This document shows, piece after piece, positions 1 to 51,055 of a stretch of DNA of 51,055 bases (the stretch's first letter is position 1; every line of letters starts with the position of its first letter). The DNA is from an uncultured Acidobacteriota bacterium. Lineage in GTDB: Bacteria > Acidobacteriota > Vicinamibacteria > Fen-336. The stretch covers positions 20,860-71,914 of the forward strand of contig CADEEV010000024.1 of the NCBI GenBank assembly GCA_902826455.1, given 5' to 3'. The notes beneath the pieces are model-generated. The model was not told the origin of the DNA and made no database searches. It worked only from the letters and a program-made list of their open reading frames with translations. Both the position numbers and the translations under genes were made by a program.

Positions 1-1178
1 TTTAGCTTGATGATGACGGCGATGCCCTGGCCGCCGCCGATGCAGGCGGCCGCGAGGCCGTAGGTTCCCTTGCGCCGCCGCAGCTCCAGCATGAGCGTCA
101 GGAGGAGGCGCGTGCCGGTCGCCCCGAGGGGATGGCCGAGGGCGATCGCGCCGCCGTTCACGTTCGTCTTCTCGCGCACGAGACCCAGCGCCTTCTCGAC
201 GGCGAGGTACTGGCCGGCGAACGCCTCGTTGATCTCCACGACGTCGAGCTCAGCCAGCGAGAGGCCGGCCGCGGCCAGCGCCCGCTGCGCCGCGGGCACC
301 GGACCGATCCCCATGATCTCGGGAGGAACACCGGCGATGCCCCAGGAGACGACGGAGGCGAGCGGCTTCAGGCCGCGAGCGCCCGCCTCGCCGCGTCCGG
401 CCACGACCAGGGCCGCGGCGCCGTCGACGATGCCGCTGGCGTTGCCGGCGGTCACCGACCCGTCCTTTCCGAAGGCCGGCCGCAGCGCGGCCAGTCCCTC
501 GAGGGTCGTCTCGGGCCGCAGGTGATCGTCGGCCTCGACCCGGATCGTCTTGCGGCCCTGGGGCGCGTCGACCGCGACGATCTCCTCCTGGAACACGCCG
601 CGCGCGAGAGCGTCGGCCGCGGCCTTCTGGCTACGGAGCGCGTAGGCGTCCATGGCCTCGCGCGTGATGCCGTCGCGCTTCGCGAGGTTGTCGGAGGTCT
701 GGGCCATGTAGAGCCCGCAGTGGGTGTCGAGGAGCGCCACCATCAGCGAGTCCTCGAGCTTGCCCTGGCCCAGGCCGAAGCCCGAGCGCGCGCCACGGAT
801 CACGTGCGGCGCCTGGGTCATGTTCTCCATGCCCCCGGCGACGGCCAGGCGCGCCTCGCCGAGGCGGATCATCTGGGCCGCGCTCACGACGGACTGCAGG
901 CCCGACCCGCACAGACGGTTCACCGTGAGCGCCGGGGTCTCGATGGGAATGCCGGCTTTGAGGCCGACGTGGCGTGCGCCGTAGATCGCGTCGCCCGAGG
1001 TCTGCAGGGCGTTTCCCATGACCACGTGGTCGACCCATTCCGGCCGGGCTCCCGACCGCTCGAGCGCCGCACGCGTGGCGTGCGCCCCGAGCTCCAGCGC
1101 CGAAACGTCCTTGAAGGCTCCCACGTACTCGGCCATGGGCGTGCGCGCGCCGCCCAGGATCACCACGTCCTCGCTCAT
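1..1178 (-). CDS. Acetyl-CoA acetyltransferase (thiolase), 3' end cut by window
   Basis: Thiolase-family enzyme joining two acyl-CoA units or cleaving beta-ketoacyl-CoA, in the cytoplasm. The frame starts at the ATG at 1178 (MSEDVVILGGARTP) and runs about 392 codons to the window edge without a stop. Visible catalytic signatures are the nucleophilic Cys90 in NRLCGSG, the GGAIALGHPLGATG block with the active-site His, and CIGGGQG near the C-terminus with the second Cys. Typical thiolases have 390-400 residues, so only the last residues are missing. A TATAAT box lies on the same strand at 1231-1226. Biosynthetic versus degradative role cannot be told from sequence; no beta-oxidation partner is in view. 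The family call is very secure. Confidence 0.95.
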   Translation of the reverse strand, partial: MSEDVVILGGARTPMAEYVGAFKDVSALELGAHATRAALERSGARPEWVDHVVMGNALQTSGDAIYGARHVGLKAGIPIETPALTVNRLCGSGLQSVVSAAQMIRLGEARLAVAGGMENMTQAPHVIRGARSGFGLGQGKLEDSLMVALLDTHCGLYMAQTSDNLAKRDGITREAMDAYALRSQKAAADALARGVFQEEIVAVDAPQGRKTIRVEADDHLRPETTLEGLAALRPAFGKDGSVTAGNASGIVDGAAALVVAGRGEAGARGLKPLASVVSWGIAGVPPEIMGIGPVPAAQRALAAAGLSLAELDVVEINEAFAGQYLAVEKALGLVREKTNVNGGAIALGHPLGATGTRLLLTLMLELRRRKGTYGLAAACIGGGQGIAVIIKL

Positions 1179-1225
1179 TCTCAATGACCTCGTGCGCCCC
1201 GGTTTCGGAGGCGCAAAGACCGCCG

Positions 1226-1231
1226 ATTATA
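1226..1231 (-). promoter_or_regulatory. -10 box (TATAAT) for the thiolase gene
   Basis: On the minus strand GGTTATAAT places a perfect TATAAT about 47 bases upstream of the thiolase ATG at 1178. No good -35 is seen at 16-18 bases. It faces the promoter of the lipoprotein gene at 1249-1278. Confidence 0.5.
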
Positions 1232-1248
1232 ACCTCGCGCCGGTTTCC

Positions 1249-1278
1249 TTGACTCGGCGCGAAGCCGGGAGTTAGTCT
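1249..1278 (+). promoter_or_regulatory. Sigma-70-like promoter of the TolB-like lipoprotein gene
   Basis: TTGACT (1249-1254) and TAGTCT (1273-1278) are separated by 18 bases. Transcription would begin near 1285, which coincides with the GTG start at 1286, so the mRNA would be leaderless. Confidence 0.5.
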
Positions 1279-1285
1279 CGCGACA

Positions 1286-2379
1286 GTGAAGAGGATGCGC
1301 GCTCTCGCCACGGCCCTCGTCCCGCTCGCCCTCGCGGCGTGCAACGGCGACTACCCCAATCCCTTCGAGGGACAGATCAGGACCGGCAAGCCCACGGCCG
1401 ACGCTGGCCTCGTCTTCACGGGCAACGGCTGGAGCGAGACGGCGGGGAGCGGGCGCGAGGCCTTCTCGCTGTCGGCGGGCGGCGCCAGCCTGACGCGGCT
1501 CACGTTCTGCAACGAGACGGCGCTCGCCTGCGACACGGCCGAGGTCGTCCTCGCTCCCGATCGCCGGCGCGCGATCCTGCGGGTTCTCGATACCGACACG
1601 AACGGCGACGGAGTCCTGAGAGCGGACGACGGCTACGCCCTCGTGTTCGCGGACCTCGACCGGCAGGCCCAGGCGAACCTGGTCGAGGCCAGCCAGAAGG
1701 TAACCGGGATGGACTGGTCGCCGGTGCAGGATCTCGTGGTCTACAGCGCCCAGGGCATCGGCGGCGAAGACCTGTTCCGCACCGATCCGATTCGGCCCAC
1801 CGCCGACAACCAGCAGGACACCCGCAACCTCAGCTGCCCGACCGGCCAGAACGGCGTCACCCCGCCCTGCGACAACCGCATCCGCGAGCGCCGCCCGCGC
1901 ATCGATCCCAGCGGGCAGTTCCTCGTGTACGAGCGCATCGGAGCCGACGGCAAGGGCCAGATCTGGGCCTTCCAGAACGTGGCCTCGATCTTTCCGATCA
2001 CGACCGGCGGCCCGGGCTCCGAGCCCCTCACCGGAACGCCCTACGTGGTCGGCTCCGACGCCGACCCGGACTTCTCGCCCGACAACGCCTCGATCGTGTT
2101 CCGGCGCCTCACGGCGACCGGCAACGGCGGTCGCGGCACCTGGGACATCCTGGCGGTCGACAGCGACGGCACGAACCTCCGGACGGTCGCGAGGGGCGGG
2201 GCCTGGCGCAGCGCGCCCGACTGGGCCATCGACGGCTCGATCGCCTTTGCAGAGATCCCCGTGTCGACCGGGATCCCGGCGCTCGTCCGCGTGAACGCCG
2301 ACGGCTCGAACCGCCAGGTGCTGTTCTCGCTTCCCGCCGGCTTCAGCCTCGACTTCCCGCGCTGGCTGCGGCCCGTCTC

Positions 2380-2383
<4 letters not shown>
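1286..2383 (+). CDS. Secreted lipoprotein with TolB/PD40-like repeats
   Basis: Predicted envelope lipoprotein of 365 residues. The N-terminus is a lipoprotein signal peptide with lipobox LAAC (MKRMRALATALVPLALAAC). The mature part has WD40-like/TolB repeat signatures such as DADPDFSPDNASIVFRR and TWDILAVDSDGTNLR, plus DTDTNGDG, which looks like a calcium-binding loop. TolB-type beta-propellers usually bind proteins or ligands at the envelope; substrate and partner are unknown. The start may be GTG 1286 or ATG 1295; both keep the signal peptide. The TAG stop shares CTAG with the stop of the convergent isomerase gene, so the two genes overlap by four bases with no terminator between them. Fold assignment is good, role open. 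Confidence 0.8.
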
Positions 2384-4365
<1,982 letters not shown>

Positions 4366-4377
4366 GGAGCTTCGATT

Positions 4378-5430
4378 CTAGCGAAGGCGCGCGGCGATGG
4401 CTTCGCCGGTCTCGCGGGTGCCCAGGCGACCGCCGACGTCGGGCGTGAGGGCGTCGTTCCGAATCGCCCACGCCACCGCTTCCTCGACGCGGCGCGCCTC
4501 CTCGGCCCAGCCCACGTGCTCCAGCAGCAGGCCGGCCGTGAGGATCGCGCCCATCGGGTTCGCGACGTCCTTGCCCGCGAGAGGCGGGGACGAGCCGTGC
4601 ACCGGCTCGAAGAGGCTGAGCTTGCCAGGGTGAATGTTGCCCGAGGCCGCCATGCCCAGGCCTCCCTGCAGCCCGGCCGCCAGGTCGGTGACGATGTCGC
4701 CGAACATATTCGAGGTCACGATCACCTGGAACTGGCGCGGATCCCGCACGATCTGCAAGGTCAGGTTGTCGACGTACAGATGGCGCGCCTCGATCTTCGG
4801 GAACTCGGCCGCGACGGCGCGGAAGGTCCGTTGCCAGAGATCGTGGGCGTGGATCAGCACGTTCGACTTGTCGGACATCGTGACCCGGCCGCGGCCCGTG
4901 CGGACCGCGAACTCGAAGGCGTGGCGAATGATCCTCTCCACCCCCTTGCGGGTGTTGAGGTCTACGTCCGTGGCCACCTCGTCCGGCGTATCCTTTTTGA
5001 AATTGCCACCCATCATCACGTACAGACCTTCGGTGTTCTCGCGGAACACGACGAAGTCCACGTCGGGCGGCGTCACCGCCTTCAGCGGGCAGAGCCGCTC
5101 GTGGAAGAGCTTCACGGGCCGGTAGTTGACGTACAGGTCGAGCTGGAAGCGCAAGCCGAGAAGGACGTCGGCTGCGTGACGGTTGTCCGGCACCCGCGGG
5201 TCGCCCATTGCGCCGAGGAGGATCGCGTCGAAGCGTTCCTGGAGCATGGCGAGCGCGCCTTTCGGCAGGGTCTCGCCGGTCTTCAGGTAGTGATCGGCGC
5301 TCCACGGGAACTCCGTGAGGGACAGGCTGCGCCCGGACGCCGCCGCCACCGTGGTGAGCGCGCGGCTCGCCTCGCGGATCACTTCGGGACCGATGCCGTC
5401 TCCGGCGATGACGGCGATCCGCAGGCTCAT
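4378..5430 (-). CDS. leuB: 3-isopropylmalate dehydrogenase-like (isocitrate/isopropylmalate DH family)
   Basis: NAD-dependent oxidative decarboxylase of a 2-hydroxy-3-carboxy acid, 350 residues. Visible family features are GDGIGPEV (10-17), the substrate region LLGLRFQLDLYVNYRP (90-105), FRENTEGLY (Tyr137), SDKSN (Lys188), the metal aspartates at Asp221 and in NMFGDIVTD (245, 249), and NIHPG...FEPVHGS. The LLGLR segment aligns with the hydrophobic pair that recognises the isopropyl group in LeuB, favouring isopropylmalate. The ENTEGLY form also occurs in tartrate and homoisocitrate dehydrogenase relatives. Start ATG 5430 overlaps the VanZ stop by four bases (ATGA). Pairing with the fused isomerase suggests two consecutive steps of leucine synthesis. 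Confidence 0.85.
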   Translation of the reverse strand: MSLRIAVIAGDGIGPEVIREASRALTTVAAASGRSLSLTEFPWSADHYLKTGETLPKGALAMLQERFDAILLGAMGDPRVPDNRHAADVLLGLRFQLDLYVNYRPVKLFHERLCPLKAVTPPDVDFVVFRENTEGLYVMMGGNFKKDTPDEVATDVDLNTRKGVERIIRHAFEFAVRTGRGRVTMSDKSNVLIHAHDLWQRTFRAVAAEFPKIEARHLYVDNLTLQIVRDPRQFQVIVTSNMFGDIVTDLAAGLQGGLGMAASGNIHPGKLSLFEPVHGSSPPLAGKDVANPMGAILTAGLLLEHVGWAEEARRVEEAVAWAIRNDALTPDVGGRLGTRETGEAIAARLR

Positions 5431-5810
5431 GCCAGGCGACTCCTCCGCTTGGGGTCGGCGCCGACGGAGAGCGCGCGCCACGCGAGCACCGCCACGCTGC
5501 AGCCCAGCAGGTCCTTCCCGACGTCCGCCGCGCTCGATTGGCGTCCGGGCACGAACGACTGGTGCCACTCGTCGGAGATTCCCCAGGCCGTGGCGAGCGC
5601 GACGACCAGCAGGGCGTCGCGCGGGGAGAGCGCTGCGCCGAAGCCGCCGGCGAAGGCCCGGCACAGGAGCACCGCGAGGATCCCGTATTCGATGCCGTGG
5701 GTGATCCAGTCCGGGATCCGGCCGAAGCTGCCCACGTTGCTCTGGGCCGAGGCGGCGAAGATGACGGCGAGCCAGACCGCCACCGGCCCCCAGAGTGCCA
5801 GGCGACGCAC
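5427..5810 (-). CDS. VanZ-like membrane protein
   Basis: Small integral membrane protein, 127 residues. It carries the VanZ-family signature SDEWHQSFVPGR near residue 79, followed by a hydrophobic segment, and about four membrane helices in all. VanZ homologues are linked to teicoplanin resistance in Gram-positives, but most family members, including this one, have no defined function. Translation starts at GTG 5810, two bases after the stop of the 58-aa membrane ORF, and the stop overlaps leuB. Why a VanZ protein sits in a leucine-type operon is unclear; tight packing suggests cotranscription rather than shared function. Confidence 0.85.
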   Translation of the reverse strand: MRRLALWGPVAVWLAVIFAASAQSNVGSFGRIPDWITHGIEYGILAVLLCRAFAGGFGAALSPRDALLVVALATAWGISDEWHQSFVPGRQSSAADVGKDLLGCSVAVLAWRALSVGADPKRRSRLA

Positions 5811-5812
5811 CG

Positions 5813-5989
5813 CTAGGACGGGAAGGGCTTCATGATCCAGGCCGCGACGACGGCCGAGAACACGAAGGACCCGAAGACCCAGAGACCGAAGCGCAGCCGC
5901 GCACGCGCGTCGTCGCGCAGCAGCACCGCGAACACCGAGGCCACGAGGCTCGAGAAGACGACCAGGATCAGCAGATGGCTCGCGATCAC
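5813..5989 (-). CDS. Small 58-residue membrane protein
   Basis: Short ORF starting at GTG 5989, whose first bases overlap the upstream stop as GTGA, and ending two bases before the VanZ start. The product has two hydrophobic helices (about residues 4-22 and 35-52) joined by a charged loop (RDDARARLR). Both junctions are tight, which supports a real, translationally coupled gene. No family recognised. Role unknown; a partner of the neighbouring membrane proteins is possible. Confidence 0.6.
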   Translation of the reverse strand: MIASHLLILVVFSSLVASVFAVLLRDDARARLRFGLWVFGSFVFSAVVAAWIMKPFPS

Positions 5990-6366
5990 GCCTTGCGTCC
6001 GATCGCGATGTCGTAGGCGTCGAGGATCACGAGCACGTTGAGCAGCCCTCCGACCTCGGTGAAGGTGTTGCCGTATTCGTGGGTCACGGCCTTCACCTGG
6101 CCGGCCTCGAAGCCGAGGCCGCGCGCGACGAAGTACGGGAGGCCGATCGCCATCTGGGCCAGGCTGCGCAGGAAGGAGAGCGGATCGTCGAGGCCCAGGT
6201 ACATCTGCAACCGGGCGTCCATCGCGATGCCCAGTACGAACAGCGCACCGAGGGCGCCCAGGAAGAAGAGGCCCCGGCCCTTGCGTCCGAGCAGGATGTG
6301 ACCGGCACCCGGGATCAGCCAGCCGGCGAGACATGCGGGAAGAGCGGCCTTCGGTCGCGCGGGCAT
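5986..6366 (-). CDS. Small membrane protein with N-terminal GWLIPGAGH motif (DUF6677-like)
   Basis: Membrane protein of 126 residues and first gene of the minus-strand operon. Near the N-terminus it has GWLIPGAGHILLGRKGRG, a motif shared by small membrane proteins of Acidobacteriota (I believe the DUF6677 type) and reminiscent of TM2-like proteins. A hydrophobic helix (about 32-48) follows, and a second (about 105-118) sits near the C-terminus. Function unknown. The ATG at 6366 lies only about ten bases downstream of a good -10 box, so the mRNA should be nearly leaderless. Confidence 0.7.
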   Translation of the reverse strand: MPARPKAALPACLAGWLIPGAGHILLGRKGRGLFFLGALGALFVLGIAMDARLQMYLGLDDPLSFLRSLAQMAIGLPYFVARGLGFEAGQVKAVTHEYGNTFTEVGGLLNVLVILDAYDIAIGRKA

Positions 6367-6375
6367 GAAGGGCCG

Positions 6376-6405
6376 ATGTTACGAGTCGGCTCGTCGGCGC
6401 GTCAA
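6376..6405 (-). promoter_or_regulatory. Promoter of the GWLIPGAGH-VanZ-leuB-isomerase operon
   Basis: On the minus strand TTGACG (6405-6400) and TAACAT (6381-6376) are 18 bases apart. Predicted transcription start is near 6369, three bases before the ATG at 6366. Its -35 mirrors that of the divergent promoter at 6412. Confidence 0.6.
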
Positions 6406-6411
6406 GCCGCG

Positions 6412-6440
6412 TTGACGCTGCCGGGCGCGGCCCATAAGAT
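6412..6440 (+). promoter_or_regulatory. Promoter of the S55 peptidase gene
   Basis: TTGACG (6412-6417), 17-base spacer, TAAGAT (6435-6440). Predicted start is near 6447, upstream of ATG 6450 but downstream of ATG 6444, so the second ATG is the more likely start and the message is close to leaderless. Confidence 0.65.
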
Positions 6441-6449
6441 CGAATGGAG

Positions 6450-8282
6450 ATGTTCAAGCGCCTGATGCTCCTGGCCTTAGTGGCCTGTTCCCCCGCCGCG
6501 TTCGCTGCCGGCCCCGTCCCCACGATCATGCCCCTGTCGCAGATCCAGCCCGGCCAGAAGGGCATCGGGCGGACGGTCTTCTCGGGCACCAGGATCGAGG
6601 AGTTCAACGTCGAGATCCTCGGCGTCCTCGAGAACGTGCTCGGACCCGGCGACAGCATGATCCTGGCCCGGCTCGAAGGCGGCCCCCTCGCGAACACCGG
6701 CGTGATCGCCGGCATGAGCGGCAGCCCCGTCTTCATCGACGGGAAGTTGATCGGCGCGGTCTCCTACGGGTTCCCTTTCTCCAAGGAGACCATCGGCGGG
6801 ATCACGCCCATCGACGACATGATCTCGAAGACGAAGACGCTGGCGCCACGGGCGGCGTCGACGCGCTTCTCGGCCCGGCTCGGGCCCGGCGGTCCCAAGC
6901 TACCGCTCGATCGGGCCGCTTTCGTCGCCGCCCTGGAACGGCCGCTGCGACCGGTCGCAGCCGACCCCGCGTCCCTGCGCGGTTCGAGCCTGCCCATGGG
7001 ACTCGCCGGCGCCTCGTTGATGCCGCTGTCCCTGCCCCTCACCTTCTCGGGGTTCGACCCAGGGGTGTTCGAGTGGGCGAAGGGCTTCTTCGGCGGCCTG
7101 GGCTTCACTCCCGTGGCGGGCGCCTCCCGGGGCTCGATGGATGCCGTGCCCTCGCCCCCGCTGGAGCCGGGCTCGGCCGTGGGCGTCTCGCTCGTCGACG
7201 GGGACTTCGATCTCTCGGCCACCGGAACCGTGACCCACATCGACGGCGATCGCGTCTACGCCTTCGGCCATCCGTTCTACAACCTCGGTCCAACGCAGTT
7301 CCCGATGACGAAGGCGTACGTCTACTCCGTGTTTCCCAGCCTGTACTCCTCCTTCAAGATCACGGCCCCGATGGAGCCCGTGGGCACCGTCGACCAGGAT
7401 CGCTCCGCGGCGATCGCGGGCCGCCTCGGGATGCCGCCCCGCATGATCCCCGTGGAGGTGCTGCTCGCGACGAGCCGTGGCCAGGCCCGCAACTTCCACT
7501 TCCGCGTCGTCGAGGACGAGCTCCTGTCGCCGGTCCTCGCCTACGTCTCGGTGCTCTCCGCGCTCCAGGGCAGCGAGCGCGCCTTCGGCACCTCCACGAT
7601 CCGCGTGCGTGCCAGCCTCAAGCTCTCGGGCGGCCGCGAGGTCCAGCTCGACGACCTGTTCACCGAGGATCAGCCGGCGGGCCAGGCGGCGGCCCTCGTG
7701 GCGGCGCCCCTCGGCTACGTGATGTCCAACGACTTCGAGCCCGTGACCGTCGAGAGCCTGAAGGTCATCGCCTCCTCCCTCGAGAGCGTGCAGAGCGCCA
7801 CGATCCAGCGCGCGTGGATCGAGCGCAGCGGCCCGATCCGTCCCGGCACGACGCTTCCCTTGCGCGTCGCGCTGCGAACCCATCGTGGCGAGACGCGCAC
7901 GGAGACGATCCCTGTGGCGATCCCGGCGAACGCTCCCGAGGGCTCGTACTCCCTGCTCGTCTCCGACTCGAACGCGATCACGAACCTCGAGCAGCGCGAG
8001 ATGCGTCAGCCCTTCATCCCGAGGGACCTCGACCAGCTCGTGCGCGCGATCAACAGCCTGCGCCGCAACAATCACCTCTACGCCCGCCTCATGCGCGCCG
8101 ACGAGGGCGCCATCGTCGGCGGCGAGTACATGCAGTCGCTCCCCCCGTCGGTCCTCTCCGTGCTCGGCAGCGGCGAGAGCGGCATCGTGCCGCTCCGCAC
8201 CGCCGCCATCTGGGACGCCGACGTAGCCACCGACTATTCCCTCACCGGCTCCCGTCTCATCAGCCTGACCGTGGAGCGCTAA
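6450..8282 (+). CDS. SpoIVB-type (S55) serine peptidase domain protein, secreted
   Basis: Exported protein of 610 residues with an S55 peptidase domain. The signal peptide is MFKRLMLLALVACSPAAFA; LVAC could also be a lipobox at Cys13. Conserved blocks are PGQKGIGRTVFSGTRIEEF (35-53), GVIAGMSGSPVF with catalytic Ser92, GITPI, then GTVTHIDGDRVYAFGHPF with His274 and GTVDQDRSAAIAG. In SpoIVB the GH block precedes MSGSP; here the order is swapped. The C-terminal ~250 residues are of unknown fold. SpoIVB cleaves a regulatory partner during sporulation; no sporulation genes are seen here, so an envelope processing role is inferred. ATG 6444 is an alternative start but lies upstream of the predicted transcript end. 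A beta-propeller gene follows 18 bases later. Confidence 0.85.
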   Translation: MFKRLMLLALVACSPAAFAAGPVPTIMPLSQIQPGQKGIGRTVFSGTRIEEFNVEILGVLENVLGPGDSMILARLEGGPLANTGVIAGMSGSPVFIDGKLIGAVSYGFPFSKETIGGITPIDDMISKTKTLAPRAASTRFSARLGPGGPKLPLDRAAFVAALERPLRPVAADPASLRGSSLPMGLAGASLMPLSLPLTFSGFDPGVFEWAKGFFGGLGFTPVAGASRGSMDAVPSPPLEPGSAVGVSLVDGDFDLSATGTVTHIDGDRVYAFGHPFYNLGPTQFPMTKAYVYSVFPSLYSSFKITAPMEPVGTVDQDRSAAIAGRLGMPPRMIPVEVLLATSRGQARNFHFRVVEDELLSPVLAYVSVLSALQGSERAFGTSTIRVRASLKLSGGREVQLDDLFTEDQPAGQAAALVAAPLGYVMSNDFEPVTVESLKVIASSLESVQSATIQRAWIERSGPIRPGTTLPLRVALRTHRGETRTETIPVAIPANAPEGSYSLLVSDSNAITNLEQREMRQPFIPRDLDQLVRAINSLRRNNHLYARLMRADEGAIVGGEYMQSLPPSVLSVLGSGESGIVPLRTAAIWDADVATDYSLTGSRLISLTVER

Positions 8283-8300
8283 CGGGCTCCAGGAGGATCG

Positions 8301-10499
8301 ATGTCCCGCTCGCTCCGTATCGCGTTCGTGTGGCTGTGCCTGGCCACGTCCCTGCATGCCGCCCAGCCGCAGTTCTTCCGCATCGAGGGCGCGCGTGACT
8401 TCCTCGACGGGGACTCGGAAGGCCTCTCGGTCGACTCCGAAGGCCGGCTGCGCCTGGCGCCCGCCTCGAGGCTGCTCCACGACACGGAGGCGCCGTTCGT
8501 CTGGTGCCTCGCCCGCGACCCGAAGGGCGCGCTGTACGCCGGCACGGGCAACGACGGCAAGGTCTTCAGGATCGACAAGGCCGGCAAGGCGAGCCTGTAC
8601 TTCGACGCGGCGGAGCTCGAGGTGCATGCCCTGGCCGTCGACCGCTCGGGGCGCCTGTACGTCGGCACCTCTCCGGACGGGAAGGTCTATCGTGTCGACG
8701 AGAACGGCGTCGGCAAGCCCTTCTACGATCCCGACGACAAGTACATCTGGGCGATGACCTTCGACACCGAGGGCCGTCTCCTGGTCGCGACCGGCGGCGA
8801 GGGGCGCCTCCACCGGGTCGATGCCCAGGGCAAGGGCGAAGTGCTCTTCACGGGCTCCGATACCCATCTCGTGTCGCTCGCCACTTCGGGCGGCGACATC
8901 TACGCGGGCAGCTCGCCGGGCGGCATCGTCTACCGCCTGAACGCCGCCGGCAAGACGTTCGTGCTCTACGACTCGCCGTTTCGCGAGGTGAAGGCCCTCG
9001 AGCTCGGCGCCGACGGGAGCCTCTACGCCGTCGCCGTCGACGCGAAGGATCGCGACGAGGCTCGACCCGCGCCCACCCTGACCCTGCCGCCCGCCACGAC
9101 GGGCTCGGCAGACGTCACGGTGACCGAGAGCTTTTCGCTGCTCCCCGCTCCGAACCCGAGCCCGGCTCCACGCAACGACGCCGTCCGGGCCGCCGGAGCC
9201 CGCGGAGCCGTGCTCCGGATCCTCCCGACCGGCGAGGTGGACACGCTGTGGTCGTCGTCCGAGGACACGCCCCACGCCCTGCTGAAGGTCGCGACCGGGC
9301 TCCTCGTGGCGACGGGCAACAAGGGCAAGATCTTCGAGGTCCGCGACGATCGGACCTGGAGCATGGTCGGCGCCTTCCCCGGCGAGCAGGTCACGGCGCT
9401 CGAGCACGGCGAGGACGGGACGACCGTGTTCGCCACCTCGAACCCGGGCAAGGTGCTGTCGCTCGGCGCGAAGGCGGGCGAGCGTGGCAGCTTCACGTCG
9501 AAGGTGAAGGACACCGAGACCGTGTCGGCCTGGGGCCGGATCGGCTGGGAAGCGGAGCTGCCTGCCGGCACGCGCATCGAGGTGCAGACGCGCAGCGGCA
9601 ACACGAGCGCGCCGGACACGACGTGGACCGACTGGTCCGGCAGCTACATACAAAAGGATGGCGACCCGATCGTCAGCGAGCGCGCGCGCTTCCTGCAGGT
9701 GCGGACGGTGCTCGTCGGCAAGTCGGGCATCTCGCCGGTCCTCGACGCGGTCTCGGCCGCGTACCTGCAGCGCAACCTGCGGCCCCAGATCCAGAGCATC
9801 ACGGTCTATGGGCCGGGCGAGGTCTTCCAGAAGCCGGTGTCGGTCACGGGAGAGGTGGAGGTTCTCGGCCTCGAGCCCGGCGAAGGTCCCGATACCCGGC
9901 CGAACGCCGCCCCGAAGGCGCCGGCCATGTCCCCGACGGCGTACAGCCGGAAGCTGTATCAGCGCGGGCTCCAGACCTTCCAGTGGAAGGCCGACGACCC
10001 CAACGGCGACAGCCTGGTCTACGACGTCCAGTACCGCGCAGTCGGCGACACGCGGCTCCGGACCCTGCGCAAGGCGGCGAGCGACAGCGTCCTCACCTGG
10101 GACACCTCCACCGTGCCCAACGGCCGCTACGTCATCAAGGTGACGGCGCGGGACACGCCCAGCAACCCCGAGACCCTCGCCCTGGCCGGCGACAAGGAGA
10201 GCGCGCCCTTCAGCGTCGACAATACCCCGCCGGTCGTCACCCTCACCGTCAACCCGGGAACCCCCGCGCGCGTCCGGGCGGTCGTTCACGACGACAGCAG
10301 CCTGATCCGCAAGGCCGAGTACACGGTCGACGGCGGGCGCTGGCAGGAGGTCCATCCGACGGACGGCATCAACGACGCGCTCGAGGAGACCTACGAGATC
10401 TCGCCGGGGGCTCTGCCGGCTCCGGGTCCGCACATCCTCGTCGTGCGCGCCACGGACCTGCTGGGCAACATCGCGACCGCACGCATCGAGATCCCCTAG
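8301..10499 (+). CDS. Secreted beta-propeller protein with C-terminal Ig/Fn3-like region
   Basis: Exported 732-residue protein. Signal peptide about residues 1-20 (MSRSLRIAFVWLCLATSLHA). Residues ~55-420 carry repeated blades of the NHL/SMP-30 kind (GALYAGTGNDGKVFRID, GRLYVGTSPDGKVYRVD, GDIYAGSSPGGIVYRLN, GLLVATGNKGKIFEV), interrupted by a Pro/Ala-rich linker near 260-290. The C-terminal third looks like Ig/Fn3-type sandwiches (WKADDPNGDSLVYDVQYR, FSVDNTPPVVTLTV). AGGAGG with good spacing precedes ATG 8301. Such proteins usually bind ligands or scaffold the envelope; catalysis cannot be excluded. It sits between the S55 peptidase and a GT9 gene, probably in one transcript. Confidence 0.8.
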   Translation: MSRSLRIAFVWLCLATSLHAAQPQFFRIEGARDFLDGDSEGLSVDSEGRLRLAPASRLLHDTEAPFVWCLARDPKGALYAGTGNDGKVFRIDKAGKASLYFDAAELEVHALAVDRSGRLYVGTSPDGKVYRVDENGVGKPFYDPDDKYIWAMTFDTEGRLLVATGGEGRLHRVDAQGKGEVLFTGSDTHLVSLATSGGDIYAGSSPGGIVYRLNAAGKTFVLYDSPFREVKALELGADGSLYAVAVDAKDRDEARPAPTLTLPPATTGSADVTVTESFSLLPAPNPSPAPRNDAVRAAGARGAVLRILPTGEVDTLWSSSEDTPHALLKVATGLLVATGNKGKIFEVRDDRTWSMVGAFPGEQVTALEHGEDGTTVFATSNPGKVLSLGAKAGERGSFTSKVKDTETVSAWGRIGWEAELPAGTRIEVQTRSGNTSAPDTTWTDWSGSYIQKDGDPIVSERARFLQVRTVLVGKSGISPVLDAVSAAYLQRNLRPQIQSITVYGPGEVFQKPVSVTGEVEVLGLEPGEGPDTRPNAAPKAPAMSPTAYSRKLYQRGLQTFQWKADDPNGDSLVYDVQYRAVGDTRLRTLRKAASDSVLTWDTSTVPNGRYVIKVTARDTPSNPETLALAGDKESAPFSVDNTPPVVTLTVNPGTPARVRAVVHDDSSLIRKAEYTVDGGRWQEVHPTDGINDALEETYEISPGALPAPGPHILVVRATDLLGNIATARIEIP

Positions 10500-10510
10500 G
10501 CCACGGCCCG

Positions 10511-11416
10511 GTGTCCAGGCCCCGCGTCCTGATCGTGCGCGCGGGGGCCCTTGGCGACGTCCTGCTCCTCCGCCCGGCGATCGCCGGCCTGCGCCGTGCG
10601 GGCTTCGACGTCACGCTGCTGGCTCCCTCGGGTGCGGCGCGTGTTCTCGAGCACGCGGGCCAGGTGGACGTGCTGCCCTGGGAGAGCCCGGACGTCGCCG
10701 CGCTGCTCGCGGATGCGCGCGCGTGCCCCGAGCCGCTGGCGACCCAGCTCTCGGGTTTGACGGCGGCGCTCGCGATCACCCGCAACGAGCCGTTGCTGGC
10801 CGCCCTTCGCACGCATGTTGGGCACGTCCTGTCCGTCGAGCCCGTGCCGCCGCCGCGGCTCCATGCCGCGCGCTGGTACGCCCAGGCCGCGGTGAGGCTC
10901 GGCGCGGAGACGATCTGGCCCGGGCCCTCTCTCGAGCCCTCCGCCCTCGAGTCAGCCCAGGCGGACGACGTGAGGCGAGCGCTCGGTGATGGCTACGTCG
11001 TCCTTCATCCCGGCAGTGGTTCCGCCTCGAAGAACTGGTCGGTCGAGGGCTTCGCGGCCCTGGGCGTGGCGCTCGGCCGGGTCGCGCTCGTCGTCGGCCC
11101 GGCCGACGGCGAGACGGGAGACGCACTCGCCGCGCGGCTATCGGACGCGGTCCGCCTCGAGGGTCTCCCCTTGCGCCTGCTCGGCGCCGTGCTCGCCGGC
11201 GCAAGCCTGTACGTCGGGAACGACTCGGGAGTCAGCCACCTGGCCGCGGCCTACGGGGTCCCGACCCTCGCGCTCTTCGGCCCCACGGATCCGGCGACCT
11301 GGGCGCCCGTGGGGCCTCGCGTCACCACCCTTCGAGCACCCCGAAACGAGCTCGCGGGGCTCGAGGCCGATACGGTGATCCGAGCGGCGAAGGCGATCAG
11401 GTCCGCGGTGCGGTGA
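10511..11416 (+). CDS. Glycosyltransferase family 9 (heptosyltransferase-like)
   Basis: Cytoplasmic GT-B glycosyltransferase of 301 residues in the ADP-heptose:LPS heptosyltransferase family. It opens with RVLIVRAGALGDVLLLRPAI, keeps HPGSGSASKNWSVEGF in the middle, and has the nucleotide-sugar site YVGNDSGVSHLAAAYGVP followed by ALFGPTDPATWAP. It likely adds a sugar to lipopolysaccharide core or another envelope glycan. The start is taken as GTG 10511, 11 bases after the propeller stop; no strong ribosome-binding site is seen. Its 3' end overlaps the convergent anti-sigma gene by 20 bases. At 301 residues it is somewhat shorter than WaaC/WaaF, but all key motifs are present. Confidence 0.88.
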   Translation: MSRPRVLIVRAGALGDVLLLRPAIAGLRRAGFDVTLLAPSGAARVLEHAGQVDVLPWESPDVAALLADARACPEPLATQLSGLTAALAITRNEPLLAALRTHVGHVLSVEPVPPPRLHAARWYAQAAVRLGAETIWPGPSLEPSALESAQADDVRRALGDGYVVLHPGSGSASKNWSVEGFAALGVALGRVALVVGPADGETGDALAARLSDAVRLEGLPLRLLGAVLAGASLYVGNDSGVSHLAAAYGVPTLALFGPTDPATWAPVGPRVTTLRAPRNELAGLEADTVIRAAKAIRSAVR

Positions 11417-12071
11417 CGTCGAGACGACTGATGAGGCGATAGACGCTCACCACCACGGGTTGCCCTCGCAGTCGCGTCGGCTCGAAACGCTCGCGCCGAA
11501 GCGCCTCGATCACCGGAGCGGCCTCCGAGGCGTCGCCTTCGAGGAGCTTAACCGTCGCGACGCTGCCGTCCCGAGCCAGGCGCGTCTCGAAGAAGAGCGA
11601 GCCTTCGGCGCCCTCCGAGAGCAGGCCGTCGGCGAGAGCAGCGCTGGTGACTCGGGGCACCTGGACGACTTCGGGGTACTCCTCGGTGCCGACGCGCGAC
11701 CACGCCGAGGGTCCCACCAGGGGCCGCTGCAACGCGAAGCCGATGCCGGCCGCCGCGACCAGGAAGAACGCGGCGTGCACGAGGCTGGGGAGCATCAGCG
11801 GGCGCGACGCCGCCGTGGGGCGGAACAGCAGCGCCAGGCCCGGCCCCCGCCGCTCGACTTCCAGGCGGTCGAGAACCCGCGAGGCCACGGACTCTCGCGG
11901 TGCGATCCGCGGAAGCGCCGCCAGGCAGTCGAGGCTCGCGCGCAGTCCTCGGAGCTGGGCCGCGCACGCGGCGCAGGACTCGAGATGGGCGTCGATCGCG
12001 TGCCCCCCCGCTCCGGACAGGTCGCGGTCGACGTAGGCCGACAGGCTCGCGAGGACCTCGCGACAGTTCAT
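11397..12071 (-). CDS. Zinc-finger anti-sigma factor with membrane helix and TonB-C-like domain
   Basis: Membrane-spanning anti-sigma factor, 224 residues. The N-terminus carries the zinc-binding anti-sigma motif His29-x3-Cys33-x2-Cys36 (HLESCAAC) plus Cys3. A single hydrophobic segment (about 95-114) follows, then an extracytoplasmic region ending in a TonB C-terminal-like domain: SLFFETRLARDGSVATVKLL with VIEALRRERFEPTRLRGQPV. The N-terminal part should hold the upstream sigma factor inactive at the membrane. The start ATG 12071 overlaps the sigma stop as ATGA, the usual coupling that balances sigma and anti-sigma. A TonB-C end on an anti-sigma factor is unusual and may act as the periplasmic sensor. 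Zinc-finger assignment strong; TonB-C assignment good from pattern. Confidence 0.85.
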   Translation of the reverse strand: MNCREVLASLSAYVDRDLSGAGGHAIDAHLESCAACAAQLRGLRASLDCLAALPRIAPRESVASRVLDRLEVERRGPGLALLFRPTAASRPLMLPSLVHAAFFLVAAAGIGFALQRPLVGPSAWSRVGTEEYPEVVQVPRVTSAALADGLLSEGAEGSLFFETRLARDGSVATVKLLEGDASEAAPVIEALRRERFEPTRLRGQPVVVSVYRLISRLDVTAPRT

Positions 12072-12700
12072 GCTCCCTCCCCTGCCGCACGCAGCATCGT
12101 CGATCGGAACGCGTCCCGCGCGCGCGCGAGGCGGCTCTTCACGGTACCTTCCGCGACACCCAGCGTGCTCGCGATCTCGGCGCAGGACAGGCCTTCGTTC
12201 TCCCGCATCAGCAGGACGACCCGATGGTCGAAGCTCAGCTTCTGGAGCGCCCGGTGGACGAGGGCGGCCTTCTCGCGCCGCGCGACGCCGTCGAATGGAC
12301 TCGCTTCGTTCCGGTCGGCGGCGATCTGCGCTTCTTCGGAGGCGGTCATCAGCTCCAACGGGCAGGCGCTGTCGGTATGGCGGCGCCGCCAGAAGCGCCG
12401 GCGGTTCCGGCACTGGTTGACGCAGATCCGGTAGATCCAGGTCTTGAGGCTGCTGCGGCCCTCGAAGCGGCCGAGGGCCCGGTACACCTGGAGGAACACG
12501 TCCTGTGAGACGTCCTTCGCTTCCTCGGGGTTTCCCAGAAGTCGGGTCGCGAGGTTGAAGACCATCCCCTCGTGAAGGCTGACGAGCTGCGCGAAGGCCT
12601 GCGGGTCGCCGCTGCGGCACAGCTCGACCAGACCCACCTCGGTCGAGCGACCCGAGCCGACGACCTTGGCCGATCCCAGTGCGACTTCACTCGAGGCCAT
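12068..12700 (-). CDS. ECF (RpoE-type) RNA polymerase sigma factor
   Basis: Extracytoplasmic-function sigma factor, 210 residues, directing RNA polymerase to stress or envelope promoters. Region 2 is clear: AFAQLVSLHEGMVFNLATRL, then EEAKDVSQDVFLQVYR and FEGRSSLKTWIYRICVNQCRN. Region 4 has FDHRVVLLMRENEGLSCAEIASTLG and VAEGTVKSRLARAR. An acidic linker lies between. ATG 12700 has GGGAGG seven to eight bases upstream. The gene is translationally coupled to its anti-sigma partner. Upstream (12761-12736) there is a GGAAC/GTC pair that could be an autoregulatory ECF promoter, though the spacing is slightly long. The regulon is not visible. Confidence 0.93.
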   Translation of the reverse strand: MASSEVALGSAKVVGSGRSTEVGLVELCRSGDPQAFAQLVSLHEGMVFNLATRLLGNPEEAKDVSQDVFLQVYRALGRFEGRSSLKTWIYRICVNQCRNRRRFWRRRHTDSACPLELMTASEEAQIAADRNEASPFDGVARREKAALVHRALQKLSFDHRVVLLMRENEGLSCAEIASTLGVAEGTVKSRLARARDAFRSTMLRAAGEGA

Positions 12701-12735
12701 GGGAGACCTCCCGTGTGGTTGCCTTCAGGGGCTTG

Positions 12736-12761
12736 GACACCGGCGGCTCTCCGCCCGTTCC
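12736..12761 (-). promoter_or_regulatory. Candidate ECF-type promoter of the sigma/anti-sigma pair
   Basis: On the minus strand GGAAC (12761-12757) is followed after 18 bases by GTC (12738-12736), resembling the GGAAC...GTC pattern of ECF promoters and giving a leader of about 30 bases. A TTGACA at 12776-12771 has no matching -10. Weak evidence, consistent with autoregulation. Confidence 0.3.
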
Positions 12762-12798
12762 CTCCCCTGTTGTCAAGTGTACGCCCGCTCCGGGCCGG

Positions 12799-14358
12799 CT
12801 ATTCCGATCGGGGCGAGCGGCCTCGCGCCGACAAGGCCGCGGCAGTCGCGAGCGCGGCCAGCGCCCCGATCACCGCCACGCCGACGGCGCTCGTCCAGTC
12901 GGCGACGCTCACCGGACGGACCAGCGGGATCGCAGCTCCGATCCAATCGAAGCCCTTGCCGGCTCGCGACGCCTTGGCGGCAGCCACCAGCGCCAGGCTC
13001 ATCAGGCTCGCGAGCCAGGCCCCGGCCCCGATCAGGAGCGCCCAACCCAGACGCTCCACCCGACCGAGCCGCCGCTGGCCGTTCGCGGCAGCCACGTGGA
13101 ACTCCGGCTCACGGACACCCCAGGGCACGAAGCGCTGGAGCATCACCATGCCCGGAATGCCCGTGACCACGGTGAAGATGAAGAAGTCCCGCCAGCCGAT
13201 GGCGTCGGCCAAGAGACCCGCGGGAGGACCCGCGAGGACCCGCGGCAGCGTGAAGAGGCTCGACAGCAGGGCGTACTGCGTGGCCGAGAAGCGCTTCTGG
13301 GTCAGCCTCAGCAGCAACACTCCGAAGGCGCCGTTGCCGAGGCCGCTCATCAGGTACTCGAAGCCCTGGGCGCCATACATGATCGGCCGGTTGACGCCGA
13401 CCATCGCCACGAGGGCGTAGCCCAGGTTCGAGAAGATCTGGAGGAATCCCGAGATCCAGAGCGCCGGCCCGAGGCCCCGGCTCTGGGTGAGCAGCCCGCC
13501 CAGGAAGGTGCCGACCAGGATGGCCACGAGACCGACGGTTCCGCCGGCGACGCCGATGTCGAAGGCGTTGTAGCCCGTCTGCACCAGGAACGGGCCGGTG
13601 AGCGCCTGAGTGAGGTTGTCGCTCAGCTTGAAGAGCGCGACGAAGGCGAGGATCTCCAGGGCCCGGTGCTGCCCCAGCAGGTCGACGAACGGCTCGAACA
13701 CTGCCTCCTGCAGGGTTCGGGGCGGCGCGGCTGGAGCTTCCGGCTCCGGAGCCAGCCACGTCACGATCGCCGTGGGAACGTAGAGGAGTGCCGTCGCGAG
13801 GGTCACGAAGGGCCAGCCGGTCCGGCCGGCCAGCGTGATCGTGAGGCGCCCGGAGATCCACATCGCGGCACGGTAGAGCGCGACGCGCGCCCCCACGGCC
13901 GGCCCGTGTTCGTCCTTCCGCAGCACCTCCACCGTGTAGCCGTCGTAGGCGATGTCCTGGGTCGCCGACGCAAACGCAATCGCGAGCGTGATGATGCCCA
14001 CGGTGACGGCATGAGGATCACGCGCTTCGGCGGCCAGCCACAGGCCGCTGGCGAGCAGAGCCAGCTGACTGAGGAACATCCAGCCGCGCTTGCGCCCGAG
14101 CAACGGAAGCGGGTAGCGGTCCATGAGCGGGGACCAGAGAACCTTGAAGCTCCAGGGCGCCTGGGCCAGGGAGAAGAGCCCGACGATCTTGATGTCGACG
14201 CCCACGCTCGCCATCCACGTCGGGATCGCGATCCACACCAGCCCGAGAGGCAGTCCCGATCCGAAGGACAGGAGCGCGACGGAGGCGAGACGCCAGCTGC
14301 CGGCCACCGCGCACAGGCTCTGCCACGTGCTGAGCCGCGGCGCGCTGGCGCTGGACAT
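12799..14358 (-). CDS. MFS transporter, AmpG (muropeptide permease) family
   Basis: Integral membrane transporter of about 519 residues with 12-14 hydrophobic helices. AmpG/PAT-family features include [20 protein letters not shown] near the start, [25 protein letters not shown] (conserved loop 2-3), and [15 protein letters not shown] (AmpG-type Q-D-I-A-x-D-G). AmpG imports anhydro-muropeptides for cell-wall recycling; the substrate here is inferred. Two in-frame starts exist. ATG 14358 is preferred because TATGCT at 14374-14369 would start transcription near 14362; ATG 14373 would add five residues. It is divergent from lysC with only ~49 bases between starts. It could also be a general acetyl-CoA/sugar transporter of the same superfamily. 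Confidence 0.8.
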
Positions 14359-14382
14359 ATGGGGCGGCAGCATAGCACCGGT

Positions 14383-14388
14383 TACAAT
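14383..14388 (+). promoter_or_regulatory. -10 box (TACAAT) of lysC
   Basis: TACAAT lies 20 bases before the GTG at 14408, with CGGAGG immediately after as ribosome-binding site. No consensus -35 is visible. The leader would be only ~13 bases, which leaves no room for a lysine riboswitch. Confidence 0.45.
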
Positions 14389-14407
14389 CGCGGCCCGGAG
14401 GCGCGCA

Positions 14408-15592
14408 GTGGCTGTCGTCGTTCAGAAGTATGGCGGATCTTCCGTCGCGGACGTGGACAAGATGCGCGTCGTCGCCGACCGTGTCGCGAGCCTCAAGGCC
14501 TCCGGAAAGGACGTCGTCGTCGTGGTTTCCGCCATGGGCGATACCACGGACGAGCTCCTGGCGCTGGCGCGGAAGATCAGCGACAACCCCGCGCGACGCG
14601 AGCTCGACATGCTCCTCACTGCGGGTGAGCGGATGTCGATGGCGCTGCTCTCCATGGCCCTCAACGATCGTGGCGTGCCCGCCGTCAGCTTCACGGGCTC
14701 GCAGTCCGGCATCATCACCAACGACGCCCACGCGAACGCACGCATCGTCGAGGTGCGACCCTATCGCATCCAGGACGAGTTGGCGCAGGGACGCGTCGTG
14801 ATCGTCGCCGGCTATCAGGGCGTTTCGTACCGCAAGGAGATCACGACCCTGGGGCGCGGGGGCTCGGATACCACGGCGGTCGCTCTCGCCGCGGCCCTGG
14901 ACGCCGAGGCCTGCGAGATCTACAGCGACGTCGCGGGAATCTACGGCGCCGATCCGCGCGTGGTGCCGGGGGCGCGCCGGCTCTCGGAGATCTCCTACGA
15001 GGAGATGCAGGAGCTCGCGGAGCATGGCGCGCGGGTGCTGAACGCCCAGGCCGTGGAGTTCGCGAAGGATCGCGGCATCGCGATCTACGCGCGCGCCACG
15101 TCGGGGGACCCGGGCGAGACCGTCGTCCGGCGCTTCCCTCCCAAGGCCCCGGGACGGGTCGTGGGCGTCACGAGCGAGGCCGGCCTCGTGCTCCTCAGCC
15201 TGCCCGACGAGCGACTCGACGAGCTGCTACGGGTCTTCGACGACTCCCAGACGGGAGGCAAGGAGCTGCTGCACCGCGCAGGCGCGCCGGGTCTCACCTC
15301 GATCGTCCTTTCGGTCGAGAACGTCCCGGACTTCGCTCGCCTTCGGGAGACGCTGACGAGGCGTTTCGGGAGTGCGCTGCAGATCAGGGAAGGCGTGGGC
15401 GCCGTCTCGGCCATCGGCGCGGGCATCAACGCCCGCTATGGGAACCTCAGGACGGCCCTGGCCGTCGTGGCGGAGGCCGATGCTTCGCTGCACGGCGTCT
15501 CGACCTCCAGCTTCCGGATCAGCCTTCTGCTCGACGAGGCCATGCTGGCGCCCGTCGTCCGGGCTCTCCACGAACGACTCGTGGCCACGTAG
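14408..15592 (+). CDS. lysC: Aspartate kinase
   Basis: Phosphorylates aspartate, the first step towards lysine, threonine, methionine and diaminopimelate. 394 residues from GTG 14408 with CGGAGG at a good distance. The kinase domain shows [67 protein letters not shown] and [17 protein letters not shown]. The C-terminal third holds two ACT-like units, the second with [14 protein letters not shown] and [17 protein letters not shown]. The first ACT unit lacks the usual DKPGVAA-type turn, so feedback control by lysine or threonine may differ. Monofunctional; no fused homoserine dehydrogenase. Stands alone, convergent with the AAA+ regulator (14-base gap). Confidence 0.95.
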
Positions 15593-15606
15593 GACGAGGC
15601 TCTCCT

Positions 15607-17910
15607 TCAGCCGAGACGGTACTGCCGCATCTTCACGGCCAGCCCCTGTCGGCTGATGCCGAGGCTCGCGGCCGTTCGCGTACGGTTCCCGCCGTTCTGG
15701 GTCAGTGACCGTGAGATCAGCTCCCGCTCGAAGGAGGCGCGTCCCATGCGCAGCGCCGCTTCGGTCCGGACGGGCGTCGACGCGATCACGAGGTGCTCCC
15801 TGCGCAACGGGCCTCCCGCAGCCATGACGACCAGCTGGTTCACCACGTTCTCGAGCTCTCGGATGTTGCCCGGCCAGGAGTGGCGGCGCAGGTCCTCGGC
15901 CAGATCGCGTCCCAGCGTGGGGCACGGACAGCCCTCGCGCTCGGCGGCGAGCTTCACGAAGTGCCGCGCGAGCAGCAGGATGTCGTCGCCCCGCTCGCGC
16001 AGCGGCGGGAGACGAAGCGTCAACCCCGCCAGCCGATACAGAAGGTCCTGGCGAAACGCCTTTTCGGCCACGCGCTCGCCGAGAAGGACGTTCGCCGCGG
16101 AGATCACGCGCACGCGCACCTGACGGGTCTGCGTCTCGCCGACTCGGCGATACTCCCCCGACTGCAGGAAGCGCAGGAGCTTCGCCTGCCCCCGTGCGCT
16201 CAGATCGGCGACCTCGTCGATGAAGAGGCTGCCGCCGTCGGCCTCGGCGACGTGACCGCGCCGCTCGACGACCGCTCCCGTGAAGGCGCCGCGCGCGTGA
16301 CCGAACATCTCCGCCTCGAACAGCTCGTCGCTCAGGGACGAGGCGTTGACGGCGACGAACGGTCCCCTCGCCACGGAGGAATGCCGGTGAAGGGCGAGCG
16401 CCACCTTCTCCTTGCCGGTTCCGGTTTCCCCGAACACGTGCACGGGGAGCAAGGTGCCGGCGGCTCGCGCCATCTGTTCGAAGAGGATCTCGAGGCCCTC
16501 GGAGCGCCCCACGATCTCGGGGAACCGCGGGGGAGCCGCGACGACCGGCTCGACCGCCAAGGCCCGTGCGGGCCGCGTGAGCTCCGCGAGATCCGCGCTC
16601 GCCATGGCCACCAGGCGCTGGTCCCCCCAGGCCTTCAACTCCGCCATCGCACGCGCCACGACAGGAGCGTCGCCCGCATCGCCCCGGGCCAGGCATAGCC
16701 CGAGCTGGGCGGCAGCGGCGAGACCGCTGCGGGCCTGCGCCAGCTCCCTCGCCTTCTCGAAGCGGTCGGTCGCGGCGTCGCGCGCCGACCGGAGGAGCAC
16801 GCGTCCCTCCGCCAGCAGCGCGAGCAAGCCCACGTCCGGCCGGCAATCGGGCGCCCCGCGCACTGCTCGCTCCGCCTCGTGAAGCGCCCCGTCGCAGCGC
16901 TTCTGGGCCAGCAAGGCGTGGACGCGGCGGACTCGGGCACGACACTCCCCGTCCGCGGAGAGGACGAGGGCGAAGTGCGCGAGGGCCTCCTCCGCTGCGG
17001 CATCCGCGAGTACGGGCTGCCCCGCGGCGAGCTCGAGGTCGGACGCGAGCAGGGCATGCTCGGCGAGCACCCACGGCGACGAATCGGAACCTGCGGCGTC
17101 CCGCGCCTGCGAAACCGCCCCACGGACGGCGTCCAGGTCGCCCTGAGCGAGGTCGATCATGGCGCGTCGGGGAATGGCGAGAACGCGCTCTCGGGGATCC
17201 CCGAGCTCACGGAACAAGGAGATCGCGCCGTCGAAGTCGCGGCGGCCTTCCTCCCAACGACCCAGGAGCGCCAGGAGGTCGCCCCGGTCCATGCGCGCCT
17301 CCGCCATGAGGTCGAGGCGTGTGCTGGCGGAGACGATCTCGAGACGATGTCCCAGGACGCCCAGGGCCTCGGCGAACCGCCCTTCGCTGCGCAGGACGCT
17401 CGCTTCGATCTCGAGGGCCCGTCCCAGGCCGTCGGGCGAGCCGCACGCGGCATGAATGGTCCACGCCCGGCGGATACACTCGTGCGCCGCGTCGAGCGCC
17501 TGATCACGCGCGTGCAGCCTCGCCTCCGCTTCTGCGCAGAGTGCGCGCGTCGGCTCCGACGCCGCCGTCGCGGCGGCCCGCTTGAGCTCGGACCAGGCCG
17601 CCTGCACGCGGCCCGTCATGAACAGGCCGTGGCTCCTGACCAACCGGAGGCGGGTCTCGACGTCGGCATCGTGACAACGCGCCAGGGCGCGCGTGACGAT
17701 CGCGAGAGCCTCGGCGAAACGGAGGAGCGGCAGCAGCGCCTCGGCTTCCTGGAGGGCGAGGTCGAGGGCTTGGCCGCCGCGCGCGGCGCGCCGCGCCGTT
17801 TCCACCGCGTCGGCGTGGCGGCCCACCGCCACAGCCGCGGCCATCTGCCAGCGGCACAAGGCTCCACTCATGGCGACGCGTGTACGGGCTGTCACGAGGG
17901 GCGTTGTCAT
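15607..17910 (-). CDS. Sigma-54-type AAA+ activator with N-terminal TPR-like region and Fis HTH
   Basis: Transcription factor of 767 residues. Residues ~15-470 are Ala/Leu-rich helical repeats of TPR type and replace the usual receiver or GAF sensor. The AAA+ domain follows: Walker A GETGTGKE near 492, the sigma-54 contact loop GAFTGA near 540, Walker B GGSLFIDEVA near 560, and HSWPGNIRELENVV. The last ~40 residues form a Fis-type helix-turn-helix (NRTRTAASLGISRQGLAVKM). Intact GAFTGA indicates it can activate sigma-54 holoenzyme. ATG 17910 is chosen because GGGAGG lies six bases upstream; upstream frame continues only as a shadow of the divergent gene. It is divergent from the three AP-superfamily/TPR genes, its likely targets, though no clear -24/-12 promoter is visible there. 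Confidence 0.88.
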   Translation of the reverse strand: MTTPLVTARTRVAMSGALCRWQMAAAVAVGRHADAVETARRAARGGQALDLALQEAEALLPLLRFAEALAIVTRALARCHDADVETRLRLVRSHGLFMTGRVQAAWSELKRAAATAASEPTRALCAEAEARLHARDQALDAAHECIRRAWTIHAACGSPDGLGRALEIEASVLRSEGRFAEALGVLGHRLEIVSASTRLDLMAEARMDRGDLLALLGRWEEGRRDFDGAISLFRELGDPRERVLAIPRRAMIDLAQGDLDAVRGAVSQARDAAGSDSSPWVLAEHALLASDLELAAGQPVLADAAAEEALAHFALVLSADGECRARVRRVHALLAQKRCDGALHEAERAVRGAPDCRPDVGLLALLAEGRVLLRSARDAATDRFEKARELAQARSGLAAAAQLGLCLARGDAGDAPVVARAMAELKAWGDQRLVAMASADLAELTRPARALAVEPVVAAPPRFPEIVGRSEGLEILFEQMARAAGTLLPVHVFGETGTGKEKVALALHRHSSVARGPFVAVNASSLSDELFEAEMFGHARGAFTGAVVERRGHVAEADGGSLFIDEVADLSARGQAKLLRFLQSGEYRRVGETQTRQVRVRVISAANVLLGERVAEKAFRQDLLYRLAGLTLRLPPLRERGDDILLLARHFVKLAAEREGCPCPTLGRDLAEDLRRHSWPGNIRELENVVNQLVVMAAGGPLRREHLVIASTPVRTEAALRMGRASFERELISRSLTQNGGNRTRTAASLGISRQGLAVKMRQYRLG

Positions 17911-17974
17911 GGGCATCCTCCCTACGTCATCGAGCGTGCACTTTATGGATAGCCCGGGCACGCTCGCGTGGGGT

Positions 17975-18021
17975 TGTGACGCTCCGGCGACTGTCACACG
18001 CTCTCGGGCGTGGGCTATCAT
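17975..18021 (+). promoter_or_regulatory. Promoter and inverted repeat upstream of the AP-superfamily operon
   Basis: TGTGAC (17975-17980) and GTCACA (17993-17998) form a perfect six-base inverted repeat with a 12-base spacer. The right half occupies the -35 position for TATCAT (-10, 18016-18021; 17-base spacer). The layout suits an operator overlapping the promoter, shared with the divergent regulator gene. Confidence 0.45.
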
Positions 18022-18031
18022 CGCGGCCTGG

Positions 18032-20311
18032 ATGGCGCTGCGCATCCCCTTCCGGCGGGCCGGCGCCCTGGGCCTGCTGGTCCTGTCGACAGCGGTGTCC
18101 TGCGCCCGCCCCCCCGCCGTGCCCGCACCGGGCCCGAGCGTCGTCCTGTTCGGCATCGACGCCGGGGACTGGGAGGCGATCGATCCGCTCACCCGGGCAG
18201 GAGAGCTGCCCAACCTGGGCCGGCTGCGCGCGCACGGACGGACCGGCGTCCTCCGAGCCGAGCCTCCTCTCGTGTCGCCGATTCTCTGGACGACGATTGC
18301 CACGGGGCGGCCCGCCGACGAGCACGGCGTCCTCGACTTCGTCGTGGACCTGCCAGGCGGAGGACAGGCCCCCGTCGCCGCGACGAGCCGTCGTGTGCCG
18401 GCGCTCTGGAATCTGTTCTCGCGGGCGCGGCGCTCCTCCGCCGTGATCGGCTGGTGGGCGACCTGGCCCGTCGAGACCATCGTCGGCACCATCGTCTCGG
18501 ACCGTGTCGCGCCGCAGCTCACCCGCGCCCTCCCGGAGATCGACGCCGGCAGCGTCTTCCCTGCTTCCGCGATCGGTCGCTTCAACCCGCTCCTCGTGTC
18601 CGCGGCCTCGATCACGACCGAAGAACTCATGGAGCACGTGCCGGTCGCAGCCGCCCGCGTGGCGACGGCGCGCGCCGGCCTCGGTCGGAACGAGGGCGCG
18701 TTCTATGCCGACCCCGTCACGCACCTCGCTGCGACCGTGGCCGCAACCCGCACCTACGGTGCGATCGCCGAAGAAGCGCTCCGCAGCGATCGCCCGGCGC
18801 TGCTCGCCGTGTACTTCGAGGCCGTCGATACGGTGTCGCACCGATTCGTGCGCGATGGAAGCCTGGGACCGGCCGCCATCTCGGCCGCATACCGGGACGT
18901 CGACGCCGTGCTGGGTCGCCTCGCGAGGGCGGCGCCTCCGGACGCATGGTTCGTGATCTGCTCCGATCACGGGTTCCACTCCGCCTCGGCCGACGTTCGC
19001 GAGGACCCCGCGAACCTGACGGGGCCCGCCACCGCCTGGCACCGGCCCTACGGCATCGTGGGCGCGATTCGCGCGGACGTGCTCGCCGGTCACGCGAACG
19101 GCGTCGCGCGCGACGTCGGGCTCGTCTCCCCGCTCGACATCGCTCCCACCGTGCTCACAGCGGCGGGCCTGCCTCCGACGACCCGCATGACGGGGCGTGT
19201 AGTCGACGGGCTCGTTCCTGACGGCGGGGCCGCCGCGACCGCTCCTCGGGTCGAGGTGCCCGACGCGGCGCCTCAGGGCACAGCCGCGCGTGGACCGCTC
19301 GACGCCGAGGTCGAGGCGCGGCTCCGGGCCCTCGGCTACGTGGGATCGACGCCCTCTTCCTTGGCGCGCCTCAACCTGGCGGAGGCTTTGTATCGCCGCG
19401 GCCGGCTCGATGCGGCGGCACGGGAGCTCCGTGCCCGCCTCGAATCCAGGCCCGACGACCTGAGCGCGCTCCTTTGGTCCGCCCGGATTGCCGCGGATCA
19501 GGGGCGTGCCGCCGAAGCCATGGTCTTCTATGCGCGAGCGGCTCGGGTTCCCGGTTCTGCGGCTGACGTTCTCGTGCCCGCCGCGACCCTCGCGGCGCGG
19601 TCGGGCCTCGCAACCGCCATGGAGCCGATCCTCGCGGACCTGTCCGAGGCCGAGCGCACGAGCGCGCCCGCGCGCACGGCTCAGGGCCTCCTGGAGCTCT
19701 CGCGACGGCGTCCGCGGGACGCCGAGCGCGAGTTTCGCGCGGCGCTCGCGCGCGACCCTGCGTTTGCCGAGGCGTTGACCGGCCTGCTCGAGCTCCTGGC
19801 ATCCCAGGGGCGCGCCGCCGCAGCCGTACCGGTCCTCCGCCGGGGCGCCGAGCGCGCACCGCACTCCCCGCGGCATCTGGCCCTCTATGGCGCGGCCTTG
19901 CTTGGGGCGCGGAGCCCCGGCGAGGCGGAGCAAGTCCTCGCCTCCGCCTTGCGTCTCGCTCCGGACGGCGACGCCGTGCGCGTCGACCTGGCGCGCGCGC
20001 AACTGGGCCTGGGAAAAGCCGCGGCTGCACTCGACGTCCTGGGCCCGACGGCTCCCTCGATGGAACGGGCCCTCTTGCGCGGCGCCGCCTTCTCGCTCCT
20101 GGACCAGTGGCCGGCGGCCTCCGCGGAGTACCGCTCGGCCCTGGCCCTAGCACCCCAGCCCGGCATCGATCTCTTGAACGCCCTGGCTTGGGCCGAGCTC
20201 AAGCAAGGCCGCACGAAGGAAGCGGCCGCGCTGCTCGACCGCTCCCTGGGCCTGCGTCACGATCAGTCCGAGATCGCGCGGCTTCGCGCCTCGCTGCGGG
20301 GGCGCTCTTGA
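18032..20311 (+). CDS. Lipoprotein with type I phosphodiesterase/AP-superfamily domain and TPR repeats
   Basis: First of three coupled genes; 759 residues. N-terminus is a lipoprotein-type signal (GLLVLSTAVSC, Cys24). Residues ~35-400 are an alkaline-phosphatase-superfamily domain: metal-binding Asp43 in LFGIDAGDWEAID, predicted nucleophile Ser82 in SPILWTTIATGRPADEHGV, and CSDHGFHSA with SPLDIAPTVL. Residues ~440-759 are TPR-type helical repeats (RLNLAEALYRRGRLDAAARELR, LNALAWAELKQGRTKEAAALLDRSL). It likely hydrolyses or transfers a phospho-group on the envelope surface while the TPRs bind partners. Start ATG 18032 is set by the -10 at 18016. A farther in-frame ATG (17945) lies upstream of the promoter. 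Substrate unknown. Confidence 0.8.
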   Translation: MALRIPFRRAGALGLLVLSTAVSCARPPAVPAPGPSVVLFGIDAGDWEAIDPLTRAGELPNLGRLRAHGRTGVLRAEPPLVSPILWTTIATGRPADEHGVLDFVVDLPGGGQAPVAATSRRVPALWNLFSRARRSSAVIGWWATWPVETIVGTIVSDRVAPQLTRALPEIDAGSVFPASAIGRFNPLLVSAASITTEELMEHVPVAAARVATARAGLGRNEGAFYADPVTHLAATVAATRTYGAIAEEALRSDRPALLAVYFEAVDTVSHRFVRDGSLGPAAISAAYRDVDAVLGRLARAAPPDAWFVICSDHGFHSASADVREDPANLTGPATAWHRPYGIVGAIRADVLAGHANGVARDVGLVSPLDIAPTVLTAAGLPPTTRMTGRVVDGLVPDGGAAATAPRVEVPDAAPQGTAARGPLDAEVEARLRALGYVGSTPSSLARLNLAEALYRRGRLDAAARELRARLESRPDDLSALLWSARIAADQGRAAEAMVFYARAARVPGSAADVLVPAATLAARSGLATAMEPILADLSEAERTSAPARTAQGLLELSRRRPRDAEREFRAALARDPAFAEALTGLLELLASQGRAAAAVPVLRRGAERAPHSPRHLALYGAALLGARSPGEAEQVLASALRLAPDGDAVRVDLARAQLGLGKAAAALDVLGPTAPSMERALLRGAAFSLLDQWPAASAEYRSALALAPQPGIDLLNALAWAELKQGRTKEAAALLDRSLGLRHDQSEIARLRASLRGRS

Positions 20312-22476
20312 AGCGCGTCGGCGTCGTCGTGCTGCTCGTGGCGGCCGCGGGCGCCGGCGTCCTGTCCTGGCGTCGGCCCCTCGAGCCGCGGCGTCCGGCG
20401 CGACCCAACGTTCTCCTCGTGACGGTCGACACGCTCCGCGCCGATCGCCTCGGCGCCTACGGAGCCACGTTCGGCGCGACGCCGAGTCTCGACCGGCTCG
20501 CGACGCGAGGCGTGCGGTTCGCGACGGCCATCGCTCACGCTCCCCTGACGGCGCCGTCACACGCGTCGATCCTCACGGGCCTGCTGCCGCCTCGCCACGG
20601 AGTGCGCGAGAACGGGGCCTTCGTCCTGCCGGCGGGCCTCCCGACCCTTGCGGAGCGCTTCGCGGCCGAAGGCTATCGCACGGCCGCCTTCGTCTCGGGC
20701 TTCCCCCTGGATCACCGCTTCGGCCTCGGACGCGGATTCGTCCACTACGACGACCAGCTCCCCCATGGCAGCGATCCGCGACGCGCGCCGTATGTCGAGC
20801 GGCCGGGCGATGCGACGACCGAGGCCGCGCGGCGCTGGATCCGCGGCGCCGGCGGGTCGTGGTGTGCGTGGATCCATTACTTCGACCCCCACGCGCCCTA
20901 TGAAGCCCCCACCCTTGTCGCGGCGCGCTTTCCGGGCCACCCGTACGAGGCCGAGATCGCGTTCGTCGATGCGAGCCTCGGCGACCTCCTCGACGAGCTC
21001 GAGACGCGCGAGCCCGGCCGCACCCTCGTGCTCGTGACCGCCGATCACGGCGAGGGCCTCGGCGACCACGGCGAGGCCACGCACGGCGTGTTCCTGTACG
21101 ACTCGACCTTGCGCGTCCCGTTCTTGCTCGCCGGTCCGGGCGTGGACGCCGGAAGGGTCGTGGAGACGGTGGCGCGCGGCGTCGACGTCCTGCCGACGCT
21201 GCTCGACCTCGCCGGCCTACCGCCGTTGCCCGCGAGCGACGGCCGCTCCCTCCGGCCGGCGATCGAGGGCCGCGCAATGGCGGACGCTCCTACGTATTCG
21301 GAATCCCTGTTCGCCAGCCTCAACCTCGGCTGGGCGCCGCTCCACTCCTGGCGCACGCGCTCGCTCAAGCTGATCGCCGCCCCGGTGCCGGAGCTGTTCG
21401 ACCTCGCGAGCGATCCCCACGAAGAGCACGACCTTGCCGCTACGCGTCCGGAGAGCGTGACAGAACTGGAACGCCCTCTCCACGCCGCGCTGGCGGCTCC
21501 TGCGCCCGACGCGGCCTCGACGCAGAGCCCCGATGCGGCCGAGCGACTGCGGGCCCTCGGCTACCTGGCGGGGTCGGCGCCCACGACCCGGAGAAGCCTC
21601 CGCGACCCCAAGGCGGGCCGGGAGATCCTGCAGCTTCTCGAGCGGGGCCTCGCCGAGGCGCGGGCGAACCCGGGCATGGCTATCGATGCCCTCAGCGCCG
21701 TCCTGGCGGCGGAGCCCGACATGCCTCTCGCCCGCCGCTACCGGGCGATCGCCTTCCAGATGGCCCGGCGGCATCGCGAGGCCCTGGCCGACCTGAAGCG
21801 ACTCGAGAGCAATACCGCTCCCAACCTCGAAGACCTGATCCTGCTCGGCGAGACCCAGCGCCTCGCCGGCGACAAGGAGTCTGCCCTCGCGACGTTCGAC
21901 CGCGCGCTGCGCTTCGCTCCGGGCGCGCCCGAGCCCCTGCTGTTTCGGGCCCGGGCCTTGCGCGCCCTCGAACGCCGTCCCGAGGCCGAAGCCGGTTTCG
22001 AGGCGGTCCTCGCCGTGGATCCCAACAACGCGGAGGCGCGGCGCGGTCTGGGAGAGCTGGCTCTCGCGGCCGGCGACGTGGATCGGGCCGGCTCCCTCTA
22101 CGAGCGCCTGCTCTCGGACGACTCGCAGGACGTGGGCGCCATGATCAAGCTCGGCGTGGTTCGGGTTCGCAGTCAACGCCTTCCCGAGGCGCTGCGGCTC
22201 TTCGAGGCCGCCGTGGCTCTTGAGCCCCGCAACGCCGAGGCGCTCGTGGATCTCGCCGGGGCCCTCGCCAAGAGCGGCCGGCCGGCCGAAGCCGTCTCGT
22301 ACTTCGAGCGTGCCCTGACCGCCGGCGGCGAGACGACCTCAGCCCTCAACGGGCTCGGCTTCGCCCGGCTCGAGGCCGGAGACGGACCGGGCGGCCTGCG
22401 CGCGTTGCGCCGTTCCTTGTCCCTCGATCCCCACCAGGCGCCGTTGGTCGCAGTCGTCAAGGAGTTGTCCCGGTGA
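20308..22476 (+). CDS. Membrane-anchored sulfatase-fold (AP superfamily) protein with TPR repeats
   Basis: 722 residues. Start is TTG 20308, overlapping the previous stop as TTGA; no ATG lies nearby and the N-terminal hydrophobic anchor (about 4-21) begins directly. The sulfatase-like domain shows PNVLLVTVDTLRADRLGAYG (Asp41), APLTAPSHASILTG with Thr81 at the nucleophile position, HYFDPHAPYEAP and TADHGEGLGDHGEATHG. Sulfatases need Cys/Ser-x-Pro-x-Arg for formylglycine; here it is Thr-Ala-Pro-Ser-His. Phosphoethanolamine/phosphoglycerol-transferase chemistry is therefore more likely than sulfate hydrolysis. Residues ~480-722 are TPRs (AEAGFEAVLAVDPNNAEARRG). Active site should face the periplasm. 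Confidence 0.82.
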   Translation: MKRVGVVVLLVAAAGAGVLSWRRPLEPRRPARPNVLLVTVDTLRADRLGAYGATFGATPSLDRLATRGVRFATAIAHAPLTAPSHASILTGLLPPRHGVRENGAFVLPAGLPTLAERFAAEGYRTAAFVSGFPLDHRFGLGRGFVHYDDQLPHGSDPRRAPYVERPGDATTEAARRWIRGAGGSWCAWIHYFDPHAPYEAPTLVAARFPGHPYEAEIAFVDASLGDLLDELETREPGRTLVLVTADHGEGLGDHGEATHGVFLYDSTLRVPFLLAGPGVDAGRVVETVARGVDVLPTLLDLAGLPPLPASDGRSLRPAIEGRAMADAPTYSESLFASLNLGWAPLHSWRTRSLKLIAAPVPELFDLASDPHEEHDLAATRPESVTELERPLHAALAAPAPDAASTQSPDAAERLRALGYLAGSAPTTRRSLRDPKAGREILQLLERGLAEARANPGMAIDALSAVLAAEPDMPLARRYRAIAFQMARRHREALADLKRLESNTAPNLEDLILLGETQRLAGDKESALATFDRALRFAPGAPEPLLFRARALRALERRPEAEAGFEAVLAVDPNNAEARRGLGELALAAGDVDRAGSLYERLLSDDSQDVGAMIKLGVVRVRSQRLPEALRLFEAAVALEPRNAEALVDLAGALAKSGRPAEAVSYFERALTAGGETTSALNGLGFARLEAGDGPGGLRALRRSLSLDPHQAPLVAVVKELSR

Positions 22477-24533
22477 AACGGCGGCCTGAGCCCGACACGC
22501 CGCCGCGCCGGCCATCCTCCGCCCGCTGGCTCGGGGCAGCAGCTCTCGCGATCATCGCTGTCGGCGTCTTCGGGTGGCTGCGGCGGCCCGCGAGCGGGCC
22601 TCCGGCCGATCCGCCCCTCGACCTGCTGCTCGTGACCCTGGACACGACCCGGGCCGATCACCTCGGGTGCTACGGGTACGCCCCGGCCCGCACGCGCCGG
22701 CTCGATCAGCTGGCGGCCGAAGGCGTGCGCTTCGAGCGCGCCTACGCCAGCGCGCCGATCACCCTGCCCGCCCACGCCTCGCTGTTCACCGGGCTGTATC
22801 CCTTCGAGCACGGCGTCCGGAACAACGGCAACTTCTACCTCGCCGACCGCTACGAGACCCTGGCCACGACCCTCCACGCGCGCGGCTACCAGACGGGCGC
22901 CTTCGTGAGCGCGTTCGTCCTGGACCGGCGCTACGGCCTCGCCCGCGGCTTCGACGTCTACGACGACCGCATGGAAGGCGCCCAGCGCCAGGTCCTCACC
23001 CTCGAGGCCGAGCGCCGGGGCGATCGCACGGCCCTCGCGCTGTCGCGTTGGCTCGAGAGCCGCGCGTCGTCGGAGCGGCCGATCTTCTCGTGGCTCCACC
23101 TCTACGACCCTCACGAGCCCTACGCGCCGCCCGGCCCCTTCCGCGAGGCCGTGCCGGGATCGCCCTACGACGGAGAGATCGCCTTCGCCGATGCCGCCAT
23201 CGCGTCGATCCTGGACAAGCTGCGAGCGCTCGGCCGTCTCGATCGCACGCTGGTCGCGGTGGTGGCGGATCACGGCGAGAGTCTCGGAGAGCACGGCGAA
23301 GAGACGCACTCGATGTTCGTCTACGAGAGCGCGATCCGGATCCCCTTCCTCTTGTGGCGGCCGGGACGGCTCCCGACCGGCAAGGTCGTCACTCAGCCGG
23401 TGCGCGGCATCGATCTGACGCCGACCCTTCTCGACATCCTGCGTGCGCCGCCTCTGCCGACGTCCCACGCGCGCAGCCTCGTTCCGCTGATCCTGGGTGC
23501 TGCGGAGGGTGGCGCCGAGCCGTCCCACGCCGAGACGCTCCTGCCTCAGTTCTACATGAACTGGGCGCCGCTCCGGACCCTGGTCGACGAGCGCTACAAG
23601 CTCATCGACGCGCCGCGTCCCGAGCTCTACGACCTGCGCGAGGACCCGGGCGAGACGCGCAATCTCTACGATGCGCAGCCCGAGACCGCGAAGGCGCTCC
23701 GGGCCGAGCTCGAGCGGCTCACGGCGGGCAGCGCCGGCGCCATGAGCCTGTCTAGCCTCGATCGCGAGGCACTCGAGAAGCTCTCGGCTCTCGGCTACGT
23801 CGGCGCCAGCCACGACGCGGGCGTGACGGCCACCGCGTCGCGCGTCGACCCCAAGGACATGATCGGCGTCTTCAACCGCCTGCGCCGGGCGAACGGCGCG
23901 GTGCGCGACCGCCGCTTCGCGGAGGCGCTGCCCATCCTCCAGGAAGTCCTGCGCGACGAGCCCCGCAACGCCTTCGCACAGCTCGTGCTGGGCAGCGCCT
24001 ACATGGGCCTCGGACGGTTCGGCCAGGCGCTCGCCCAGTTTCGAACCTACGTGGGGCTGGTCCCGACGAGCTCCTACGCCCACCTCTGGATGGCCATCTG
24101 CCATCTGAACCTGGGCGCACGCGCGGAAGCGCTGCGTGAGGCGGACGCGGCCCTCGCGCTCGACCCGAAGTTCACCGACGCCCGCGTCCTGCGCGCCGGC
24201 GTCCTCGCGACGGAAGGGCGGCATGCCGAAGCGATCGCCGAGCTGCGCAGCGCCGTCGCGACCGATCCGGCCAAGGCCATGGTGCGCCTCGACCTGGCGA
24301 AGGTGCTGGCCGAGGCCGGCCAGGCCGACGAGGCGCGACGCGAGTACGACGCGATCCTCGCGCAGGAGCCCGACTACGCCCCGGCACTCGTGGGCCGCGG
24401 CGCGCTTCGGGCGCGGGCCCGCGACGTCGCCGGCGCCGAAGCCGACCTGCGGCGCGCCCTCGAGATCGACCCGACCCAGGACAGCGCCCGTGAGAACCTG
24501 GCACTGCTGCTGAAGGCACAGGGCCAGAAATAG
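22473..24533 (+). CDS. Membrane-anchored sulfatase-fold (AP superfamily) protein with TPR repeats
   Basis: 686 residues from GTG 22473, overlapping the previous stop as GTGA. Same architecture as its neighbour: short basic/proline-rich start, membrane anchor (about 19-36), catalytic domain, TPR tail. Motifs: LLLVTLDTTRADHLGCYGY (Asp57), APITLPAHASLFTG with Thr97 at the nucleophile position, HLYDPHEPYAPPG, VADHGESLGEHGEETHS. TPR section ~470-686 (AQLVLGSAYMGLGRFGQALAQF, VRLDLAKVLAEAGQADEARREY). The two sulfatase-fold genes look like diverged duplicates. Followed by an 11-bp hairpin at 24536. Role inferred as envelope group transferase or hydrolase. Confidence 0.82.
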   Translation: MKRRPEPDTPPRRPSSARWLGAAALAIIAVGVFGWLRRPASGPPADPPLDLLLVTLDTTRADHLGCYGYAPARTRRLDQLAAEGVRFERAYASAPITLPAHASLFTGLYPFEHGVRNNGNFYLADRYETLATTLHARGYQTGAFVSAFVLDRRYGLARGFDVYDDRMEGAQRQVLTLEAERRGDRTALALSRWLESRASSERPIFSWLHLYDPHEPYAPPGPFREAVPGSPYDGEIAFADAAIASILDKLRALGRLDRTLVAVVADHGESLGEHGEETHSMFVYESAIRIPFLLWRPGRLPTGKVVTQPVRGIDLTPTLLDILRAPPLPTSHARSLVPLILGAAEGGAEPSHAETLLPQFYMNWAPLRTLVDERYKLIDAPRPELYDLREDPGETRNLYDAQPETAKALRAELERLTAGSAGAMSLSSLDREALEKLSALGYVGASHDAGVTATASRVDPKDMIGVFNRLRRANGAVRDRRFAEALPILQEVLRDEPRNAFAQLVLGSAYMGLGRFGQALAQFRTYVGLVPTSSYAHLWMAICHLNLGARAEALREADAALALDPKFTDARVLRAGVLATEGRHAEAIAELRSAVATDPAKAMVRLDLAKVLAEAGQADEARREYDAILAQEPDYAPALVGRGALRARARDVAGAEADLRRALEIDPTQDSARENLALLLKAQGQK

Positions 24534-24535
24534 AA

Positions 24536-24560
24536 CGGGCGGGGCCGACGGCCCCGCCCG
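24536..24560. terminator. Strong GC hairpin between convergent operons
   Basis: CGGGCGGGGCC - GAC - GGCCCCGCCCG gives an 11-bp perfect stem with a three-base loop, two bases after the stop of the third AP-superfamily gene and ~26 bases from the stop of the convergent TonB receptor. No T-tract on either strand, so it may act as a Rho-aided or bidirectional transcript end. Confidence 0.6.
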
Positions 24561-24585
24561 AGCCCGCGTCGAACGACTCTGCGGC

Positions 24586-27447
24586 CTAGAAGCGGAAGCG
24601 CACTCCGAACTCCGCCTGCCGCTGGCTGTTCGGGACCACCTGCGTCGGCGTCCCGAAGTTGTTCGCGGTGTAGATCACGTTGAAGCCCTGGTTGGGGTCC
24701 ACGAGGAAGTTCACGTGGTTCGTGATGTTGAACATCTCGAACAGCACCTCGACCGACTTGTCCTTCGCGAACGTGAAGGACTTCGAGATGCGGGCGTCCA
24801 GGGTGAAGAACGAGCCGTCCTTGCCGTCGAACTGCGAGAACTCGGCCGTGCCGAGCGGGTTGAACTCGCGGAACGAGTTGCGGGGGAACGGCCGACCCGT
24901 GGCCGGATCGTTGGCGCGCAGACCGCTGCGGGCGCCGGCCGCCACAAGCGCGCCCGAGTAGGGCTTGCCCGTGTTCCACTGCATGGCCGACGACACCTGG
25001 AAGCCGTGCCCCAGGTCGAACACGCCGGCGCCCGTGACGCGGTGACGGATGTCATCGGCCGAGTAGCCGTAGTCCCCCTCGAAGTCGAGGTTGGTCAGGT
25101 CTCCGGGCTGTGAGCCGAAGTCGTTGGCGATGTTCTTCGCCGTGGACCAAGCGTAGGTGCCCAGGATCTGGGTCCGCGACGTGCGGTACTTGCCGGCCAC
25201 GTAGACCGCGTCGAAGTTGGAGTGACCCCGGTTGCCCTCGATGCGCAGCGCGCCCAGGTTGGGAGCGAAGACCCCCGCGGGCGAGATCCGCGTGCTGAGG
25301 TTCTGGGCGTTGTTGATCTGCCAGCGATGCACCTGGTTCTGGCCCGTGGTGTGGACGTAGTCGACGTCGAAGGCCAGGCTCTTCCCGGGCTGCACCGAGA
25401 ACCCGCCCGTGAAGTGGTGCGCCTGCGGCTGCACCAGATCGGGGGCGGTGATGCGCGTGAGCTGACCCGCGAAGGTCGGGTCGAGGAGCGAGTTGCGGAT
25501 CGCGTCGGCGTTGGCCGCGTACTGGAGCGGCGTGAACGGCGGCGGCGACAGCGTCAGGAAGTTGAGGGCGGAAGCCGGGTCGCTCCAAGCCTCGTAGAGC
25601 GTCACGTTCTGGAAGATCTCGTCGTAGTACTTGCCGTACCCGCCACGGATCACGAGCTTCGAGTTGCCGTTCACGTCGTAGGCGAAGCCGACGCGGGGAC
25701 CCACGTTGTTCTTGTCCTGCACGTTCTGGCTCGGGAAGCCCGCGGCGGCGAGAGCCGTCTTGCCGACCGGGTTGAACTTGTTCGCGTAGGGCCCCTTCTG
25801 GATCTCGTAGCGCACGCCCAGGTTCAGGGTCAGGCGCGGAGTGGGCTTCCAGTCGTCCTGGAGATACCCGGCGAGGTACGTCCAGTCGTCGTCGGCTTCG
25901 TTGGTGCCGGCCGACCCGGTCCAGGTGTCCGCGATGCCGTTGAGGTACGCGTTCACTCCGCCCGGGCGCTGGGTGTTGAAGATGAAGTTGCCGTACAGCG
26001 TAGGAATGAAGAACCCGCCGTAGTGAGAGGCGAGCACCTCCGCGCCGACCTTGAAGTCGTGGTCGCCCGCCCAGCCCTCCTTGCGGAACGAGAAGTCGTC
26101 ACGCACCTGGAGACGCTTCTGGATCGTCTGCTGCGGCGTGTTGCCGCTGGCGCCGAAGGTGAAGTCCGGGGTCACGACCTGGGGGTTGCTGTTGTCGTTC
26201 GCCACCAGGTTGTTCGTGAAGTGCTGGTAGAGCACGACGAACTCGTTGAGCTTGCTGCTGCCCAGCACCGTGGTGTTCTTGAGGATGCCCGAGTGGATCT
26301 TGTTCGTGTTGAGAGCACCCGCCGACTCCAGGATGTTGCCGCCCACGAAGTCGTTCTCGCGCTTCTGGTCCTCGAGGGAGTACCGCACGTAGGCCGAGTT
26401 GTTGGCGCTCACCTGGAAGTCGACCTTGCCCGTGAACAGGTGGTTGCGGAAGGGCTTCGCGACGGAGCCCTCCTCGTCGGGCAGGACGCCGTTGGTGGTG
26501 ATCTGGGTCTGCTCGTTGCGCCGGTTGCGCTCGTAGGACAGGAAGAAGTGCGCCTTGTCCTTCGAGATCGGCCCGCCGATCGTGCCGCCGAACTGCTGCT
26601 GGTCGAAGTCGGGCTTCTCAGCGTTCGCCTGCTCCTCGAAGAAGGTGCGGGAGTTGAGGCGCTGGTCACGGGCGAACAGGAACGCCGTGCCGTGGAGATC
26701 GTTGGTCCCGCTCTTGGTGATGACGTTCACGACGCCGCCGACCGACCGGCCGTACTCGGCGCTGTAGCGGTTCGTCGTGACCTTGTACTCCTGGATTGCG
26801 TCGGAGCTGAACTGCTGGAGCAGCCCGCGCACGACGCCGTCGTTGTTGTCGCCGCCGTCGACGTTGATGATCACCGAACGGCCGGTGCCGCCCGAGAAGC
26901 TCACCCCGCCGACCTCGGTCTTCGTCGGGTCGTAGTAGCTGGCGGAGCGCGTGCCCGGCACCAGGAGCGACAGATCCTGGAACTTGCGACCGTTGAGCGG
27001 GATGTTCTCCACGAGCTTCTGCGTGATGACCTGGCCGACGTCCGACGTGGTGCTCGAGACGAGCGGCGTCTCGCCGGTCACCGTGATCGTCTCCGCCTGC
27101 TGGGAGACGGACATCGAGAAGTCGGCCGTCGCGGTCGAAGAGACCTGCACGATCACGCGGCGGGCCTGCTTGCCGAAGCCCGTGAGCTCGGACGTGACCT
27201 CGTACTCGCCGGCCGGCAACGATCCGATCCTGAACGTTCCGTTCGCACTGGACGTGACGGTGCGCGTGAGACCTGTGCCGACGTTCCTGGCCGTGATCGA
27301 CGCGCCCGGGACCGCCGCCTTCGTTTCGTCGAAGACACGGCCGTCGATGCTGCCCGCGTCGCTCTGCGCCCAGCTCGAAGCTGGGACGAGTGCGACAACC
27401 GCGGCCAACAGCGCGAAGATCGCGAAACGAAGTCGCGATGCGTTCAT
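24586..27447 (-). CDS. TonB-dependent receptor, Oar-like, with N-terminal carboxypeptidase-regulatory domain
   Basis: Outer-membrane receptor of 953 residues. Signal peptide (FAIFALLAAVVALVPASSWA), then an Ig-like carboxypeptidase-regulatory domain (GSIDGRVFDETKAAVPGASI to FRIGSLPAGEYEV), a plug domain (VITQKLVENIPLNGRKFQDL, EYGRSVGGVVNVITKSGTN) and a long beta-barrel closing with GVRFRF, an outer-membrane insertion signal with terminal Phe. Oar-like receptors import large or glycan ligands using TonB energy. ATG 27447 is chosen because GGAGG lies upstream; an in-frame ATG at 27519 lacks one and would spoil the signal peptide. The tyrosine- and asparagine-rich barrel makes it less GC-biased than its neighbours. 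No TonB/ExbBD nearby, but the anti-sigma factor at 11397 ends in a TonB-C-like domain. Confidence 0.92.
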   Translation of the reverse strand: MNASRLRFAIFALLAAVVALVPASSWAQSDAGSIDGRVFDETKAAVPGASITARNVGTGLTRTVTSSANGTFRIGSLPAGEYEVTSELTGFGKQARRVIVQVSSTATADFSMSVSQQAETITVTGETPLVSSTTSDVGQVITQKLVENIPLNGRKFQDLSLLVPGTRSASYYDPTKTEVGGVSFSGGTGRSVIINVDGGDNNDGVVRGLLQQFSSDAIQEYKVTTNRYSAEYGRSVGGVVNVITKSGTNDLHGTAFLFARDQRLNSRTFFEEQANAEKPDFDQQQFGGTIGGPISKDKAHFFLSYERNRRNEQTQITTNGVLPDEEGSVAKPFRNHLFTGKVDFQVSANNSAYVRYSLEDQKRENDFVGGNILESAGALNTNKIHSGILKNTTVLGSSKLNEFVVLYQHFTNNLVANDNSNPQVVTPDFTFGASGNTPQQTIQKRLQVRDDFSFRKEGWAGDHDFKVGAEVLASHYGGFFIPTLYGNFIFNTQRPGGVNAYLNGIADTWTGSAGTNEADDDWTYLAGYLQDDWKPTPRLTLNLGVRYEIQKGPYANKFNPVGKTALAAAGFPSQNVQDKNNVGPRVGFAYDVNGNSKLVIRGGYGKYYDEIFQNVTLYEAWSDPASALNFLTLSPPPFTPLQYAANADAIRNSLLDPTFAGQLTRITAPDLVQPQAHHFTGGFSVQPGKSLAFDVDYVHTTGQNQVHRWQINNAQNLSTRISPAGVFAPNLGALRIEGNRGHSNFDAVYVAGKYRTSRTQILGTYAWSTAKNIANDFGSQPGDLTNLDFEGDYGYSADDIRHRVTGAGVFDLGHGFQVSSAMQWNTGKPYSGALVAAGARSGLRANDPATGRPFPRNSFREFNPLGTAEFSQFDGKDGSFFTLDARISKSFTFAKDKSVEVLFEMFNITNHVNFLVDPNQGFNVIYTANNFGTPTQVVPNSQRQAEFGVRFRF

Positions 27448-27780
27448 CTCTTTCCTCCAGGTGGAGTTGAATCCGTTGAACGTAGAGGCCTCCCCGAGGC
27501 CCCGGTGTTTCGGAGACATCGCGGCTTGCTACGGCAAGGGCTGTGCCCGGAGACGTGCCGGCGCGAAACTCTGCAACACACAGAACTAAAGAGTGTTACG
27601 AGAAGTCAAACGTCTGCACATCGAGACATTCCAATAATCGGTAGATTCGACTCCATAACACCGTAGGCAATAGTCCCATTATCGGACATGCCACGCCTCG
27701 TTCTTGACACCCGGCGACCTCGTGGCCTACTCTCCCGGATTCGCTCCCCCGCCCTGTCGCTGGAGAGACTTCAGACATCA
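27448..27780. other. 333-base divergent intergenic region, locally AT-rich
   Basis: The longest gene-free stretch in the window, between the TonB receptor (minus) and aroC (plus). It holds an AT-richer core (about 27570-27690), two similar 11-base elements (CCAATAATCGG at 27631 and CCCATTATCGG at 27675, 9 of 11 matching, starts 44 bases apart), a minus-strand TTGACT (27609-27604) without a well-spaced -10, and the aroC promoter at 27704. No ORF or RNA gene recognised. Confidence 0.5.
27704..27733 (+). promoter_or_regulatory. Promoter of the aroC-bamD operon
   Basis: Perfect TTGACA (27704-27709), 18-base spacer, TACTCT (27728-27733). Predicted start near 27740 gives a leader of about 40 bases to ATG 27781. 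Confidence 0.6.
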
Positions 27781-28974
27781 ATGCTGCGATACCTCACCGC
27801 CGGCGAATCCCACGGACCCGCGCTGACCGTCGTGGTCGACGGCCTTCCCGCGGCGGTTCCCGTGGACCTCGACGCCATGGCCTTCGATCTCAAGCGCCGT
27901 CAGGGCGGCTACGGGCGCGGCGGCCGGATGAAGATCGAGAGCGACAGCGTCGAGGTGCTGTCGGGCGTCCGCCACGGCCGGACCCTGGGGAGCCCGGTCA
28001 CCCTGCAGATCCGGAACAAGGATTTCGAGAACTGGCGGGACGTGATGTCCCCTGCCCCCCAGCCTCCGGCCGCGACCCGGCGCCGTGCGCTCAAGCACCC
28101 GCGACCCGGCCACGCCGATCTCGCCGGCGCCATGAAGTTCCTGACCGACGACCTCCGCAACGTCCTCGAGCGCGCGAGCGCCCGCGAGACGACGGCTCGC
28201 GTCGCGGCGGGCGCGCTGGCGAAGGCGGTGCTCCGGGCCTCGGGCGCCGAAGTGCGCAGCCACGTCCTCCGTATCGGCGACGCCGCCCTCGGCTCCGAGC
28301 CCGTGTCTTGGGAGACTCTCGACGACGTCGAGTCAAGCAGCGTGCGCTGCGTCGACGGCGCGGTCTCGGGCGCGATGGTCGCCGCGATCGACCAGGCGAA
28401 GCGGCACGGCGACAGCCTCGGCGGCGTCTTCGAGGTGATCGCCAGAGGTCTGCCGCCCGGCCTCGGCTCCTTTTCCCAGTGGGATCGCCGGCTCGATGGA
28501 CGGATCGCCCAGGCCCTGATGTCGATCCACGCCGTCAAGGCGGTCTCCCTCGGCGCCGGCTTCGAGGCCGGTGCCACGCCGGGGGCGCGCTTCCACGACG
28601 AGATCCTCTACGACGACAGCCACGGCGGGCTACATCGCGGCAGCAACCGTGCCGGCGGCCTCGAGGGAGGCGTGACGAACGGCGAAGAGTTGCGCGCCCA
28701 GGCCGTCGTGAAGCCCATCCCCACCCTGCTGATGGGCCTGCGCTCCATCGACATGCGGACCAAGGAGCCACGCACCGCGTCCGTCGAACGCAGCGACACC
28801 TGCGTCGTCCCGGCGGCCGGAGTCGTCGGCGAGGCCATGCTGAGCCTCGTCCTGGCCGACTCGCTGCTCGAGAAGTTCGGTGGCGACTCCCTGGACGAGT
28901 ACCTTGATCACCTCGAAGCCACGCGGACGCGGACCCGTGAGTTCCTCGCGCGCCGCCCGCCGGCCGAAGAGTAG
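27781..28974 (+). CDS. aroC: Chorismate synthase
   Basis: Converts 5-enolpyruvylshikimate-3-phosphate to chorismate with reduced FMN, the last common step to aromatic amino acids. 397 residues. Signatures: MLRYLTAGESHGPAL, RRQGGYGRGGRM, HPRPGHADLAGAMKF, ASARETTARVAAGA, and SNRAGGLEGGVTNGEEL with PTLLMGLRSIDM. The length fits the longer bacterial form. First gene of a nine-gene tightly packed operon; peptide deformylase begins five bases after its stop. No other shikimate genes are in view. Confidence 0.97.
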   Translation: MLRYLTAGESHGPALTVVVDGLPAAVPVDLDAMAFDLKRRQGGYGRGGRMKIESDSVEVLSGVRHGRTLGSPVTLQIRNKDFENWRDVMSPAPQPPAATRRRALKHPRPGHADLAGAMKFLTDDLRNVLERASARETTARVAAGALAKAVLRASGAEVRSHVLRIGDAALGSEPVSWETLDDVESSSVRCVDGAVSGAMVAAIDQAKRHGDSLGGVFEVIARGLPPGLGSFSQWDRRLDGRIAQALMSIHAVKAVSLGAGFEAGATPGARFHDEILYDDSHGGLHRGSNRAGGLEGGVTNGEELRAQAVVKPIPTLLMGLRSIDMRTKEPRTASVERSDTCVVPAAGVVGEAMLSLVLADSLLEKFGGDSLDEYLDHLEATRTRTREFLARRPPAEE

Positions 28975-28979
28975 GACGC

Positions 28980-29498
28980 GTGGCGATCCGGCCGATCCTG
29001 AAGTGGGGGAGCCCGGTCCTGCACACGGCCTCCCTTCCCGTCACGAACATCGATGCCGACACCGCCCTGCTCGTGCGCGACATGGTCGACACCATGTACG
29101 CCGCGCCGGGCATCGGGCTCGCGGCTCCCCAGATCGGAGTGTCGCTCCGGGTGATCGTCGTCGACCTTTCGACCGGCACCGAGAAGGGCAAGCTGCTCCA
29201 CCTCATCAACCCGGAGTTCGTGGAGAAAGAAGGCGAGCAGAAGCACGAGGAAGGCTGCCTGTCGATCCCGGGCTACGCGGGCTCACCCACCCGCCCGGCC
29301 CGCGTCGTCGTGAGAGGCCTCGACCTCGAGGGCCGGGAGCGGGTCTACACGGGCACGGAGCTCCTGGCGCGTGCCTTCTGCCACGAGATCGATCACATCG
29401 ACGGCCTGCTCTTCGTGGACCGCCTCTCGCCTCTCAAGCGCGATCTGATGAAGCGCAAGCTGAAGAAGCGGGCCCGCGCCGACGACTGGGAGGACTGA
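28980..29498 (+). CDS. def: Peptide deformylase
   Basis: Removes the formyl group from the N-terminal Met of nascent proteins. 172 residues from GTG 28980. All three motifs are intact: GIGLAAPQIG, EEGCLSIPG (metal Cys) and FCHEIDHIDG (HExxH). The C-terminus is basic (LMKRKLKKRARADDWED), typical for ribosome-associated forms. Followed one base later by fmt, the classical def-fmt pair. Confidence 0.97.
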   Translation: MAIRPILKWGSPVLHTASLPVTNIDADTALLVRDMVDTMYAAPGIGLAAPQIGVSLRVIVVDLSTGTEKGKLLHLINPEFVEKEGEQKHEEGCLSIPGYAGSPTRPARVVVRGLDLEGRERVYTGTELLARAFCHEIDHIDGLLFVDRLSPLKRDLMKRKLKKRARADDWED

Positions 29499-29499
29499 A

Positions 29500-30429
29500 G
29501 TGCGCGTGGTGTTCCTCGGGAGCGGGGTCTTCGCGATTCCGTCCTTCGAGGCGCTGCTCGCGGCCGGCCACGAGATCCTGGCGCTCGTCACCCAGCCGGA
29601 CAAGGAGAAGGGACGAGGACGGGACTTCGCCCCGCCTCCCCTCAAGCCGGTGGCCGAAGCGAGGGGCATCGCCGTGCTGCAGCCCCGGCGCGTCCGCGAG
29701 CCCGAGTCCGTCGCGGCCCTCCAGGCCCTGGCTCCCGACCTGCAAGTCGTCGTCGCGTACGGTCAGATCCTGCCGGGCGCCATCCTGGCCATTCCGCGGC
29801 TCGGGACCATCAACGTCCACGGCTCCCTGCTGCCGCGCTATCGCGGCGCCGCTCCCATCCAGTGGGCGATCGCCCGCGGCGAGACCGAGAGCGGGGTCAC
29901 GACGATGCTCCTCGACGAGGGCCTCGATACCGGCCCCGTGCTGCTCGAGAAGACGACACCCATCGGTCCCGAGGAAACGGCGCAGCAGCTGCAAACGCGT
30001 CTCGCCGTGCTGGGGGCCGAGGTCCTGATCGAGACCGTCGCGGGCCTTGCGGCGGGCCGCCTGGAGCCGAGAGCCCAGGACCACGCCGCCGCAAGCCTCG
30101 CGCCCATCCTGCGGAAGGAGGACGGGCGCATCGACTGGTCGCAGCCCGCGACGGTGATCCACCAGCGCCTGCGAGGCTTCACGCCGTGGCCCGGCGCGTT
30201 CACGACCTGGCGCGGTCAGCTCCTGAAGGTGCTCGAAGCGCGAGTTCTCCCGGACGGACCCGGCGTTCCAGGGACGATCGGTCCCGTCGTCGATGGATTC
30301 CTCGTCGTCGCCTGTGGGAACGGGACGCGCCTCGGGCTCCTCGAGCTGCAGCTCGAGGGGCGCAAGCGCGTCGGTGGCGCGGCGTTCGCGGCCGGCGCGC
30401 GGCCGGCGCCCGACGCACGGTTCGCGTAG
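29500..30429 (+). CDS. fmt: Methionyl-tRNA formyltransferase
   Basis: Formylates initiator Met-tRNA using 10-formyl-tetrahydrofolate. 309 residues from GTG 29500. Seen: MRVVFLGSGVFAIPSFEALL, VTQPDKEKGRGR, the catalytic INVHGSLLPRYRGAAPIQWAI with Asn-His, and GVTTMLLDEGLDTGP; the C-terminal domain includes GFTPWPGAFT. Directly between def and rsmB, stop adjacent to the rsmB GTG. Confidence 0.97.
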   Translation: MRVVFLGSGVFAIPSFEALLAAGHEILALVTQPDKEKGRGRDFAPPPLKPVAEARGIAVLQPRRVREPESVAALQALAPDLQVVVAYGQILPGAILAIPRLGTINVHGSLLPRYRGAAPIQWAIARGETESGVTTMLLDEGLDTGPVLLEKTTPIGPEETAQQLQTRLAVLGAEVLIETVAGLAAGRLEPRAQDHAAASLAPILRKEDGRIDWSQPATVIHQRLRGFTPWPGAFTTWRGQLLKVLEARVLPDGPGVPGTIGPVVDGFLVVACGNGTRLGLLELQLEGRKRVGGAAFAAGARPAPDARFA

Positions 30430-31713
30430 GTGCCGAGCCCCGCCCGCCGCCTGGCCGTCGAGGTGCTCCTGGCCCTCGAGCAGGACCGCGGCACCCTTGG
30501 CGACCAGATCGCCGACGCGGATCTCGCGCTTTCGGATCCTCGCGAGCGCAGCTTCCTCCACGAGCTGGTGCTCGGCTCCCTTCGTGCCCGCGGCCGGCTC
30601 GACTACGTCCTCACGGGCCTCATCGACCGCCCGCTCGAGCGCGTCGACCCGGCCGCTCTCGCGGTCCTGCGCCTCGGGGCCTACCAGATGCTCGAGCTCC
30701 GGGTTCCGGATCGAGCGGCCGTGTCGGAGGCCGTCGACCTGGTGCGTGCGCACACGCCCGCCGCCGGCGGCTTCGTCAATGCGGTGCTGCGGCGTCTGGG
30801 GCGTGAGGGCCCACGGCCGCTTCCCGATCCCGTGGCCGAGCCGCTCGCCTGGTTGACCAGCGCCGGCTCTCTCCCGGCGTGGCTCGCCGAGCGCTGGCTA
30901 GGCCGGCTGGGTCCCCAGGGCGCCGTGGCCCGCGCGAACGCGCTGCTGGCCAAGCCTCAGGCGGCAGTCCGACTCAACCCGCGGGTCCGGGACGCGCCGG
31001 AGCGCGTGGCGCAGGCCGGCACGCAGCTTCGACCCCTCACGCTCCCCGGGGCGTTCGAGGCGACCGGCGGCAGCGCCGTGGCCCTCGCCGAGGCCGGCGT
31101 CCTCTATCTACAAGACGAAGGGTCCCAGGTCGTGGCGCATCTCGCCTCGATGCCGGGTCGCATCCTCGACGCCTGCGCGGCTCCCGGCGGCAAGGCCACG
31201 CTGATGGCCGACCTCGGCGGCGACCGAGTGGTGTACGCAGGCGAGCCTGGCGCACGGCGTCGCGATGCGATGGCGCGCCTCGTCGGGCGCTGGAGGACCG
31301 CGTCGGTCAGGATCGTCGGAGCGGATGCGCGCCGTCCGCCGTTTCCCGAGGCGACCTTCGACAGCGTGCTTCTCGACGCGCCCTGCAGCGGACTCGGTAC
31401 GATCGGGCGGCACCCCGACATCCGCTGGCGCACCCGGCCGACGGATCCCTCCCGTCACGCGCGCCTGCAGACGACCCTGCTCCGGAGCCTGGCGCCCCTC
31501 GTGCGCTCCGGCGGCCTTCTCGTGTACGCGACCTGCTCCTCGGAGCCCGAGGAGAACGAACAGGTGGTCGAGCGCTTCCTCGACGAGACGCCGTCGTACC
31601 GGCTCGAGGCTCCGCCCGCCTGGGCGCGTCCCTTCGCGGTGGGCCTCCACGTCCGCACCGAGCTCCTCGGCGCCGGGGATGCCTTCTTCGCGGCCGCGCT
31701 GCGGCACGCCTAG
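30430..31713 (+). CDS. rsmB: 16S rRNA (cytosine-967-C5)-methyltransferase
   Basis: SAM-dependent m5C methyltransferase of 16S rRNA, 427 residues from GTG 30430, adjoining the fmt stop. N-terminal NusB-like helical RNA-binding domain (SPARRLAVEVLLALEQDRGT, LDYVLTGLIDRPLERVDP). C-terminal Rossmann methyltransferase with ILDACAAPGGKATLMADL, catalytic motif LLDAPCSGLGTIGRHPDIRW (first Cys) and LVYATCSSEPEENEQVV (second Cys). Two small departures from the usual pattern: GEPGARRRDAM replaces the common DxSxxRL segment. Otherwise standard for def-fmt-rsmB operons. Confidence 0.95.
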   Translation: MPSPARRLAVEVLLALEQDRGTLGDQIADADLALSDPRERSFLHELVLGSLRARGRLDYVLTGLIDRPLERVDPAALAVLRLGAYQMLELRVPDRAAVSEAVDLVRAHTPAAGGFVNAVLRRLGREGPRPLPDPVAEPLAWLTSAGSLPAWLAERWLGRLGPQGAVARANALLAKPQAAVRLNPRVRDAPERVAQAGTQLRPLTLPGAFEATGGSAVALAEAGVLYLQDEGSQVVAHLASMPGRILDACAAPGGKATLMADLGGDRVVYAGEPGARRRDAMARLVGRWRTASVRIVGADARRPPFPEATFDSVLLDAPCSGLGTIGRHPDIRWRTRPTDPSRHARLQTTLLRSLAPLVRSGGLLVYATCSSEPEENEQVVERFLDETPSYRLEAPPAWARPFAVGLHVRTELLGAGDAFFAAALRHA

Positions 31714-31765
31714 GCCCGCGGCCTGAGCCGGCCGCCGCGCAGGTTGTGATATTTTCTGATGTCTC

Positions 31766-32500
31766 TTGAGCGTCAAGCGCGTCCTTTACTTCGTCGTGCG
31801 CAACCTGGCCCTGGCGATCGCCGCCACGGCCATCGCCGGCCTGTCGGCCCTGGTCACGATGCGCTCCGTGCTCACGTCCCAACAGGTCGAGGTTCCCTCG
31901 ATGCTCGGCAAGCGCGTGCCCGAGGCCGGCGACCTCGCCTCGGCGCGCGGCCTGCTCCTGCGCATCGAGGGGCGGCGCAACGACCCGCGGATCCCTCACG
32001 ATCACATCGTCGCGCAGGAACCCGAGCCCGGCGCGGCCCTGAAGAGCCATCGGAGCGTCCGCGTGTGGCTGAGCCTCGGCCCGCGGCGCATCACACTGCC
32101 GGCGATCGAGGGCCAGAGCCTGCGCACGGGGCGCCTCGCGATCGACCAGTCCGAGGTGACGATCACGCGCGTCGCGGAAGTGGACGACCCGGCGCCGGAG
32201 GGCACCGTGCTCGTTCAACGTCCGCTTCCAGGCGAGGTGGACGTGATCGAGGACGGCGTGTCCGTCCTCGTCAGCCGTGGCGCCGGCCGGGGCGACTATC
32301 TGATGCCGGACCTGATCGGCAAGCGGGCGACCGACGTCCTCGGAGCCCTCCAGGTCGCGGGCCTCAAGGTGACCGATGTCCGCTACAGGCCCTACCCCGG
32401 TGCCAGCGGGGGCATCGTCCTGCGCCAGACGCCGGCCGCCGGGCACCGCGTGAGCCCCCACTCCTCGGTCGCCCTCGAAGTCAGCAAGGGGGACTCCTGA
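31766..32500 (+). CDS. Membrane-anchored PASTA-repeat protein (no kinase domain)
   Basis: 244-residue protein with an N-terminal membrane anchor (about residues 7-30) and three PASTA-type repeats: VEVPSMLGKRVPEAGDLA, TLPAIEGQSLRTGRLAI and YLMPDLIGKRATDVLGAL. PASTA modules sense muropeptides or beta-lactams in PBPs and PrkC-type kinases; here they stand alone and should face the periplasm. The start is TTG 31766; the nearby ATG 31759 is in another frame. TATTTT at 31750 could be a -10 box, implying an internal promoter and a very short leader. Its stop overlaps the rpe start as CTGA. Function is inferred as wall sensing or binding. Confidence 0.85.
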   Translation: MSVKRVLYFVVRNLALAIAATAIAGLSALVTMRSVLTSQQVEVPSMLGKRVPEAGDLASARGLLLRIEGRRNDPRIPHDHIVAQEPEPGAALKSHRSVRVWLSLGPRRITLPAIEGQSLRTGRLAIDQSEVTITRVAEVDDPAPEGTVLVQRPLPGEVDVIEDGVSVLVSRGAGRGDYLMPDLIGKRATDVLGALQVAGLKVTDVRYRPYPGASGGIVLRQTPAAGHRVSPHSSVALEVSKGDS

Positions 32501-33147
32501 TCCTCGCGCCCTCGATCCTCTCCGCCGACTTCGGGCATCTGGCCGACGACATCGCGAAGGCCGAGCGCGGGGGCGCCGGGCTGATCCACTTCGACGTCAT
32601 GGACGGGCACTTCGTGCCGAACCTGACGGTCGGACCGCCCGTCCTGAAATCGCTCCGCAAGGCGACGCGGCTGCCGATCGACGTCCATCTGATGATCGAG
32701 AACGCGGATCGCTACGTCGACGCGTTCGTCGATGCGGGCGCGAACTGGATCAGCGTCCACGTGGAAGCGGTGCCCCACCTGCAGCGCACGATCGCCCATC
32801 TGCGGTCGCGAGGCTGCCGCCCCGGCGTGGTCCTGAACCCCTCGACGCCCCTCGGGACCCTCGACGAGATCCTGCCGGAGCTCGACTACGTCCTGCTCAT
32901 GTCGGTCAACCCGGGGTTCGGAGGACAGTCGTTCCTTCCTTCGAGCCTCGACAAGGTGGGCCGTCTCGCGCGTCTCGTGAAGGAGCGCGGCCTCGCCACC
33001 CTCATCGAGGTCGACGGCGGCGTCGACCTCGGCAACGCGCGCGCGCTCACGCAAGCGGGTGCCGAGGTGCTGGTGGCCGGCTCGGCGGTCTTCGGCCAGA
33101 AGGATCCCGAGGCCGCGGCTCGGGCCCTCGTCGAGGCCTGCCGGTGA
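32497..33147 (+). CDS. rpe: Ribulose-phosphate 3-epimerase, apparent CTG start
   Basis: Interconverts ribulose-5-phosphate and xylulose-5-phosphate. 216 residues. TIM-barrel motifs: ILAPSILSADFGHLADDI, IHFDVMDGHFVPNLTVGPP, VDVHLMIE-type PIDVHLMIEN, LMSVNPGFGGQSF and IEVDGGVDLGN; all metal and catalytic residues appear present. The family normally begins M-I-x-APSILSADF. Here the matching first codon is CTG at 32497, overlapping the previous stop (CTGA) and preceded by the purine run AAGGGGGA. No ATG, GTG or TTG lies close upstream in frame, and the first internal Met is inside the barrel. So a CTG start, or a sequence error, is implied. Confidence 0.93.
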   Translation: MILAPSILSADFGHLADDIAKAERGGAGLIHFDVMDGHFVPNLTVGPPVLKSLRKATRLPIDVHLMIENADRYVDAFVDAGANWISVHVEAVPHLQRTIAHLRSRGCRPGVVLNPSTPLGTLDEILPELDYVLLMSVNPGFGGQSFLPSSLDKVGRLARLVKERGLATLIEVDGGVDLGNARALTQAGAEVLVAGSAVFGQKDPEAAARALVEACR

Positions 33148-33542
33148 GTCCCTCCTCGTCGTCCCGCGTGCGCGTGCGCTACGCGGAGACGGACCAGATG
33201 GGCGTCGCCTACCACGGCAACTACTTCGCCTGGTTCGAGGTCGCTCGGACCGATCTCCTGAGGGAGATGGGCGTCACCTATCGCGACCTCGAGGCGGAGG
33301 GCCTCCGCCTCCCCGTGATCGAGGCCAGCGCCCGGTTCCTGCGCCCCGCGCTCTACGACGACGTCCTGGACATCCGGACCGTCGTGGCGTCCCTCGGCGG
33401 CGCGAGCGTCGGGTTCGACTACGAGGTCCACCGCGAGGGCACGCCGCAGCCCCTGGCCCAGGGACGCACGCTGCATGCCGCCGTGGACGGCGACGGCCGT
33501 CCCCGGCGGCTTCCCGCCCCCCTACGGAGCCTCCTCAAGTGA
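33144..33542 (+). CDS. Acyl-CoA thioesterase, 4-hydroxybenzoyl-CoA/YbgC family
   Basis: Hot-dog fold thioesterase, 132 residues from GTG 33144, overlapping the rpe stop as GTGA. The motif RVRYAETDQMGVAYHGNYFAWFE contains the catalytic Asp and the conserved HGNYF. YbgC homologues hydrolyse short acyl-CoA and often sit with Tol-Pal genes; no tol genes are here, but bamD follows two genes later. Stop overlaps the epimerase start as GTGA. Family clear, substrate unknown. Confidence 0.92.
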   Translation: MSPSSSSRVRVRYAETDQMGVAYHGNYFAWFEVARTDLLREMGVTYRDLEAEGLRLPVIEASARFLRPALYDDVLDIRTVVASLGGASVGFDYEVHREGTPQPLAQGRTLHAAVDGDGRPRRLPAPLRSLLK

Positions 33543-34477
33543 AAGTGGTCGTGACCGGCGCCGCCGGCTTCATCGGGTCCCAGCTCGTCGAGCGTCTCCT
33601 GGCCGAAGGCCACGACGTCCTCGGCATCGACGCCTTCATCGACTTCTACCCGCGCGCGGACAAGGAGCAGAACCTCGCCGGCGCGCGCGGTCACGCTTCC
33701 TACCGACTGGTCGAAGGACGGCTCCAGGATCTGGCGCTGCCGTCGCTGCTCGAGGGGACGTCGCAGGTGTACCACCTCGCCGCCCAGGCCGGCGTGCGTC
33801 CCTCCTGGGGACGGGACTTCGAGATCTACGTCGACAACAACGTGCTGGCCACGCAGCGCCTCCTCGAGGCGGCAGTGACCGCCGGGGTGCCTCGCTTCGT
33901 GTACGCGTCATCGTCGTCGGTGTACGGGGACACGCCGGCCCTGCCGCTGCGCGAGGACGGCGTGTGCCGGCCCGTCTCGCCGTACGGGGTCACGAAGCTG
34001 GGGGGCGAGCACCTGGTCCACCTGTACGGCACCAATCACGGCCTGCCTGTCGTCAGCCTGCGCTACTTCACCGTGTACGGCCCACGGCAGCGCCCGGACA
34101 TGGCGTTCCATCGCTTCCTGAAGGCCGCACGTGACGGAAGCGAGATCCACCTGTACGGAGACGGCCGCCAGACCCGCGACTTCACGTTCGTCGACGACAT
34201 CGTGTCGGCGACGCGGGCCGCCGCCGACCAGGGGCGACCCGGGCGCGTCTACAACGTCGGAGGCGGCGACCGGGTCGAGCTCAACCACGTGCTGGACCAG
34301 GTCCGGGCCGTCACGGGACGGGACCCGAAGATCGTCCGTGAGGCCACCCAGAAGGGGGACATGAGAGACACGCTCGCCGACACCGGGGCCGCACGCGAGG
34401 ACCTGGGCTTCCGGTCCACCGTCTCCTTGCGCGAGGGGCTCGCCCGCGAATGGGACTGGATGAGGAACCGCACATGA
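33539..34477 (+). CDS. NAD-dependent nucleotide-sugar 4-epimerase (UDP-glucose/glucuronate type)
   Basis: Extended short-chain dehydrogenase/reductase, 312 residues from GTG 33539 (GTGA overlap). Rossmann motif VVVTGAAGFIGSQLVERLL, HLAAQAGVRPSW, FVYASSSSVYGD (catalytic Ser) and YGVTK (Tyr/Lys). LRYFTVYGPRQRPDMAFH and GDGRQTRDFTFVDDIV are typical of UDP-glucuronate 4-epimerases and UDP-glucose 4-epimerases. It should epimerise a UDP-hexose or uronate for envelope glycans. Coupled to bamD by an ATGA overlap. Exact sugar not determinable. Confidence 0.9.
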   Translation: MKVVVTGAAGFIGSQLVERLLAEGHDVLGIDAFIDFYPRADKEQNLAGARGHASYRLVEGRLQDLALPSLLEGTSQVYHLAAQAGVRPSWGRDFEIYVDNNVLATQRLLEAAVTAGVPRFVYASSSSVYGDTPALPLREDGVCRPVSPYGVTKLGGEHLVHLYGTNHGLPVVSLRYFTVYGPRQRPDMAFHRFLKAARDGSEIHLYGDGRQTRDFTFVDDIVSATRAAADQGRPGRVYNVGGGDRVELNHVLDQVRAVTGRDPKIVREATQKGDMRDTLADTGAAREDLGFRSTVSLREGLAREWDWMRNRT

Positions 34478-35319
34478 AGCGTCTCGGAGCGATCCTCCTC
34501 CTGTCGGGCCTGGCCGCCTGCAGTTCGGGCGAGGCCGACCTCGCGACGCTCGCGTCGAACTCGGACCAGCTGATCTGGGACGCGGGCCAGAAGGCCTTCG
34601 AGAAGCACCAGTGGGAGAGCGCGCGCCAGCACTTCCGGCGCATCATCGACGCCTTTCCGCAGAGCGAGTTCGCGCCCGCCTCCCGCCTCAACCTGGCCGA
34701 CAGCCACTTCGGCGAGGGCGGCACCGGCAACTACATCCTCGCCGTGTCCGAGTATCGGGACTTCGTGACGCTCTATCCCTCCCATCCCAAGAGCGACTAC
34801 GCCCAGTTCCAGACCGGGGAGTCCTACTTCAAGCAGCGCAACGGCGCCGATCGCGACCAGTCCTCGACCCACAAGGCCCTGGCCGAATACGAGCGCCTGC
34901 TCGACCTCTACCCCAACTCTCCCTACGTCGAGACCGCGCGTCAGCGGATCAAGGACTCCCGGCAGAGCCTCGCCCGCGCCGAGTTCGGCGCCGGGTACTT
35001 CTACCAGCGCACCCGCAAGGCCTATCGCGCCTCGGTGTTCCGCTACGAAGGCATCCTGTCGAACTATCCCGACTACGACGCCCTCGACGAGGTGCTCTTT
35101 CGCCTCGGGGAGTGCCTGATTCTCTCGGCCCGCAAGACGGAGGCGCTTCCCCACCTCCAGAGGCTGATCGACAACTATCCCGAGAGCCCGCGGGTGCCCG
35201 AAGCCCGCAAGCTGATCGAGCAGATCCAGCAGGCTCAGCCTGAGCTCGCGCCCGGCAAGGAGCCGGCGCCGGGCCCCACCCCCACGCCGACTCCCGAGGC
35301 CCCAGTGACGGGTCCCTGA
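34474..35319 (+). CDS. bamD: Outer-membrane assembly lipoprotein BamD
   Basis: Lipoprotein of the beta-barrel assembly machine, 281 residues from ATG 34474 (ATGA overlap). Lipobox LAAC with Cys16 after MKRLGAILLLSGLAA. TPR/Sel1-type helices follow the BamD pattern: AFEKHQWESARQHFRRIID, FPQSEFAPASRLNLADSHF, YRDFVTLYPSHPKSDYAQF, YLRLG-like VLFRLGECLI. The C-terminal tail is Pro/Thr-rich (EPAPGPTPTPTPEAP), longer than in enteric BamD. Implies a diderm envelope. Last gene of the operon; a 17-base palindrome follows two bases after the stop. Confidence 0.9.
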   Translation: MKRLGAILLLSGLAACSSGEADLATLASNSDQLIWDAGQKAFEKHQWESARQHFRRIIDAFPQSEFAPASRLNLADSHFGEGGTGNYILAVSEYRDFVTLYPSHPKSDYAQFQTGESYFKQRNGADRDQSSTHKALAEYERLLDLYPNSPYVETARQRIKDSRQSLARAEFGAGYFYQRTRKAYRASVFRYEGILSNYPDYDALDEVLFRLGECLILSARKTEALPHLQRLIDNYPESPRVPEARKLIEQIQQAQPELAPGKEPAPGPTPTPTPEAPVTGP

Positions 35320-35320
35320 G

Positions 35321-35337
35321 CTAAAGTGACACTTTAG
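35321..35337. repeat. Perfect 17-base palindrome CTAAAGTGACACTTTAG
   Basis: Arms CTAAAGTG and CACTTTAG around a single central A. It begins two bases after the bamD stop and ends 17 bases upstream of the -35 box of the LysM gene. Eight-bp arms with a one-base centre are poor for an RNA hairpin but fit a dimeric regulator operator. Confidence 0.55.
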
Positions 35338-35354
35338 ACTCTGCAAAAAAAGTC

Positions 35355-35384
35355 TTGACGATGAATCCTTTTTCCTGCTAGCAT
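35355..35384 (+). promoter_or_regulatory. Promoter of the LysM-protein gene
   Basis: A-tract (35345-35351), TTGACG (35355-35360), 18-base spacer, TAGCAT (35379-35384). The start would be near 35391, leaving a leader of about 100 bases, much longer than elsewhere in the window. Confidence 0.6.
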
Positions 35385-35494
35385 CCGCCAAACTTCCGGG
35401 TGACTCGCGGGCGTCCGCTGGCTTCTTGCTCGGCCCGAAGTTCTGGACGCTCTGAATTTAGGGGACGGTCGCCGGCCCGTCCAGGAGGTAGGCA

Positions 35495-36628
35495 GTGAGA
35501 TCGAAGGGAACAGCCATTCTCGGCACCCTCGCGGCGCTTCCCCTGGTCTTTTCCCAGGTGGCTTTCGCGCAGGGCGCCCCGGCCGACGCATCCGGCCTGC
35601 TCACCGGTCCCGCTCCCGTTGCCCGCCACTGGTCGAAGAATCCCTACCCGGACAGCATCCCGGAGGGAGCCTCCTACTACATCGTGGTCCGCGGCGACAC
35701 GCTGTGGGACATTTCCGCCCGCTTCCTGAAGAACCCCTACCTCTGGCCCCAGATCTGGGATCAGAACAAATACATCAAGGACGCCCACTGGATCTATCCG
35801 GGCGACCCGATCCTCCTCCCCAACGTCAGCCTCGTCTCCGACAGGGCCGGCGAGGCGGGAGCCCTCGGCACGGAAGAGGGCGCCGGTGAGGGGCTGCCCG
35901 GAGAGGGCCTGGCCGGAGTCGGCGAAGCCGGCGCCGTCCTCTCCCCGGTGACCGAGCAGGTCACGATCCAGTGCGCCCCGTACATCGCGACCCAGGCCGA
36001 GGACAAGAGCCTGCGCATCATCGGCACCGAAGAGGGCACGGACAAGAACGCCTACGCCGATCGCGACATCCTCTACCTGAACAAGGGCACGAACGCAGGC
36101 ATCAAGGCCGGCGACGTCTTCTCCTTCCAGCAGGCCACCTACGACGTCAAGCACCCCGTCTCCGGCAAGACGCTGGGCACCAAGATCGAGCCGACGGGCT
36201 GGGGCCGCGTCATCCTCGTCCAGGAGAACAGCGCCACCCTGATGGTCGAACAGGCCTGCGCCGACATCCACATCGGCGACTACCTGAAGACCTTCGAGAA
36301 GGCGAACGTTCCCCTGCTGCTGAAGCGGCCGCACGCCGATCGCCTGACGCCGCCCTCCGGCAAGACCCAGGGCTACATCGTCGACCAGGCCGGTGACGCC
36401 ACGATCGCCGCCGAAGGCAACATCGTGATCATCGACGTCGGCACCGAGGCCGGTGTCGCTCCCGGCAACGTGTTCTCCGTCTCGCGGGTGATCTACCCGT
36501 CGGTGCCGACACCGCGCAACGTCGTCGGCGAGATCGCCGTGATCCTGGCCTACGAGAAGACCTCGGTCGCCAAGGTGATCTACAGCAAGGACGCCGTGAT
36601 GAACGGCGATCAGATCGAGCTGCGCTAG
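35495..36628 (+). CDS. Secreted LysM-domain protein
   Basis: Exported protein of 377 residues. GTG 35495 follows AGGAGGT by five bases, a very strong start. Signal peptide about 1-25 (LGTLAALPLVFSQVAFA). One LysM module at ~60-108 (YYIVVRGDTLWDISARFLKN to IYPGDPILLP) should bind peptidoglycan. A Gly/Glu linker (about 118-145) leads to a ~230-residue beta-rich C-terminal region with repeated GD-containing turns (NAGIKAGDVFSFQQAT, EAGVAPGNVFSVSR). Own promoter, long leader and strong terminator suggest an abundant monocistronic envelope protein. Function beyond wall binding is unknown. Confidence 0.88.
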   Translation: MRSKGTAILGTLAALPLVFSQVAFAQGAPADASGLLTGPAPVARHWSKNPYPDSIPEGASYYIVVRGDTLWDISARFLKNPYLWPQIWDQNKYIKDAHWIYPGDPILLPNVSLVSDRAGEAGALGTEEGAGEGLPGEGLAGVGEAGAVLSPVTEQVTIQCAPYIATQAEDKSLRIIGTEEGTDKNAYADRDILYLNKGTNAGIKAGDVFSFQQATYDVKHPVSGKTLGTKIEPTGWGRVILVQENSATLMVEQACADIHIGDYLKTFEKANVPLLLKRPHADRLTPPSGKTQGYIVDQAGDATIAAEGNIVIIDVGTEAGVAPGNVFSVSRVIYPSVPTPRNVVGEIAVILAYEKTSVAKVIYSKDAVMNGDQIELR

Positions 36629-36653
36629 CCGCCCGGTCGGGGCTGTTCCTGAA

Positions 36654-36680
36654 GGGCCCGGGTCGCTCCGGGCCCTTTTT
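36654..36680 (+). terminator. Rho-independent terminator of the LysM gene
   Basis: GGGCCCGG, six-base loop, CCGGGCCC (stem 36654-36675), then TTTTT-C-TTT. The clearest intrinsic terminator in the window, 25 bases after the LysM stop and just before the convergent pgsA stop. Confidence 0.9.
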
Positions 36681-36688
36681 CTTTGAGC

Positions 36689-37243
36689 CTAGGCGCCGGT
36701 TCGCGGCTGCGGAGCCCGCACGACGTCCTTCCAGAACCGGCGGAAGTAGTCGACGGCGGAGATCAGCGCCATCGCGACGACGACCCACAGAGCGCCCAGG
36801 GCCAGCACCCGGACGGCAGGCCAGCGTGTCGCGAAGAGCAGCAGGAAGATCGCCACGACCTGGGACACCATCTTCCCCTTCCCGAGCGCCGACGCCGGGA
36901 TCAGGACGCCCCGGCCGGCCGCCACGTTCCGGAGGCCTGTCACCGCGAACTCCCGTCCGATGATGATCATCACCATCCAGGCGGGCACGGCGTCCAGCTC
37001 GACGAGGGCGATGAAGGCGGCCGTGGTCAGGAGCTTGTCGGCGATCGGGTCGAGGAGGATCCCCAGGCGGGTCACCTGGTTCCGCCGCCGCGCGAAGTAC
37101 CCGTCGAGATAGTCGGTGAGCACGGCCAGCCCGAAGACGCCCATGCCCAGGAACAGGCTGTTGGCCGTGCGCGTCAGCAGCAGCGTCACGAGCACCGGGA
37201 CGAGGAAGATGCGCAGCAGCGTGAGCGCGTTCGGAAGGTTCAC
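36689..37243 (-). CDS. pgsA: CDP-diacylglycerol-glycerol-3-phosphate 3-phosphatidyltransferase
   Basis: Integral membrane enzyme of phosphatidylglycerol synthesis, 184 residues from GTG 37243. The CDP-alcohol phosphotransferase motif D-x2-D-G-x2-A-R-x8-G-x3-D-x3-D is intact (DYLDGYFARR...RLGILLDPIADK). N-terminal NLPNALTLLRIFLVP is typical of PgsA. About five to six membrane helices. Ten bases downstream of the nucleotide-sugar dehydrogenase gene, so probably cotranscribed. Confidence 0.94.
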   Translation of the reverse strand: MNLPNALTLLRIFLVPVLVTLLLTRTANSLFLGMGVFGLAVLTDYLDGYFARRRNQVTRLGILLDPIADKLLTTAAFIALVELDAVPAWMVMIIIGREFAVTGLRNVAAGRGVLIPASALGKGKMVSQVVAIFLLLFATRWPAVRVLALGALWVVVAMALISAVDYFRRFWKDVVRAPQPRTGA

Positions 37244-37253
37244 GCCCTGCGCC

Positions 37254-38603
37254 TCAGAGCTTCAGGATCTTGGCCGACACGATGCCCCGGGTCGCGTTCC
37301 GGGTGTCCACCACCACGCGCGCCGCATCCACCACCTCTCGGTAGGCGAAGGCCGAATGATCCGTGACGATCACGACCACGTCCGCCTCCCGCACGCCGGG
37401 AAGAAGCTCGACGGAGTGGAGCCTCGTGCCGTCGAGGCTGAGCGAGGGCACGAACGGGTCGTGGTACGAGACGGAGGCCCCCCGGGTCTCGAGCAGCTTC
37501 AGGATGTCGAGGGCCGGCGACTCGCGCACGTCTTCGATGTCGCGCTTGTAGGCGACGCCCAGGACCATCACGCGACTGCCGTTGACGCTCTTCTTCTGGG
37601 CGTTGAGGGCGTCGGCGACCAGGTCACACACGTGCTCGGGCATCTCGGAGTTGATCTCGCCGGCGAGCTCGATGAAGCGCGCCCGGTAGTTCAGCGTCTT
37701 GAGCTTCCACGAGAGGTAGAACGGGTCGATCGGGATGCAGTGACCGCCGAGCCCGGGCCCCGGGTAGAACGGCATGAACCCGAAGGGCTTGCTGGCGGCG
37801 GCGTCGATGACTTCCCAGACGTCGATGCCCAGGCGCTGGCACATGAGCGCGACCTCGTTCACCAGGCCGATGTTCACGCTCCGGAACGTGTTCTCGAGGA
37901 GCTTGACCATCTCGGCGGCCTGCGGGGTCGACACGGTGAGCACCGTATCGACGGCCTTGCCGTAGAGGGCCTTGGCCGCCGTCGTGCAGGCGGGCGTCAC
38001 GCCGCCGATGATCTTGGGGGTGTTGCGGGTGTGGTAGCGCGGGTTGCCGGGATCGACGCGCTCGGGCGAGAAGGCCAGGAAGAAGGACTCCCCGACCACG
38101 AGTCCCCGCTCGTTGAGGATCGGCAGGATCAGCTCTTCCGTCGTTCCGGGATAGGTCGTGCTCTCGAGGACCACGAGCTGACCCGCGCGCAGGCGCTTCG
38201 CAATCGCGCGGGCCGCGTCCACCACCATGCCCAGATCCGGGTCCTTCGTCTTGCTGAGCGGCGTCGGCACGCAGATCACGATCGCGTCGCACAACGCCAG
38301 GTCGTCGAAGTTCGTGGTCGCGCGCAGTTTGCCGCTCTTCGCCAGGCGGAGCAGGCGCTCGCTCGCGACGTCCTTGACGTACGACTCGCCCCTGTTGACC
38401 GCGTCGATCTTCTCCTGGGCGAGGTCGAAGCCGATCACCTCGAGGCCGGCCTCGCCGAACTCCACCGACAGCGGCAGACCGACGTAACCCAGACCGATGG
38501 TGCCGACGCGAGCCGCGCCGCTTCCGATGCGCTCGACGAGCGCCGCCGAGCCCGCGGCAGCGCCCGCGACGGCCGGCTCCTTGTGCTTCGTTTCGAGGTT
38601 CAT
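37254..38603 (-). CDS. Nucleotide-sugar (UDP-GlcNAc/UDP-ManNAc type) 6-dehydrogenase
   Basis: NAD-dependent four-electron dehydrogenase turning a UDP-hexose into a uronate, 449 residues. Motifs: VGTIGLGYVGLPLSVEF (NAD site), VPTPLSKTKDPDL, ESTTYPGTTEE, FSPERVDPGN, and the catalytic Cys in GPGLGGHCIPIDPFYL. FLAFSPERVDPG and GVTPACTTAA fit the WbpA/WecC group better than UDP-glucose dehydrogenase. Product would feed surface polysaccharide. An unusual Ala-rich N-terminal extension of ~30 residues precedes the Rossmann fold. ATG 38603 lies about 12 bases from its -10 box. Confidence 0.9.
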   Translation of the reverse strand: MNLETKHKEPAVAGAAAGSAALVERIGSGAARVGTIGLGYVGLPLSVEFGEAGLEVIGFDLAQEKIDAVNRGESYVKDVASERLLRLAKSGKLRATTNFDDLALCDAIVICVPTPLSKTKDPDLGMVVDAARAIAKRLRAGQLVVLESTTYPGTTEELILPILNERGLVVGESFFLAFSPERVDPGNPRYHTRNTPKIIGGVTPACTTAAKALYGKAVDTVLTVSTPQAAEMVKLLENTFRSVNIGLVNEVALMCQRLGIDVWEVIDAAASKPFGFMPFYPGPGLGGHCIPIDPFYLSWKLKTLNYRARFIELAGEINSEMPEHVCDLVADALNAQKKSVNGSRVMVLGVAYKRDIEDVRESPALDILKLLETRGASVSYHDPFVPSLSLDGTRLHSVELLPGVREADVVVIVTDHSAFAYREVVDAARVVVDTRNATRGIVSAKILKL

Positions 38604-38614
38604 AGAAGACGACG

Positions 38615-38644
38615 ACTATAGACGAGCGCCGGCTCGGGTGTCAA
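38615..38644 (-). promoter_or_regulatory. Promoter of the nucleotide-sugar dehydrogenase-pgsA unit
   Basis: Minus strand: perfect TTGACA (38644-38639), 18-base spacer, TATAGT (38620-38615). The predicted start near 38608 leaves a leader of about five bases to ATG 38603. Confidence 0.7.
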
Positions 38645-38693
38645 TGATCTAAATCTCTGGAAGTGGTTCTGTTGCCGCTAGATACATCGCCTT

Positions 38694-38721
38694 TTGGGGC
38701 TCGGGCCGCGAGTGCTATGAT
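38694..38721 (+). promoter_or_regulatory. Promoter of the nucleotidyltransferase-phosphohexomutase unit
   Basis: TTGGGG (38694-38699), 16-base spacer, TATGAT (38716-38721). Predicted start near 38728, about 15 bases before ATG 38743. Divergent from the dehydrogenase promoter within 139 bases. Confidence 0.45.
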
Positions 38722-38742
38722 CGCCGCCCGGATGAGCCACCG

Positions 38743-39798
38743 ATGAAAGCAGTGATCCTGGCCGGAGGCGAGGGAACGCGCCTGCGACCGCTGACCCTCG
38801 CCACCCCCAAGCCGGTCGTCCCGATCGCCGACCGGCCCTTGCTCCAGCACCAACTGGACCTGCTGGCGACCGCCGGCGTGACCGAGATCGTATTCTCCGT
38901 CGCCTACAAGCCCGAGCGCGTGCAGCGCGTCTTCGGCGACGGCAGCGGCGTCGGCTGCCGGATCCGCTACGCGGTCGAGGACACCCCGCTCGGCACGGGG
39001 GGTGCCGTGCGCAACGCGCTCGCGCACCTCGACGACGTGACGGTCGTGTTCAACGGGGACATCCTGACCGACGTCGACCTCCCGGCCGTCGTCGAGATGC
39101 ACCGCCGCTCCAAGGCCAGCGCCACGCTGGTGCTCACCCCGGTTCCCAACCCCGCTGCGTTCGGCCTCGTGGAGACGGAGCCGGACGGCCGGGTCCGGCG
39201 CTTCGTGGAAAAGCCCGACCCCTCCCAGATCACGACCGACACCATCAACGCCGGCATCTACGTCCTCGACACGCGGACCCTGGAGCTCATCCCGGAAGCC
39301 GTCAACCATTCGATCGAGCGCGGCTTCTTCCCCACCCTCATCGGCCGGGGCGACCGGGTCATGGCCCACGTCCACCGCGGCTACTGGATCGACATCGGCA
39401 CGCCCGAGAAGTACTTGCAGGTGCATCGCGACATCCTCGCCCGCCGCTTCCCCGTGGCGCTCCACGGCCAGGCGCACCGGGGCGGCTTCGTCGCCAACAG
39501 CGCCAGCATCCACGCCTCGGCCCAGCTGACGGCGCCCTTCTTCGTGGGCCACGGCTGCGACGTGGCCGCCGGCGCGAGCCTCGGCCCGGGCGCGGTGCTC
39601 GTCTCGAACGTGGAGGTCGCCGCCGGCGCCTCGGTCCGCGACAGCGTCGTCTGGGACCGCGCGCTCATCGGTCCGCAGGCCCAGGTGGAAGGGGCGCTAC
39701 TCGGGGCCGGGGTCCGGGTCGGCGCCCACGCCGTGGTCCGCGCCGGCGCCGTGCTGGGCGAGGATTCGATCCTCAGCGATTTCTCGCGGAGTGCATGA
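38743..39798 (+). CDS. Sugar-1-phosphate nucleotidyltransferase (mannose-1-P guanylyltransferase-like)
   Basis: Forms an NDP-sugar from NTP and sugar-1-phosphate; 351 residues. N-terminal nucleotidyltransferase domain: MKAVILAGGEGTRLRPLT, PKPVVPIADRPLLQH, FNGDILTDVDL, FVEKPDPSQITTDTINAGIY, GYWIDIGTPEKYLQ. C-terminal ~120 residues form left-handed beta-helix hexapeptide repeats (VGHGCDVAAGASLGPGAVL). The FVEKP and WIDIGTP forms match GDP-mannose pyrophosphorylases; glucose or heptose variants remain possible. Overlaps or adjoins the phosphohexomutase gene, which would supply its substrate. Confidence 0.9.
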   Translation: MKAVILAGGEGTRLRPLTLATPKPVVPIADRPLLQHQLDLLATAGVTEIVFSVAYKPERVQRVFGDGSGVGCRIRYAVEDTPLGTGGAVRNALAHLDDVTVVFNGDILTDVDLPAVVEMHRRSKASATLVLTPVPNPAAFGLVETEPDGRVRRFVEKPDPSQITTDTINAGIYVLDTRTLELIPEAVNHSIERGFFPTLIGRGDRVMAHVHRGYWIDIGTPEKYLQVHRDILARRFPVALHGQAHRGGFVANSASIHASAQLTAPFFVGHGCDVAAGASLGPGAVLVSNVEVAAGASVRDSVVWDRALIGPQAQVEGALLGAGVRVGAHAVVRAGAVLGEDSILSDFSRSA

Positions 39799-39799
39799 C

Positions 39800-41155
39800 A
39801 TGAGCCAGTCCGTGGACGCGAGCATCTTCAAGGCCTACGACGTGCGGGGCCTGGCGCCCGGCCAGCTCGACGAGGAGACCGCGCGGCGCATCGGCCGTGC
39901 CTTCGTCGACTACCTCAAGGCGAAGCGCGTCGTCGTGGGCCGCGACGCCCGCGCCTCCTCGCCGGGACTCGCGGCAGCCTTCATGGCGGGCTGCGCGAGC
40001 GAGGGCTGCGAGGTCGTCGACATCGGCATCGTCGGCACCGACATGATGTACTTCTTCGCGGCCAGCCAGGACCTCGACGGCGGCGCGATCGTGACCGCGT
40101 CGCACAATCCCAAGGAGTACAACGGCATCAAGATGGTCCGGAAGGGCGCCCTGGCCCTCTCGGGCGACGCCGGGATCAAGGAGATCCGCGAGGCCCTGGT
40201 CGCGGGGCGTTTCGCGGACACGCCGGCCGCGGCGGGGCCGGCCGTGGCGCGACGGACGATCCGCGAGGAGTACGCGCGCCACTGCCTGTCGTTCATCGAC
40301 GCCAGGCGGGTGCGCCCGCTCAAGGTCGTGCTCGACACCGGCAACGGCATGGGCGCCCTGGGCGCCGAGCCCATCCTCAAGACCCTGCCCCTCGAGCAGG
40401 TCCGCATGTACTTCGACGTGGACGGCACGTTCCCCAACCACCCGGCCGACCCCCTCGTCGAGGAGAACCGCCGCGAGATCATGGAGCGCGTCGTGGCCGA
40501 GAAGGCCGACCTCGGCATCGCCTGGGACGGCGACGCGGATCGCTGCTTCTTCATCGACGACGAGGGCCAGTTCGTCCCCGGCGACTTCGTCACGGCGCTG
40601 CTGGGCGAGGCCTTCTGCCGGAAGGAGCCCGGCGCGCGGATCGTGTACGACGTGCGCGCCTCGCGCGCCGTGAACGACCTCGTGAGCGCCGCCGGCGGCA
40701 CGGCGCTCATGCATCGCGTGGGCCACGCCTTCATCAAGCGGCGCATGCGCGACGAGGGCGCAGTCTTCGGCGGCGAGGTCTCCGGTCACTTCTACTTCCG
40801 TGAGAACTGGTTCGCCGACAACGGCATGATCCCCGCGCTGCTGATCCTGGAGCTGCTGGGCCTGCGCGGCCAGAAGCTGTCCCAGATCCTCTCGGCCCTG
40901 CGCGCGAAGTACCACCTCTCGGGCGAGATCAACTCCAAGGTCGCGGACGTCGAGGGCGCCATGCGCCGCCTCGAGGAGCGCTTCGAGGACGGCCGCATCA
41001 CGCGCCTCGACGGCCTCTCCGTCGACTACGACGACTGGCACTTCAACGTGCGCTCCTCGAACACGGAGCCGCTGCTGCGCCTCAACCTCGAGGCCTACTC
41101 CGCCTCGGAGATGGAGCGGCGCCGCGACGAGGTGCTGGGCGTCATCCGCGCCTGA
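39800..41155 (+). CDS. manB: Phosphomannomutase/phosphoglucomutase
   Basis: Interconverts hexose-6- and hexose-1-phosphate, 451 residues. Motifs: FKAYDVRGLAPGQLDEETA, phosphoserine loop VTASHNPKEYNGIKM, metal loop DGDADRCFFID, sugar loop GGEVSGHFYF, phosphate loop RSSNTEPLLRL. This is the AlgC/ManB-type bifunctional family. ATG 39800 is chosen because GGAG lies eight bases upstream; GTG 39791 would add three residues. With the nucleotidyltransferase it would give GDP-mannose or a similar sugar for envelope glycans. Confidence 0.94.
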   Translation: MSQSVDASIFKAYDVRGLAPGQLDEETARRIGRAFVDYLKAKRVVVGRDARASSPGLAAAFMAGCASEGCEVVDIGIVGTDMMYFFAASQDLDGGAIVTASHNPKEYNGIKMVRKGALALSGDAGIKEIREALVAGRFADTPAAAGPAVARRTIREEYARHCLSFIDARRVRPLKVVLDTGNGMGALGAEPILKTLPLEQVRMYFDVDGTFPNHPADPLVEENRREIMERVVAEKADLGIAWDGDADRCFFIDDEGQFVPGDFVTALLGEAFCRKEPGARIVYDVRASRAVNDLVSAAGGTALMHRVGHAFIKRRMRDEGAVFGGEVSGHFYFRENWFADNGMIPALLILELLGLRGQKLSQILSALRAKYHLSGEINSKVADVEGAMRRLEERFEDGRITRLDGLSVDYDDWHFNVRSSNTEPLLRLNLEAYSASEMERRRDEVLGVIRA

Positions 41156-41165
41156 TCGCGCAGGG

Positions 41166-41195
41166 TTGACCGGGCGCAAGCCCGGCCGCTATCAT
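41166..41195 (+). promoter_or_regulatory. Promoter of tRNA-Gly (and probably bactofilin)
   Basis: TTGACC (41166-41171), 18-base spacer, TATCAT (41190-41195). Predicted start near 41202, 12 bases before the mature tRNA 5' end. A GGGC...GCCC inverted repeat lies in the spacer (41172-41185). Confidence 0.65.
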
Positions 41196-41213
41196 CGCGT
41201 CTCGTCGTCTCGG

Positions 41214-41289
41214 GCGGGCGTAGCTCAGCTGGTAGAGTACGAGCTTCCCAAGCTCGGTGTCGCGGGTTCGAGTCCCGCCGCCCGCTCCA
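41214..41289 (+). tRNA. tRNA-Gly (anticodon CCC)
   Basis: 76 bases folding as a cloverleaf. Acceptor GCGGGCG pairs with CGCCCGC; discriminator T; CCA encoded at 41287-41289. Anticodon arm CGAGC-TTCCCAA-GCTCG gives anticodon CCC, reading GGG. T arm GCGGG-TTCGAGT-CCCGC. D arm GCTC/GAGT with AGCTGGTA loop. The bactofilin gene begins 43 bases later with no terminator between. Confidence 0.97.
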
Positions 41290-41331
41290 CTACCCCGAGA
41301 CTGGATGACGTTTCGTACGAGGAGGTTCCCT

Positions 41332-41790
41332 TTGGGTCTGTTCGGCAAGTCCGACGCAAAACCTGAAACGCCGGGGCCTCGGCCGTCGGCGCCGGTCGCT
41401 CCCGCGCCGGCCGCTCCCGTGACCGCCGGCCCCGCCAGGGACGCCGGCTCGAAAGCCAGCGTCGTGGCGCCGAAGGCGATCTTCAAGGGCGAGATCCTCG
41501 GCGACGAGGACGTCGTGGTGGAAGGCCTCGTCGAAGGCCAGGTGCGCATCTCGCGGGAGCTGCGGGTCGCGGCCGGCGGCACCGTGCGCGCCACCGTCGA
41601 CGCGCAGAGCCTGGTCGTGAGCGGAACCCTCGTGGGCGATTGCACCGCCAAGACGCGCATCGAGATCCAGGCGACGGGCAACGTGACCGGCGACATTCGC
41701 GCGCCCCGCATCGTGGTGGCCGAAGGCGCCACGTTCAAGGGTCGCAGCGAGACCACCGGCCGCGCCCCTGGCGCCACCAAGCCCGCGTAG
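41332..41790 (+). CDS. Bactofilin (polymer-forming cytoskeletal protein)
   Basis: Self-polymerising cytoskeletal scaffold, about 152 residues. After a Pro/Ala-rich disordered N-terminus (about 8-45) comes the beta-helical bactofilin core: IFKGEILGDEDVVVEGLVEG, VRISRELRVAAGGTVRATV, LVVSGTLVGDCTA, TGNVTGDIRAPRIVVAEGA. The C-terminal tail is short and polar. TTG 41332 is preferred as start (GGAGG six bases upstream, product begins MGLFGKSD as in many bactofilins); ATG 41305 is in frame but lacks a binding site. Lies between tRNA-Gly and an aldehyde dehydrogenase gene whose GTG adjoins its stop. Bactofilins guide cell shape and wall synthesis. Confidence 0.88.
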   Translation: MGLFGKSDAKPETPGPRPSAPVAPAPAAPVTAGPARDAGSKASVVAPKAIFKGEILGDEDVVVEGLVEGQVRISRELRVAAGGTVRATVDAQSLVVSGTLVGDCTAKTRIEIQATGNVTGDIRAPRIVVAEGATFKGRSETTGRAPGATKPA

Positions 41791-43275
41791 GTGAGCGCAC
41801 CCGCCGTCTTCGGGAACCGCATCGGCGGCGCCTCCGTGCCCGCCGCCTCCGGCGCCAGCTTCGAGAACCGCAATCCCGCCGACGCTCGCGACCTGATCGG
41901 GACGTTCGCCGACTCGGGGGCCGAGGACGTGCTGCGTGCCGTGGCGGCGGCCAAGGCGGCGCTTCCCCGCTGGCGAGCCCTTCCCGCCCCGAAGCGCGGC
42001 GAGATCCTCTTCCGGACAGCCGAGATCCTGGTGCGCCGGAAGGAAGAGTTCGCCGCCGCCATGACCCGCGAGATGGGCAAGGTGCTGGCCGAGACTCGCG
42101 GCGACGTCCAGGAAGCGATCGACATGACGTACTACATGGCCGGCGAGGGCCGCCGGCAGTTCGGCCAGACCACGCCATCGGAGCTCGCGCGCAAGTTCCA
42201 GATGTCCGTGCGCATGCCGGTGGGCGTCGCCGGGCTGGTCACGCCCTGGAACTTCCCGATGGCGATCCCGTCCTGGAAGATGATGCCCGCCCTGATCCTG
42301 GGCAACACGGTCGTGATCAAGCCCGCCCCCGACACGCCGCTGTCGACCGTCAACCTGCTGCTCGCCCTCGAGGAGGCGGGCCTGCCGCCCGGCGTCGTGA
42401 ACATGGTGACCGGCGGGCCCGAAGCCGGGGCCGCTCTCGTGAGCCATCCCGACGTGGGCGTCGTCTCGTTCACGGGCTCGACCGCCACGGGACGCAAGGT
42501 GTCCGAGGCCGCCGCGCGGCTCTTCAAGCACTGCCACCTGGAGATGGGCGGCAAGAACGTCGTCATGGTCATGGAGGACGCCGATCTCGACCTCGCCGTG
42601 GACGGCGCCGTCTGGGGCGGCTTCGGCACGAGCGGGCAACGCTGCACGGCCGCGAGCCGGGTCGTGCTCCACGAGGCGGTCGCTCGGGAGTTCACCGAGC
42701 GCTTCGTGGCCCGCGCCAGGGCGCTGCGCGTCGGCAACGGTCTCGAGGCCGGCATCGAGATGGGTCCCATCATCAACGCGGCCCAGCTCGCGCGCGTCGA
42801 GAGCTACGTCGCCGTCGGACAGGCCGAGGGTGCGACCCTGCTGACGGGCGGCAAGCGGCTGGCGGGCGGTACGCAGGCCCATGGCTTCTTCCACGAGCCG
42901 ACGGTACTGGGCGACTGCACGCCCGCGATGCGCGTCTCCCGGGAAGAGATCTTCGGGCCCGTCGTGAGCCTGATCCGCGTGGGCTCCCTGGAAGAGGCCA
43001 TCGAGGTCGGCAACTCCGTCGAGTACGGCCTCTCGGCCTCGATCTACACCCGCGACGTGAACAAGGCGTTCCGCGCCATGAACGAGATGGAGACCGGCAT
43101 CTTCTACGTCAACGCGCCGACGATCGGTGCCGAGACCCATCTGCCCTTCGGCGGCGCCAAGAACACGGGCAACGGACATCGCGAGGCCTGCGTCCAGGCC
43201 CTCGACGTGTTCAGCGAGTGGAAGAGCATCTACATCGACTACTCGGGAGCGCTGCAGCGAGCCCAGATCGACTAG
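41791..43275 (+). CDS. NAD(P)-dependent aldehyde dehydrogenase
   Basis: Oxidises an aldehyde to an acid, 494 residues from GTG 41791 adjoining the bactofilin stop. Motifs: [19 protein letters not shown], cofactor Lys in [23 protein letters not shown], catalytic Glu in [11 protein letters not shown] and catalytic Cys in [12 protein letters not shown], then EIFGPVVSL and [16 protein letters not shown]-terminal [15 protein letters not shown] resembles semialdehyde dehydrogenases of lysine or sugar-acid breakdown. Substrate not assignable. Contiguity with bactofilin is probably organisational only. Confidence 0.93.
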
Positions 43276-43294
43276 GGGCCTCCCGCGAACCTGC

Positions 43295-43300
43295 TATAAT
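43295..43300 (+). promoter_or_regulatory. -10 box (TATAAT) of the hrcA operon
   Basis: GCTATAAT ends 15 bases before ATG 43316; leader about 9 bases. No -35 consensus. No CIRCE inverted repeat is seen here. Confidence 0.5.
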
Positions 43301-43315
43301 TTCCGCCATCCAGAC

Positions 43316-44356
43316 ATGACGACACCCGCCCTCGACGACCGCTCCAGCGAGGTCCTCAAGTCGCTGATCCAGGCCCACGTCGAAACCGGCGAGCCCGTGG
43401 GTTCCGAGAGCCTGAGCCGTCTGCTGAGCCGGCCACTCTCGTCGGCGACAGTCCGTACGATCATGGCGGAGCTCGAGCGCCTTGGGCTCCTCGATCACCC
43501 CCACACGAGCGCCGGACGGGTGCCGACCGACGACGGCTACCGCTACTACGTGGACTCCCTGATGGGCAAGCCCCCGCTCCAGGCTCGCGACGCCGCCGCG
43601 ATCCGCAGCGGCATGCGCCGCGAGGGCTCGCCCCAGGAAGTCATCGAGAACGCCTGCCACCTGCTCTCCCTGCTGTCGCGCAACGTCGCCTTCGTGCTTG
43701 CGCCCGACATCGCCCAGACGAGCCTGCGGCAGATCGACTTCGTGCGCCTGCCGGCGCCTCGCGTGCTGGTCGTGATCGTGGGCCAGTCCGGCCTGATCAC
43801 CCACAAGGTCGTCGAGGTCGAGGAGGACCTGAGCGCGGAAGACCTTCGCGAGTGCGCCAACTACCTGAACGCCCACTTCGCGGGCCTGCGCCTCTCCGAG
43901 GTGCGGGGCCGGCTGATGGCGCTCATGCAGGAGGAAAAGGCGCTCTACGACTCGCTCTTGAAGAAGGTGCTCTCGGTGAGCGGCCCCGCCTTCGCGAGCG
44001 AGGGCCAGGGCAGCGTCTACCTCGACGGCGCCTCGAACATCCTCGAGAAGGCCGAGTTCGAGGATCGGGCGAAGATGCACCTGCTGTTCAAGACCTTCGA
44101 GGAGAAGGGGCGCCTCGTGCGCATCCTGAACGCCTGCCTCTCGGACGAAGGCGTGCGCATCCTGATCGGCCGCGAGAACCCCGAGCCGGAGTTCCGCGAC
44201 ACGTCCCTGGTGGCCGCGAGCTACCCCATCGACGGCGAGTCGCGCTGGGGCGTCGGCGTGGTGGGATCGACCCGGATGGAGTACGCGCGGGTGGTGGCCC
44301 TCGTCGATCATGTCGCCCGGGAGATCTCCCGGGCGCTCCAGGAGCTGCGCGCGTGA
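43316..44356 (+). CDS. hrcA: Heat-inducible transcription repressor HrcA
   Basis: Repressor of class I heat-shock genes, 346 residues. N-terminal winged helix: SEVLKSLIQAHVETGEPVGS, SSATVRTIMAELERLGLL, HPHTSAGRVPTDDGYRYYVD (signature). Central GAF-like and C-terminal regions include LVVIVGQSGLITHKVVEV and ILIGRENP. Normally HrcA binds CIRCE (TTAGCACTC-N9-GAGTGCTAA) and needs GroEL; no CIRCE is found upstream here, so it may act on groESL elsewhere. ATG 43316 is set by the -10 at 43295. Overlaps grpE as GTGA. Confidence 0.95.
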   Translation: MTTPALDDRSSEVLKSLIQAHVETGEPVGSESLSRLLSRPLSSATVRTIMAELERLGLLDHPHTSAGRVPTDDGYRYYVDSLMGKPPLQARDAAAIRSGMRREGSPQEVIENACHLLSLLSRNVAFVLAPDIAQTSLRQIDFVRLPAPRVLVVIVGQSGLITHKVVEVEEDLSAEDLRECANYLNAHFAGLRLSEVRGRLMALMQEEKALYDSLLKKVLSVSGPAFASEGQGSVYLDGASNILEKAEFEDRAKMHLLFKTFEEKGRLVRILNACLSDEGVRILIGRENPEPEFRDTSLVAASYPIDGESRWGVGVVGSTRMEYARVVALVDHVAREISRALQELRA

Positions 44357-44946
44357 GCGGCTCCAAGGGCAACGGCGGCACGCTGAAGGACGAGCCGGAG
44401 CCCGGCGAGGACGCTCCCGAGTCCGCATCCGGACTCGCCGCCGTCGAGCCCGACGCCCCGGTGGAGCTGACCCGCGAGGCCTTCGAGGCGCTGCGTCGCG
44501 AACGAGACGAGCTGCGCGACCAGCTGCTGCGGCGCCGCGCAGACTTCGAGAACTACAAGAAGCGCGTGGAGCGCGACCGGCAGCAGGCGGCCCAGGACGC
44601 CTCCGCAGGCCTTCTCGAGGCCCTGCTTCCGGCCCTCGACAACTTCGACCGGGCCCTCGAGGCCGGCGGCAACGAAGCGACGCTGCGCGAGGGCATCGAG
44701 CTCACGCGACGCCAGTTGCTGGGCGTGCTCGAGACGAAGGGCGTGAGCGTGCAGGATGCCCTCGGGCAGCCCTTCGATCCCGAGGTGCATCAGGCGTTGT
44801 CGTACGAGGCCGTGCCCGGGAAGGCCGACGGCACCGTTGTCGAGGTCTTCCAGAAGGGGTATTTTCTCGGGGGCCGGCTCCTTCGCCCGGCCCTCGTCAA
44901 GGTCGCAAAGGGGGACGCGGAGAGTCCAGAGGGAACTCGTGGGTAA
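44353..44946 (+). CDS. grpE: Nucleotide exchange factor GrpE
   Basis: Promotes ADP release from DnaK, 197 residues from GTG 44353. Acidic disordered N-terminus, long coiled coil ([29 protein letters not shown]), then the beta-wing domain: [48 protein letters not shown]. Overlaps dnaK by eight bases, so translation is coupled. Confidence 0.96.
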
Positions 44947-46741
44947 GACCATCGGAATCGATCTCGGCACGACGAACTCCTGCGTGGCCGTCATGGAAGG
45001 CGGTGCGCCCCAGGTGATTCCGAACCAGGAGGGCGCCCGCACGACGCCGTCCATCGTCGGCTTCACCGCCAAGGGCGAGCGTCTCGTGGGCCAGATCGCG
45101 AAACGCCAGGCCCTCACGAACCCGAAGAACACGGTCTTCGCGGTGAAGCGGCTGGTCGGGCGCAAGTTCAACTCCACCGAGGTCGAGCAGGCCCGGCGCT
45201 TCATGCCGTACCAGCTCTCCGAGGCCCCGAACGGCGACGTGCACATCCAGATCGAGGACAAGGTCTACTCCCCGCCGGAAATCTCGTCCTTCGTGCTGCA
45301 GAAGCTGAAGGCCGCGGCCGAGGATTACCTCGGCGAGCCGGTCGAGGAAGCGATCATCACGGTTCCCGCCTACTTCAACGATCCGCAACGCCAGGCCACG
45401 AAGGACGCCGGCCTGATCGCGGGCCTCAAGGTCTCGCGCATCATCAACGAGCCCACGGCGGCGGCGCTCTCGTACGGCCTCAAGAACGCCAAGGGCCAGT
45501 TCGTCGCGGTCTACGACCTCGGCGGCGGCACGTTCGACATCTCGATCCTGGAGATGGCCGAGGGCCTCTTCCAGGTGCGCGCCACGGGCGGCGACACGTT
45601 CCTGGGCGGCGAGGACTTCGACCAGCGCGTCATCGACTGGCTGATCGAGGAGTTCCTGCGCGAGACCGGCATCGACCTGCGCCAGGACCGCATGGCCCTG
45701 CAGCGCCTGAAGGAAGCGGCCGAGAAGGCGAAGTGCGAGCTCTCGACGGCGCAGCAGACCGAGATCGTGCTGCCCTTCATCTCCGCCGACGCGTCCGGGC
45801 CGAAGCACCTCAACACGGTCCTCACGCGCCAGAAGTACGAGGGTCTCACGGACGACCTGCTGGAGCGCACCATCGAGCCCTGCAAGCGCTGCCTGGCCGA
45901 CGCCGGCCTGCGCGCGGACCAGATCGACGAGGTGCTGCTGGTCGGCGGCCAGACCCGCGCCCCGCGCGTGGCCGAGATCGTGCGGAAGGTCTTCAACCGC
46001 GAGTCGAACCGCGCGGTGAACCCCGACGAGGGCGTCGCGATGGGCGCCGCGATCCAGACCGGCATCATCGCGGGCGAGGTCAAGGAGCTCGTCCTCCTCG
46101 ACGTGACGCCCCACACCCTGGGCATCGAGACCAAGGACGGCACCTTCACCCCGCTCATCGAGCGCAACAGCACGATTCCGACCCGCAAGGGACGGGTCTT
46201 CACCACGGTCGCCGACAACCAGACCAAGGTCGAGGTCCACGTCCTCCAGGGCGAGAGCGACATGGCGGCCTACAACAAGAGCCTCGCCAAGTTCGAGCTG
46301 ACGAACGTCCCCCCGGCTCCGAAGGGCGTGCCGCAGATCGAGGTCACCTTCGAGATCGACGTGAACGGCATCGTCTCGGTCAGCGCCCAGGACCAGGCCA
46401 CGGGACGCAGCCAGTCCGTCGTCATCCACCCCTCGGGCGGCCTCTCGCAACAGGATCTGTCGCGCCTCGTCACCGAGACGCGCTCCCGGGAGCAGAACGA
46501 GCGCTCCCAGAAGGAGCAGGAAGCCGTGGTGCGGCAGCTCGACGGCCTGGTCGCGAACACCATGCGCTCCGTGCAGGCCCTCGAGGGCAAGCTCACCGCC
46601 GACGAGCAGGAGCGCATCCTGGCGGCCATGGACAAGGCCAAGAAGGCCCGCAGCGAGGGCGGTGTCGACGAGTTGCGCGCCCGCCTCGCCGACATGGAGC
46701 GCGCCGCGAGCCTCATCGGCCAGGCCATGCTCCGGCCGTAG
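44939..46741 (+). CDS. dnaK: Hsp70 chaperone DnaK, short C-terminus
   Basis: ATP-dependent chaperone, 600 residues from GTG 44939. ATPase domain: [79 protein letters not shown]. Substrate domain: [41 protein letters not shown]. The helical lid is present, but the protein ends [12 protein letters not shown] and lacks the disordered tail and terminal DAEFEEV-type motif of typical ~640-residue DnaK. It could be a diverged paralogue, but synteny with hrcA, grpE and dnaJ supports DnaK. Cys residues occur in [11 protein letters not shown], which is unusual. Confidence 0.94.
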
Positions 46742-46759
46742 CCGGCGCCCGGGAGCTTC

Positions 46760-47887
46760 GTGGCTACGCGCACCAAGGCGGACTACTACGAGGTTCTCGG
46801 AGTGTCGAAGACCGCCTCCGAGCAGGAGATCAAGTCCGCCTATCGCAAGCTCGCCCTCAAGTACCACCCCGACCGGAATCCCGGCGACGCCGCGGCCGAG
46901 GAGAAGTTCAAGGAGTCGGCCGAGGCCTACGGGGTCCTCCAGGATCCCGAGAAGCGCCGCCGCTACGATGCCTACGGCCATGCGGGCCTGGGCGGCGCCG
47001 GGGGCGCGGCCGGCTTCGACCCCAGCGCCTTCGCCGACTTCGGCGACATCCTGGGGGACTTCTTCGGCTTCGGCGACGCCTTCGGCCGGCGCCGGGGCGG
47101 GCCGCGTCGCGGCGCCGACCTGCGCTACAACCTCGACCTCTCCTTCGAGGAAGCCGCCTTCGGCACCGAGACCCACATCCGCATACCGCGCGCCGAGACC
47201 TGCGCCACCTGCGGCGGCAACGGCAGCGCCCCCGGCACCGAGCCCGAGACCTGCACCTCCTGCAACGGCGCCGGGCAGGTTTCCTTCCAGCAGGGCTTCT
47301 TCAGCGTGGCCCGCACCTGCAACCGCTGCCGCGGCACCGGCAAGGTGGTCACCCACCCGTGCAAGGAGTGCGACGGCGAGGGGCACATCGAGCGGGAGCG
47401 CAAGATCCAGATCAAGATCCCCGGCGGCGTCGACACCGGCAGCCAGCTCCGGATCACCGGCGAGGGCGAAGCCGGCAGCGCGGGCGGACCGCCGGGCGAC
47501 CTCTACGTCGTCGTGCGCGCGGCCGAGCACTCCTTCTTCCGGCGCGACGGCGCGAGCCTGCACTGCGAGATGCCCATCGCCTTCACGCAGGCGGCGCTCG
47601 GCGCGACGATCGAGGTGCCGACGCCCGAAGGCGGCAAGGCGAAGGTCAACGTCCCCGAGGGAACCCAGTCCGGAGCCAGCTTCCGGGTGCGCGGCCACGG
47701 CGTCCAGCACCTCGGGTCGCGCGGCCGGGGCGATCTCCACGTGACGGTGCGCGTCATCGTCCCGAGCAAGCTGACCGGCGAGCAGCGCAAGCTCCTCGAG
47801 CAGCTCCAGAAGACCCTGCCGGTTCCCGAGTTGAAGGACGGCAAGGACAAATCCTTCTTCGAGAAGGTCAAGGACATTCTGGGCTAG
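46760..47887 (+). CDS. dnaJ: Co-chaperone DnaJ
   Basis: Type I Hsp40, 375 residues from GTG 46760. J domain with HPD ([10 protein letters not shown]), Gly/Phe-rich region ([18 protein letters not shown]), four zinc repeats ([32 protein letters not shown]) and the two C-terminal beta domains. Delivers clients to DnaK and stimulates its ATPase. 18 bases after dnaK. A small GC hairpin (47889-47905) follows. Confidence 0.97.
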
Positions 47888-47888
47888 C

Positions 47889-47905
47889 CGGGAGGCGTCC
47901 TCCCG
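47889..47905 (+). terminator. Weak hairpin after dnaJ
   Basis: CGGGAGG - CGT - CCTCCCG, seven-bp stem and three-base loop, no T-tract. May attenuate read-through from the chaperone operon into prmA. Confidence 0.3.
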
Positions 47906-47923
47906 AGTCGGTCCGAGCTCACC

Positions 47924-48760
47924 ATGACGGTCCAAGCGATCCTCGTGACGGTTGCGGACGCCGACGAAGAGACGGCCTCGACCGTGCTCTGGGAGCTGGG
48001 CACCCTGGGCGTCGAGGTGCAGGCCGGCCTTCCCGGGCACTCGCGCCTGCTCGCCTACTTCCCCACGGACACGGAGCTCGCCACGGTCCGAGCGGCGCTC
48101 GCCACCCTCCCCGGCGCCGTCATCGAACCGGCCGCCGTTCCCGACGTGGACTGGGTGGCGCGCTTCCGCGAGAACTTCCGCGGCTTCGACGTGGGCTCGT
48201 TCCGCATCGCCCCGCCCTGGGACCGGCCGGCGTCCGTCGCCGCAGGCGAGCACCTGATCCTGATGGACCCGGGACGCGCCTTCGGCACGGGCACCCACGA
48301 GACGACGCGCCTCTGCCTGCGCGCTCTCGAGGAGGCCTTCGTGGCCCGGCCGCGGGCGAGCCTGCTCGACGTGGGCACCGGCACCGGCATCCTGGCGATC
48401 GCCGCGCTGCAGCTCGGCGCCTCGCGGGTGGTCGGGATCGAGAACGATCCCGAGGCTCTCGAGAACGCGCGGGAGCATGCGGCCCTCAACGGCGTGACGC
48501 CCGAGCTCGTCCGCGGCGACGGCGCGCGCGGCGTCCCGGCGGGCAGCTACGATCTGGTGGTGGCCAACATCACCGCACCCCTCCTGCGGGAACGCGCCCG
48601 CGAGATCCTCGCGGCGGTCAAGCTGGGGGGCCGCGTGATCCTGTCGGGCCTGCTGGTCGACGAGGCAGAGGCCGTGACGGCCGCCTACTCCCACGCCGGC
48701 CCCGTCGAGCGACGGCTCGACGGGGAGTGGGCCTGCCTCGTCGTGCGGATGCGAGCGTGA
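47924..48760 (+). CDS. prmA: Ribosomal protein L11 methyltransferase
   Basis: SAM-dependent methyltransferase of L11, 278 residues. PrmA hallmarks: PDVDWVARFRENFRGFDVG, MDPGRAFGTGTHETTRLCLRAL, SAM site LLDVGTGTGILAIAAL, and VVANITAPLL (N-x-x-A motif). N-terminal ~70 residues form the substrate-binding domain. Commonly sits with dnaJ and rsmE, as here; overlaps rsmE as GTGA. Confidence 0.93.
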   Translation: MTVQAILVTVADADEETASTVLWELGTLGVEVQAGLPGHSRLLAYFPTDTELATVRAALATLPGAVIEPAAVPDVDWVARFRENFRGFDVGSFRIAPPWDRPASVAAGEHLILMDPGRAFGTGTHETTRLCLRALEEAFVARPRASLLDVGTGTGILAIAALQLGASRVVGIENDPEALENAREHAALNGVTPELVRGDGARGVPAGSYDLVVANITAPLLRERAREILAAVKLGGRVILSGLLVDEAEAVTAAYSHAGPVERRLDGEWACLVVRMRA

Positions 48761-49485
48761 CGGTCCCGCGCTTCCACCTGCCCGGGGCCGCTCCCGGGGC
48801 GCGCGTCACGTTCCCGGAGCACACCGCCCATCACGCCCGCGAGATCCTGCGACTGCGCACCGGCGGCGCGGTGCGCATCTTCGACGGCGCGGGGAACGAG
48901 TTCGACGGCGTCCTGGAGGACGTCTCGCGGCGGGGCGTCGTGGTCCACCTCCTGCACGCCGTCGCGCCGCGCGCGGAATCGCCGCTCCGGATCGTGCTGG
49001 CGCTGTCCCCTCTCAAGGGCGACCGCATGGAGCTCGTGATCCAGAAGGCCACGGAGCTCGGCGTCGCCGAGGTCTGGCCCGTGGTGACGGCTCGCACGGA
49101 CGCGGTCGCGCGGCCCGCGCTCAAGGGCTCGCGGCAGGAGCGCTGGGACAAGGTGGCGAGCGGGGCCGCGGAGCAATCAGGTCGCGCCACGGTGCCCCTG
49201 GTCGCCCCGACCACGACCCTCGACCAGCTGCTGGCGCGTCCCTTCGAGGGGGCTCGTGCCCTGTTGCTCGAGACGGGCCAGAATGCGCCGCTCGCCTCGC
49301 TCGAGGCGCCGCGCGCGATCCTGCTTCTGATCGGACCGGCGGGCGGCTGGGACGATCGGGAGGCCCAACGCCTCACGTCGGCCGGCTTCGCGGCCATCAG
49401 CGTGGGCCCGCGGATCCTGCGCGCGGAGACGGCGGCCATCACCGCCGTGGCGCTCGCCCAGGGACTCTGGGGCGACCTGCGCTAG
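48757..49485 (+). CDS. rsmE: 16S rRNA (uracil-1498-N3)-methyltransferase
   Basis: SPOUT-class m3U methyltransferase, 242 residues from GTG 48757. N-terminal PUA-like part (HHAREILRLRTGGAVRIFDG), SPOUT knot motifs LSPLKGDRMELVIQKATELG, LIGPAGGWDDREA and VGPRILRAETAAITAVAL. Coupled to prmA by GTGA. Ends shortly before an eight-bp inverted repeat and the kinase promoter. Confidence 0.95.
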   Translation: MTVPRFHLPGAAPGARVTFPEHTAHHAREILRLRTGGAVRIFDGAGNEFDGVLEDVSRRGVVVHLLHAVAPRAESPLRIVLALSPLKGDRMELVIQKATELGVAEVWPVVTARTDAVARPALKGSRQERWDKVASGAAEQSGRATVPLVAPTTTLDQLLARPFEGARALLLETGQNAPLASLEAPRAILLLIGPAGGWDDREAQRLTSAGFAAISVGPRILRAETAAITAVALAQGLWGDLR

Positions 49486-49490
49486 CGCCG

Positions 49491-49515
49491 GCGCTCCCGG
49501 GTCGCGTGGGAGCGC
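49491..49515. repeat. Inverted repeat GCGCTCCC-N9-GGGAGCGC before the kinase promoter
   Basis: Eight-bp perfect arms with a nine-base loop. It begins six bases after the rsmE stop and ends five bases before the TATACT box of the kinase gene. Could be an rsmE transcript end without T-tract or an operator over the kinase -35 region. Confidence 0.45.
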
Positions 49516-49520
49516 TCTGC

Positions 49521-49526
49521 TATACT
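49521..49526 (+). promoter_or_regulatory. -10 box (TATACT) of the kinase gene
   Basis: GCTATACT lies 14 bases before ATG 49540; the leader would be about seven bases. No -35 consensus. Confidence 0.45.
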
Positions 49527-49539
49527 CCGCGCACCTCCA

Positions 49540-50475
49540 ATGTTCCTGCTGGGACAGGCTGTCGGTAAGTACCAGATTCTCTCCAACCTCGGATCCGGCG
49601 GCTTCGGCACCGTCTTCCTCGCGAAGGACGTCTGGATCGACAAGAAGGTCGCGATCAAGGTCCCCCACCGCCAGAGCGGGGACTTCGACGACCTCCTGCA
49701 GGAGCCCCGCCTGCTGGCCGCCCTCGACCACCAGAACATCGTGGGCATCGTCACGGCGGAGCGCGTCGAGAACGTCTTCTTCATCGTCATGGAGTACGTG
49801 AAGGGCGAGAGCCTCGAGGCCGTCCTCGACCGTGAGAAGTCCCTGGACACGGCGCGCGCCCTCAACTACATCCTGCAGATCCTGAAGGGCCTTGAGCATG
49901 CCCAGGCGGCCTCCGTCCTGCATCGGGACCTGCGGCCGGCGAACGTGCTGATCTCCGAGAGCGGCATCGTGAAGGTCGCCGACTTCGGCACGTCGCGGTT
50001 CCTGGAGAAGTCCCACGCGACGACCGTGATCGGCAGCCCGCCGTACATGGCTCCCGAGCAGTTCCAGGGCCGCGCGGTGCTGGCCTCGGACGTGTACTCG
50101 GTCGGCGTGATCTTCTACCAGATGCTGACCGGCACCCTGCCCTACTTCAGCCCGAACCCGGCCCAGATCGAGCGCATGGTGGCCCAGGGCCGCTGCACGC
50201 CCCCCAAGCTGCGCAACAGCCAGATCCCGAAAGAGATCTCCGACATCATCATGAAGTCGCTCTCGCCCGAGGTCAGCGAGCGCTACCAGCGCGCCTCGGA
50301 GCTCATCGAGGACCTCGCGACCGCCGGCGAGATCGACCACAAGGCCACGGAGATGGAGGACATCCGGCGCCGCCTGAAGGCCCGCGAGGTGCCCAAGAAG
50401 GCGTTCTGCTGGCACTGCCGGAAGCCCCTGCACGCGCGCTCCGACACGTGCCCGTTCTGCGGCGAGCGCCAGTAG
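49540..50475 (+). CDS. Hanks-type Ser/Thr protein kinase with C-terminal zinc ribbon
   Basis: Soluble protein kinase, 311 residues. Glycine loop GSGGFGTV (18-25), Lys40 in VAIK, helix-C Glu55, catalytic loop HRDLRPAN (128-135; the usual HRDLKPxN Lys is Arg132), DFG (148-150), SPPYMAPEQF (activation segment). After the kinase fold a C-terminal tail (about 262-285, ATEMEDIRRRLKAREVPKK) leads to a zinc ribbon with Cys290, Cys293, Cys304 and Cys307 (CWHC...CPFC). No membrane helix and no PASTA repeats. Arg at that position occurs in Src-type kinases, so activity is expected. Targets unknown. Monocistronic between rsmE and ilvE. Confidence 0.92.
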   Translation: MFLLGQAVGKYQILSNLGSGGFGTVFLAKDVWIDKKVAIKVPHRQSGDFDDLLQEPRLLAALDHQNIVGIVTAERVENVFFIVMEYVKGESLEAVLDREKSLDTARALNYILQILKGLEHAQAASVLHRDLRPANVLISESGIVKVADFGTSRFLEKSHATTVIGSPPYMAPEQFQGRAVLASDVYSVGVIFYQMLTGTLPYFSPNPAQIERMVAQGRCTPPKLRNSQIPKEISDIIMKSLSPEVSERYQRASELIEDLATAGEIDHKATEMEDIRRRLKAREVPKKAFCWHCRKPLHARSDTCPFCGERQ

Positions 50476-50530
50476 TCTTCGGCCTGCAGCGCTAACTCTC
50501 CACGTCTCAGAGACTTCCCTACCCTTTCCG

Positions 50531-50560
50531 TTGACAGCGCCGCGGCCCAGGCTCTAGAAT
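50531..50560 (+). promoter_or_regulatory. Promoter of ilvE
   Basis: Perfect TTGACA (50531-50536), 18-base spacer, TAGAAT (50555-50560). Predicted start near 50567, about four bases before ATG 50571; too short for a T-box or leader-peptide attenuator. Confidence 0.7.
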
Positions 50561-50570
50561 CCCAAGCACG

Positions 50571-51055
50571 ATGGCCTTCCCGAAGTCGGACAAGATCTGG
50601 ATGAACGGCACGCTCGTGCCCTGGGACGACGCGAAGATCCACATCGGATCCCACGTCATCCACTACGCGTCCGCGGTCTTCGAGGGCGTGCGCTGCTACG
50701 CGACGCCCGAGGGCTCCGCGATCTTCCGGCTGGAGGCGCACACGCGCCGGCTTTTCGACTCCGCCAAGATCTACCGCATGGACATCCCGATCGAGCAGGC
50801 CGCCTTCAACCAGGCGATCCTCGACACCGTGGCCGCCAACGGCCTCGAGGCGTGCTACATCCGCCCGCTCATCTATCGGGGCTTCGGACAGCTCGGCGTC
50901 AACCCGTTCCCGTGCCCCGTCGACATGTCGATCATGGTGTGGAACTGGGGCAAGTACCTCGGCGAAGAAGCCCTCGAGAACGGCGTCGACGTCCGCGTCA
51001 GCTCGTGGACGCGCATCGCGCCCAACACGCTGCCGGCCATGGCCAAGACCGCCGC
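50571..51055 (+). CDS. ilvE: Branched-chain amino-acid aminotransferase, 3' part cut by window
   Basis: PLP-dependent transaminase for Leu, Ile and Val. Only the first ~161 residues are present. Class IV motifs: KIWMNGTLVPWDDAKIHIGS, HYASAVFEGVRCYATPEG, FRLEAHTRRLFDSAKIY, CYIRPLIYRGFGQLGVNP, VWNWGKYLG and the start of SSWTRIAPNTLPAMAKTAA. The PLP lysine lies beyond the window. ATG 50571 is close to its -10 box. Would act with the LeuB-like dehydrogenase and isomerase at 2380-5430 in leucine synthesis. Confidence 0.95.
   Translation, partial: MAFPKSDKIWMNGTLVPWDDAKIHIGSHVIHYASAVFEGVRCYATPEGSAIFRLEAHTRRLFDSAKIYRMDIPIEQAAFNQAILDTVAANGLEACYIRPLIYRGFGQLGVNPFPCPVDMSIMVWNWGKYLGEEALENGVDVRVSSWTRIAPNTLPAMAKTA

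Follow-up and report, generated by a model that had tools for sequence, protein, structure and literature searches.

A conserved acidobacterial gene block joins TPR-tailed proteins of the alkaline phosphatase superfamily to an Oar-like outer-membrane receptor

Closest described systems

The described systems closest to the locus analysed here are enzymes of the alkaline phosphatase (AP) superfamily and loci built around TonB-dependent receptors. The locus lies in a stretch of 51,055 nucleotides from an uncultured Acidobacteriota bacterium (the window) and contains three consecutive genes, AP1, AP2, and AP3, beside a receptor gene, TBDT. S1 sulfatases and phosphonate monoester hydrolases (PF00884, e.g., 6hr5 and 4uph) resemble AP3 in fold and in the metal Asp, and the D-H-G-E region of AP2 and AP3 is as in the phosphonate hydrolases. 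Compared with S1 sulfatases, however, AP2 and AP3 have a Thr nucleophile instead of formylglycine derived from Cys or Ser and a His instead of the signature Arg, and they add a C-terminal TPR superhelix and an N-terminal anchor. EptA/MCR, LtaS, and YejM share with AP2 and AP3 the membrane anchorage, the position of the Thr nucleophile, and the D-H pair, but the latter have one TM helix and a TPR tail and are closer overall to the sulfatases. The NPP phosphodiesterases (PF01663) are like AP1 in the position of the Ser/Thr nucleophile and in the invariant Asp and His residues, whereas AP1 is lipoprotein-like and carries a long TPR tail.

On the receptor side, Oar of Myxococcus xanthus, which is needed for protein export (PMC6434023), has the CarboxypepD_reg N-terminus and TonB-type barrel also found in TBDT, which differs in being paired with AP-TPR genes. 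The utilisation loci with SusC-type TonB receptors are alike in placing a receptor by predicted periplasmic hydrolases and in forming many paralogous loci per genome. They differ from our cassette in three respects: no SusD-like gene was recognised on inspection of the cassette neighbours, the cassette enzymes belong to the AP superfamily and have TPR tails, and some loci have a CarboxypepD_reg-TPR adaptor instead. We found no description of TPR-sulfatases with TonB receptors in Acidobacteriota in the open literature searched.

A four-gene block

An earlier note on this DNA had described three genes of the same build (membrane anchor or lipobox, AP-superfamily domain, TPR tail), coupled by short overlaps and divergent from a regulator, here called REG. 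This description is accurate. The build is seen in AP1 (whose lipobox, STAVSC, is weak), AP2, and AP3; AP1 and AP2 share TTGA (20308-20311), and AP2 and AP3 share GTGA (22473-22476); and all four genes lie within 15607-24533, with 121 bp between the divergent starts of REG and AP1 (Table 1).

Table 1. Positions in the window of the genes and sites discussed in the text.
Feature	Position	Strand	Description
AmpG-family MFS transporter	12799..14373	-	Ancestral left-hand neighbour of REG
Aspartate kinase ORF	14123-15592	+	Between the AmpG gene and REG
REG	15607..17910	-	TPR-like N-terminus (about aa 8-445), sigma54-interacting AAA+ (GAFTGA), Fis HTH
TGTGAC...GTCACA pair, putative REG operator	17975..17998		Hexamer enriched upstream of REG orthologs
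Sigma70-like promoter candidate for AP1	17993..18021	+	GTCACA-17-TATCAT
AP1	18032..20311	+	Lipoprotein-like; PF01663 phosphodiesterase domain, Ser at nucleophile position; TPR tail
AP2	20308..22476	+	Single N-terminal hydrophobic membrane anchor; PF00884 sulfatase-fold, Thr at formylglycine position; TPR tail
AP3	22473..24533	+	Anchor helix 19-36; PF00884 sulfatase-fold, Thr97; TPR superhelix 460-682
Terminator-like site	24536..24560	-	GC-rich hairpin then T-rich stretch; separates AP3 from the convergent receptor gene
TBDT, Oar-like outer-membrane receptor	24586..27519	-	CarboxypepD_reg PF13620 and barrel PF25183; cassette partner
aroC (chorismate synthase)	27688..28974	+	Ancestral right-hand neighbour of REG

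A fourth gene, absent from the earlier note, is convergent with AP3 and lies 52 bp past its end. Its product, TBDT, begins with a signal-like stretch followed by a CarboxypepD_reg domain and a TonB-type barrel, which is the composition of an Oar-like TonB-dependent receptor. The two convergent genes are separated by a terminator-like site, a kind of site that overall is not more frequent than expected by chance.

The four genes recur together. The related genome G005 encodes AP1-AP2-AP3 and the convergent receptor in the same order and orientation (50/58/66/61% identity), at a site away from REG and aroC, and this is the one true ortholog of AP1 among 60 relatives. The acidobacterial contig JAHECP010000068 carries AP2, AP3, and the receptor (53/66/59%), the AP1 side being lost at the contig end. 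AP1-AP2-AP3 and the Oar-like receptor are one cassette, and the partner of the triplet is the receptor, not REG. Of the interpretation in the earlier note, the architecture and the notion of a coupled envelope module stand, the triplet being a real unit that recurs as a block, but the regulator is not a member. We hold the structural and genomic statements, taken as a whole, with high confidence.

The receptor link across loci

Sulfatase-fold genes of the source genome that score >300 bits with the AP2/AP3 model were taken as members of a subfamily, which comprises 14 genes at 10 loci. A PF25183-type Oar-like receptor is nearby at all 10 of these loci and at none of 20 other sulfatase-fold loci, a few of which are at contig ends (Fisher p about 5e-8, computed with 19 other loci). 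The TPR tail follows the same division: it is detectable in 13 of the 14 subfamily genes and in none of the genes of the 20 other loci. We also compared 80 database loci, which are best matches rather than a random sample and of which many lie on short contigs. A fused TPR tail was found in 77 of them and at least two subfamily genes in 27-29, while 38 have a receptor where roughly 5 would be expected (an estimate from about 26 per 5.26 Mb). No receptor was found in the available DNA of 42 of the 80, among them all 14 planctomycete loci. Four more genomes were examined: a tandem AP pair adjoins a receptor in G047, the AP-TPR genes of the acidobacterium G114 are far from its few PF25183 matches, and G035 has many receptors and no close AP relative. 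The receptor link is common in Acidobacteriota, but it is not universal and the receptor is not obligatory. Within the source genome, receptor and AP paralogs showed no co-diversification (Mantel r 0.04, p 0.36); across genomes the two are correlated (r 0.73), a value confounded by phylogeny.

Two further types of genes recur at these loci and are absent from the window. The first, present at about a dozen loci, encodes a small protein (300-450 aa) with CarboxypepD_reg and TPR domains, confirmed by Pfam in two cases and by a custom-built model in the others. It is a candidate adaptor that would suit a bridge between the receptor and the TPR enzymes. Such genes lie near AP-TPR genes and a receptor at L086, L120, L147, L102, L144, and other loci. 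The second, an FG-GAP/UnbV gene, occurs at about ten loci; at L103, L150, L154, and L155, an FG-GAP/ASPIC-UnbV gene stands beside a long receptor (about 1300 aa) and tandem AP-TPR genes.

Fold and catalytic residues

The AlphaFold2 model of AP3 (pLDDT 90.8) matches S1 sulfatases over residues 47-440 (Z 33-41), and AP2 and AP3 both have the predicted S1 fold. The residues that define the sulfatases differ. The formylglycine position is Thr in all 14 proteins of the source genome and in all 115 readable database proteins, and is thus never the Cys or Ser of an S1 sulfatase. The signature Arg of C/S-x-P-x-R is also missing, replaced by His (His101) in 14/14 own proteins and at 113/115 readable loci. 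In the subfamily, His likewise stands for the Asn that follows the metal Asp, and the D-H pair and H279 are invariant. NPP-type phosphodiesterases and EptA/LtaS-type transferases have a Thr at the matching position. It is also present in 16 of 21 readable other sulfatase-fold genes of the source genome and, being this widespread, does not define the subfamily by itself; the marks of the subfamily are the TPR tail, His101, and the receptor link.

AP1 belongs with the PF01663 phosphodiesterases: its Pfam score is above the cut-off, and its nucleophile and metal residues are conserved, with a Ser at the matching nucleophile position and an invariant Asp/His set fitting a two-metal site. A search by sequence found no solved structure for this domain.

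A possible TonB-linked periplasmic system

We tentatively favour, at somewhat short of an even chance, the reading that the cassette is a TonB-linked periplasmic system in which import through the receptor, cleavage or transfer of an ester, and a TPR scaffold are combined. The receptor would import a compound bearing phosphate (or sulfate) esters in a TonB-dependent manner, a direction assumed on the basis that most TBDTs are importers. In the periplasm, the lipoprotein AP1, with its Ser nucleophile and NPP-like site, and the membrane-anchored AP2 and AP3, with their Thr nucleophile, would then act on the ester group by cleavage or transfer. Through their TPR tails, the enzymes may be held to one another or to the periplasmic CarboxypepD domain of the receptor. 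Counting against this reading are the loci without a receptor, the missing co-diversification within the source genome, and the need for Oar itself in protein export. The recurrent genomic partner of the subfamily implies that the receptor should bind what the enzymes act on, which makes the question of the substrate testable. A broader claim, more doubtful still, is that this is an undescribed and widespread acidobacterial system for processing nutrients or the envelope, in which periplasmic AP enzymes with a Thr nucleophile, misnamed sulfatases, would be physically linked to an Oar-like receptor by TPR tails and sometimes by a CarboxypepD_reg-TPR adaptor.

The main rival, which we consider unlikely, is envelope modification: as phosphotransferases of the EptA/MCR/LtaS or BcsG type, AP2 and AP3 would act in the periplasm to decorate the envelope or an exported polymer, and the receptor-like barrel would export or display it. 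The Thr nucleophile, the D-H pair, and the conserved downstream His of AP2 and AP3 are also found in EptA and MCR-1, and residues about 231-298 of AP3 weakly match the NCBIfam models of YejM, MCR, and EptA. However, AP3 has a single TM helix in place of the multi-helix N-terminal membrane domain of this family, every transferase model scores far below its curated cut-off, and the best structural matches of AP3 are S1 sulfatases; no EptA-type structure stands among the Foldseek matches listed, which does not show that there is none. Also in favour of envelope modification are the case of cellulose, where a polymer modified with pEtN goes together with a TPR-bearing outer-membrane protein (PMC11379886), and the requirement of Oar for protein export (PMC6434023).

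The regulator belongs to an older locus

REG has the features of a sigma54 activator: Pfam identifies the sigma54 AAA+ domain (PF00158, 6.5e-55), the AAA lid, and the Fis HTH; the GAFTGA motif is intact; and the source genome has a sigma54 gene. The TPR-like N-terminus proposed in the earlier note is borne out by an AlphaFold2 model, built from 13 orthologs, with ~22 tandem helices at residues 8-445 (pLDDT mostly >90). Pfam called a TPR in the N-terminus of one ortholog and none in that of the window's REG.

Orthologs of REG with the TPR region were found in at least 11 of 60 related genomes. At least 10 related genomes have REG beside ampG/ask and/or aroC-def-fmt-rsmB and lack the triplet, the order being (ECF sigma) - ampG/ask - REG - divergent aroC - def - fmt - rsmB; aroC adjoins REG also in another family of the same class. 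Conversely, G005 (a 99%-complete genome) yielded no TPR region of the REG type, its best match to the REG query covering the AAA+ part only. Orthologs of AP1 and REG did not co-occur in any of the 60 relatives, and none of the 80 related loci has a REG-like regulator nearby (three have some sigma54 activator, none with a REG-type N-terminus). As REG and the triplet are neighbours in no other genome examined, synteny leads us to reject the proposal that they form one unit. Since aroC is found beyond both triplet and receptor in the window, the block was inserted between REG and aroC. By gene order, the window is thus an old REG-aroC locus with a four-gene block inserted, i.e., two things side by side, and REG is an old sigma54 activator of the ampG/ask-REG-aroC locus that probably regulates itself. 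The AmpG and aspartate kinase ORFs (12799-15592) overlap head to head as mechanically called; homology to aspartate kinase begins only at aa 97, and the true start is probably near 14400.

In the regions upstream of 14 REG genes (window included), 0.43 occurrences of TGTGAC/GTCACA are expected and 15 were seen, frequently in pairs with 17-19 bp between them. Visual inspection had brought up the motif ahead of the count, which makes the nominal p value optimistic; the excess is nevertheless large. The enrichment upstream of REG also holds in genomes that lack the triplet, and the motif is absent upstream of AP1 in G005; the pair in the window is best read as REG's own putative operator. The -10 context GCTATCAT of the candidate AP1 promoter recurs upstream of AP1 in G005. 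The putative operator overlaps the -35 of this promoter, so REG may affect AP1 incidentally, and an accidental control of AP1 in the source genome alone is possible. An imperfect 23-bp inverted repeat (17948-18019) flanks the TGTGAC/GTCACA pair and gives REG and AP1 similar divergent promoter-like sequences, with GGGCTATC on both sides.

It is improbable that the TPR domain of REG serves as a signal sensor through which REG activates the divergent triplet. The closeness of the divergent starts, with the hexamer pair inside the gap, speaks for such control, as do kinase-TPR-sigma54 regulators situated near AP1-type genes in another acidobacterial family. Against it stand the synteny, the distribution of the hexamer, and the failure to find a convincing -24/-12 site upstream of AP1; in the whole window, such sites gave 58 matches against 58.6 expected. 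In a single distant acidobacterial family, AP1-type PDE-TPR genes have very large regulators nearby (L225, L237, and L238; also L231 and L236). The composition kinase-AAA-TPR-(GAF)-sigma54-Fis was confirmed for two of these regulators; one large regulator has an HD-GYP-like gene as its neighbour.

Annotation as sulfatases

Genes of the subfamily match Pfam Sulfatase and will probably be taken for signs of organosulfate metabolism in Acidobacteriota and Planctomycetota. The catalytic residue disagrees: only Cys and Ser can be converted to formylglycine, and a Thr in its position makes sulfatase chemistry unlikely. Least probable, therefore, is an ordinary sulfatase locus with AP2 and AP3 serving organosulfate uptake, for which the Pfam match and the S1 fold speak and which we reject on the residues (Thr for Cys/Ser, His for Arg, His for Asn). 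A cluster of the order PDE - sulfatase - sulfatase - PDE with Cys-type sulfatases (CSPSR) and adjoining AP1-type genes, and with no receptor, is encoded at G000:C1:114000-120300 (L195).
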